From NCBI GenBank assembly GCA_020832405.1, contig JAFIET010000027.1, positions 1 through 41,644 on the forward strand: DNA of 41,644 nt. The letters run 5' to 3'. The notes under the pieces are model-generated. The model saw nothing but the letters and a program-made list of their open reading frames with translations. It had not been told where the DNA came from and searched no databases. The position numbers and the translations under genes were made by a program. This DNA is from Balneolales bacterium (GTDB taxonomy: Bacteria > Bacteroidota > Rhodothermia > Balneolales > Cyclonatronaceae). Shown piece by piece: positions 1-41,644 of the stretch (the stretch's first letter is position 1; each line of letters opens with the position of its first letter).

Positions 1-203
1 GGGATTTGTCTGAAGACTGGCCCGTGATGCTGGCAGGCGGCATCAGCGCGGGGAATGTGCGGCGGGCGGTAAATCTGGTGCAACCGCACGCGGTAGATGT
101 GTCGAGTGGCGTTGAACTGTCGCCGGGCATCAAAGATTTCGACCGGATTGAAGCGCTGATGGAGGAAATGCGCGAAATCTGGGAAGAGCAGGAGGGGATG
201 TGA
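1..203 (+). CDS. trpF: Phosphoribosylanthranilate isomerase, C-terminal fragment (cut by window edge)
   Basis: Only the last ~67 residues are in the window; the gene begins upstream of base 1. TrpF converts phosphoribosyl-anthranilate to CdRP in tryptophan synthesis in the cytoplasm. The visible part carries the end of the (beta/alpha)8 barrel: LAGGI followed by NV is the phosphate-binding strand seven/loop, and DVSSGVE followed by PGIKD is the family's strand-eight signature. The TGA stop is at 201-203. No other trp gene follows, so any trp operon would lie to the left. The family call is secure from these two motifs; a paralogous barrel enzyme is unlikely because VSSGVE..PG.KD is TrpF-specific. 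Confidence 0.88.
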   Translation, partial: DLSEDWPVMLAGGISAGNVRRAVNLVQPHAVDVSSGVELSPGIKDFDRIEALMEEMREIWEEQEGM

Positions 204-305
204 GCTTTGCGATGAGCAACAAACAAAATTCGGCCAAATCCCTTATTTTATATGTACAGTTACTAAGCAACAAAAATTGGCTTCCCCAGAAACATCAAAA
301 TATTC

Positions 306-545
306 ATGAGTATGGATGCAAATTTTGCACAGGTTAAAAGCGCTGCTTTAAAGCTCGGTGAGAACGACCGTGCAGAGCTGGAAAAAAAGCTGCTCTCAAG
401 CCTTGATGTAAATGAAGATGATGATGTCAGGCAGGCCTGGGAAACCGAATTAGAGAATAGAATGAGTGCGGCTGAATCTGGTCAGGTTTCTTATACCGAT
501 GGTGAAGAGGTTCATAAAACAGCACGGAAGTTATTTTCTAAGTGA
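306..545 (+). CDS. Putative addiction-module antitoxin (Unstab_antitox family), orphan
   Basis: A 79-residue acidic protein resembling the CHP02574/PF09720 addiction-module component: an N-terminal helix (QVKSAALKLGENDRAELEKK) typical of these proteins, then a WETELENR-type segment and a C-terminal EE.....ARK tail that in the family binds the ParE-type toxin. Such antitoxins normally overlap or sit a few bases before a ParE/RelE toxin of about 95 residues. Here the 151 bases to mnmA contain no such frame, so it stands alone. ATG 306 and an in-frame ATG at 312 are both possible starts, and neither has a clear ribosome site. Family assignment is by recognition of the pattern, not by a search. 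Confidence 0.7.
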   Translation: MSMDANFAQVKSAALKLGENDRAELEKKLLSSLDVNEDDDVRQAWETELENRMSAAESGQVSYTDGEEVHKTARKLFSK

Positions 546-696
546 CTATCAGTTTACCCTGAAATCAATTTGCCAAACCTTGGTTTTTGGAAAAAAAGAA
601 ACCTCTGATTTCATACCGTAATTCTAATACAAAACTCAATAACACAAATCCACAAACACAAAATCGCCCGGACTTTGAATCCGCGGGGAGGAATAC

Positions 697-1812
697 ATGA
701 GTAAAAAAGGAAAAGTTTTGGTCGCCATGAGTGGCGGCGTCGATTCGTCAGTTGCAGCAGTGATGCTGCGCGAGCAGGGGTACGAGGTGATCGGCATCAC
801 CATGAAAACCTGGGACTACACCAGCTCAGGCGGCAAATCGAACAAAGAAACCGGCTGCTGCTCGCTGGAGTCGATGAATGATGCCCGGCAGGTCGCCCTC
901 AAATACGGCTTTCACCATTTCATCGTGGATATCCGCGAGGAGTTCGGCGACTGGGTGATTGACCGTTTCGTGGAAGAATACATGGACGGGCGCACGCCCA
1001 ACCCCTGCGTGCTCTGTAACACGCACATCAAGTGGACCGCGCTGATGAAGCGTGCCAATCACCTCGGCTGCGATTTCATCGCGACCGGCCACTACGCCAA
1101 CGTGCGCGAGGAAAACAGCCGCTTTGTGATATCACGCGGCAAGGACTTCAACAAAGATCAGTCGTACGCACTTTGGGGTGTTTCGCAGGAAAACCTGTCG
1201 CGCACCATGTTCCCGCTGGGGCAGTTTCACAAGCCGGAAATCCGGAAAATGGCCGAAGAGTTTGGCCTGCTGAACGTAGCCAACAAAAAAGACAGCTATG
1301 AAATCTGCTTCGTGCCCGATAACGACTACCGCCGCTTCCTCAAAAAGCGCGTGCCGGGCCTGGAAGAAAAAGTGGATGGCGGACTTTTCGTAGATAAACA
1401 CGGCAAGGTCGTAGGCAAGCACCGCGGCTATCCGTTTTACACCATTGGTCAGCGCCGCGGACTGCACCTGCCGATGGGCCGGCCGGTTTATGTAACGCAC
1501 ATCAACCCGGAAACCAACACCATCACCATTGGCGATGAAGAAGACCTGCAAAGCACTTACTGCACAGCGAAGCAGATCAACATGGTGAAATACGCGCAGG
1601 TGCCGGAAGAAGAAATGCCGGTAACAGCAGCCATCCGCTACAACGACGACGGCGAGCCCGGCTTCCTCACCCAAACCGGAGAAGACGAGCTCACGGTCCG
1701 GTTCCCGAGCCCGAGAACGGCCATCACGCCGGGTCAGGCGCTGGTTTGCTACGAAGGCGACGACGTAATCGGCGGCGGCTGGCTTCACAAAGTGAAGATG
1801 GACTTCGAATAG
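697..1812 (+). CDS. mnmA: tRNA-specific 2-thiouridylase MnmA
   Basis: This 371-residue enzyme thiolates U34 of tRNA-Lys, -Glu and -Gln in the cytoplasm using ATP and a persulfide sulfur. The PP-loop SGGVDSS is at residues 12-18 and binds ATP. The two catalytic cysteines are both present: Cys107 in NPCVLCN and Cys204 in SYEICF. GHYA (131-134) and KDQSYAL (153-159) are further family blocks, and the C-terminal third is the beta-barrel tRNA-binding part. The length is normal. The start ATG 697 is set by an unusually good ribosome site, GGGGAGG at 685-691; most genes in this window lack one. The next gene begins 5 bases after the stop, so the two may be cotranscribed although unrelated in function. 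Confidence 0.96.
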   Translation: MSKKGKVLVAMSGGVDSSVAAVMLREQGYEVIGITMKTWDYTSSGGKSNKETGCCSLESMNDARQVALKYGFHHFIVDIREEFGDWVIDRFVEEYMDGRTPNPCVLCNTHIKWTALMKRANHLGCDFIATGHYANVREENSRFVISRGKDFNKDQSYALWGVSQENLSRTMFPLGQFHKPEIRKMAEEFGLLNVANKKDSYEICFVPDNDYRRFLKKRVPGLEEKVDGGLFVDKHGKVVGKHRGYPFYTIGQRRGLHLPMGRPVYVTHINPETNTITIGDEEDLQSTYCTAKQINMVKYAQVPEEEMPVTAAIRYNDDGEPGFLTQTGEDELTVRFPSPRTAITPGQALVCYEGDDVIGGGWLHKVKMDFE

Positions 1813-1817
1813 TGCAC

Positions 1818-3275
1818 ATGGCCCGCGTTCTGCTATTTGCCGATGTGCCGGAAACATACAAGCCGAAAGCTGGTTTTGCCCTCAAAACCATGCTTTCGGC
1901 TTTTTTTCGGTATGATGACATCCGGATCGTAAACAAGCTTGCCGCCATACCGGAAGAATCAGACGCCATCCGGCTGTACTATGGTACTGACGCCCGCCGG
2001 AAAGATGACCGCTTCGATCTGCGCATTCAGATGGCGGCGAACGCGCCGGCATTTTTTGAAGGCAGAAAGGCGCGAAAGGCTGAGGATGTCATCACCCTAA
2101 ACTCACCCGAAACAAATCTGCCGCTTCTTTTTGGGGATGCGGAAACAGCAGGAGAGACGCCCGCTGAGGGATACCTGCCCTGGGATGTGGTGGCTTCGGC
2201 CTTTTATTTTTTGAGCGACTGGGAAGCCTGGCTGCCCAAACGTCCCGCTGACATGCATGGCCGCCTGCCGTACAGCAGCACGCTTCAGGCAAAGCTGAAT
2301 CTCGCTGACCGCCCGATTGTGAATGAATATGCAGCGCTGATTATCGGATGTATTACATCTACAAAAAATGTAGATATAAAGCCAAAAATGATTGGTGGAC
2401 ATGGTTTTGCGGCATGTATCACGCACGACTTCGACCGCATCAAAAAACGGTATCGTGGTACTTACGTCCGGGAGTTTTTTGAAATTCCGTTTCTGAATCC
2501 GCACGGATTTACTCGTGAAGAGCGGGTCAGGCGTTTCCGGAAGTCTGTTGCTGACCTGCTGCAGCCGGGCGACGGCTATGAGCGATCCATCCTCGGGATG
2601 TTTGCATTGGAAGAAGAGCTGGGTATTAAACCGACCGTACTGGTGAAATCCATCCTCGAAAAACACAAAAACGACGCCGCTGATTACCTGAGCTATCCGT
2701 TTTTCAACACTATTTTGGAGCGTGTTGGGGAGCTTCGCGGGGAAATCGGGCTGCATGCTTCCTATGAGGCGGGCTATAACGAGCCGCTGTACCATCAGGA
2801 AATTCGTCAGCTTGAAGCGCGGGTCGGGCAAAAAATACGCGCTCACCGCTTCCACTACCTCAGGTACCGGCACGAGCGCCTGCCGAGGCTGCTTTCAGCG
2901 GCGGGCCTCTTTTGTGACAGCTCGGTAGGGTGGGCAGAGCGCGCCGGATTTCGGGCGGGTTTCACGCATCCATACTTTTTGTTTGACCTCGAACGTAATG
3001 CAGCCAGCCCGGTGCTGGAAATTCCGCTGCTGATGATGGAGATGCAGCTTCTCCAAAAAATGCAGCTGAGTCCGCAGCAGGCTCTGGAGCATGCCTGCCG
3101 TCAGGCTGATATCGTGCATAGGTACGGAGGGGTCCTTTGCTGGGATTTCCATCACCATGCCCTCGATGATGCAGAAGCGGAAGGAGCCGGCTTTTTATTT
3201 GAGCAGGCTTTGAGGTATCTTCATCACCAAAATCCCCGTTATTTAACCCTTCGTGAGGTTTATGAACACATCTGA
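1818..3275 (+). CDS. Polysaccharide deacetylase-like protein with DUF7033-type N-terminal domain
   Basis: A 485-residue protein. Residues ~120-175 (PWDVVASAFYFLSDWE, then HGRLP and RPIVNEY) match the N-terminal region of Bacteroidota 'polysaccharide deacetylase family' proteins. A NodB-like barrel follows: HDFD at 203-206 supplies the metal/base aspartates and His, GLHASYEAG (311-319) the second block, and HRFHYLR (343-349) the third. NodB-fold enzymes remove N- or O-acetyl groups from cell-wall or capsular sugars; the substrate here is unknown. No signal peptide is visible, which suggests a cytoplasmic or unusual location. ATG 1818 is preferred over upstream in-frame starts inside mnmA, because those would add an arginine-rich peptide read from mnmA's own coding sequence. 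The 3' end overlaps the next gene by 14 bases. Confidence 0.8.
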   Translation: MARVLLFADVPETYKPKAGFALKTMLSAFFRYDDIRIVNKLAAIPEESDAIRLYYGTDARRKDDRFDLRIQMAANAPAFFEGRKARKAEDVITLNSPETNLPLLFGDAETAGETPAEGYLPWDVVASAFYFLSDWEAWLPKRPADMHGRLPYSSTLQAKLNLADRPIVNEYAALIIGCITSTKNVDIKPKMIGGHGFAACITHDFDRIKKRYRGTYVREFFEIPFLNPHGFTREERVRRFRKSVADLLQPGDGYERSILGMFALEEELGIKPTVLVKSILEKHKNDAADYLSYPFFNTILERVGELRGEIGLHASYEAGYNEPLYHQEIRQLEARVGQKIRAHRFHYLRYRHERLPRLLSAAGLFCDSSVGWAERAGFRAGFTHPYFLFDLERNAASPVLEIPLLMMEMQLLQKMQLSPQQALEHACRQADIVHRYGGVLCWDFHHHALDDAEAEGAGFLFEQALRYLHHQNPRYLTLREVYEHI

Positions 3276-4029
3276 TTCTACCAAACATCTGCTAATCAGC
3301 ATCTTACTGATTCTTTTATTTGTACCAGCCGCCACGCTTAGTGCACAGCATTTTGAGGGCGAAATTACGTATGAATTTACAGACGTAACAGACGGCAGCA
3401 CCGATACACTTAATATGCTGGTAGCTGAGAACAGGCTTGTGCTAAGAGGAAATGTGCGTCAATACGTAGATTTCCCGCTTTTTCGGGATACCATCACTAT
3501 TCGGACAGACCGGAATGACCTGCTGATACATACCGAGACCGCTGTTGCTGCGGTAAATCTCGGTGAATTAAGCACTATTCTGCGGCAGTTCATGAACAAT
3601 TCCGGAAATGCGCAGCAGCCGCAGACAGCTGACACTGACCGGCTTGCGGAGCGCACTTACCTCACGGAAACAACTGAAACGCGGCGGATTCACGGTATGC
3701 GTGCACGAAAGTTCATTCTTCACGACCGTGAAATTGAAAACCGCGAAACACATCTATGGCTCGCTGATGCGGATATCAACTGGGGAGCGTTGCTGCAGCC
3801 CGTTAATGATCTGCTGAGTACTTTTGGCGGAGGAACATCTCTCAGCTCCGTGCCCTGGGAGCTGAGTATGACCCCGCTGCTGGCTGAAGATTACGTTGGC
3901 GGGGAGCTGCGGGCAAAAGTTGAAGCTACGCAGTTTCAGTCAAGGCGCCTTTCTGCCGATGAAAAAGATATCCCGGAAGGAAAGCAGCAAATTTCGCTCT
4001 TCCAGCTGATGATGATGATGCAAAACTGA
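3262..4029 (+). CDS. Secreted protein, DUF4412-like
   Basis: 255 residues with an N-terminal signal peptide: a hydrophobic run LLISILLILLFVPAA, then LSAQ as a likely signal peptidase I site. The mature part begins FEGEITYEF, the usual opening of DUF4412-type periplasmic beta-rich proteins. It ends with a Met-rich LMMMMQ stretch. No catalytic motif is seen and its role is unknown. The ATG at 3262 lies inside the end of the deacetylase gene (14-base overlap), pointing to coupled translation; a GTG at 3253 is in frame but less likely. The DUF assignment rests on the N-terminal pattern and overall layout only. Confidence 0.65.
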   Translation: MNTSDSTKHLLISILLILLFVPAATLSAQHFEGEITYEFTDVTDGSTDTLNMLVAENRLVLRGNVRQYVDFPLFRDTITIRTDRNDLLIHTETAVAAVNLGELSTILRQFMNNSGNAQQPQTADTDRLAERTYLTETTETRRIHGMRARKFILHDREIENRETHLWLADADINWGALLQPVNDLLSTFGGGTSLSSVPWELSMTPLLAEDYVGGELRAKVEATQFQSRRLSADEKDIPEGKQQISLFQLMMMMQN

Positions 4030-4109
4030 TTTTAAGTTTTGACGCTGCCTTTAAAGCTTATGCTGTATTTTAAGACCGCTCTCAGCAAAACTTGTCAGAT
4101 ACCAAATAC

Positions 4110-4886
4110 ATGATTATGATTCCTAAGTCTTCCCGTTTCTTTAAAATATTTGCCCTGCTTTTTTTATTTGCAGGCACAAGCAGCTGTGCATTTATATGGC
4201 AGGATGATGGTCTCGACCGCGTACATATTGTCAGCAGTTTTGAGCCTGATTATATACGGGTTGATGAAAGCTTCGAACCCGACCCTGAAGTAAGCGAATT
4301 CATTTTAAGCTTTGCTACTGAACTCAACCGGAAAATGAACCGGCGCATTACGGTGAGCCGCGCCGTGATTGAACGGGGGCAGCCCGAGAGTCCGCTGGGA
4401 AACCTGACTGCTGATATCCTTCGTTTTATCAGCGGGCGCGAACTGGGCCGGGAAGTTGATATCGCTATTCTGAACCGCGGCGGCCTTCGGATCCCCATCC
4501 CCGAAGGCGATATTACGGTTGGTACCATGTTCGAGCTGATGCCCTTTGAGAACTACATCACCCTGCTCCGCTTCGACGGGCGGCAGATCCGTCAGCTGGC
4601 AAATGAGCTTGCGATTGAAGGCGGCGAACCGGTAAGCGGGCTGCGTATGCGCATCGACGGCGACCGGGCAACCGATTTGCTTATCAACGACGACCGTGTG
4701 CGGCCCGAGCGCATGTACTGGGTGGCAACCAACAACTGGCTGGCCGACGGCGGCGGCCCGCTCCCGACCCTCTGGCAGCCGCTGGAGCGCATCAATACGG
4801 AAGTCCTGATTCGTGATGCCTTTATCGAATACCTGAACACACAGCCGTACATCGAACCCAGAACCGACGGAAGAATCCGCAGATAA
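4110..4886 (+). CDS. 5'-nucleotidase C-terminal domain lipoprotein
   Basis: 258 residues. The N-terminus is a lipoprotein signal: Lys/Arg, a Phe/Leu-rich core, then SSC with Cys26 as the lipidated residue. The rest matches the 5_nucleotid_C domain (PF02872), which in UshA-type enzymes binds the nucleotide base and ribose: NRGGLR, LMPFEN and ATNNWLADGGG are its hallmarks. The metallophosphatase half is encoded separately 12 bases downstream, so the two halves of the classic enzyme are split here and lie in reverse order. Expected location: anchored in the periplasmic or outer membrane. ATG 4110 is chosen; ATG 4116 and TTG 4092 are alternatives. Confidence 0.85.
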   Translation: MIMIPKSSRFFKIFALLFLFAGTSSCAFIWQDDGLDRVHIVSSFEPDYIRVDESFEPDPEVSEFILSFATELNRKMNRRITVSRAVIERGQPESPLGNLTADILRFISGRELGREVDIAILNRGGLRIPIPEGDITVGTMFELMPFENYITLLRFDGRQIRQLANELAIEGGEPVSGLRMRIDGDRATDLLINDDRVRPERMYWVATNNWLADGGGPLPTLWQPLERINTEVLIRDAFIEYLNTQPYIEPRTDGRIRR

Positions 4887-4898
4887 TTTTTGAAAACC

Positions 4899-5843
4899 AT
4901 GCTCAACAGAAGAGAATTTTTAAAGCAGATTGCAACCGCCGGAGCCGGACTCGGTCTGATCGGCCTCACGCCGGTACTCAGCTACGGCAACAGAAGGCCC
5001 TCGTCGAAGATCATCACCATCATGCACACCAACGACACGCATGCGCGTATTGATCCCTTCCCGATGGGTGCAGGCCGGTTTGAAGGGCTGGGCGGCGCAG
5101 CACGCAGAGCGGCGCTGATCAAAAAAATCCGCGAGCAGCAGCCCAATAATCTGCTGCTTGATGCCGGTGATACGTTTCAGGGAACGCCCTACTTCAATTT
5201 TTACGGAGGCGCGCTCGATTTTGAACTTATGTCTATGATGGGCTACGATGCCAGCACCATCGGCAATCACGAATTTGACAACCGCGTTGAAGGTTTTGTG
5301 GAAGTAGCGCCGAAAGCGAATTTCCCTTTTGTGATTTCCAATTACGACTTTTCAGGAGCGCCTGAAATGGGCGTCTTCACCCGCGAGCTGATGATTAAGG
5401 ATGTGGACGGTGTTCGTATCGGTATTTTTGGTCTCGGTATCGCCTTCGACGGACTCGTGCTGCCCGGCCTGCACGAAGGCGTGCGGCATATTCGTCCGCA
5501 GCTGGTCGCCCGTCAGCTTGTGCGCCGCCTCCGTGTTGATTACGGCTGCGACATGATCATCTGCCTGAGCCATCTCGGCCTTGAGTACAGCAGCTACCGG
5601 CCAAGCGATATGGTTATTGCAAATGAAGTGGACGGCATTGATCTCATCATCGGCGGCCATACGCACACCCTGCTCGACGAGCCCCGCATCGTAGAGAAAC
5701 CCAGCGGCAGGCCTACGGTCATTTCGCAGGTCGGACATGCCGGGGTCGTCCTCGGTCGTTTGGATTTCGAATTTGACCGTACCAACCGCATCCGCCGCGT
5801 ACTCGTTGCCAATCAGCAGCTTAATCCGGAACTTGATGACTGA
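4899..5843 (+). CDS. 5'-nucleotidase/2',3'-cyclic phosphodiesterase-type metallophosphatase, Tat-exported
   Basis: 314 residues. The twin-arginine signal RREFLK is at residues 4-9, followed by a hydrophobic Gly/Ala/Leu stretch, so folded and probably metal-loaded protein is exported to the periplasm. All calcineurin-like metal motifs are present: HTNDTHAR (D46, H48), DAGDTF (D88), GNHEFD (N123, H124), CLSHLG, and GGHTHT. Length fits the N-terminal half of UshA without the nucleotidase C domain, which the upstream neighbour supplies. Together they would release phosphate and nucleosides from extracellular nucleotides. ATG 4899 is preferred to TTG 4890 because it places the RR motif close to the N-terminus. 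Confidence 0.9.
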   Translation: MLNRREFLKQIATAGAGLGLIGLTPVLSYGNRRPSSKIITIMHTNDTHARIDPFPMGAGRFEGLGGAARRAALIKKIREQQPNNLLLDAGDTFQGTPYFNFYGGALDFELMSMMGYDASTIGNHEFDNRVEGFVEVAPKANFPFVISNYDFSGAPEMGVFTRELMIKDVDGVRIGIFGLGIAFDGLVLPGLHEGVRHIRPQLVARQLVRRLRVDYGCDMIICLSHLGLEYSSYRPSDMVIANEVDGIDLIIGGHTHTLLDEPRIVEKPSGRPTVISQVGHAGVVLGRLDFEFDRTNRIRRVLVANQQLNPELDD

Positions 5844-5916
5844 ATGTGATGGTTGAAGTACATCACAAAACCAACTGCCGGATGTACTGATCCGCTTATT
5901 ACCCAAAAATTATTCC

Positions 5917-7083
5917 ATGTCTTCGATTAACGTACTGCTGCTTGGCTCAACCGGCTCCATCGGGACGCAGACCCTTGATATCATTCGCGATAACCCGGAC
6001 CGTTTCACGGTCGCAGGCCTTACAGCCAACAGCAACTGTACGCTGCTTGCCGAGCAGATTGCCGCATTCAGGCCGCCGGTAGCCGTAATTGCCAACGAAG
6101 ACAAGCGCGAAGAACTGCTGCAAAAGCTGGGAAACCGCGCCCCTGAAACAAAAATTTTAGCCGGTTATGATGAGGTCGTAAACCTCTGCCGCGATCATGC
6201 TTACGATGTGCTGCTGAATGCGCTGGTTGGTTTTGCCGGATTCATGCCAACGGTTGAAGCGCTGGAATCGGGGCGAAAAGTAGCCCTGGCCAATAAAGAA
6301 TCGCTGGTAGTGGGAGGGGAGCTGCTGCAGCGCTACACCCGGAAAGGCATCAGCAGGCTAATACCGGTTGATTCCGAGCACAGCGCCATTCTGCAATGCC
6401 TTATTGGTGAAGAAGGCAACCCCGTTGAGAAGCTCCTCATAACAGCAAGCGGTGGTCCCTTCAGAACCCTTCCCCTTGATCAGATGGCTTCTATTACGCC
6501 GGAACGAGCGCTGAAGCATCCCAATTGGGCAATGGGGGCAAAAATCACCATCGACTCTGCAACCATGATGAACAAAGGCCTGGAAATTATTGAGGCCTAC
6601 TGGCTTTATCACCTGCCCATCAATCAGATAGAAGCCGTCATTCATCCGCAGAGCATCATCCATTCGATGGTAACTTTTCAAGACGGCTCAACCAAAGCAC
6701 AGCTGGGCTATCCGGATATGAAGGTTCCGATTCAGTACGCCCTTACCTGGCCGGGCCGCATCCCCCTTGATACCCCGCGCATGGATTTTTCGACCCTGCG
6801 GGAGCTCACTTTTGAGGAAGTCAGTTTTGAGCGGTACCCCTGCCTTAAACTTGCGCTTGATGCCATCGAAACCGGCGGTTTTGCCCCGGCTGTACTCAAT
6901 GCAGCCAATGAAATTGCCGTTTATCGCTTTCTGAACAGGGAGATTCCGTATATTGGCATTTCCGAAATCGTAAGCAGGGCGCTTGATTACATTCAGCCGG
7001 ATTCGGCACTGAGCCTGGAGTCGCTAAAATCAGTTGATGCGCAGGCCAGGCAGTTTGCAGGCGAGTTAAAAATTCAATTTTAG
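5917..7083 (+). CDS. dxr: 1-deoxy-D-xylulose 5-phosphate reductoisomerase
   Basis: 388 residues, normal length. It catalyses the NADPH-dependent rearrangement and reduction of DXP to MEP, the committed step of the non-mevalonate isoprenoid pathway, in the cytoplasm. GSTGSIG (10-16) is the NADPH-binding loop. LANKESL (124-130), VDSEHS (151-156; metal ligands D152 and E154) and MNKGLE (218-223; ligand E223) form the active site; H201 and W204 in the flexible loop are also present. It lies 47 bases upstream of rseP, a pairing seen in many bacteria. The 73-base gap to the preceding nucleotidase gene contains a 7-bp hairpin but no T tract. Confidence 0.97.
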   Translation: MSSINVLLLGSTGSIGTQTLDIIRDNPDRFTVAGLTANSNCTLLAEQIAAFRPPVAVIANEDKREELLQKLGNRAPETKILAGYDEVVNLCRDHAYDVLLNALVGFAGFMPTVEALESGRKVALANKESLVVGGELLQRYTRKGISRLIPVDSEHSAILQCLIGEEGNPVEKLLITASGGPFRTLPLDQMASITPERALKHPNWAMGAKITIDSATMMNKGLEIIEAYWLYHLPINQIEAVIHPQSIIHSMVTFQDGSTKAQLGYPDMKVPIQYALTWPGRIPLDTPRMDFSTLRELTFEEVSFERYPCLKLALDAIETGGFAPAVLNAANEIAVYRFLNREIPYIGISEIVSRALDYIQPDSALSLESLKSVDAQARQFAGELKIQF

Positions 7084-7130
7084 GCAGATTTAGGAAGTAA
7101 GACGGAAAGTTATTCATCTAAAATAGAAGT

Positions 7131-8483
7131 ATGGAATTTATATCAGGAATAGGCGTGACCATTTTGCTGTTTGTGGCAGCCATTTTCATTCTCGTTCTCG
7201 TGCATGAGCTTGGTCATTTTCTTGCAGCAAAGCTTTTTGGGATGCGCGTTGAACAATTTTCGGTTGGCTTTCCGCCCCGCCTGTTCGGGAAAAAAGTGGG
7301 AGATACGGATTACTGCATTTCGGCAACCCCGCTGGGGGGCTACGTTAAAATTGCAGGCATGATTGATGAAACCAATGATGGGCGCTTCCTCACAGATGAA
7401 CCGCAGCCCTGGGAGTTCCGGTCGAAACCGGTTTGGCAGCGTCTTATTGTGATGATCGCCGGGGTTGCCTTTAATGTACTGCTTGCAGCCCTTATTTTTG
7501 GAATGCTGTTGTTTTACTATGGCCGCGAAATGATCCCCGCTGAGAATGTGGGCGCCATGTTTATTCCGGAAACTTCCGTTGCCCATGAAATCGGATTTCA
7601 GACCGGCGACGCCCTTATTTACATTAACGGTAACCGTCCGGATATGTACCAAAGCGGGAATATGGTGCCCATTGGCGAGCTCACCCGCACCAACCTCACC
7701 TTTACCGTGCTGCGCGACGGTGAACAGCATACTATCGAAGCACCTTCCAATTTTCTGGACTACCTCAACCGGAATCCTGAGTTTTTGTTCGTTACTTATG
7801 CCATCCCGAGTGAAGTAGCAGCCGTTGTGCCGGGCTCTCCGGCTGAGCAGGCCGGGTTACAGTCCGGAGATAAAGTAGTGGAAATAAACGGAGAGGCTGT
7901 AGGCTTTTTCCTGCAGATGTCCCACAAAATCAGGAGCTCTGAAGGGACACTCACGCTTGGGGTGCTTCGGGATGGCGAACTACTTTCACTGGAAGTAACA
8001 CCAAATCCGGAAACCCGCCTGATTGGCGTAGGGATGATCGATCCTGTGGACTATTTCGGGGTTATTTACCAGAATGTAGGCTTGCTAACGGCACTTGGCG
8101 GCGGCTTTCAGGAAACCTGGGATACCACAACCGGTATGCTGAGTGCTTTCGGGATGATGTTCAGGGGTACTATCTCCTTCAAAGATAATCTCGGGGGCCC
8201 CGTTGCAATAGCCTCAGTTACGCGTGAAGCTACCGACAGCGGCGGTGTGCGCGGATTCTGGTTTTTGGTCGCTTTCCTGAGCATTTCACTGGCTATTGTT
8301 AATATGTTGCCCATTCCCGTACTCGACGGCGGGCACGTTATGTTTCTGCTTTATGAAGCCGTAACCCGCAGGGAGCCAACGGTAAAAGTAAGAATGGCCC
8401 TGCAGCAAATAGGCTTAATCTTTATCATTGGCTTGTTTATCTTTGTCACTTTCAACGACATCATGCGCCACATCATCAATTAA
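7131..8483 (+). CDS. rseP: Site-2 intramembrane zinc metalloprotease RseP
   Basis: 450 residues. This inner-membrane M50 protease cleaves transmembrane anchors such as anti-sigma factors and signal-peptide remnants. HELGH (residues 25-29) in the first membrane segment holds the two His ligands and the catalytic Glu, and NMLPIPVLDGGH (391-402) supplies the third ligand, D399. Two PDZ domains lie between the membrane segments, at roughly 130-205 and 215-295, which is the E. coli RseP arrangement. The last ~30 residues form a further membrane segment. The psd start lies 4 bases after the stop, so the two are almost certainly cotranscribed. Confidence 0.95.
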   Translation: MEFISGIGVTILLFVAAIFILVLVHELGHFLAAKLFGMRVEQFSVGFPPRLFGKKVGDTDYCISATPLGGYVKIAGMIDETNDGRFLTDEPQPWEFRSKPVWQRLIVMIAGVAFNVLLAALIFGMLLFYYGREMIPAENVGAMFIPETSVAHEIGFQTGDALIYINGNRPDMYQSGNMVPIGELTRTNLTFTVLRDGEQHTIEAPSNFLDYLNRNPEFLFVTYAIPSEVAAVVPGSPAEQAGLQSGDKVVEINGEAVGFFLQMSHKIRSSEGTLTLGVLRDGELLSLEVTPNPETRLIGVGMIDPVDYFGVIYQNVGLLTALGGGFQETWDTTTGMLSAFGMMFRGTISFKDNLGGPVAIASVTREATDSGGVRGFWFLVAFLSISLAIVNMLPIPVLDGGHVMFLLYEAVTRREPTVKVRMALQQIGLIFIIGLFIFVTFNDIMRHIIN

Positions 8484-8487
8484 GCTT

Positions 8488-9141
8488 ATGTTTGCTAAGG
8501 AAGGCTATTCCGTAATTGGCACTGCCATTACTATTTCTGTTGTACTTCTCGTAATCGGGGTTTTTGCAGGCGGTGTAGCTGCTTACATCCTGTACATACT
8601 TGCAGTTTTTGTAACTGCATTTACGCTTTACTTTTTCAGAGATCCTTCAAGAACGCCGCCCGCCGGTTTTGAAGACAAGCTGATTGCTCCGGCCGACGGA
8701 AAGATCATTTTGCTCACCAAAGGGCTAAAACACGATTTTTTTGACGAGCCCTGCACGCAAATCAGCATTTTCCTTTCACCTCTTGATGTGCATGTAAACC
8801 GGGTTCCGGCCAGCGGGAAAATTACGCAAGCCGAATACTACCCCGGAGAATACCTCGTAGCCTGGCACGAAAAAGCCTCCGAGCTGAATGAGCGCTCCGA
8901 ATTCGGCATGGTTCACCCCTCAGGCGGGAAAGTTTTCTTCCGGCAGATTACCGGTTATATCGCCCGGAGGATCGTTTTTGATTTGAAAGAAGGCGATGAA
9001 GTAACCGCAGGGGAAAAGTTCGGAATGATGAAATTCGGCTCACGGATGGATATTCTCGTGCCTGACTCCATGAAACTGATCGTAAAACCCGGCGACCGTA
9101 CAGTAGCCGGCGAGTCAGTCATGGGAATTTTTAAATCCTGA
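8488..9141 (+). CDS. psd: Phosphatidylserine decarboxylase proenzyme, short type
   Basis: 217 residues, the short (Psd-A) form common in Bacteroidota. It decarboxylates phosphatidylserine to phosphatidylethanolamine at the inner membrane. One or two membrane segments occupy residues 8-50. APADG (67-71) and DVHVNR (100-105) carry the conserved Asp and His, and FGSR (183-186) is the self-cleavage site where Ser185 becomes the pyruvoyl prosthetic group, giving a large beta chain and a short alpha chain. ATG 8488 is used because it follows the rseP stop directly; longer in-frame starts would lie inside rseP. The next gene, pssA, makes its substrate. Confidence 0.95.
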   Translation: MFAKEGYSVIGTAITISVVLLVIGVFAGGVAAYILYILAVFVTAFTLYFFRDPSRTPPAGFEDKLIAPADGKIILLTKGLKHDFFDEPCTQISIFLSPLDVHVNRVPASGKITQAEYYPGEYLVAWHEKASELNERSEFGMVHPSGGKVFFRQITGYIARRIVFDLKEGDEVTAGEKFGMMKFGSRMDILVPDSMKLIVKPGDRTVAGESVMGIFKS

Positions 9142-9146
9142 TATCT

Positions 9147-10016
9147 GTGATTCAGCGAGGCGTAAAAACAAACGTACCCCGAAAACGCCGCATTAAAGGC
9201 AGAGGCAAGGAGTTTCGGAAAAAAGCAAATGAACGCTTTCAGGAGCGTATCAAAAAGCCCATTCCGCGCTCCGTTGTGCCGAGCTTTTTTACGCTGATGA
9301 ACCTGTTTTCAGGTTTTCTGGCCATCCTGATGGTTTTTGAAGGAAAGCTCACCGTTGCCGCATGGCTTATTGTGCTGGCCGCTTTTTTTGATGTGCTCGA
9401 CGGTTTCATGGCACGGCTCACCAACGGCGACAGCGTTTTCGGTATCGAGCTTGATTCCCTCAGCGATATCGTTTCATTCGGCGTAGCACCCGGCATCCTG
9501 ATTTACGCATGGCTTTTTTCAGCACCCGCACCCGGGCCGGTAAATATTGCGCTGCCGCTTGTTGCAGCACTTCCTGCGCTATGCGGTGCAATCCGGCTGG
9601 CACGCTTTAACATTGATGCCAAAGTAGAGCAAACCTCTTTTTTCAAAGGTCTGCCCATTCCGGCACAGGCCATGATGCTCGTTGCCTTTTTCCTGACCTT
9701 CAAAAATAACCTCGAAGTTTTTGAGGTCTTTAAACACGGAGCAAATTCAATTGTCATCCCCGTTATCATAGTGCTGTCCCTGCTGATGGTGAGCACTGTG
9801 CCTTTCGATAAGGTGCCGCGCTTCAACAAAGAATACATGCGGCAAAACCGCCCGCTTGTGTTTCTGTTCATCGTTTATGCGCTCACAATCATATTGCTGC
9901 AGGAATACGGATTGATGATCGTCTTTACCATTTTCATTCTGCGCGGCCTCATTATGTTTGGTTTTAGTTTTTGGGATGATCTGATGGGGGATGATGAAGT
10001 CGCAGAGCAAACGTAG
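9147..10016 (+). CDS. pssA: CDP-diacylglycerol--serine O-phosphatidyltransferase
   Basis: 289 residues. The enzyme makes phosphatidylserine from CDP-diacylglycerol and serine in the inner membrane; Psd then converts it to phosphatidylethanolamine. The CDP-alcohol phosphatidyltransferase signature is complete: D82..D85-G86..A89-R90, eight residues, G99, D103 and D107. About eight membrane segments follow or flank it. The N-terminal ~40 residues are very basic (many Arg/Lys), longer than in most PssA proteins and plausibly membrane-contacting. The start is GTG 9147, five bases after psd; there is no ATG before the conserved region. Confidence 0.94.
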   Translation: MIQRGVKTNVPRKRRIKGRGKEFRKKANERFQERIKKPIPRSVVPSFFTLMNLFSGFLAILMVFEGKLTVAAWLIVLAAFFDVLDGFMARLTNGDSVFGIELDSLSDIVSFGVAPGILIYAWLFSAPAPGPVNIALPLVAALPALCGAIRLARFNIDAKVEQTSFFKGLPIPAQAMMLVAFFLTFKNNLEVFEVFKHGANSIVIPVIIVLSLLMVSTVPFDKVPRFNKEYMRQNRPLVFLFIVYALTIILLQEYGLMIVFTIFILRGLIMFGFSFWDDLMGDDEVAEQT

Positions 10017-10104
10017 AGCCATCCGCAAAACCCTGATTGTGCAATGATGTGAATAAGGGAATGGCATCTGCGCCTGTCAATCAAACTTAAACAGAGACAA
10101 TTTC

Positions 10105-10854
10105 ATGATTTCGCTTTTTGTGCTGGATATCGACGGATGCATCACCATGCCGTTCCAAACACCTGACTGGCAAGCACTTACAAAACTTAGGGAGCTAAAC
10201 GACCGAAGCAGAACCGACCCGACTGTTCCGGCCCTGAGTATCTGCAGCGGAAGGCCGCAGCCTTATGTGGAAGCCGTAGGTCAGTGGCTGGGCATGTACA
10301 AGCCGCTCATTTTTGAAAGCGGCGGCGGCATGTTCGATCCCCGTGATGTTTCCCTGCACTGGCCTGATACCCTCACGCCGGAACGGGAAGAAACCATTCA
10401 GGAAATACGCACCTGGGTAGGTGAAAACATCATTGCAAAGCAGGAGGGAGCCGTTTCAGAATTTACCAAACGCACCGATGTGGGCATCATCCACAAAGAT
10501 GAGAAAGCCATCATCGAAATGTACGGCGAGGTCTGCAAAAAAATCGAAACTGACTATCCTGACTTTGAAGTTCACCGCACCGAGATCTCCATCAATATTA
10601 TCATGAAAGGTGCAAACAAAGGAACTGGTTTGCGCTGGCTGTCGAAGGTCTGCGAGGTACCGCTCCAAAACATGGCGTACATCGGGGACAGCAGCGGGGA
10701 TATTCCGGCGCTGGAAGTGGCCGGTCATGGGTTTACACCGGCAAACGGCATCAGCCGTCTGAAAGAAATGCCGGGCGTAATTAGCACGAACGGGCAGGCG
10801 ACCCATGGCGTGATTGAGGCTTACGAGCACATCATCAGGCAAAACAACTCTTAA
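10105..10854 (+). CDS. HAD-superfamily phosphatase, Cof/archaeal phosphoglycolate phosphatase-like
   Basis: 249 residues, cytoplasmic. HAD motif I is LDIDG (7-11; nucleophile D8, acid D10), motif II is Ser48 in ICSGR, motif III is Lys172 and motif IV is GDSSGDIPAL (194-203). The cap lies between motifs II and III (type IIB), as in the Cof, sucrose-phosphatase and archaeal phosphoglycolate phosphatase families. The physiological substrate cannot be read from sequence. It is separated from pssA by 88 bases and from hppD by 109 bases, so it may be a separate transcription unit. A small 6-bp hairpin overlaps its stop codon. Confidence 0.85.
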   Translation: MISLFVLDIDGCITMPFQTPDWQALTKLRELNDRSRTDPTVPALSICSGRPQPYVEAVGQWLGMYKPLIFESGGGMFDPRDVSLHWPDTLTPEREETIQEIRTWVGENIIAKQEGAVSEFTKRTDVGIIHKDEKAIIEMYGEVCKKIETDYPDFEVHRTEISINIIMKGANKGTGLRWLSKVCEVPLQNMAYIGDSSGDIPALEVAGHGFTPANGISRLKEMPGVISTNGQATHGVIEAYEHIIRQNNS

Positions 10855-10869
10855 CAACAGATTTTCCTG

Positions 10870-10904
10870 TTGACTCTGATTGCGGCTCATAGTTTGCTTA
10901 TATT
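10870..10904 (+). promoter_or_regulatory. Candidate promoter upstream of hppD
   Basis: The 109-base gap before hppD contains TTGACT at 10870 and, about 17 bases later, TAGTTTG at 10890-10896, followed by TATATT at 10899. This loosely resembles the Bacteroidota TTG / TAnnTTTG promoter, one base short in the second box. It is weak evidence: the match is imperfect, and no transcription data are available. Confidence 0.25.
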
Positions 10905-10963
10905 CCGTCAGGTAAAATGAAAAGCGCTTTTTTAGCGTAAAATCAATCAAATTTAATTCTATT

Positions 10964-12112
10964 ATGAGCACAAACACAGCAACAGAAGGCGTACTGAACG
11001 ATCAGCGGATTGAAGCTGAATACGATGATCACCTGGGCCTTATCGACATCGATTTTGTAGAACTTTACGTGAACAATGCCAAACAGGCAGCCCATTACTA
11101 CATCACAAGTTTTGGATACAACGTGGTAGCTTACCGCGGCCTCGAAACGGGTGTCCGCGACCGGGCATCATACCTGCTGGAGCAGGGGAACATCCGCCTC
11201 GTACTTACCTCCCCCTTAACGGGCAGCTCCGAAATTGCCGACCACATCCGCACACACGGCGACGGCGTGAAAGACATTGCCATGCTCGTGAAAGACGTTC
11301 ACAAGGCATACACCGAATGCATCAAACGCGGTGCTGAAAGTGCAATGGAACCGACTGAGTTTACGGACGAAAACGGTACCATCATTATGGCCGGCATCAA
11401 AACTTATGGCGACACCATTCATTCTTTCATTGACCGCAGCGGCTACAAAGGCATCTTTTTCCCGGGATTTCAGGAAACGGATTACCCGGTGAAGGGCAAT
11501 CCCGTTGGTATTGAGTTTGTTGATCACTGCGTCGGAAACGTTGAGCTGGGCAAGATGAATCACTGGGTAAAGTTTTATGAAGACGTTCTCGGCTTCACGC
11601 AATACCTGCACTTCGATGATAACGACATCGCGACCGAATATTCTGCGCTGATGTCCAAAGTGATGGCCGGCGGCCGCGGGCGGATTAAGTTCCCGATTAA
11701 TGAGCCTGCCAAGGGCAAGAAGAAATCACAAATTGAAGAATATCTCGATTTTTACGGAGGCGCAGGCGTACAGCACGTAGCCCTGCTTACCTCTGATATT
11801 GTTGATACCGTAACCAAATTGCAGGCCAACGGCGTGCAGTTCCTCAACATCCCGACAACCTACTACAAAACGCTGCTGGATCGCGTAGGCAAAATCGATG
11901 AAAATATCGACGACCTCGAGCGCCTCGGCATCCTGGTTGACCGCGATGAGGAAGGCTACCTGCTGCAGATTTTCACCAAGCCGGTTTCGGACCGCCCGAC
12001 CCTTTTCTACGAAATCATTCAGCGTAAGGGCGCCCGCGGCTTTGGTGTAGGTAACTTCAAGGCGCTGTTCGAGTCTATTGAGCGCGAACAGGCAGTACGC
12101 GGAAACCTGTAA
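10964..12112 (+). CDS. hppD: 4-hydroxyphenylpyruvate dioxygenase
   Basis: 382 residues, the usual bacterial length. It converts 4-hydroxyphenylpyruvate, from tyrosine transamination, to homogentisate using O2 and Fe(II). The Fe ligands are H188 (EFVDHCV), H271 (GVQHVAL) and E350 (LFYEIIQR). The C-terminal KGARGFGVGNFKALFESIE is the family's conserved gating helix region. The gene is followed by a strong terminator and then hmgA, which uses its product. Together they commit tyrosine to catabolism; maleylacetoacetate isomerase and fumarylacetoacetase are not in this window. Confidence 0.97.
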   Translation: MSTNTATEGVLNDQRIEAEYDDHLGLIDIDFVELYVNNAKQAAHYYITSFGYNVVAYRGLETGVRDRASYLLEQGNIRLVLTSPLTGSSEIADHIRTHGDGVKDIAMLVKDVHKAYTECIKRGAESAMEPTEFTDENGTIIMAGIKTYGDTIHSFIDRSGYKGIFFPGFQETDYPVKGNPVGIEFVDHCVGNVELGKMNHWVKFYEDVLGFTQYLHFDDNDIATEYSALMSKVMAGGRGRIKFPINEPAKGKKKSQIEEYLDFYGGAGVQHVALLTSDIVDTVTKLQANGVQFLNIPTTYYKTLLDRVGKIDENIDDLERLGILVDRDEEGYLLQIFTKPVSDRPTLFYEIIQRKGARGFGVGNFKALFESIEREQAVRGNL

Positions 12113-12140
12113 TTTCAGTTCCGGTACTAAACCATGTAAA

Positions 12141-12170
12141 GGGGCTGTGAAAAAAGCGCAGCCCCCTTTT
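12141..12170 (+). terminator. Rho-independent terminator after hppD
   Basis: A 9-bp stem (12141-12149 with 12157-12165, including one G-T wobble) with a 7-base A-rich loop, followed by CTTTT. It lies 29 bases after the hppD stop and 31 before hmgA, so hmgA is either read through or separately initiated. Confidence 0.85.
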
Positions 12171-12200
12171 CTTACCTGAAGCTATCAACCATCCGATTTT

Positions 12201-13358
12201 ATGTACTACCACAAACTTGGCAAATTCCCGCAAAAAAGGCACACGCAGTTTCGCCGGCCAGACGGGAAGCTCTACACCGAAGAACTTTTTGGAGCAGAAG
12301 GGTTCAGCGGAAATTCCTCCCTATTGTATCACAACCATCCGCCCACAACCGTGAAGCGCGTTGAACAGGGCGCTGAAATCAAAATTGAGCCCTGGAAGGA
12401 GGGACTCCTCCGCCATCATCATCTCGTCACCAAAGACCTCAAGCCCTGGGGCGACCCCATCAGCGGGCAGATCTGCGTGATGTTCAATGATGATGTGAAG
12501 ATTTCCCTTTGTCTCCCCAAAGAAGAGATGAAGTATTTCTACCGCAACGGCGAACACGACGAGCTGATTTTCATCCACAAAGGCGAAGGCTACATGCAGT
12601 CGCAGTTTGGCAGGCTCCCGTTCAGACCCTTCGATTACATCGTAGTTCCCCGCGGCACAACCTATAAGCTGCATTTCACAACAGACGACAACCGCATGCT
12701 CATCTGCGACTCTACCGGTCCGATTGAGTTTCCGAAGCGCTATGTTTCCAAAATGGGACAGTTTATGGAAAACAGCCCGTTTTGCGAGCGCGATATCCGT
12801 GTGCCTGAAGAACCTTTGTTTTTTGATGAAGAAGGTGAGTTCGAACTCCGTATCCGCAAGCAGGGGCGGTTCCATCACTATTTCTTTGCTTTCAATCCGC
12901 TGGATGTTGTCGGCTGGGACGGTTACCTGTACCCGTACATCTTCAACATGAAAGATTTCGAGCCGATTACAGGTCGTGTGCATCAGCCGCCTCCGGTTCA
13001 TCAGACCTTCGAAGCACACAACTATGTGGTGTGCTCGTTTTGTCCCCGGAAATACGACTACCACCCGCTGGCGATTCCGGCTCCGTACAATCACTCCAAC
13101 GTCGATTCCGATGAGGTGCTGTACTATGTGGAAGGCGATTTCATGAGCCGTAAAGGGGTTGAGTTTGCCTCCCTCACACATCATCCGGGAGGCATCCCGC
13201 ACGGCCCGCATCCCGGTACTGTCGAGAAAAGCATCGGCAAAGAAGCAACAGATGAGTATGCCGTGATGATCGATACCTTCCGGCCGCTGCATCTTACTAT
13301 GGCGGCTAAAGAAATGGACGACGGACACTACCCGTACTCCTGGATAGCTCACGCCTGA
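12201..13358 (+). CDS. hmgA: Homogentisate 1,2-dioxygenase
   Basis: 385 residues, the shorter prokaryotic form of a family often ~430 long. It opens the homogentisate ring to maleylacetoacetate with Fe(II) and O2. PAPYNHSN holds ligand H298, E305 follows seven residues later, and PHGPHPG holds H334 (the HGPH region corresponds to the third ligand in characterised enzymes). The N-terminal cupin half contains HDELIFIHKGEG. The gene stands between two hairpin terminators. Confidence 0.95.
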   Translation: MYYHKLGKFPQKRHTQFRRPDGKLYTEELFGAEGFSGNSSLLYHNHPPTTVKRVEQGAEIKIEPWKEGLLRHHHLVTKDLKPWGDPISGQICVMFNDDVKISLCLPKEEMKYFYRNGEHDELIFIHKGEGYMQSQFGRLPFRPFDYIVVPRGTTYKLHFTTDDNRMLICDSTGPIEFPKRYVSKMGQFMENSPFCERDIRVPEEPLFFDEEGEFELRIRKQGRFHHYFFAFNPLDVVGWDGYLYPYIFNMKDFEPITGRVHQPPPVHQTFEAHNYVVCSFCPRKYDYHPLAIPAPYNHSNVDSDEVLYYVEGDFMSRKGVEFASLTHHPGGIPHGPHPGTVEKSIGKEATDEYAVMIDTFRPLHLTMAAKEMDDGHYPYSWIAHA

Positions 13359-13371
13359 CAGGTGTTTTAAG

Positions 13372-13412
13372 AAAAAAGGCTTCCCGGCCAAAATTACCGG
13401 GAAGCCTTTTTT
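13372..13412. terminator. Strong bidirectional-type terminator after hmgA
   Basis: A perfect 10-bp GC-rich stem (13378-13387 with 13397-13406) with a 9-base loop, preceded by six A and followed by six T. It begins 14 bases after the hmgA stop. Confidence 0.93.
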
Positions 13413-13453
13413 ATATTTGTAACTTCCTAAACTTACATCATCTAAAAGTATCT

Positions 13454-14062
13454 ATGGAAATCAATCCGGAAAAACTTACGCAGCAGGAGCGGTACAAGCT
13501 TTTAATCGGCTCGGTTATTCCGCGCCCGATCGCTTTGGTATCAACGGCAGATGCGCGCGGCAACAGAAATCTTGCGCCTTTTTCATACTTCACCATTGCC
13601 GCCGTAAATCCCATGATTGTGGTCTTTTTCCCGCTCAGGTTTAAAGAAGGAAAGGAGCGTAAAGACACGGTAAAAAATATCTTTGAAACCGGGCAGTTTG
13701 TGGTCAATATTGCTTCAGCCGATATAATGGAGCAGCTCAATAATGCTTCAGGCGTTTTTGATAAAGATGCGGATGAGTTTGAAATTACGGGGCTTACCCC
13801 GATAAAGTCGTCAATGGTAAAACCTGACGGTGTGCAGGAATGCCGTATCAGAATGGAGTGCGAGCTGTACAAAATGCTGGCAATCGGGGATGAGGGGTCC
13901 GGCGGGAGTGATGCCATATTCGGGAAAGTTGTGCATTATTACGCAGACGATGCGCTGATTGAAGACTACAAAATTGATGAATCAAAGCTGAATGCGTTTA
14001 GCCGTCTGGGTGGTCTTAAATACGGCCTGATTGGCGATATCAAAGAAATTCCGAGACCATAA
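13454..14062 (+). CDS. Flavin reductase-like (FMN-binding split barrel) protein
   Basis: 202 residues. RPIALVST, LAPFSYF and the FVVNI strand are typical of the flavin reductase/DIM6 family (PF01613). Such proteins bind FMN and reduce it or act on small aromatic or acyl substrates. It follows hppD and hmgA, and a homologous gene is often found beside hmgA in related bacteria, so a role in aromatic degradation is plausible but unproven. Its own terminator directly follows the stop codon, and the hmgA terminator precedes it, so it is probably expressed separately. Confidence 0.85.
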   Translation: MEINPEKLTQQERYKLLIGSVIPRPIALVSTADARGNRNLAPFSYFTIAAVNPMIVVFFPLRFKEGKERKDTVKNIFETGQFVVNIASADIMEQLNNASGVFDKDADEFEITGLTPIKSSMVKPDGVQECRIRMECELYKMLAIGDEGSGGSDAIFGKVVHYYADDALIEDYKIDESKLNAFSRLGGLKYGLIGDIKEIPRP

Positions 14063-14093
14063 AAAAAGCCTGCCCGACACGGGCAGACTTTTT
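14063..14093. terminator. Rho-independent terminator after the flavin reductase gene
   Basis: The stem CTGCCCG/CGGGCAG (14070-14076 with 14080-14086) is flanked by AAAAAG and CTTTTT arms that extend the pairing past one mismatch. It is directly adjacent to the stop codon. Confidence 0.9.
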
Positions 14094-14205
14094 GGGTTAG
14101 CACAACTGCAGATGATTAGTTTTTCCAGGTTTCTATTGTTGGACTATGGTTTAAATATATCTGCCTTAAGTGACTACGTACTGTCACCCCCAAAAATTAA
14201 AAATA

Positions 14206-14838
14206 ATGACTGACACAACGGCACTCTTACAAAAATACGCTGATCAGCACTGCAGCGAAGAGAGCGATGCTCTTAAATTTATTGCAAAGGCAACCCATGA
14301 GGAGCTTCAGTACGCAGACATGCTTTCCGGCAAACAGGTGGCAGGATTACTGAGACTACTGATCCAGACCGGGGGCTTTAAATCCGTGCTTGAAGTCGGG
14401 ATGTTTACCGGCTATGCAACAACAGCAATGGCGGAAGCACTGCCCGCTGACGGCCATATCACAACCCTGGAGATGAATACTTTATACGCGGGAATCGCCG
14501 CCCGCGGATTTAAGGTCGCCGGCGTGGAGGATAAAATCACAGTAATAATGGGAAGCGCCCGTGAGACAGTTCTGAATATTGAAGGAAGTTTTGATCTGAT
14601 TTTTCTGGATGCTGATAAGCAGTGGTATCCGGAGTACTACAGGGTACTGAAACCCAGACTGAGAAGCGGCGGCTTGCTGGTTTCGGATAATGTTTTCTGG
14701 TACGGCGGGGTCCTTGAATTAGAAGACCGAAAGAGCCGGGCGATTCATGCGTTCAATGAGATGCTGCATGAGGATGAGGACATGGAAGTTGTGATGCTTG
14801 GAATCCGTGACGGACTGAGCATCGCAAGGAAGCGATAG
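14206..14838 (+). CDS. SAM-dependent O-methyltransferase (caffeoyl-CoA/catechol OMT-like)
   Basis: 210 residues. The Rossmann-like SAM motif I is VLEVGMFTGYAT, followed by ITTLEM (ribose-binding acidic residue), LIFLDADK (metal and catalytic region) and GGLLVSDNVFWYG, matching Methyltransf_3 (PF01596). These enzymes methylate catechol-type hydroxyls with Mg2+. The substrate is unknown; placement after tyrosine-degradation genes suggests an aromatic diol but does not prove it. ATG 14206 is preferred over GTG 14170 because homologous sequence starts near the ATG. Confidence 0.88.
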   Translation: MTDTTALLQKYADQHCSEESDALKFIAKATHEELQYADMLSGKQVAGLLRLLIQTGGFKSVLEVGMFTGYATTAMAEALPADGHITTLEMNTLYAGIAARGFKVAGVEDKITVIMGSARETVLNIEGSFDLIFLDADKQWYPEYYRVLKPRLRSGGLLVSDNVFWYGGVLELEDRKSRAIHAFNEMLHEDEDMEVVMLGIRDGLSIARKR

Positions 14839-15007
14839 CCGGCAGACAGCTCTGGATTTGATGTCTTGAAGTGATGGGTTCGGTGCGACGTTATTTGGTT
14901 ATAAATGTGTTTTATAATATATATTATGTTAAGTAAATAGAGGAAAGACGGAGAAACAGGCAGGTTATAGCTTGTTCCAATCGACCAACCTCTTCCCGCG
15001 CTAAACC

Positions 15008-15721
15008 CTACAAATCCCCTTTTTGGGGCCGGATTACCATTTCTTCCACGCAGGTTCTTGATGATAAGTTGCACAATGTTGCCACTACCCTGCCAACATC
15101 AGCTGCATCGGCCAGTCGGTGCGGGTCCACATTAAGACCGTCCCAGCTTGTAGAGAACGTCTGACCCAGAATTATGGAGGTTACCCCTACCGAGGTTTCG
15201 AGTGTCGCTTCCCGCAGGCTTTGGATATACCCGTTAAGGGCGTGTTTGGAAACACTGTAGGCGCCGCATCTTGCCTGTCCTTTCTGTGCGGTAACGGAGC
15301 AGATAAACACGATTCGCGCTTCCGTGCGGCCCTCTAAAATTTGCATCATAAGCTGTGTTAAGCGTATGGCGCTTAGTGCGTTAACCTCAAACTGCCGCAC
15401 ATAGTCCGGGATAGTACATTCATCCACCGGTTTCGGGAGGAAGTATCCCGCATTGTTAATCAAAGCCCCGCACTGATTTAAGCGTCCGCTTTGGACAAGC
15501 GCTTCCACCTCATCTGCTTTGGTGAGGTCGCAGCATTCTGTTTGGGGTCTTTTCCCTGATATTTCGAAACAAAGCTGTGCTGTTTCTGATAGCCCAGCCC
15601 CATCTCTCGCGAGCAGAATCAGCGGATTTGGGAGGAGTCGGGCGCACTCAAGCGCAATACTACGGCCGATGCCCCGGCTTGCTCCTGTAATCAGAACGGA
15701 TGAGTCTTTCGGAACTGCCAT
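15008..15721 (-). CDS. Short-chain dehydrogenase/reductase (sepiapterin reductase-like?)
   Basis: 237 residues, classical SDR, cytoplasmic. The NADP-binding TGASRGIG is at 12-19, NNAG at 89-92 and the catalytic Ser142, Tyr155 and Lys159 (YSVSK). The start lies 5 bases after the queE stop, so it is the third gene of a queD-queE-SDR operon. In the tetrahydrobiopterin pathway a QueD homologue (PTPS) is followed by the SDR sepiapterin reductase, and the N-terminal part (ARLL followed by a short loop and LLARD) is compatible with that family. This is only a suggestion, since SDR substrates cannot be read from these motifs. Confidence 0.85.
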   Translation of the reverse strand: MAVPKDSSVLITGASRGIGRSIALECARLLPNPLILLARDGAGLSETAQLCFEISGKRPQTECCDLTKADEVEALVQSGRLNQCGALINNAGYFLPKPVDECTIPDYVRQFEVNALSAIRLTQLMMQILEGRTEARIVFICSVTAQKGQARCGAYSVSKHALNGYIQSLREATLETSVGVTSIILGQTFSTSWDGLNVDPHRLADAADVGRVVATLCNLSSRTCVEEMVIRPQKGDL

Positions 15722-15726
15722 TCAGA

Positions 15727-16377
15727 TCAGGGCACGTTTAGAAACTTGTGCGTTTGCAGACTGATTCCCCACTGCGGATTCTTTTTCACATACTCCACAA
15801 TCAGCGGTATGCTTTTGGGCGTATCCCACTCAGGCTGAAGTAAGAGCCGGGTTCCTTTCGGACATTTGGCCGCGTTTTCTTCAGCCCAGATCAGGTCTTT
15901 GTTGGTGAGTACCACCACCTTCAGCTCATCAACATAAGGGTAAACTTCATCCAGCGGTTTTTTAAAGCGTTTGGGCGAAAGCGTTATCCAGTCCAGTATG
16001 CCGCTCAGAGGCGAGGAACCGCTTGTTTCGATGTGGATTTCGAGGCCCCGTGCTTTGAGGCTTTTGGTGAGCGGGAGCAGATCGTGCAGCAGCGGCTCTC
16101 CGCCGGTTATTACGGCAAAGGGTGCTCTGCTGTCTTTCGCGAGCTCTGCAAGCAGTCCGGTTTTCATGCGGGGGTGCTTGCTTTCATCCCAGCTGTCTTT
16201 CACATCGCACCACCAGCACTGCACATCGCAGCCGGCAGTTCGGATAAAATAAGCGGCGCGGCCACTGTGCGCCCCTTCCCCCTGAATGGTATAAAAATGC
16301 TCCATTACGGGGTATTCGGTCTGATCAGAGTTTTCGGCAGATCCGATCGTGGCAGGTTGTAGTTCAGCAGGATACAT
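15727..16377 (-). CDS. queE: 7-carboxy-7-deazaguanine synthase QueE (radical SAM)
   Basis: 216 residues. It contracts carboxytetrahydropterin to 7-carboxy-7-deazaguanine in queuosine/preQ0 synthesis. The [4Fe-4S] cluster cysteines are C50, C54 and C57 in CDVQCWWC, the CX3CX2C radical-SAM form. GEGAHSG precedes them and ITGGEPLLH follows, both conserved in QueE. Its ATG overlaps the queD stop by one base (TGATG), so the two are translationally coupled. queC and queF are not in the window. Confidence 0.95.
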   Translation of the reverse strand: MYPAELQPATIGSAENSDQTEYPVMEHFYTIQGEGAHSGRAAYFIRTAGCDVQCWWCDVKDSWDESKHPRMKTGLLAELAKDSRAPFAVITGGEPLLHDLLPLTKSLKARGLEIHIETSGSSPLSGILDWITLSPKRFKKPLDEVYPYVDELKVVVLTNKDLIWAEENAAKCPKGTRLLLQPEWDTPKSIPLIVEYVKKNPQWGISLQTHKFLNVP

Positions 16378-16760
16378 CAGTCGGCGGTATATTCAACCCA
16401 GTTGGTTTCTGTTTCCCATACGGTTACGGTAAGCTCAATGCCTTCGGGCAGGCGTTTGATGGTTTCTTTGTGCAGAAATTCGGCAATGCGCTCGGCTGTA
16501 GTCGAAACCGTCATCACATCATTTAAAACCGCATGATCAAGCCCGCCCTTTTCGAAGTCGGCAGCTGCCCACTTCAGTTCTTTAAAATCACAAACCATGT
16601 CGGGCGTTTTGAGATAGGCCGATGGATTGAGTTTCGTGGACTCAGCGGTCATCCGCACTTTATAGGTGTGCCCGTGCATACGGCCGCATTTTCCGTCGTA
16701 GCCTTCAATAAAATGAGCGGAGTCTATTTTAAATTCTGTATTGAGTTTCCAGCGAGGCAT
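16377..16760 (-). CDS. queD: 6-carboxy-5,6,7,8-tetrahydropterin synthase QueD
   Basis: 127 residues, the usual size. It converts dihydroneopterin triphosphate to carboxytetrahydropterin, the substrate of QueE. Zn ligands are H16 (SAHF), H29 and H31 (MHGHTY); Cys25 in KCGRMHGH is the catalytic Cys, and D75-H76 (LDHAVLND) and E116 complete the site. The Cys and the overlap with queE favour queuosine synthesis over 6-pyruvoyltetrahydropterin synthase, although the two activities share this fold. First gene of its operon. Confidence 0.93.
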   Translation of the reverse strand: MPRWKLNTEFKIDSAHFIEGYDGKCGRMHGHTYKVRMTAESTKLNPSAYLKTPDMVCDFKELKWAAADFEKGGLDHAVLNDVMTVSTTAERIAEFLHKETIKRLPEGIELTVTVWETETNWVEYTAD

Positions 16761-16794
16761 ATTTTGTTCTTGTAATCTGATTTGGCTTAATTAG

Positions 16795-16814
16795 GTAAAA
16801 TAAGCATATTTTAC
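16795..16814. promoter_or_regulatory. Inverted repeat in the queD / 16863 divergent intergenic region
   Basis: GTAAAAT (16795-16801) and ATTTTAC (16808-16814) form a perfect 7-bp inverted repeat with a 6-base spacer, in the 102-base gap between two divergent genes. It could be an operator or part of overlapping AT-rich promoters. AT-rich palindromes also arise by chance. Confidence 0.3.
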
Positions 16815-16862
16815 TTTCTTTTCGCCATCAGGCTCCCGATTCGCATAAATCCCTCCACTCTA

Positions 16863-17729
16863 TTGCCTTACCTTCTATCCCTCCTGCTGCCGGCTCTGCT
16901 GTTTTCCGGCTTATCAGTTCCCCCGCAAGATGTTGATTCAGATGACCCGGATACGGTCATTATACGCGGACTCTGGCGTTCCGGCGAAATGGCCCGGTTC
17001 GAGCTTACAGAAACCGTCCGGATTTTTGAGGAAGGTCAGCTTTCGGGCGAGCGGCAGCAAAGTACGCTGGTTCATGTGGATGTTGCCGCCCGTACGCCCG
17101 GTCAGCGCTACGTGCTGATCTGGCAGATGCTTGAGTCCAATGCCGTTTTATTCGGCGACCCCGCCCTTGATCAGTTTATGCACAGCCTGATCGCAGACGG
17201 CATTGTGATTGAAACCGACGGCTACGGGGGAATCCGCCAAAGCACAAACATGAGTGATATTTTCGGACACTTCAAAAACGCCGCCCTTGAGCTGGATGAA
17301 GCGAATCACTGGACCGGCCGGGAGCCGTTCAGGCAGCAGCTTCAGCTGTATCTGGATGATGAATCCCTCTTTGAATCCCTGCTCATGCGTGACATCCGCT
17401 TTATGTTTGGGCTGCACGGGGTTGAGCTGCGGCTGGATCAGGTTTTTGAGTATCAGACCTGGCAGGAAAATCCATGGGGAGCCGCAACGGAGTCAACCGG
17501 TCGGCTCTTTATTGAAGATTATGATGAAGCCCGCCAAATTCTGACCGTCGTGAATGAAGTGCGCCTGCCTCAGCCGCTGCCCGAAGGCCATCCGGTTCTT
17601 GAGGAAACACAGCGATACGACATTCAGGCACGTACCGGCTGGCTTCAGGAGGTCTGGCTTACCGATGTGATTGATTTTCAGGGCATCAGGCGCGAACGTG
17701 AGCTGCATATTCAGAAGGTGCCGTTCTGA
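16863..17729 (+). CDS. Secreted protein of unknown function
   Basis: About 288 residues from TTG 16863. The first 20 residues are Leu/Pro-rich and hydrophobic (LLSLLLPALLFSG), like a signal peptide, so the protein is probably periplasmic. The rest is acidic, with predicted beta strands and no catalytic motif that I recognise. No ATG or GTG lies in frame between the nearest upstream stop and the hydrophobic stretch, so the start must be TTG, or a rarer codon a few residues upstream. It is divergent from queD and 33 bases upstream of the TRIC-family gene, with which it may be cotranscribed. Confidence 0.7.
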   Translation: MPYLLSLLLPALLFSGLSVPPQDVDSDDPDTVIIRGLWRSGEMARFELTETVRIFEEGQLSGERQQSTLVHVDVAARTPGQRYVLIWQMLESNAVLFGDPALDQFMHSLIADGIVIETDGYGGIRQSTNMSDIFGHFKNAALELDEANHWTGREPFRQQLQLYLDDESLFESLLMRDIRFMFGLHGVELRLDQVFEYQTWQENPWGAATESTGRLFIEDYDEARQILTVVNEVRLPQPLPEGHPVLEETQRYDIQARTGWLQEVWLTDVIDFQGIRRERELHIQKVPF

Positions 17730-17762
17730 TGCACACCCATCTTTCAAATTCATAGTTCTGAT

Positions 17763-18395
17763 ATGGATACCCTGCAGCTGCTTATTTACATCGCCGACCT
17801 TACCGGCGTAGCAGTTTTTGCGATTTCAGGCGCTCTCGCTGCCGGCCGAAAAAGTCTTGACCTGCTTGGGGTGCTCATCATCTCGGTTGTTACAGCCATT
17901 GGAGGCGGTACGCTGCGCGATTTGCTTCTGGGTCGGAATCCCGTTTTCTGGATGCTTGACCCGACCTACCTGTACGTGATTTTTGCCGCAGCGGGACTCA
18001 CCCTCATTTATTCACGCTACAACAAGCCGCCGCTTCGGGCGCTGCTGATTGCCGATGCCTTCGGCCTCGCGCTGTTTGCTATCCTCGGTGCAGGCATTGC
18101 CGAGAATGCGGGCGTCTCCTGGATCATCGTCATCATCCTCGGTACCATGAGCGGCGTTGCCGGCGGCATCCTGCGGGACATCATCACCAATGAAATCCCC
18201 CTGATTTTGCGCCGCGATTTCTATGCTTCTGCGGCAATTGCCGGCATCATCATTTATCTGCTTGCGAAACAAACCGGGCTCGGCGAGCTAAGCGCTTCCG
18301 GTTTGGGATTTTTGGTGGCGGCAGGTTTGCGTCTTGCCGCGATTTTCAAGGGACTCCGCCTGCCGGTTTTTCAGCTGCCCGACGAACCAAGTTAG
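17763..18395 (+). CDS. TRIC-family cation channel (UPF0126/YadS type)
   Basis: 210 residues with about seven membrane segments in two related halves. Each half carries the family's glycine-rich kinked-helix motif: GGGTLRDLL (47-55) and GVAGGILRDI (131-140), the second followed by NEIPLILR. Prokaryotic TRIC proteins form trimeric K+/Na+-permeable channels; some relatives have been linked to glycine uptake, so the physiological ion or substrate is uncertain. It converges on the NSS transporter gene, with only 19 bases between the stops and no clear hairpin. Confidence 0.9.
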   Translation: MDTLQLLIYIADLTGVAVFAISGALAAGRKSLDLLGVLIISVVTAIGGGTLRDLLLGRNPVFWMLDPTYLYVIFAAAGLTLIYSRYNKPPLRALLIADAFGLALFAILGAGIAENAGVSWIIVIILGTMSGVAGGILRDIITNEIPLILRRDFYASAAIAGIIIYLLAKQTGLGELSASGLGFLVAAGLRLAAIFKGLRLPVFQLPDEPS

Positions 18396-18414
18396 CAGGA
18401 CAACTCCCCTACCA

Positions 18415-19905
18415 TTATCTCTGTTTGGCTACAATTCTCTTGTTGAAAATCAATAGTAAAATCAACAGCAGGCCGGTCTGGAAGATAAAAGTCGCGAAAG
18501 AGTAAAGATCAAACGGGTTGAACCAGCTGTCGGGTGCGAACACGAAAATGGACTGATACAGCCACCATCCCAGCAAGATAGCGGCTTCGACCGGGATAAC
18601 GTAGCGGATGAGGAAGGTCCAGAGGCGGTGCACACCCGTTACGGCTTCACCCATACAAAGGATGTCGCTTGTAAATGAATCGGCTCCGTACCGGATGATG
18701 GCGATGGCGATAAAAAATCCCGACACCATCAGACCCACACCCCACACAAAGTCCTGGTTTGCAAAAATATCAAGGGAAAGCGCAGATGGAAGGCCGAAAA
18801 GGAAACCCAGTGTGCAGACCATGCCGGTTGCTTTGTAGCGTACCCAGCCGCTGTCAACCAGTACTTTGGTTGCCAGCTCAATCATGGCGATGAGGCTGCT
18901 GAAGGCCGCAAAAGTGAGGGCAAGGAAAAACAGCACAGCAAACACGCGCCCGCCCGGGATTTCAAGGAAAAGCTGCGGCATCCATATAAAGGTCAGGCCG
19001 GTTGAAGCCGGTCCGGAGGTTTGCATTACCTCTACAATCTGTGCCTGTGTCATGCTTGCCCCAAGGATGGCAAAAACGGTCGCAAAAATAGTAACAGCCG
19101 CCCAAAGTGAGACCAGATTATTACCGATCCCGGTTTGGAATGCGCTTTTGATGATGCGGTCGCTTTTGCGCATGTAGGCACCATAAGTGAGGATCAGTCC
19201 CCATCCTGCTCCGGTATCCCAGGCGTTTTGGGTGAGGGCTTCCAGCCAGATGCGGCCGTTGCCGAGCATGGACCAGTCGGGCGTAAACAGGTAGGTGAGG
19301 CCCGCGCCGCTGCCCGGCAGCGTTAAGGCCCGGATTCCTGCAAAGATGAGAATCACCAGCAGGGTCGGCACCAGAACCAGGTTTACCCGCTCAATCATCT
19401 TTACCCCTTTGAACACAACCAAACCGGCAAGCATGATGGCTGCGGCATGAAAAAGCGACGGCATCATACTTCCCTGAAAACTGTCCCAAACGGCGTTGGC
19501 TGTTTCCATATCAGCCGGAAGCGGTACCAAGAGGGACTGCGCGAGGTAGTACATGGTCCAGCCGGTGACCACACTGTAATAAAACATGATGGCGGTTGCC
19601 ACAAAGCCGATGAAGCCGCCCATCCATGCAAAGCGCGCGCCCAGCAGTTTGATGAATGAGCCGATAACGCCCCGCCTGCCGTTTCGGCCGATGGCGTATT
19701 CGGCGATAATCAGCGGGATTGACCATAGCAGCAGCGAGATCACCCAGGCGAGGATAAATACCCCGGCGCCCTCTTCCCCGCCGTTCTGAGCAGCGATTCG
19801 CGGGAAACGCCAGATATTACCCGTGCCGACCGCTATGCCAAGCACGCTTATGATGAGCCCCCATTTCGTAGTAAATCGCTGCAGTGCCTGCTTCGCTTCC
19901 GCCAT
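18415..19905 (-). CDS. Sodium-dependent neurotransmitter-family (NSS/SNF) transporter
   Basis: 496 residues and about 11-12 membrane helices, LeuT fold. The first helix has GIAVGTGNIWRFPRIAAQNGG (23-43 in part), the unwound substrate/Na+ site that defines the family. It would import an amino acid or related amine with Na+ across the inner membrane; the substrate is not evident. The gene lies 88 bases downstream of the M1 peptidase gene on the same strand, an arrangement compatible with peptide breakdown followed by amino-acid uptake. The C-terminus is short, as in bacterial members. Confidence 0.93.
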   Translation of the reverse strand: MAEAKQALQRFTTKWGLIISVLGIAVGTGNIWRFPRIAAQNGGEEGAGVFILAWVISLLLWSIPLIIAEYAIGRNGRRGVIGSFIKLLGARFAWMGGFIGFVATAIMFYYSVVTGWTMYYLAQSLLVPLPADMETANAVWDSFQGSMMPSLFHAAAIMLAGLVVFKGVKMIERVNLVLVPTLLVILIFAGIRALTLPGSGAGLTYLFTPDWSMLGNGRIWLEALTQNAWDTGAGWGLILTYGAYMRKSDRIIKSAFQTGIGNNLVSLWAAVTIFATVFAILGASMTQAQIVEVMQTSGPASTGLTFIWMPQLFLEIPGGRVFAVLFFLALTFAAFSSLIAMIELATKVLVDSGWVRYKATGMVCTLGFLFGLPSALSLDIFANQDFVWGVGLMVSGFFIAIAIIRYGADSFTSDILCMGEAVTGVHRLWTFLIRYVIPVEAAILLGWWLYQSIFVFAPDSWFNPFDLYSFATFIFQTGLLLILLLIFNKRIVAKQR

Positions 19906-19993
19906 AAGTAGTTGTCAGGTAGTTAGGTTACTGAGAATGCGTGTTTGCGAATCTATGCGTTTCTGATGCATCATGCAATGAGAAATCCGCGGC

Positions 19994-22390
19994 CTACTCT
20001 ACAGGTTTGGGTTCGGTCTGCCGCCGTGCTTTTTCTTCCTGCTCGCTCAGCCAGTCAGCAGCGCGCCGGCTAAAGGCCTTGTCGCCCGGCCAGGCAGCAA
20101 GGTGCGCCAGAACTTCCGCGGCCTGATCCGTACCGAGCGCAATCATCGCGTCCGTTACCGCTTCCTGATGCAGGTAATTCCAGGAGTAGCCATTCCAATA
20201 AGGCGCAATTTGGTCGAAAGCATCATCATAACCGGCGGCGGCGTAGATCCGCATGGCCTCCGCGCTCACGATATAGCTCGAATCTGCGATGGCCTCACGC
20301 AGCGTTTGCTGTACGCGCTCATTTTGGGTGAAGGATTCGAGCAGGCGAAGCGCACCCAGCCTGACCTCAACATCCGGCTGACGCCCATGCTGCCAGTGCT
20401 GCAAGCCCGTTTGCAGCACATAAAGGCTTTCCGTACCCCGAAGCAGCTGCATGGCTTTGGCCCGGTTCCGGTGGCTGCGGTCGTTGCGCGCAATAAAATT
20501 GAGGTCCTCAGAAAACTGCGATACCATCTCCTGCTGACCAATCATTTTCAGGGCTCCGTACCGTACCGCCGGCTCCATGTGCGCCAGCCGCACACGCAAC
20601 TGCAAGGCCCCAAGCTCCTGCTGCACTTCTGCCAGCTGATATCCGTACGGGTCAAAAATCACATCAACAACCCGCTCTGGTGCCTTAAAATAAAAGGTGT
20701 GCTCTTCCTCGAAAAGTTCAACATCAACCCGCTCAAACCCAAGGCCTGCAATAATATCCAGCTGTGCCTTCATGCGGAACAGCGGCTGACGCGTAAGGTC
20801 CTGCGTTTGTTTTAGGGTGATGCGCACCTCGGCCTCACCCGTTTCGGGATTGCGGCCGTTTTCGAAGGAAATGCCGAGCTCAGGGTGCCCCGGCTCATAA
20901 AACCACTGATCAAAAAACCAGGCCAGGCTTTCGCCATACTCCGTCTCAAAAACGGCCTGCACATCCCGCATATCAACCGCGCTGAACGCGTGTGTGCGGA
21001 GCAGGCTTCTGACCGAGGCCCACCAGACTTCATCCCCGACCAGCTCATGCAGCATGCCCAGCACCTGCCCGGCTTTGGCGTAGGTGTGCCGGTCGTACAT
21101 ATCCTCCGGCTCGCGGTACTGATTCCAGATTACGGGCCGCCGGTACATTCGGGCTTCCTCAAAATAATCCTGCTTGTGACGAAAGCTGTGATCAACTCCG
21201 GTTTCGTAGCCCATCCGGTCCCGCTTGTAGAGGATTTCAAAATAATTGGCAAAACCTTCGTTAAACGGCAGGTTCGCCCAGTCGCGGGTCGTAACCAGAT
21301 TGCCAAACCACTGATGCACCAGCTCATGTACGATTAAATCGGTATTGTCGCGGTCCAAAGCACCGCGCTCATCAAACTGCGCGAGGTGATATAGGAAAGT
21401 CGCCCCCGTGTTTTCCATCCCCCGTGCAATGAAATCCCGAACGGACACCTGCGCGTAAGCTCCCCAGGGATACGGGTAGTCGAAACGCTCCTCAAAATAG
21501 GCCATAATATCCTCAGTTCGGGCATAAATGAGGTCTTTGTACGCGGCATAGCGGGGCTCGGTATGGTAGCTATAGAGGATGTCTCCCTCCCATTTTTCAG
21601 TGCTTGCGAAAACGCCGGCCGCGAGCGCAAAGAGATAGGGCGCGTGCGGCTGATCCATACGCCAGTAATCTGTACGCAGCCCGCTTTCAGGATCTGTGAC
21701 GGCCGAAATCAGAAACCCATTGGAGATGGTCGTCATGGAGTCGGGCACGGTAATCCAAAACTCGCTCGTAGCGCGCTCGGCCGGGTGATCGATGGTCGGC
21801 AGCCAGAAGCTGTTGTCCTCGGGCTGACCAAGTGTCCATATTTGCGTCGGGCGCGTCGGATCATTTCCGTCGGGATCAATAAAATATAAGCCTCGTTTTG
21901 GCGGGAAAGAGCTGAACTCAACCAGCAGGCTCAGCGTATCGCCGCGTGTAAAATCGTGGTTAAGGTCGATGTTTACGAAGGCGGAGTCCTGCACGAAGCT
22001 CAGCTGCTGTTCAGATCCGCTGATACTTACGCGATGCAGGGTTGTGGTTTTGGTGTCCAGTATAAGTTCTCTGCCCCGGGCTTGAAGTTTTTCAAAATGA
22101 AGTTCTGTTTTACCCGTCACTGCACGGTTTTCGAAATCAAAACCGAGCCAGGCCGACTGATGCATCAGATTCCAGGTCCGCGGCCTGAGAAACTGAGGCT
22201 CCCCTTCCGGAATGATCCAGCTTTCAGTTAATATTTCTTCCTCAGAGCTATCAGCGGAGCCGGCTGAGGACGGGAACAGTCCCCCGGCAGCTGAGCATCC
22301 TACCCAAAAAAGAGGAATAAAAAAAAGAAGTAAAACAGAAAAAGGTTTTGGTGCGTTAACGGCTGTTTCGGGAAGTGTGATAAACTTCAT
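19994..22390 (-). CDS. M1-family zinc metallopeptidase, lipoprotein
   Basis: 798 residues. The N-terminus is a lipoprotein-type signal (hydrophobic LLLFFIPLFWVG then Cys32), so the enzyme is probably anchored in the outer or inner membrane facing the periplasm. The aminopeptidase N-like N-domain is followed by the exopeptidase motif GMEN (324-327), HELVH (355-359) and the third ligand E378 in NEGFANYF. The C-terminal ~200 residues look helical and repetitive, like the HEAT/ARM-type domain of large M1 enzymes. ATG at 22390 is chosen over in-frame starts up to 22561 because it begins the signal peptide. The upstream starts would overlap the divergent gene. Confidence 0.93.
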   Translation of the reverse strand: MKFITLPETAVNAPKPFSVLLLFFIPLFWVGCSAAGGLFPSSAGSADSSEEEILTESWIIPEGEPQFLRPRTWNLMHQSAWLGFDFENRAVTGKTELHFEKLQARGRELILDTKTTTLHRVSISGSEQQLSFVQDSAFVNIDLNHDFTRGDTLSLLVEFSSFPPKRGLYFIDPDGNDPTRPTQIWTLGQPEDNSFWLPTIDHPAERATSEFWITVPDSMTTISNGFLISAVTDPESGLRTDYWRMDQPHAPYLFALAAGVFASTEKWEGDILYSYHTEPRYAAYKDLIYARTEDIMAYFEERFDYPYPWGAYAQVSVRDFIARGMENTGATFLYHLAQFDERGALDRDNTDLIVHELVHQWFGNLVTTRDWANLPFNEGFANYFEILYKRDRMGYETGVDHSFRHKQDYFEEARMYRRPVIWNQYREPEDMYDRHTYAKAGQVLGMLHELVGDEVWWASVRSLLRTHAFSAVDMRDVQAVFETEYGESLAWFFDQWFYEPGHPELGISFENGRNPETGEAEVRITLKQTQDLTRQPLFRMKAQLDIIAGLGFERVDVELFEEEHTFYFKAPERVVDVIFDPYGYQLAEVQQELGALQLRVRLAHMEPAVRYGALKMIGQQEMVSQFSEDLNFIARNDRSHRNRAKAMQLLRGTESLYVLQTGLQHWQHGRQPDVEVRLGALRLLESFTQNERVQQTLREAIADSSYIVSAEAMRIYAAAGYDDAFDQIAPYWNGYSWNYLHQEAVTDAMIALGTDQAAEVLAHLAAWPGDKAFSRRAADWLSEQEEKARRQTEPKPVE

Positions 22391-22420
22391 AATCGGAGAC
22401 TGTAAACTAATTTCTGATGG

Positions 22421-22464
22421 CTTGTAAGTCCATAAAGCTATTCCTATTATTACAAGCTTACAAG
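22421..22464. promoter_or_regulatory. Cluster of CTTGTAA motifs in the divergent M1 peptidase / DUF2723 region
   Basis: CTTGTAAG occurs at 22421-22428; its exact inverse CTTACAAG is at 22457-22464, directly preceded by another inverse copy TTACAAG (22450-22456). Three copies of a 7-base word in 44 bases, between two divergent genes, could be a regulator binding site. No known regulator is assigned. Confidence 0.35.
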
Positions 22465-22546
22465 TTTTCGATGCAAACTCTGCAAATGAATTCCCGAAAC
22501 GTATTCGCGCTCTCTTTTCTAATCTCTCATTTATTCTGATTTCTTG

Positions 22547-25500
22547 ATGCAAACGGACCACAAAACCCTTAACCGGATTTTTGCCTTAGTCAGTTTTCTG
22601 TTCGCTTTTGTGCTGTACATGCTCACCCTTGCACCAACGGCAAGTTTCTGGGATCCGGCTGAACGGATTGCTACAGCCTATGCCCTACAGATTCCGCATC
22701 CGCCCGGCGCCCCGATGTATATGCTGCTTGGCAGGCTTTTTTCCATGTTTATGCCGGTGGAGCATGTAGCTTACTCCATTAATATGATGAGTGCGATTGC
22801 TTCAGGCATCACCATCATGCTGCTGTATCTTATTGTTGTTCGGCTCGTGCGCACCTTCACCGCAGGGCACCCCGACAGCTGGGATGCTTCAGCCAAAATA
22901 GCCATGTACGGTGGTGCTTTAATTGGTGCCCTCACTTTTGCCGCTACCGACAGCCTCTGGTTCATTTCGGTTGAAGCCGAAACCTATGCGATGTCTCTCA
23001 CATTTACAGCACTCGTTTTCTGGCTGGCTTTGAAATGGGCTTCTGTTGCCGATGAAAAAGGCAATGAGCGCTGGCTGGTTCTCATCGCCTATCTTGTGGG
23101 GATAGCCTTCGGGATTCACCTGCTGAATCTTCTGGCCATTTTTGCTATAGGGTTGATAATCTATTTCCGCAAGTTTGATTTCACGGTTACGGGCTTTCTT
23201 GCCGCTTCAGGTCTGTCAGTACTGGCCTTTCTCGTAATCTTCCCCGGTACTATTATTTGGATTCCAAACCTGGCGAACAGTCTGAGTCAGGCTACGGTCG
23301 GGTTAATAGGTCCGGGACTTTTCATGTTCGGGGTGATGTCGATTTTGGGTGCCGGAATCTGGTACACACATCAAAAGAAAATGAAGGTCGCCAACTACAT
23401 TATTGTTGCCTACACAGCCATCATGATCGGCTATTCGAGCTATGCTGTAATTTTTATCCGGTCTATGAGCAACCCTGCGATTGATCAGAATAACCCGGAT
23501 AACATCGAGCGCTTCACGAGTTTTATAAAGCGCGAGCAGTACGGTTCAGCTCCGCTGCTTACAGGCCGTACTTTTGATAACATGCAGATGGATATCGACC
23601 GCAGTAGCGAGGCGTTTTTCCCTCGCAGGCACTCCTCTCAACCGTCGCATCTCGCGGTTTATGCCAACTACTCGAGCGATCTGGATTTCTTCCTGCGTTA
23701 TCAGCTCGGGCATATGTACTTCCGATACTTTAACTTCAATTTTATAGGCAGGCAGGCCGACATTCAGGATGCCCCTTCTTATTGGGGGGTGTTTAAAGCT
23801 GATGAGCGCTTTGCAGATAACCCGGCAAATAACTTTTACTGGTATCTGCCTTTCCTGCTCGGACTTTTCGGTGCAATTTATCATTTCGTGCGCGATTGGA
23901 GGCGCGCACTTTCGGTGCTTGCGCTGTTTGTAATGACGGGCATTGCGATTGTCGTTTTCCTAAATCAAACACCTATGCAACCGCGTGAACGGGATTATTC
24001 CTATGCGGGCTCTTTCTTTGCCTTCTCTATTTGGATAGGGCTGGGCGCTACAGGCCTGATTGATATGCTTCGGATGGCCGTTCGCAACAACACGGCTTTA
24101 ATCGGAGCGCTTGTGGTGATGTACCTGCTCGTACCGCTGCGTGTGCTAACGGAAAATTATTTTGACCATGACCGCAGTCAGCGCTATGTAGCACCCGACT
24201 ACGCCTATAATCTTCTGAATTCAGTTGAGCCGCACAGTATTCTATTCACCAACGGGGATAACGACACCTTCCCGCTCTGGTTCCTGCAGGAAGTGTACGG
24301 CATCCGTACCGATGTGCGCATTGTGTGCCTGAGTTTGCTTAACACCTCCTGGTACATCGATCAGGTGAAGAACCGCTGGAATCACGATGCCCCGCCGGTC
24401 CGCCTCTCCTACACTGACCGCGAAATACAGAATATCGAAGACAAGTTTCAGTTTGCGCGGGAGTCTGATTTCCACCGCCCCGGTACCGTCCGGATTCCGT
24501 TTGACCGTGAGCGCTTTGCGAGAATCATCGCAGATGAGCGTCAGCCGGGGCAGGTCACCATCGACGAGCACATTGCCGCGGGCGTGCCCGTTTGGCCTGA
24601 AGACCTTCACAAGCCGGAATTCACCTTCCACATCCCCCTCGAAGAACTCGATGATGAAATCAGCTTCTTCCATCAGGGTCAGGTGCTGTTTTCTGATGGC
24701 GAGCGCACCTTCCATTATACCCGCATTCAGGACGACATCGTACTCGACATCATCCGCGAAAACCTTAACGAGCGGCCGATTTACTTCGCCATTACCGTAG
24801 CCGGCGATGCCATGCTCGGCATGGAAAACTACCTCCGCCTTGAAGGCAAAGCCTTCCGCGTGATCCCCCAATTCCATGAGGAAGAGTTCGGCCATCTCGA
24901 TACCCGAATACACGGCGAGCGCCTGAAGCAGTTCCGCCTTCGCAACGTGAATAAGGAAGGCGTGTATTTCGATCAGAACATCCGCCGTATGCTCGATAAC
25001 TACCGCACGGTCTTTACCCGTCAGGCAAATGCGTACATTTTGCAGGGCGACTCCGGGCGTGCCAATTACTGGCTCACCTGGGGTGAGGAAATCATGCCGT
25101 TCCATACCGTTCAGCCTGACCTCACCTCCCTGCTTACTTACGCGCTGCGCTATGCGCAGGCCGAAAACGGAGAAGACGCGACCCGGCTTGCAGATGAATT
25201 CCTGCCCGAATTTATGCGTGAGCTCACCCGGGTAGTAGCCGGCATGGATTCCGTTGAAGATGAGCTCGAACGCATAGAAGCCCGCCTTCGTGACCCCGCA
25301 ATACGCGGAAATGCAGACCGCAGAAACAGGCTCATCGCACGTTCACAACATCTTGAAAATACCCTGCGGCAAAATCACCGCCGGTACACGAGCAACCTCT
25401 CCCGCCTGATCGTGATGCAGCAGATTTATTTCCTGGCCGGAGAAGAAGATAAAGCCGTTTCTGTAGCTGATCAGATTGACGCCATCGTAGGTTCGCCAAC

Positions 25501-25558
25501 TAACTTCCCGCGCGACCGTCAGTCGAATGATGAAGCCTTTAGCAGAATTTTTATTTAG
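22547..25558 (+). CDS. DUF2723 GT-C-like membrane protein (TMEM260/GT117-related)
   Basis: 1003 residues. The N-terminal ~540 residues contain many membrane helices; the C-terminal ~450 are soluble and presumably periplasmic. The first periplasmic loop has WDPAE (D36, E39) followed by HPPGAP (51-56), the DUF2723 (PF11028) signature and equivalent to the catalytic Asp/Glu loop of GT-C glycosyltransferases. The human relative TMEM260 is a protein O-mannosyltransferase, so a lipid-linked-sugar protein glycosyltransferase is a reasonable inference. A short loop near residue 480 (TPMQPRERDYSY) is also typical. ATG 22547 is used; TTG 22544 is the only close alternative. A hairpin follows the stop. 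Confidence 0.88.
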   Translation: MQTDHKTLNRIFALVSFLFAFVLYMLTLAPTASFWDPAERIATAYALQIPHPPGAPMYMLLGRLFSMFMPVEHVAYSINMMSAIASGITIMLLYLIVVRLVRTFTAGHPDSWDASAKIAMYGGALIGALTFAATDSLWFISVEAETYAMSLTFTALVFWLALKWASVADEKGNERWLVLIAYLVGIAFGIHLLNLLAIFAIGLIIYFRKFDFTVTGFLAASGLSVLAFLVIFPGTIIWIPNLANSLSQATVGLIGPGLFMFGVMSILGAGIWYTHQKKMKVANYIIVAYTAIMIGYSSYAVIFIRSMSNPAIDQNNPDNIERFTSFIKREQYGSAPLLTGRTFDNMQMDIDRSSEAFFPRRHSSQPSHLAVYANYSSDLDFFLRYQLGHMYFRYFNFNFIGRQADIQDAPSYWGVFKADERFADNPANNFYWYLPFLLGLFGAIYHFVRDWRRALSVLALFVMTGIAIVVFLNQTPMQPRERDYSYAGSFFAFSIWIGLGATGLIDMLRMAVRNNTALIGALVVMYLLVPLRVLTENYFDHDRSQRYVAPDYAYNLLNSVEPHSILFTNGDNDTFPLWFLQEVYGIRTDVRIVCLSLLNTSWYIDQVKNRWNHDAPPVRLSYTDREIQNIEDKFQFARESDFHRPGTVRIPFDRERFARIIADERQPGQVTIDEHIAAGVPVWPEDLHKPEFTFHIPLEELDDEISFFHQGQVLFSDGERTFHYTRIQDDIVLDIIRENLNERPIYFAITVAGDAMLGMENYLRLEGKAFRVIPQFHEEEFGHLDTRIHGERLKQFRLRNVNKEGVYFDQNIRRMLDNYRTVFTRQANAYILQGDSGRANYWLTWGEEIMPFHTVQPDLTSLLTYALRYAQAENGEDATRLADEFLPEFMRELTRVVAGMDSVEDELERIEARLRDPAIRGNADRRNRLIARSQHLENTLRQNHRRYTSNLSRLIVMQQIYFLAGEEDKAVSVADQIDAIVGSPTNFPRDRQSNDEAFSRIFI

Positions 25559-25566
25559 TCCGGTAT

Positions 25567-25612
25567 GCGGGTCATCTGAAGTTTTCAAGGTGACCCGCCC
25601 TTTGGCTTTAGT
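25567..25612 (+). terminator. Hairpin terminator after the DUF2723 gene
   Basis: An 8-bp perfect stem, GCGGGTCA (25567-25574) with TGACCCGC (25591-25598), with a partly pairing 16-base interior. The T-rich stretch that follows (CCTTTGGCTTTA) is imperfect, so termination efficiency is uncertain. Confidence 0.7.
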
Positions 25613-25710
25613 GATAAAGCTTCTGTATATTCAGTGTTAAACTAACGTTCAGAACGAATCCGGGGCTGAGTTCAGTTAATGGAACCAACACGGACCCGAA
25701 CGTTTGATGC

Positions 25711-26193
25711 ATGCGTCCGAAACCAAACCATCATTACCTCATGATACACGACTTTTCTGCTGATCACATAGATGATGTAACAAGAGTGCTCGATAGCGAA
25801 TACAAAAAAATAGGCGATATCTACCGGTTTATTTTGTATGCTGAAAATTCTGAAATGAAGTCGGTCGTGGAAATTAATATGGGTGTTGAACATGAGGGCA
25901 AGCAGGTTAATCTTGTTTCTGTTTATGCGCACAATGTATTTCTTCAGCTTCACAACTGCACCGGATTTGTAGCAAGTGATACCCTGCAGCAGGTTACCTT
26001 TTTTGGTAAAACAGGAGGCCAAACCACAGGCCTTATCATTGAGCGGAACGGTTCTGTGAATATGTATGCCAATGTTGACGATACATTGCTGAGCGGCGAT
26101 TTCACAAAGCTGCCACCGGAAATCATGATGGGTTCCATCGCCCTTTCTTTAACTGAATCCCTTGATTTTGAAGGGTTTTCATTTGATGAGTAA
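25711..26193 (+). CDS. Protein of unknown function upstream of ybeY
   Basis: 160 residues, soluble, no signal peptide. It is rich in predicted beta strands, acidic at the C-terminus, and ends in FEGFSFDE. I do not recognise a family. ATG 25711 and the in-frame ATG 25741 (starting MIHDFS) are both possible; the shorter form begins at the more regular sequence. It ends 6 bases before ybeY, so it is probably the first gene of the ybeY-smg-topo-like-DUF445 operon. That context hints at, but does not show, a role in RNA or DNA metabolism. Confidence 0.72.
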   Translation: MRPKPNHHYLMIHDFSADHIDDVTRVLDSEYKKIGDIYRFILYAENSEMKSVVEINMGVEHEGKQVNLVSVYAHNVFLQLHNCTGFVASDTLQQVTFFGKTGGQTTGLIIERNGSVNMYANVDDTLLSGDFTKLPPEIMMGSIALSLTESLDFEGFSFDE

Positions 26194-26199
26194 ATACCG

Positions 26200-26637
26200 T
26201 TGGCAATAGCTGAGTTTAATTTTTTTAACGAAACAGACCTGCGGCTTCCACTTGATGAAAAAGTAGCGCTGAAAATTACAGGCGCCGTTTTTCAGGGGGA
26301 AAATCGCAGTTGTTCCCTTTTGGAGATTGTTTTTGTGGATGATGCTGAAATTCTGCGTATCAATCAGGAGCACCTGCAGCATGATTATGTTACAGACATT
26401 ATCACCTTCCCCTACCATGAGGGGGAAGAAGACATCGAAGGGACTCTGTTTTGTTGCGCTACTCAAATTATCAGACAGGCAACTGAAGAAAAAATTTTGA
26501 CAGGCACGGAATTTGCAAGAATACTGATTCATGGCGTGCTGCATTTATGCGGCTATGAAGATGCACAGCCGGCGCAGAAACAGCGCATGACCGAAAAAGA
26601 AAATTATTATTTAAATCAGCTTGAATTTACAGTATGA
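26200..26637 (+). CDS. ybeY: Endoribonuclease / rRNA maturation factor YbeY
   Basis: 145 residues. YbeY is a metal-dependent endoribonuclease acting in 16S rRNA 3'-end maturation and ribosome quality control. The metal motif reads HGVLHLCGYED: H111 and H115 are kept, but the third ligand, usually His (GYDH), is Asp121, a form seen in Bacteroidota. VTDIITFPY (64-72) is the conserved strand (VTDVLSFP-type). The start is TTG 26200, 6 bases after the preceding stop. The stop overlaps the smg ATG (ATGA), so the two are translationally coupled. Confidence 0.93.
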   Translation: MAIAEFNFFNETDLRLPLDEKVALKITGAVFQGENRSCSLLEIVFVDDAEILRINQEHLQHDYVTDIITFPYHEGEEDIEGTLFCCATQIIRQATEEKILTGTEFARILIHGVLHLCGYEDAQPAQKQRMTEKENYYLNQLEFTV

Positions 26638-27083
26638 GAACCAACGTAATTGATCTCATTATTGAGATGATCCGGCAGGTAAGGGCCGGTCAGAAGCTCA
26701 AAGACATTGATCCAAAGTCTTTCGACGGCTACAACCGTGCGGAAACTTCCGCAGCTTACTCATGGATTCTGCATAAAAGCGACAGGGATAAAATAAGCAA
26801 AGAAGCCGGCGTAATTGACGCCCGACGCAACACCCGTATCCTGCACTCTGCAGAGCGGCTGATGCTTTCAACAGAAGCGCAGGGATATCTTATTGAGCTG
26901 TTTAACATCGGCGTTATCGATAATTCAGATATGGAAAATATCATCGAACACTGTATGATTACTTCCATGGAAAAAATTGATCTTGAACGGATGAAAGAAA
27001 TTGTGGCAAGTCTGGTTTTCGGAACCGGCGAAAAAAGCCGACCCAACTCCGTTTTCCTGCGCGGTAACGAGACCATCAACTGA
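26634..27083 (+). CDS. smg: Smg/DUF494 family protein
   Basis: 149 residues. The opening FDLI..-type helix (VIDLIIEMI) and the C-terminal block DMENIIEHCMI, KIDLERMKEIV and LVFGTG match Smg (DUF494), a family of unknown function encoded next to dprA and topA or a topA-like zinc-finger gene in many bacteria. It overlaps ybeY by four bases and lies 17 bases before a topoisomerase-like gene, preserving the smg-topA neighbourhood. The central part is basic and poorly conserved. Assignment rests on the C-terminal motif and context. Confidence 0.75.
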   Translation: MRTNVIDLIIEMIRQVRAGQKLKDIDPKSFDGYNRAETSAAYSWILHKSDRDKISKEAGVIDARRNTRILHSAERLMLSTEAQGYLIELFNIGVIDNSDMENIIEHCMITSMEKIDLERMKEIVASLVFGTGEKSRPNSVFLRGNETIN

Positions 27084-27100
27084 ATTTCAGGCCGGAACCA

Positions 27101-28501
27101 ATGCCCCGAAGCACGGGCGAAATCGTTTCCGGAACCCTGCTCATTGTAGAGTCACCGGTACTTGCGGCAGCTGTAAACCGCCTGAAGCTGCCGCAGATTA
27201 CGGCTTTTGCAACCCGCGGCTTTGCCTGGCTCCCAAAATCAGAACCCGGAACGGGCCGCCTGATTGCAAGAGCAAACCCGGATCTCTCCGGGGTCAGAAA
27301 AGCGCTGAAGGAGCTGCATCCGGCTTTTTACGATATCGTAATTGCAGCCGATGCTGACCCAAGCGGGTATTTCATTTCCCGCGCGGTTGCGAAATTTCTG
27401 GGGAAACGCGGCGGTATCCGTTTTGGTCAGCTCACCGCGATAAGTGCTGAGGCGCTGCAAAAAACCATTGCATCAGCTCACACGCAGCTTCCCTTTGATG
27501 ACGAACAGCTCCGGCGCCATTTTTTTATCCGGCAGCAGTACCGTTCATTCTTTTCTGAGCCGCTGCCGCTCATGCTCGCTTTAGGGCTGCTTTCCGGGCC
27601 TTTCCCGGCGCAGACCTACATCACCCCAAACAAAAAACACTTCATCCGAAGTCTGAAACCGGCGCTTCAATTGGCTGTAGTTTCCCTTAAGCTCCGGCCT
27701 TCACCCGCCGAAGGCCTGTACCCTGCTGTTCCGGCTCCGCCCTCTGCGGCTATTCTCCCCTATGTGCACGGTCAGCGTTTCTCACGGACGCAGGAGCAGC
27801 TCAGCAGGCTTTTCTGTTTTCAGGATGATGCCATTGGCCGCACCCTCATCAGCTATCCCCGAACGCAGTCGAACGCCTGGTACCCGGAAACCTGGGATTC
27901 GCTGGGTGAACAGCTGCCGCGCACTGAGCCGGGCGCGGTTCAGATTCCGGAACCCATGCGGGCAATCGCTCCGGCCGGCAGCGCACATGAGGCGCTTCAC
28001 GTGAGCAGCCTCAGCGACAACCCACATCAGATGCGCGCTTTCCTGAAAAAAGAGCTGCTCTTTCTTTATGAGCTGATTTACCGGCATACAAAAGCTGCGG
28101 TATGCATCCCTCCTTCTCTAAACAAGAATCAAATCCTGAAGGATGAACAGGAACGCTTATTTTGGACGGACCTGCCTTTTATGAAGGTTGAGGTGATACA
28201 GGTGAAGCCGGTTGTGACGCTTCAGCAGTTTATGCAAATGCTGCTCAATACCGGATGGGTTACCGCCGGGAGCCTTGGGGCCGCGACGGATGCGGTACTC
28301 GCTTCGGGACACATCACCCTTGAAACCCGGCCGGAACCGCACCTTCGGGTGAATAACAGCGCTTCGGCTCAGGAACTATGCCTTCGGGCGAAACGTACAC
28401 GCCTGATGATGGAAAACGCTGCCCGCCTGAAATCAGATGCAGCTTTGAGTCCGGCACAGTTCAACAAGCTATGTACCCAATTATTCAGGGATGAAAACTG
28501 A
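27101..28501 (+). CDS. Eroded type IA DNA topoisomerase-like protein
   Basis: 466 residues against roughly 750-870 for TopA. The fold can be followed. The Toprim opening LLIVESP has Glu17 (E9 of E. coli TopA), but the Lys of VESPAK is Ala. The Toprim acidic cluster is DADPSGY (84-90), keeping D84 and D86 while the Glu of D-x-D-x-E is Ser88. LGLLSGPFPAQT replaces the usual LSAGRVQS-like motif. LISYPRTQS (249-257) keeps the catalytic Tyr252 and Arg254, and AHEAL (295-299) keeps His296. The later GIGRPSTYA region appears as WVTAGSLGAA (386-395) without its Arg. There are no zinc-finger cysteines at the C-terminus. It sits directly after smg, where topA is often found. Whether it still cleaves DNA is doubtful; a DNA-binding or regulatory role is possible. 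The next gene overlaps it by 11 bases. Confidence 0.72.
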   Translation: MPRSTGEIVSGTLLIVESPVLAAAVNRLKLPQITAFATRGFAWLPKSEPGTGRLIARANPDLSGVRKALKELHPAFYDIVIAADADPSGYFISRAVAKFLGKRGGIRFGQLTAISAEALQKTIASAHTQLPFDDEQLRRHFFIRQQYRSFFSEPLPLMLALGLLSGPFPAQTYITPNKKHFIRSLKPALQLAVVSLKLRPSPAEGLYPAVPAPPSAAILPYVHGQRFSRTQEQLSRLFCFQDDAIGRTLISYPRTQSNAWYPETWDSLGEQLPRTEPGAVQIPEPMRAIAPAGSAHEALHVSSLSDNPHQMRAFLKKELLFLYELIYRHTKAAVCIPPSLNKNQILKDEQERLFWTDLPFMKVEVIQVKPVVTLQQFMQMLLNTGWVTAGSLGAATDAVLASGHITLETRPEPHLRVNNSASAQELCLRAKRTRLMMENAARLKSDAALSPAQFNKLCTQLFRDEN

Positions 28502-29576
28502 CAATCCGACTTTTGAATCGGTCTTCCGGAAACATCTTTCCGGCCGGCTCGCTGGTGAGGGCAAGTACGCCTCACCCAAACCCCCGCCCGAAAACACCCC
28601 GCCGACGGCGGGCCTGCGCCTGCTTATGGCCGTGCCCTGGCTGCTCGGAATTTTGTTTGCGTTTTCTTTTTGGTGGGATTTCGACGGCATAGTGCTCGAA
28701 ACCGGCTTTCAGCGCCTGCCGCTTGAAGGCGTGCTGCGCATCGTGAGCGTGAGCGGACTGATCGGCTTCCTCACCAACTGGATCGCCATCAGCATGTTGT
28801 TTTACCCGAGGAAGAAGCGGCCGCTGCTGGGTCAGGGCCTCATCCCGGCGCAAAAAGACCGCATCGCGAAACGGCTCTCCGCGGCGGTTGAGCGGGAGCT
28901 GATCAACCCCGAGCTGGTGAAAAAGGAATTCGTGGAATCGGGCCTGCTGAACCGCTACACCGACCTGCTAATCTGGGATGTGAAATCTCTGGTTGATGAT
29001 CCGGGCTTCCGGGAAGACCTCAGCAAGCTGATGCACCGCTACATTACCGAAGCTTTTGCGGACCCGGCCATGAAAGCACGGATCGTGGATGAAGCTGAGC
29101 AGGCCGTGCTCGAAAGCGTGCGCGAAAATAGATTTGAGACAACCGCCCTCAAAATGTACCTGTTGGTGCGTGGTAAAACGCTGCGGGAGATGCTGGCTGA
29201 TGCAGCCGAAAAACTGCCGGCCAAACTGACGCGGGCAACAGAGCCGATTGAGGAGCTGCTCAGCACCATCCCGGCCCGCATGCGCAAAGACCGCGCACAG
29301 CTTCAAAACCTCTTCCTGCTGGTGATTAACGGCATTGTGGATAAAATCGAAGTGCAGAAAATTATCGAGACCAACATCAACAGCTATGATGAGTCAAAAC
29401 TTGAGGCGGTAATCCGCGGCGCTTCCGATACGCAGCTGCGCTACATCAAATACCTGGGCGCGGTGATTGGCTTCGGTGGCGGCTTCGTAATCTGGCAGCC
29501 CATGCTCAGCCTTGCCTTTTTGATCACCGCCGGATTTGTGATTTGGCTTGCGGATCGGATTTTAGGCGGAGTCTGA
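28491..29576 (+). CDS. DUF445 family membrane protein
   Basis: 361 residues. After a Pro-rich N-terminal 40 residues there is one membrane segment (~45-62), then the DUF445 (PF04286) signature GFLTNWIAISMLFYP with a membrane hairpin, and LGQGLIPAQKDRIA. A long charged helical middle follows, and the protein ends with two membrane segments (LGAVIGFGGGFVIW onward). The family is related to YheB/YjiN-type proteins of unknown function at the inner membrane. The ATG lies within the last codons of the topoisomerase-like gene, implying coupling. It is the last gene of the ybeY operon, followed by a 351-base intergenic stretch. Confidence 0.88.
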   Translation: MKTDNPTFESVFRKHLSGRLAGEGKYASPKPPPENTPPTAGLRLLMAVPWLLGILFAFSFWWDFDGIVLETGFQRLPLEGVLRIVSVSGLIGFLTNWIAISMLFYPRKKRPLLGQGLIPAQKDRIAKRLSAAVERELINPELVKKEFVESGLLNRYTDLLIWDVKSLVDDPGFREDLSKLMHRYITEAFADPAMKARIVDEAEQAVLESVRENRFETTALKMYLLVRGKTLREMLADAAEKLPAKLTRATEPIEELLSTIPARMRKDRAQLQNLFLLVINGIVDKIEVQKIIETNINSYDESKLEAVIRGASDTQLRYIKYLGAVIGFGGGFVIWQPMLSLAFLITAGFVIWLADRILGGV

Positions 29577-29927
29577 ACAGGATTGTCGGGAAAATTACCT
29601 GTCTTTTATTCTGATTATTTTTGACCCAAATGGACAAAATGACAAAGCCTGCAGGACAAAACCCGGGCGGGATTGCAACTATAATGAGCCCTGAAGGGGC
29701 ATTTTAACTGTCACCTGAATTTACCGGATTACTTCGGGTTTACAGGATTTCCGGATGGCGGTGCGAGCCGGAAACGGCAACAACCAAAAGCAAGAGCTTT
29801 GCCGTAGGGTTGGAGGTTTTGAACTGTAACGGCTGACCGTGATGTGCACGGCGTTTACCCCAAAAAGCATACGCATGAAATACCACTCCAGCTCTACTCA
29901 GGTTTGCAAAATGATTGCTGGTAATTT
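29577..29927. other. 351-base intergenic region with a REP-like hairpin
   Basis: No plausible coding frame. It holds a short palindrome, GAGCCCTGAAGGGGC at 29686-29700 (GCCC/GGGC arms around TGAAG), of the kind found as scattered repetitive extragenic palindromes in Bacteroidota. Further on, the stretch around 29795-29820 (GCTTTGCCGTAGGGTTGG) resembles other such repeat families. Only one copy is in this window, so its repeat nature cannot be shown here. Confidence 0.4.
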
Positions 29928-31259
29928 TTAGCCAGGGGCTTTCACCATATTTTCCGCTTCGGGAAGGCTTAGGGCGGTGAGGATGCCGGCGAGCATGATG
30001 AGCGCAAACAGGCCGATGAGCCAGGGTGTGCCGAAGAGGTCGGCGACGAAGCCGAGCACGGCGGAGCTGAGGGTTACGAGGCCGATCAGGGTGTTGCTCA
30101 CGGCAACGTAGAGCGGCCGGTCCGCCTCGGGGGCGGCATCAACGATGTAGGTTTTGCGGCCGAGGCGGGTGCCGGCCTGCGCCATGCCTCCGATAAAAAA
30201 GACAGCCGCAAAAGCCCAGGGCGTCTGCCAGGATTCGGGAAACAGGAGGAAGGAAAGGGCGAGTGCGCAGCCGAGCATGCCGACTGCGCCTCCGGCCGCC
30301 ATCACCAGGCGGCTTGAGCGGTCGGCGAAGCGCCCCCAAAAATAGCTGCTCAGCACCGAAGCAAGGCTGCTTGCGATCACAAAAATGCCGAGGCTGCTCA
30401 CCGCTGTGCCGGTCACCTCCCGGGCAAGCAGGGCGTAGAAGGGAATCACCAGCATCACGCTCAGCAACAGGCCGCGGGCCAGCACGAGGCGGGCGAAAAA
30501 CGGCTGCTCTTTGATGAGCTTCCAGCCGGCTTTGGCTTCCTGCAGGGCGTTGCGCCCGCCGGCGGTTGCGCCGTCTTCTTCCCGGATGAGTGCGAAAAGC
30601 AGCGCGGCGCCGAACCAGAGTGCGGCGGCGGTGAGCAGCAGCCACACGTAAAGGGCGATATCCTCCCCTTCACCAAGGTAGCGGTGCAGCACGAAACCCG
30701 CGCCGAGCGAGAGGAGTCCGCCGGTTGTGGCCCGAACCGACAGCAGCGTGCCCCGCTTTCCCTTCGGGATGGTTTTAGCCAGCACATCTTTGAAGCTCAC
30801 CGAGCCAACCCCGCTTGCCAGACTAAAAATAAGCAGCAGCCCGAGTACCGCGATGCCGCCGGCAAGTCCGTCGAGCAGGAAGGCCGCAGCGGCCATCAGC
30901 AGCAGGGCGAGCGCCTGAACCGTGCCGGCCCCGACCCAGAACCACTTCCGGCGGGCGAATTTCCGGATGCGTCCCGAGACCGAAAGCTGCGGAATCAGCG
31001 AGCCGCCTTTGTGCAGCGGCACCAGAAAACCGCTCAGGCTTGGTGGAGCGCCCATTGCGCCGAGCAGCCACGGCAGCACCAGCGAAGGACTCGCAATCTG
31101 CTCGGCAAGCTTGGTTGCGGCGCCGTTCAGGCTGTTGAGCAGAAAGTTTCCCGGAGCCTCGCGGCAGGCACTCTCTGGTATAGCCTCGCAGCTTCGTTCA
31201 TCCTCTTCCGTGAGGATTTCATATACCCGCTCAACCGTTTTGTTTTGGTGAAGGCTCAT
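29928..31259 (-). CDS. MFS transporter
   Basis: 443 residues with about 12 membrane helices in two halves and a ~35-residue acidic cytoplasmic N-terminus. SVSFKDVLAKTIPKGKRG in the loop after helix 4 and WGRFADRSSR in the central loop fit major-facilitator conventions (the latter is a G-x-x-(A/S)-D-R-type motif A). The substrate is unknown. It lies 91 bases downstream of adenine deaminase on the same strand, so purine transport is conceivable but not supported by sequence. The start is ATG 31259; a GTG directly before it is in frame. GC-rich codon use makes the antisense strand open for long stretches. Confidence 0.85.
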   Translation of the reverse strand: MSLHQNKTVERVYEILTEEDERSCEAIPESACREAPGNFLLNSLNGAATKLAEQIASPSLVLPWLLGAMGAPPSLSGFLVPLHKGGSLIPQLSVSGRIRKFARRKWFWVGAGTVQALALLLMAAAAFLLDGLAGGIAVLGLLLIFSLASGVGSVSFKDVLAKTIPKGKRGTLLSVRATTGGLLSLGAGFVLHRYLGEGEDIALYVWLLLTAAALWFGAALLFALIREEDGATAGGRNALQEAKAGWKLIKEQPFFARLVLARGLLLSVMLVIPFYALLAREVTGTAVSSLGIFVIASSLASVLSSYFWGRFADRSSRLVMAAGGAVGMLGCALALSFLLFPESWQTPWAFAAVFFIGGMAQAGTRLGRKTYIVDAAPEADRPLYVAVSNTLIGLVTLSSAVLGFVADLFGTPWLIGLFALIMLAGILTALSLPEAENMVKAPG

Positions 31260-31350
31260 CACAAAAATTAATGGGTGATTTCAGTTTAGATCGCAGAACA
31301 AAGGTTTGGGAGCTCTTCATCATTCCGGAAGTACATCCATCGAAAAAAAA

Positions 31351-32967
31351 TCACCATTCCACAAATGTGAAGCTGTCGCCGTCGAACAGGCCTTTGTCGC
31401 TGAGCTTGAGCGATGGGATCACGAGCAGGGCCATGAAGGAGATGAGCATGTAGGGGGCCTTCAGCGTGCTGCCCATGTCGCGGGCGATGCGTGTGAGCCG
31501 CTCGTAGGCTTCGCCCACATCTTCGCCGGGCGCATTGGTCATGATGCCCGCGACCGGCAGCGGCAGCAGGTCTTCCTGCTCGCCATGAACGGCCGCAATG
31601 CCGCCTTTGGCTTCCATCACCAGATTTACAACCCGCGCGAGGTCGGCATCGGAAGTACCCACCGCAATAATATTGTGGCAGTCGTGCCCGACCGAGGAGG
31701 CAATAGCCCCGTTTTTGATGCCGAAATTCTGAATGAAGGCAACGGCCGGTTTCGCCTGCTGATAGCGGTTCACGACGGCCATTTTCAGGATGTCGTTTTT
31801 GAGGTCCGGCTGCACGAGACTGCCGAGTTTGGGCAGTACGCGCATTTCTTTTTGGGTGATAAGCTCCCCGTCGATGGCCTGAATGACCGGAAAAACCGTG
31901 GCGGAGCTTTGCTTCTCAAAATCCTCGGGGCTGAGGGCGTAGCTCACAAAGTTGTTCAGGAGTCCGGCCTGCACTTTCGGGAACTGCACCCTGCCGCCGG
32001 CAAAAACCTGCTTTCCGTCGATCCAGGTTTCGGTGACGCGGAAATGGGTGAGATCTTCGGAGATGATGAAGTCGGCCGGGTCGCCGGGCTGAAGCAGGCC
32101 TGCGGGCAGACCGTAGTGCTGCACCGGGGCAACACAGGCCGCATGAAGCACATCAAACAGCGGATACCCCAGCGCAACGGCCCGTGCCACCAGCTCGTTG
32201 ATGTGTCCTAACACTAGGTCGTCGGGGTGCTTGTCGTCGGAGCAGAACATCAGCCGGTCGGGATAGTCGTCGAACAGACTGATGAGCGCATCGAAGTTTT
32301 TGGCTGCACTTCCTTCCCGAATCAGGATTTTCATTCCGGCTGCGATTTTGTCGAGGGCTTCTTCTTTGGTGAAGCACTCGTGATCGGTCGAAATGCCGGC
32401 CGAGACATATTTCCGCGCCTGTTCGCCCTTCAGGCCCGGGGCGTGACCGTCAACCGGTTTGCCGGCTTTCCGGGCGGCCTCGATTTTTTTGAGGACTTCG
32501 GCATCATCATACAAAACACCCGGCCAGTTCATCATTTCGGCCAGGTAGTAGATATCGGGCCGGGCGAGCAGCGCTGCGACATCATCGGCATCGAGCACGG
32601 CTCCGGCGGTTTCGAACCGGGTTGCGGGCACGCAGGAAGGCGCCCCGAAGCAAAATTTCAGGGGCACGGTTTGGCCGTCTTCAATCATAAAGGTTACCCC
32701 TTCGAGTCCGCACACGTTCGCAATTTCGTGCGGATCAGAAACCGTGGCAACGGTTCCGTGCTTCACCGCAAGCCGGGCAAATGCCGAGGGCACCAGCATG
32801 GAGCTTTCGATATGGATGTGCGCATCAACGAATCCCGGAAGAATAAACTGTTGCGGCGCAGCGGCTTCCTCTTCGATGTGAGCAATTTTTCCGTGCGCTG
32901 TGTGAAGGGTTCCGGGATAAATCCGCCGGCTGATGACATCTACAATCTGACCTGAAATTTTTGACAT
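31351..32967 (-). CDS. ade: Adenine deaminase
   Basis: 538 residues, the usual length. This amidohydrolase-superfamily enzyme converts adenine to hypoxanthine and ammonia in purine salvage, using metal ions in the cytoplasm. LPGFVDAHIHIESSM holds the HxH metal ligands and the ESS typical of Ade. DPHEIANVCG, GHAPGL, STDHE and CSDDKHPDDL are further Ade blocks, and the C-terminal domain carries SSVGHDCHNIIAVG, a signature that separates Ade from other amidohydrolases. It is probably transcribed with the MFS gene downstream. Confidence 0.96.
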   Translation of the reverse strand: MSKISGQIVDVISRRIYPGTLHTAHGKIAHIEEEAAAPQQFILPGFVDAHIHIESSMLVPSAFARLAVKHGTVATVSDPHEIANVCGLEGVTFMIEDGQTVPLKFCFGAPSCVPATRFETAGAVLDADDVAALLARPDIYYLAEMMNWPGVLYDDAEVLKKIEAARKAGKPVDGHAPGLKGEQARKYVSAGISTDHECFTKEEALDKIAAGMKILIREGSAAKNFDALISLFDDYPDRLMFCSDDKHPDDLVLGHINELVARAVALGYPLFDVLHAACVAPVQHYGLPAGLLQPGDPADFIISEDLTHFRVTETWIDGKQVFAGGRVQFPKVQAGLLNNFVSYALSPEDFEKQSSATVFPVIQAIDGELITQKEMRVLPKLGSLVQPDLKNDILKMAVVNRYQQAKPAVAFIQNFGIKNGAIASSVGHDCHNIIAVGTSDADLARVVNLVMEAKGGIAAVHGEQEDLLPLPVAGIMTNAPGEDVGEAYERLTRIARDMGSTLKAPYMLISFMALLVIPSLKLSDKGLFDGDSFTFVEW

Positions 32968-33150
32968 CTCTGTTTGCTGCTTAAAACGTAGTTGGTTAGG
33001 TTGGCTGGGAAGATAGGAAAAGCCGACTGATTTACATGAGTCCGGATGGCTTTCGCTCCGAACATCACCGTTCAGATTTTTCCGGAACCCCTGAGATTTA
33101 TGAAGGTTAGAAAGTCAGACGCATCCCCTCATCCCCAAAAATTTACCATC

Positions 33151-33882
33151 ATGAAGAAAGCCTTCCCTGCTATCGTGCTGTTATGTTTTTTTCTGCTGCC
33201 CTCGGGCGTGCAGGCGCAGGCCTTTGATGAGCGGCCCATGCCGGGTTACATTGGCGACCGCTACTTTTTTGCGGGTCCGGCCTTTGCGCAGGAGCCCGGC
33301 AGCATCCGTTACACCAACCTGATGCTGCTCCATAATCAGCTTTCTTTCGGGGTAAATCCCCATCTTCAGCTTGTGGGCAGTTTCACTTTGTTTTCTGTAC
33401 TGCCGCGGTTTTTCAGGGAGCAGCGGTACAGCAATCCGCTGAGTGTCGGGGTTCAGCTTTCCGCGCCGGGCCTGCCGGACTGGGTGCATCTCTCTCTATC
33501 ACCTGAACTTACGGCCCTGACCGGAAGCGACTTTTCAGTCACTGACTATCGGGAAAGCTGGTTTTTGACTTTAAGCGGGAAGCTCACGGTCGGAAGCGCA
33601 AACCATCATGTCACGCTTGGGCTCACCCGTTTTTTCGGTGATGAATTTGTTGATTATTCAGTGAGAGAGTCGTTCATACTCATAGCCGGGAGCAGCCGGC
33701 TTGCCCGGAATGTGCACCTGATTGCAGAAACACGCTTTGACACCACGGCCGGGTCAGACGACATCACGTTGCTTGGCTTTCGCTACTTCATAAGCGGCCC
33801 GTTCAGCTTCACCAACGGACTCGCCTGGGCCGAACCCTCGCAGGAACTCATGCCGTTTTTCGGGCTGCATCTGAAGTTTTGA
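33151..33882 (+). CDS. Secreted, outer-membrane beta-barrel-like protein of unknown function
   Basis: 243 residues. The signal peptide is clear: MKKAFPAIVLLCFFLLPSG with cleavage near VQAQA. The mature protein has regularly spaced strands with alternating hydrophobic residues and ends FFGLHLKF, with a terminal Phe, as is common in outer-membrane barrels. No specific family recognised. ATG 33151 is chosen because it begins the signal peptide; longer in-frame starts reach 33046. It is divergent from ade. Confidence 0.7.
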   Translation: MKKAFPAIVLLCFFLLPSGVQAQAFDERPMPGYIGDRYFFAGPAFAQEPGSIRYTNLMLLHNQLSFGVNPHLQLVGSFTLFSVLPRFFREQRYSNPLSVGVQLSAPGLPDWVHLSLSPELTALTGSDFSVTDYRESWFLTLSGKLTVGSANHHVTLGLTRFFGDEFVDYSVRESFILIAGSSRLARNVHLIAETRFDTTAGSDDITLLGFRYFISGPFSFTNGLAWAEPSQELMPFFGLHLKF

Positions 33883-34009
33883 GACGGTAGCGGAGACTGG
33901 GGGTTCAAACCAGCAATTTTTCTGCCCACGGCAATTATAATTCGACAGTACAATTTGGGAACAGCATCAATTGAAATTATTTTGAATTTCATCCTTTAAT
34001 TGAAGTATC

Positions 34010-34475
34010 ATGATTGAAAGTCCGGAAAAAATAAATGCTTTTGCGAATCCATTTGATGAACTGGTGAGCATCATCGGGGAAAGCAACTTAAGTGTAAGTG
34101 TAGAAAATCCGCTGGATTTTATCACAGCAGCTTCGGGCGGAATCGGTGCGGGCGTTATTAACAGGTTTGTAGATTACTTTGGCATCACATGCAGGCAAAC
34201 AGCTGCATTCTTCAATATGTCTGAACAAACTTTAGCTAAGCGTATCAGGCAGGACAAGCCTTTAGAAAAAAATGATGCTGTGCAACTTTTGGAACTTACT
34301 CATCTTTTTTTTTTTATCAGCGGTTTTAGAAAACAAAGAGAACTTTATTGGTTGGCTGTATCAGCAAAACATGGCCCTTGGCGGATTAGCACCTGCAGAG
34401 CTGCTAAGTGTTCCCGAGGGGATTTCGAAGGTTCGCGACATTTTAGGGCGTATTGAGCACGGGGTTTTCAGCTGA
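34010..34475 (+). pseudogene. Xre/MbcA/ParS-like antitoxin (DUF2384), frameshifted at a poly-T tract
   Basis: Two frames together make a typical 154-residue antitoxin of the Xre-RES type. The first (from ATG 34010) encodes the N-terminal HTH region through NDAVQLLELTHL. The second (ending at 34475) encodes the DUF2384 C-terminus: ENFIGWLYQQNMALGG, then PAELL, EG and ILGRIEHGVFS. The switch falls in a run of eleven T at 34305-34315; ten T would keep one frame. It may be a decayed gene, a phase-variable tract, slippage-dependent expression or a sequencing error. A RES toxin start follows 5 bases after the stop, in the normal antitoxin-toxin order. Confidence 0.85.
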
Positions 34476-34480
34476 TTTTC

Positions 34481-34624
34481 ATGTACGTCTATCGCATCAC
34501 AAAAAGCCTTAGAGCTGGTGATATTAGCGGTACAGGATCGTCACTTTATCCGGGGAGGTGGAATAAAAAATTCCGCATCGCAAACCGCAGCAATTTCCGT
34601 TTCGACAGCCGGCTTCGGAAGTAA
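34481..34624 (+). pseudogene. RES-domain toxin remnant
   Basis: A 47-codon frame, too short for the family (~150 residues). Residues 1-28 read like the N-terminus of RES toxins (MYVYRITKS, then ISGTGSSLYPGRWN), the family that degrades NAD+. After residue ~30 similarity stops and the frame ends at TAA 34622. The catalytic Tyr and Ser positions further on are therefore missing, and the toxin is dead. It sits 5 bases after the antitoxin stop. Confidence 0.78.
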
Positions 34625-34737
34625 AAATTCGTTCGGGCAACTTTTTTGTCCCGAAAATCCTTTAGGTTAGGCATAAGCGGGTCTGCAAAGAGCTGCCGCT
34701 CAGTGATTCGCCTTCTTTTTTCTTCCCCTTCTCAAAA

Positions 34738-36150
34738 ATGCTTAGCGTTATGAAAATCCGATTGTTTTTTGGTGTGATGATGAGCGCCCTGCTCGTCCTT
34801 TTTTTCGATGCCGGCAGCAGGCTGGTGCTGGCACAGGCCAACGGGGAAACCCTGGTGATTGAAAACGCAGCCGTGCTGAGCATGGCAGGCGATGAGATTA
34901 CCGAAGGTCAGACGCTCATTATCCGCGACGGCGTCATTCAGTGGATGGGTGATGCGGGTTCGGCCGAAATTCCGGATGATGCGGTGCGTATCGAAGGTCC
35001 GCTGTTTGTGATGCCCGGCCTTGCCGAGATGCACGCGCACATCCCGCCGCGCGTGAGGGGGCGTCAGCACATGGAAGATACCCTGGTGCTGTATCTCGCC
35101 AACGGCATCACGACCATTCGGGGCATGCTGGGCGAGCCGGCGCATCTCGAGCTGCGGGAGCAGGCCGCGCGGCATGAAATTGTGAGTCCGCGGATTTTCA
35201 CCTCGGGCCCCTCCTTCAACGGTAACTCTGTAACCTCTGAGGAACAGGGTCGGAAAATGGTGCGGCAGCAGCATGCGGCGGGCTACGACCTGCTCAAGTT
35301 TCATCCCGGCCTGAACGTAGCCTTTTTTGATGCGGTAACGGAAGAAGCCAACGCGCTCGGCATGGAGTTCAGCGGGCATATTTCGCATGCGGTCGGGCTT
35401 GAGAGAAGCCTTGCGGCGGGCAAGGGCAGCATTGATCACCTCGACCGCTACATGGAGTTTCTGGCCGGCAACCCGGCTGAGCGCGAAGATCCGCCCATCA
35501 TCTATTTCGGCTACGACCTTGCTTTCGATGCCGATCCGGCCCTGATGCAGCAGGCCGCCCGCCTCACCCGTGAAGCCGGCGTCTGGAACGTGCCGACCAA
35601 CACCCTGCTCGAAAATGTTTTCAATCCCGAACTCACACCCGAAAGCATGCTGCAGTGGCCGGGTATGGAGTTCATCTCAAAGCCAACGGCTGAAAACTGG
35701 GCCAATTTTGTGCGGCAAACCCGGGAAAGCGAAGTGTATGATGCGGAAAAAGCCCGGCAGTTTCTGGCCCTGCGGCTACAGCTCACGCGCACGCTTCACC
35801 TCGAAGGCGCCGGTCTGCTGCTCGGTGCCGATGCGCCGCAGATTTTCAATCCGCCGGGATTCTCCCTGCACCGCGAGCTCGAACTGCTCACCCGTGCCGG
35901 CCTCTCCCCTTTTGAGGCGCTCGAAACGGGCACGGTAAACGTGGCTGCGTATCTCGGCGAAAGCGAGCAGGCCGGGCGTGTTGCGCCGGGTTTCCGTGCC
36001 GATCTTGTGCTGCTGCGCGCTAATCCGCTGCAGCACTTCCCCTTCGGCGATCATATCGAGGGCGTTATCCGTGAAGGACACTACTTCAGCCGGGAAACGC
36101 TGGACGAGCTGCTCGACGGCATCCGCGAACGCGCCGGAAACGGCAACTAA
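34738..36150 (+). CDS. Amidohydrolase family protein, exported
   Basis: 470 residues. The N-terminal hydrophobic stretch (FFGVMMSALLVLFF, ending near LAQA) is a signal peptide, so it is periplasmic or membrane-attached. The beta-sandwich and barrel of imidazolonepropionase/prolidase-like amidohydrolases follow: MPGLAEMHAHI with H99 and H101, LLKFHP (Lys position), GHIS, and LLLGADAP with the catalytic Asp, then LLTRAGLSPFEALETGTVNVAAYLG, which closes the fold. The substrate is unknown; relatives act on dipeptides or cyclic imides. ATG 34738 or 34750 (MKIRLF) can serve as the start. Confidence 0.85.
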   Translation: MLSVMKIRLFFGVMMSALLVLFFDAGSRLVLAQANGETLVIENAAVLSMAGDEITEGQTLIIRDGVIQWMGDAGSAEIPDDAVRIEGPLFVMPGLAEMHAHIPPRVRGRQHMEDTLVLYLANGITTIRGMLGEPAHLELREQAARHEIVSPRIFTSGPSFNGNSVTSEEQGRKMVRQQHAAGYDLLKFHPGLNVAFFDAVTEEANALGMEFSGHISHAVGLERSLAAGKGSIDHLDRYMEFLAGNPAEREDPPIIYFGYDLAFDADPALMQQAARLTREAGVWNVPTNTLLENVFNPELTPESMLQWPGMEFISKPTAENWANFVRQTRESEVYDAEKARQFLALRLQLTRTLHLEGAGLLLGADAPQIFNPPGFSLHRELELLTRAGLSPFEALETGTVNVAAYLGESEQAGRVAPGFRADLVLLRANPLQHFPFGDHIEGVIREGHYFSRETLDELLDGIRERAGNGN

Positions 36151-36265
36151 AACCGTAGTTCCGCATCCATTCTGCTTTTTCCACATTACCCGACCCCAAT
36201 GCCTGAAACGGAATCACCTGACGCGCACAACCCCGCTGGACTTCACCCGCCTTTCCCCGGCTGAA

Positions 36266-36874
36266 ATGCATCGGCGGGCGATGGATTTTTACGTGCTGAT
36301 GAACGCCCGGCGAAGCGTGCGGGCATTTGCCCCGGATGCCATCCCGGATGAGATTTTGGAGCTCGCGATTCGGACAGCGGGAACGGCCCCGTCCGGAGCC
36401 AACCTGCAGCCCTGGCATTTTTGCGTGGTCACAAGTCCGGAGGTGCGCCGGGAACTCAGGGCTGCGGTTGAGGCCGAAGAAAAAGAAAACTACGAGCGGC
36501 GGTTTTCTGAGGAAATGAAAAATGCCCTCACCCCGCTTCAGACGGATTTCTCAAAACCCTACCTGACCGATGCCCCCGCGCTGATTGTGGTCTTTAAGGA
36601 AAACTTCCGCGTAGTTGACGGCATCCGCCGCAAAAATTACTATGTTAATGAATCGGTGGGTATTGCCTGCGGCCTGCTGATCACCGCGTTACATCAGGCC
36701 GGTCTTGCTACGGTTACGCACACCCCTAACCCGATGAAATTCCTGAACGACATGCTCGGCCGCCCCGCGAACGAGACCCCGGTGATGGTGCTGCCGGTCG
36801 GCTACCCGGCTGAGGGCTGCACCGTGCCGGACAACAAGCGGAAAAAACCGGCCGAAATTATGACCTGGATTTAG
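36266..36874 (+). CDS. Nitroreductase-family protein (iodotyrosine deiodinase-like subgroup), N-terminus apparently frameshifted
   Basis: 202 residues from the first in-frame ATG. NARRSVRAFAPD gives the FMN-phosphate-binding Arg residues, GTAPSGANLQPWHF is the diagnostic block of the subgroup that includes BluB-like and iodotyrosine deiodinase-like enzymes, and the C-terminal PVGYPAEGC.VP fits too. The family normally has ~20 more residues, ending LSPAEM before this ATG. These residues exist here in frame (36236-36268) but without a start codon. An ATG at 36199 in another frame would give a natural N-terminus (MPETESPDAHNP then LDFTRLSPAEM) if one C of the CCCC run at 36231-36234 were absent. 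So the gene is either mutated, misassembled at that run, or starts at 36266. Confidence 0.78.
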   Translation: MHRRAMDFYVLMNARRSVRAFAPDAIPDEILELAIRTAGTAPSGANLQPWHFCVVTSPEVRRELRAAVEAEEKENYERRFSEEMKNALTPLQTDFSKPYLTDAPALIVVFKENFRVVDGIRRKNYYVNESVGIACGLLITALHQAGLATVTHTPNPMKFLNDMLGRPANETPVMVLPVGYPAEGCTVPDNKRKKPAEIMTWI

Positions 36875-36967
36875 GCGGCCCGTTCAGGCTTGGCTCCATC
36901 CATCAAAAAAAACAAAATCTTCCGGCCTCCATCCCTCCCCAAATTTTAATTCATAACGGACAGCATC

Positions 36968-37657
36968 ATGGCAAAAAAAGCACTTCTCTTAGGCGCAACC
37001 GGACTCATCGGCTCACATCTGCTCGGCTATCTGCTGGATTCTGAGATGTACGACTCCGTCGCTGTTGTAGGGCGGCGTAGCACAGGCGTGAAGCATCCGA
37101 AGCTGGTGGAGCACATCTGTGATTTCGCTTCCATTGCGCAGCATCCGGAGCTGTTTGTGTGTGACGATTTCTACAACTGCATGGGCACGACCATCAAGAA
37201 AGCGGGCTCGCAGGAAGCGTTTAAAGAGGTTGACCACAACATTCCGCTGGCCGCAGCCAAGCTGGCCCTGGCCGGCGGAGCCAAATCGGCCTGGGTTGTT
37301 TCATCCATAGGCGCCGACCCGAAATCATCCATTTTTTACCTCAAAACCAAAGGGGAAGTCGAGAAAGCCTTTGTTGATGCAGGCTTTGACCGGGTGATGC
37401 TTTTCCGGCCCGCCGGACTGCTCGGCAAGCGCAACGAAATGCGCATGGGCGAAACCCTGGGCATCGGGTTCATGAAAATCATCTCGCCCCTGCTCATCGG
37501 AGGCCTCAAAAAAAACAGACCCATCGAAGCCAAACATGTAGCCTACGTGATGGCGCATCAGCCGGTAAATCATGTGAAGGGCAGCCGGGTTTTTGAAAGC
37601 CACGAAATCGAGCAAATTTACGGCAGCATGATGTCCGGTTGCCGGTACATGGAGTAA
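36968..37657 (+). CDS. NAD(P)-binding atypical SDR (HTATIP2/YwnB-like oxidoreductase)
   Basis: 229 residues, cytoplasmic. GATGLIGSHLL (9-19) is the dinucleotide-binding loop; VVSSIGADPKSS and FYLKTKGEVE carry the Ser and Tyr-x-x-x-Lys of atypical SDRs; LFRPAGLLG is the subgroup motif. Such proteins reduce or bind small substrates, and the physiological role is unknown. It stands alone between the nitroreductase and a stretch without an intact gene. A short A-rich region precedes ATG 36968. Confidence 0.86.
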   Translation: MAKKALLLGATGLIGSHLLGYLLDSEMYDSVAVVGRRSTGVKHPKLVEHICDFASIAQHPELFVCDDFYNCMGTTIKKAGSQEAFKEVDHNIPLAAAKLALAGGAKSAWVVSSIGADPKSSIFYLKTKGEVEKAFVDAGFDRVMLFRPAGLLGKRNEMRMGETLGIGFMKIISPLLIGGLKKNRPIEAKHVAYVMAHQPVNHVKGSRVFESHEIEQIYGSMMSGCRYME

Positions 37658-37673
37658 AGCAAAAGTATTGCTG

Positions 37674-37841
37674 TTACTCGACCTTGCTTTCAGTTTTCTT
37701 TCTTTGGATGATGACCGTGAAGGATTCGTCCGTTTCTTTAAAAACCGGATCCGGAAAACCTTCTTTTTTGAGCAGTCCGACCACAATTTTGCGGATACCT
37801 AAGCCTTTGTGTTCAGTCTGTTCATGCGCAAAAGAAACCTT
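37674..37841 (-). pseudogene. C-terminal remnant of an AAA_4/RecG-like (AlbA_2-containing) regulator
   Basis: About 55 codons on the minus strand ending at TAA (37674-37676). The peptide GLGIRKIVVGLLKKEGFPDP followed by VFKETDESFTVIIQRK matches the C-terminal end of the ATP-binding/HATPase_c_4 type domain of 'RecG-like' AlbA_2 proteins (pattern G-x-GI-x-KI then G-x-P-x-P-x-F and a final beta strand). A stop codon blocks the frame upstream at 37842-37844 and no start is present, so the rest of the ~480-residue gene is lost. The match is by pattern only. Confidence 0.6.
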
Positions 37842-38106
37842 TCAATTTGGGGGCTGTGAAACTACTACGATCAATGATTCAATTTTCATTTTTCATTCAG
37901 AGCAACGTAGAAATAAAATGGTTCTCAAGCGGGACTTTCGACCTAACCCCAACACGAAAAAGCAAGGGGCCATCCGCCGATTTGGGATGCCGGGAAAAGC
38001 ACGAAAGCCAGTGATGTTCACGGAGTTTCCCCAAAAAAAGGATGCCGGAAAAAACAAAGACCGGAATCTCTGCATAGAAAGCCCGGCCTGATGTTTGCAA
38101 ATCGTG
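37842..38106. other. Intergenic stretch before icmF with no intact gene
   Basis: Together with the remnant above, this is a gene-poor segment of about 450 bases. The base composition is uneven: an AT-rich part (37860-37920) and a purine-rich part around 38035-38060. I see no convincing promoter, hairpin, tRNA or conserved reading frame. Since icmF is transcribed toward it, it should hold the icmF terminator, but no good hairpin followed by a T tract is visible on that strand. Confidence 0.5.
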
Positions 38107-41100
38107 TTACATATTCCGGCGGTATTGTCCGCCGACTTCATATAGCGCACGCGAGATCTGTCCGAGGGAGCAGTACTTGACCGTTTCCATCAGCTCTTCG
38201 AAGAGGTTGCCGTTGGTGAGGGCGGCGGTTTTGAGGCGGTCGAGGTACTCAGCCGAAACGGCTTCGTTTCTTGCCTTGAAGGCTTCAAGATTCCGGATCT
38301 GCTGCTGCTTTTCATCTTCGGTTGAGCGGATCAGCTCGATTTCCTGCTCTTCCTCCCCGCCTTTCTTGCCGAGGAAGGTGTTCACGCCAATAATGGGCAG
38401 CTCGCCGTTGTGTTTCAGGGTTTCGTAGTACAGGCTTTCATCCTGAATTTTGCCCCGCTGATACATGGTTTCCATCGCGCCCAACACGCCGCCCCGTTCG
38501 GTGATGCGGTCGAATTCGGTGAGGATGGCTTCCTCAACCAGATCCGTGAGCTCGTCGATGATGAAGGAACCCTGATTCGGGTTTTCGTTTTTGGCCATGC
38601 CCAGTTCCTTGTTAATGATGAGCTGAATGGCAAGTGCCCGGCGGACCGACTCTTCCGTCGGGGTGGTGATGGCTTCGTCGTAGGCGTTGGTGTGCAGGGA
38701 GTTACAGTTGTCGTAAATCGCAAGCAGCGCCTGAAGGGTCGTGCGGATGTCGTTGAACTGGATTTCCTGCGCATGCAGCGAGCGACCGGACGTCTGAATG
38801 TGATACTTCAGCTTTTGCGAGCGGTCGTTTGCGCTGTAGCGGTTTTTCATGGCGATGGCCCAGATGCGCCGGGCAACGCGGCCAATAACGGCGTACTCGG
38901 GATCGAGACCGTTGCTGAAGAAAAACGAGAGGTTGTGCGCGAAGTCGTCGATAACGAGGCCGCGGGAGAGGTAATACTCCACAAAAGTAAAGCCGTTGGC
39001 CAGGGTGAAGGCCGCCTGCGTTACCGGATTCGCGCCGGCTTCCGCGATATGATAGCCGGAAATGGAGACCGAGTAGTAGTTCCGAACTTTGTTGGTCGTG
39101 AAGTATTTCTGTATGTCTCCCATCATCTTAAGGGCGAACTCCGTAGAAAAAATGCAGGTGTTTTGGGCCTGATCTTCTTTGAGGATGTCGGCCTGCACCG
39201 TGCCGCGCACGACCTGAAGGGTTGCTGCCTTAATTTTGGCGTAGGTTTCGGCATCAACCAGTTTGTCGCCGGATACGCCGAGGGTTGCGAGTCCGTAGCC
39301 GTCGGAATTGCCCGGCAGACTCAGCCCGTATTCGGGTACAGGCATGCCTTTTTCTTCGAAAATGTTTCGGATTTTCTGCTTTGCTTCATCGAGTTTGCCC
39401 TGCTCCTTAAGCCAGCTTTCAACCTGCTGATCTATGGCCGTGTTCATAAACATCGCCAGGATCATCGGGGCCGGACCATTAATGGTCATGGAAACAGAGG
39501 TCGTCGGTTCGGTGAGCCGGAAGCCGGAGTACAGCTTCTTCATGTCGTCGAGGGTACAGATGCTCACTCCGGAATTGCCGATTTTGCCGTAGATGTCGGG
39601 CCGCAGGTCGGGGTCTTCGCCGTAGAGTGTAACCGAATCGAAGGCCGTCGAAAGCCGTGCGGCGGGCAGCCCTTCACTCACATAATGAAAACGTTTGTTG
39701 GTCCGCTCCGGCGTGCCTTCACCGGCAAACATACGGGCAGGATCTTCCCCTTCGCGTTTGAACGGGAACACGCCCGCGGTGTAGGGGAAAAATCCGGGTA
39801 CGTTTTCTTTAAGGGCGAAGCGCAGCCGGTCGCCCCAGCCGCCAAACTGCGGCAATGCAACCCGCGGAATTTTAAGCCCGCTGAGGGAAATCCGGTACAT
39901 TTCGTTGCGGATTACGCGGTCGCGGACCTTCGTCTCCATCACATTCTGCCGGTACTGCTCCGCCATCTTATCCCAGTTTTTGAGGATGTTGAGCGAGATG
40001 GGGTCCAGCTTTGCGCGGAGGTGCTCCCGCATCTCTTCCATGCGCACCATAATCTGATCTTTGTCGGCCGGGTTCCAGTTTTCGAGCTGTGTGATGGTGC
40101 CCTCAATTTCATTGAGGCGCGCCGCAGCGTCCGCCTGCCGGGCGGCCCATGCGTGATACTCCCGCACCGATTCTGAAATTTCGGACAGGTACCGGACCCG
40201 GTTTCCCGGAATGATGGCCTGCTTGTGCAGGTCGTCCGCGGGCGTGGGGTCAGCAAACAGCCGCGACTTCCAGTCGAGTGCGTAGTGCTTGTTGATGAGC
40301 CGCACCAAAGCGCTGAACAGCCGGTTTACGCCCTCATCGTTAAACTGCGCCGCGATGGTCGGGTACACCGGCAGGCTCATCTCGTCGGCATGCCAGAGGT
40401 TGTGATTGCGCTTGTACTGCTTGCGGATATCGCGCAGCGCATCCTGTGAACCTTTTTTCTCAAATTTATTGAGCACGATGAGGTCGGCCAGGTCCAGCAT
40501 GTTGATTTTCTCCAGCTGCGTAGCCGCGCCGTACTCGCTCGTCATCACGTACAGGCTCAGATCGGTGATGTCCACAATTTCCGATTCGCTTTGCCCGATG
40601 CCGCTTGTTTCAACCACAATCATATCGAAAGAGGCAGCCTTGCACAGCTCAATGGCGCCGAGAATGGCCTCGCTTGTGGCCCGGTTGGATGCCCGTGTTG
40701 CGAGGCTTCGCATGTAAATCCGGTCGTTGTACACCGCATTCATACGGATACGGTCGCCCAGAAGGGCGCCGCCGGTTTTGCGCTTCGACGGATCGATGGA
40801 GATGATGGCCATCGTTTTGTCCTCAAATTCGGTGAGGAAACGGCGCACGAGCTCATCGGTGAGGGAGCTTTTTCCGGCCCCGCCCGTACCCGTGATGCCG
40901 ATTACGGGGATGATTTTCCCGTTTTTCGACTGAAGCACTTCTCTGCCGCCGTTGTAGAGCAGCATGCCGTCTTTGAAATGCATCAGCTGCTCTGCCTTGT
41001 TTTCAATCGCGCTGATGCAGCGGCCCAGCACGCGCTTGTTTTTCTGCTTAAGCTGAAGCACATCAATGGTTTCGAGGGATGTGGTTTCGTAGTCGCACTC

Positions 41101-41577
41101 CTGCATCATCAGGTTAATCATGCCCTGCAGGCCCAGGGTGCGGCCGTCTTCGGGGCTGAAAATCCGGGCAACGCCGTAGTCGTGCAGCTCGCGGATTTCG
41201 CGCTCAACAATCACCCCGCCGCCGCCGCCGTACACGCGGATGTGCCCCGCGCCTCTTTCCCGAAGCAGGTCCACCATGTACTTAAAAAACTCAATGTGCC
41301 CGCCCTGATACGAGCTGATGGCAATGCCCTGCGCGTCTTCCTGAATGGCGCAGTCCACAATTTCGCCCACGCTGCGGTTGTGCCCCAGGTGAATCACCTC
41401 TGCCCCGGTCGTTTGTAAAATGCGGCGCATAATATTGATGGAGGCATCGTGCCCGTCGAACAGGCTCGTTGCCGTCACAAAACGGATTTTGTGCGTAGGA
41501 TTGTAGCGTTCAGGCTGCTGCCATTCGGTTGCTGCGTTTTGGGTCGGGCTTTGTGTTGCCGGGCTGCTTGTACTCAT
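38107..41577 (-). CDS. icmF: Fused isobutyryl-CoA mutase IcmF
   Basis: 1156 residues, three parts in the IcmF order. N-terminal cobalamin-binding domain with DGHDAS (41-46; His43 as lower axial cobalt ligand). G-protein chaperone domain with Walker A GTGGAGKS (230-237), ETSGIGQSE and LNKFEKKG. C-terminal mutase barrel with SISGYH and QTSGRSL. Two residues decide substrate: Phe604 in AGVFPFKR, where methylmalonyl-CoA mutase has Tyr, and Gln805 in AQNTCIF, where it has Arg. Both point to isobutyryl-CoA/n-butyryl-CoA interconversion (valine or butyrate metabolism). Expression needs adenosylcobalamin. ATG 41577 is preferred to TTG 41619, which would add a lysine-rich 14-residue lead. Confidence 0.95.
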
Positions 41578-41644
41578 AAGGGTAGATAAGTTCTTGAAAT
41601 TCTTTTCTTTGTGCTCCAAAACACTGGAAGCGCTTTTTATGCGC

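Follow-up and report, generated by a model that had tools for sequence, protein, structure and literature searches.

The protein described here resembles the type IA topoisomerases, and among the topoisomerase families bacterial TopA (TIGR01051; PF01131 + PF01751) is its best profile match. The Toprim Glu, the DxD motif and the Arg, His and Tyr residues of these enzymes are strictly conserved and are Mg2+-ligating or catalytic (PMC6101483, PMC7587558). In E. coli TopA, K13 is required for DNA cleavage (PMC6101483), the Y177S substitution abolishes cleavage, and deletion of the C-terminal domain (CTD) abolishes relaxation, of which T. maritima TopA keeps some (PMC7587558). E115 belongs to the Mg(II) acidic triad; our literature search retrieved no direct statement on the effect of mutating this residue alone. 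RNA cleavage by TopI of M. smegmatis does not depend on the Toprim Glu (PMC7587558).

Topoisomerase-related genes have also been found beside smg (DUF494). In E. coli, smg (L135 3492-3965) adjoins yrdD (L135 2921-3463), annotated as a short "putative DNA topoisomerase". YrdD is made up of zinc ribbons of the TopA-tail type. In Neisseria meningitidis, dprA-smg-topA are co-transcribed (PMC5817196). A literature search on topoisomerases of Balneolaceae or Rhodohalobacter retrieved no paper.

Locus and gene order

The analysed gene is located within a 41,644-nucleotide stretch of DNA of a Balneolales bacterium (contig JAFIET010000027.1; hereafter the window). Its product, designated TopL, is a 466-aa protein whose residues Glu17, Asp84, Asp86, Ser88, Tyr252, Arg254 and His296 are placed as described in an earlier note on this DNA. 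The frame, with an ATG start and a TGA stop, is intact. The gene forms part of a co-directional array in the order mannosyltransferase, 160-aa protein, ybeY, smg, TopL, DUF445 (Table 1). The junctions, which the earlier note had rightly called short or overlapping, comprise a 4-nt overlap (ybeY/smg), a 17-nt gap (smg to TopL) and an 11-nt overlap (TopL/DUF445).

Table 1. Coordinates of genes and active-site codons of the TopL locus in the window.
Feature	Position	Strand	Evidence or remarks
TMEM260-like O-mannosyltransferase, 1004 aa	22544..25558	+	PF11028, E 8.4e-61; constant upstream neighbour
160-aa protein, family-less	25711..26193	+	no Pfam match; conserved neighbour; first small operon gene
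ybeY (endoribonuclease)	26200..26637	+	PF02130, E 3.1e-26; constant upstream neighbour
smg (DUF494)	26634..27083	+	PF04361, E 2.8e-14
TopL, compact type IA topoisomerase-like core protein, 466 aa, without C-terminal domain	27101..28501	+	ORF, profile, model, 28 homologues
Glu17 codon, Toprim glutamate (E. coli E9)	27149..27151	+	invariant, 28/28
Asp84-Ala-Asp86-Pro-Ser88, DxD kept	27350..27364	+	E. coli R114, E115 replaced by Pro, Ser
Ile250-Ser-Tyr252-Pro-Arg254-Thr (E. coli Y319, R321)	27848..27865	+	Tyr and Arg invariant, 28/28
His296 codon (E. coli H365)	27986..27988	+	invariant, 28/28
DUF445 membrane protein gene	28491..29576	+	PF04286, E 6.2e-27

The 160-aa protein occupies the same place across the sampled order, and its matches in NCBIfam and PHROG are at chance level. 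YbeY of the window is strikingly acidic (net charge of about -10 per 100 aa), and in Balneolales both YbeY and TopL show faster divergence than most neighbouring proteins. TopL of the window is basic (pI 9.65) and several neighbours are acidic, a weak argument for the enzymatic interpretation favoured below, since the median pI of the TopL family is 6.3.

Homology and predicted fold

As a single sequence, TopL matched Pfam only below the cut-offs: PF01131 (Topoisom_bac) with E 1e-4 (21.8 bits, cut-off 35.1) and Toprim with E 0.08. A single-sequence search of genome contigs found no relatives of TopL; these were found by profile search. A family profile was built from the alignment of 13 homologues and compared with the PDB. 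It matched TopA of S. mutans (6ozw; E 5e-24; positions 5-457 of 467 aligned) and, also nearly end to end, TopA of T. maritima (2gai; E 5e-19), followed by E. coli TopA (about 1e-17) and reverse gyrase (about 4e-11). Homology thus extends across the Toprim and catalytic domains.

The AlphaFold2 model of TopL (pLDDT 90.4, pTM 0.88) covers the whole core, with the predicted four-domain toroidal fold of the type IA superfamily. Type IA cores were the top-ranked structures in searches with Foldseek and VIA-align, and 401 of 466 residues could be aligned to 6ozw (4.5 A, Z 24.9); TopB structures ranked below those of TopA. Since BLASTP of TopL against the full-length TopA of the same genome gave no significant match (E 0.49), homology rests on profiles and fold. 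From the profile alignments and the predicted model we conclude that TopL is a type IA topoisomerase homologue, as the earlier note had proposed; a profile search devoid of type IA similarity, which that note had named as a refuting outcome, did not result.

TopL shares with TopA the core fold, the Toprim Glu and DxD, the Tyr-x-Arg motif and the His, and differs from it in lacking the C-terminal Topo_C_ZnRpt or Topo_C_Rpt domains and, as detailed below, in most of the other active-site positions. Against the TopA equivalog model TIGR01051, four TopL members scored 20-62 bits, compared with a cut-off of 456 bits. Like TopB, TopL has the same fold, no large CTD, a residue other than Lys at the K13 position and a Pro after the catalytic Tyr (ISYPRT in TopL, ITYPRS in TopB); unlike TopB, it has no equivalent of Lys8, and its profile scores to this family are marginal. 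The topoisomerase module of reverse gyrase has the same core fold, but TopL shows lower similarity to it and contains no helicase module. TopL resembles E. coli YrdD in being a topoisomerase-derived protein encoded beside smg, but consists of the core only. An identification as a "Mini-A" topoisomerase was dropped, because Mini-A is a type IIB enzyme (PMC8185306). The TopL set falls below or near the present Pfam and NCBIfam cut-offs and is here named as a family.

Active site and reduced core

Of the 466 alignment columns, only 21 are invariant across the 28 TopL members collected (median identity 28%), among them all six catalytic residues: Glu17 (E9), Asp84 (D111), Asp86 (D113), Tyr252 (Y319), Arg254 (R321) and His296 (H365). 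If all columns are treated as equal, the probability of this occurring by chance is about 4e-9. The retained residues are exactly those described as strictly conserved, metal-ligating or catalytic in type IA enzymes (PMC6101483, PMC7587558).

The remaining active-site positions of TopA are mostly lost: (i) the position of K13 is hydrophobic in 28/28 members (Ile, Leu, Met or Val), and is Leu21 in the window protein, so that the earlier reading of the VESPAK Lys as Ala was wrong; (ii) the position of E115 is Ser, with Ala in two members (Ser/Ala in 28/28), and of the three residues whose conservation the earlier note proposed to examine, Tyr252 and Arg254 are invariant and position 88 is Ser or Ala; (iii) R114 is replaced by Pro (Ala in two members), H33 by Tyr or Phe, and R369 mostly by His, and R507 is mostly lost; (iv) the equivalent of TopB Lys8 is Ser in 28/28. 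The VESPAK Lys, DxDREG and GY...SAGR motifs of TopA therefore have no full counterpart in TopL. The G-strand groove segment from GY177 to SAGR195 is absent from nearly all members, with Y177 opposite a gap in 27 of 28. Arg66 and Trp43, which are invariant in TopL, are candidates for taking the place of K13, E115 and the Y177 groove. The loss of the LSAGR Arg had been recognized correctly, and it extends to deletion of the whole loop and of the GY(177) segment before it.

The TopL core is about 100 residues shorter than that of TopA. Compared with E. coli TopA, the Toprim insert between E9 and D111 comprises 67 instead of 102 residues, the R195-Q309 interval 77 instead of 114, and the interval from H365 to residue 480 79 instead of 115; we take the last two regions to house the domain II arch, as in the E. 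coli structure. Only Topoisom_bac and Toprim were matched, and the protein stops at the end of the core. The absence of a zinc-finger tail is thus real, but uninformative, because TopA of the same genome carries four Toprim_C_rpt repeats and likewise matches no zinc-finger family.

The catalytic set being invariant and the other residues being replaced uniformly, the term "eroded" used in the earlier note is misleading. Twenty-eight divergent proteins have dropped a lysine important in mutagenesis and the third acid, and kept Tyr, Arg, His, Glu and DxD. TopL may thus be regarded as a natural experiment on the dispensable parts of a type IA active site: either these residues are replaceable, or a topoisomerase fold has been recruited for a non-catalytic task.

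Distribution, paralogy and history

The genome of the window contains a second PF01131 gene, which encodes the full-length TopA (872 aa) that the earlier note had anticipated, and TopL is therefore a paralogue. The search of this genome with PF01131 revealed no third match and no TopB. TopA occurs in nearly every genome of the order and the short form additionally in a subset only. In the two genomes examined (that of the window and its sister), the full topA lies at another site than smg and ybeY and is flanked by unrelated genes, and none of the sampled genomes carries a full topA in the TopL slot.

All 28 members come from the order Balneolales. A profile search of 394 genomes of the phylum gave high-scoring short matches solely in this order; outside it the matches were weak, and those listed belong to ORFs as long as a complete TopA. 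A motif-based search across 84,980 species retrieved entries from Balneolota, among them Rhodohalobacter halophilus and R. sulfatireducens, and one metagenome-assembled genome labelled Chitinophagaceae (L096, LKNA01000010.1). The latter contains a Rhodohalobacter-type operon with a TopL that falls within the Rhodohalobacter group; the label is probably wrong. Comparison of TopL with viral contigs and plasmids, PHROGs and PADLOC yielded no match, so there is no sign of an origin from a mobile element or a defence system.

In the tree, TopL forms one clade, separate from all TopA of Balneolales. The stem leading to this clade is very long and joins other long branches, so that the tree gives no exact point of origin for TopL. 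Rooting inside the Balneolales TopA or beside TopB was considered and rejected, as TopL is kept as a separate clade.

Wherever enough flanking sequence is available, TopL follows ybeY or ybeY-smg, and DUF445 is located downstream in nearly all loci. In genus G048/G052 it is followed instead by a gene (L030 375-1484, L031 1784-2884) whose 366-369-aa product starts with a sequence reminiscent of a signal peptide and resembles a periplasmic binding protein. The order ybeY-smg-topL occurs in two Balneolales families. A third family has ybeY-smg-DUF445 without TopL and with short gaps, i.e. natural empty sites, and most other Balneolaceae-type genomes examined have ybeY-DUF445, also with short gaps and no TopL. 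In Rhodohalobacter-type genomes TopL occupies the same slot and smg was not found in the genome.

With the tree of the TMEM260-like mannosyltransferase as a species-tree marker, the presence of TopL needs at least four changes and that of smg one. The TopL tree broadly follows the families, and TopL divergence correlates with that of TopA (Spearman 0.78) and of the marker (0.64). Together with the constant slot, this fits vertical inheritance accompanied by repeated losses; exchange of the gene between members of the order as part of the operon is also conceivable.

The TopL frame is intact in the sampled members, contig-edge fragments aside, and dN/dS, computed for seven pairs, ranges from about 0.09 to 0.28 where dS, itself near saturation, is finite. 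TopL is thus under purifying selection in a fixed operon, in agreement with the view that the gene is maintained. Nevertheless, in most comparisons no other operon gene evolves as fast: between the window genome and its sister, identity is 50% for TopL, compared with 88% for TopA, 89% for the mannosyltransferase, 85% for Smg and 67% for YbeY.

Predicted function

We favour, with modest confidence, the interpretation that TopL, a type IA paralogue confined to this lineage and devoid of a CTD, acts as a Mg-dependent, single-strand nicking-closing enzyme; rather than decaying, the gene has probably been repurposed. The retained centre for tyrosine transesterification (Toprim Glu, DxD, Tyr-x-Arg and His) would use Mg2+ to nick a single strand transiently, through a 5'-phosphotyrosine link, and then reseal it. 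The substrate would be narrower than, or different from, that of TopA. Bulk relaxation would be poor, as expected from the effect of CTD removal in E. coli TopA, and TopL may serve a specific cellular task and not the global control of supercoiling. Catalysis is probably retained, judging from the six residues invariant at such low overall identity; the loss of K13, of the TopB Lys8 equivalent, of E115 and of the Y177-R195 segment, and an evolution far faster than that of TopA, would argue against it. A slowly evolving catalytic centre in a fast-evolving surround fits a protein that keeps its chemistry while its substrate or partner changes.

The same pattern would also fit a scaffold under relaxed constraint, apart from the fact that the nucleophile is invariant. 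TopL might accordingly be a non-catalytic nucleic-acid-binding or scaffold protein, whose conserved residues bind Mg2+ and phosphate without cutting. This possibility, the chief alternative, which we consider doubtful though worth weighing, draws on the fast evolution and on the loss of K13, E115, H33, R195 and the Y177 wedge, several of which are tied to cleavage or G-strand binding (PMC6101483, PMC7587558). However, the nucleophilic Tyr is kept in 28/28 members, as are the Arg and the His, and a Tyr hydroxyl is not obviously needed for binding alone.

More speculatively, TopL may constitute a distinct type IA subfamily that, in connection with the YbeY operon, performs transesterification on an unusual substrate, for instance RNA or a particular ssDNA structure, and manages without the canonical lysine, the third Toprim acid and the groove. 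We regard this as unlikely; if true, it would represent a minimal type IA active site whose function current mechanistic models would not foresee.

It is less likely still that TopL nicks and closes, or cleaves, RNA together with the neighbour-encoded RNA endonuclease YbeY. RNA can serve as a substrate of type IA enzymes (PMC7587558), and ybeY constantly precedes TopL, whether or not smg lies between them. The argument comes from the neighbourhood alone, however, in which DUF445 and the mannosyltransferase are about equally constant, and ybeY persists without TopL in many relatives.

The earlier note had placed TopL in an ancestral topA position, perhaps as a partner of Smg. The corresponding scenario, in which the topA of a dprA-smg-topA type operon decayed in place, would be in line with the smg-topA linkage in Neisseria (PMC5817196), which that note had rightly described as a general one, with smg-yrdD in E. 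coli, and with the ybeY-smg-topL order in two Balneolales families. We consider it very improbable: the TopA of the order forms a separate clade and is encoded at another locus where examined, no full topA was sampled in the slot, and the catalytic set has not decayed. A role with Smg is not supported either, because Rhodohalobacter-type genomes keep TopL without a detectable smg and many relatives keep smg without TopL. That TopL is a pseudogene or a chance open frame, as its weak single-sequence database match might suggest, is already refuted by the intact frames, a dN/dS well below 1 and the confidently predicted fold.

Within the class, DUF494/smg was detected in 34 of 245 genomes, and those listed all belong to the order of the window. 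The gene adjoins topoisomerase-derived genes in unrelated lineages, i.e. yrdD in E. coli, topA in Neisseria (PMC5817196) and TopL. This recurrent adjacency may hint at a functional link, though TopL and smg also occur apart.
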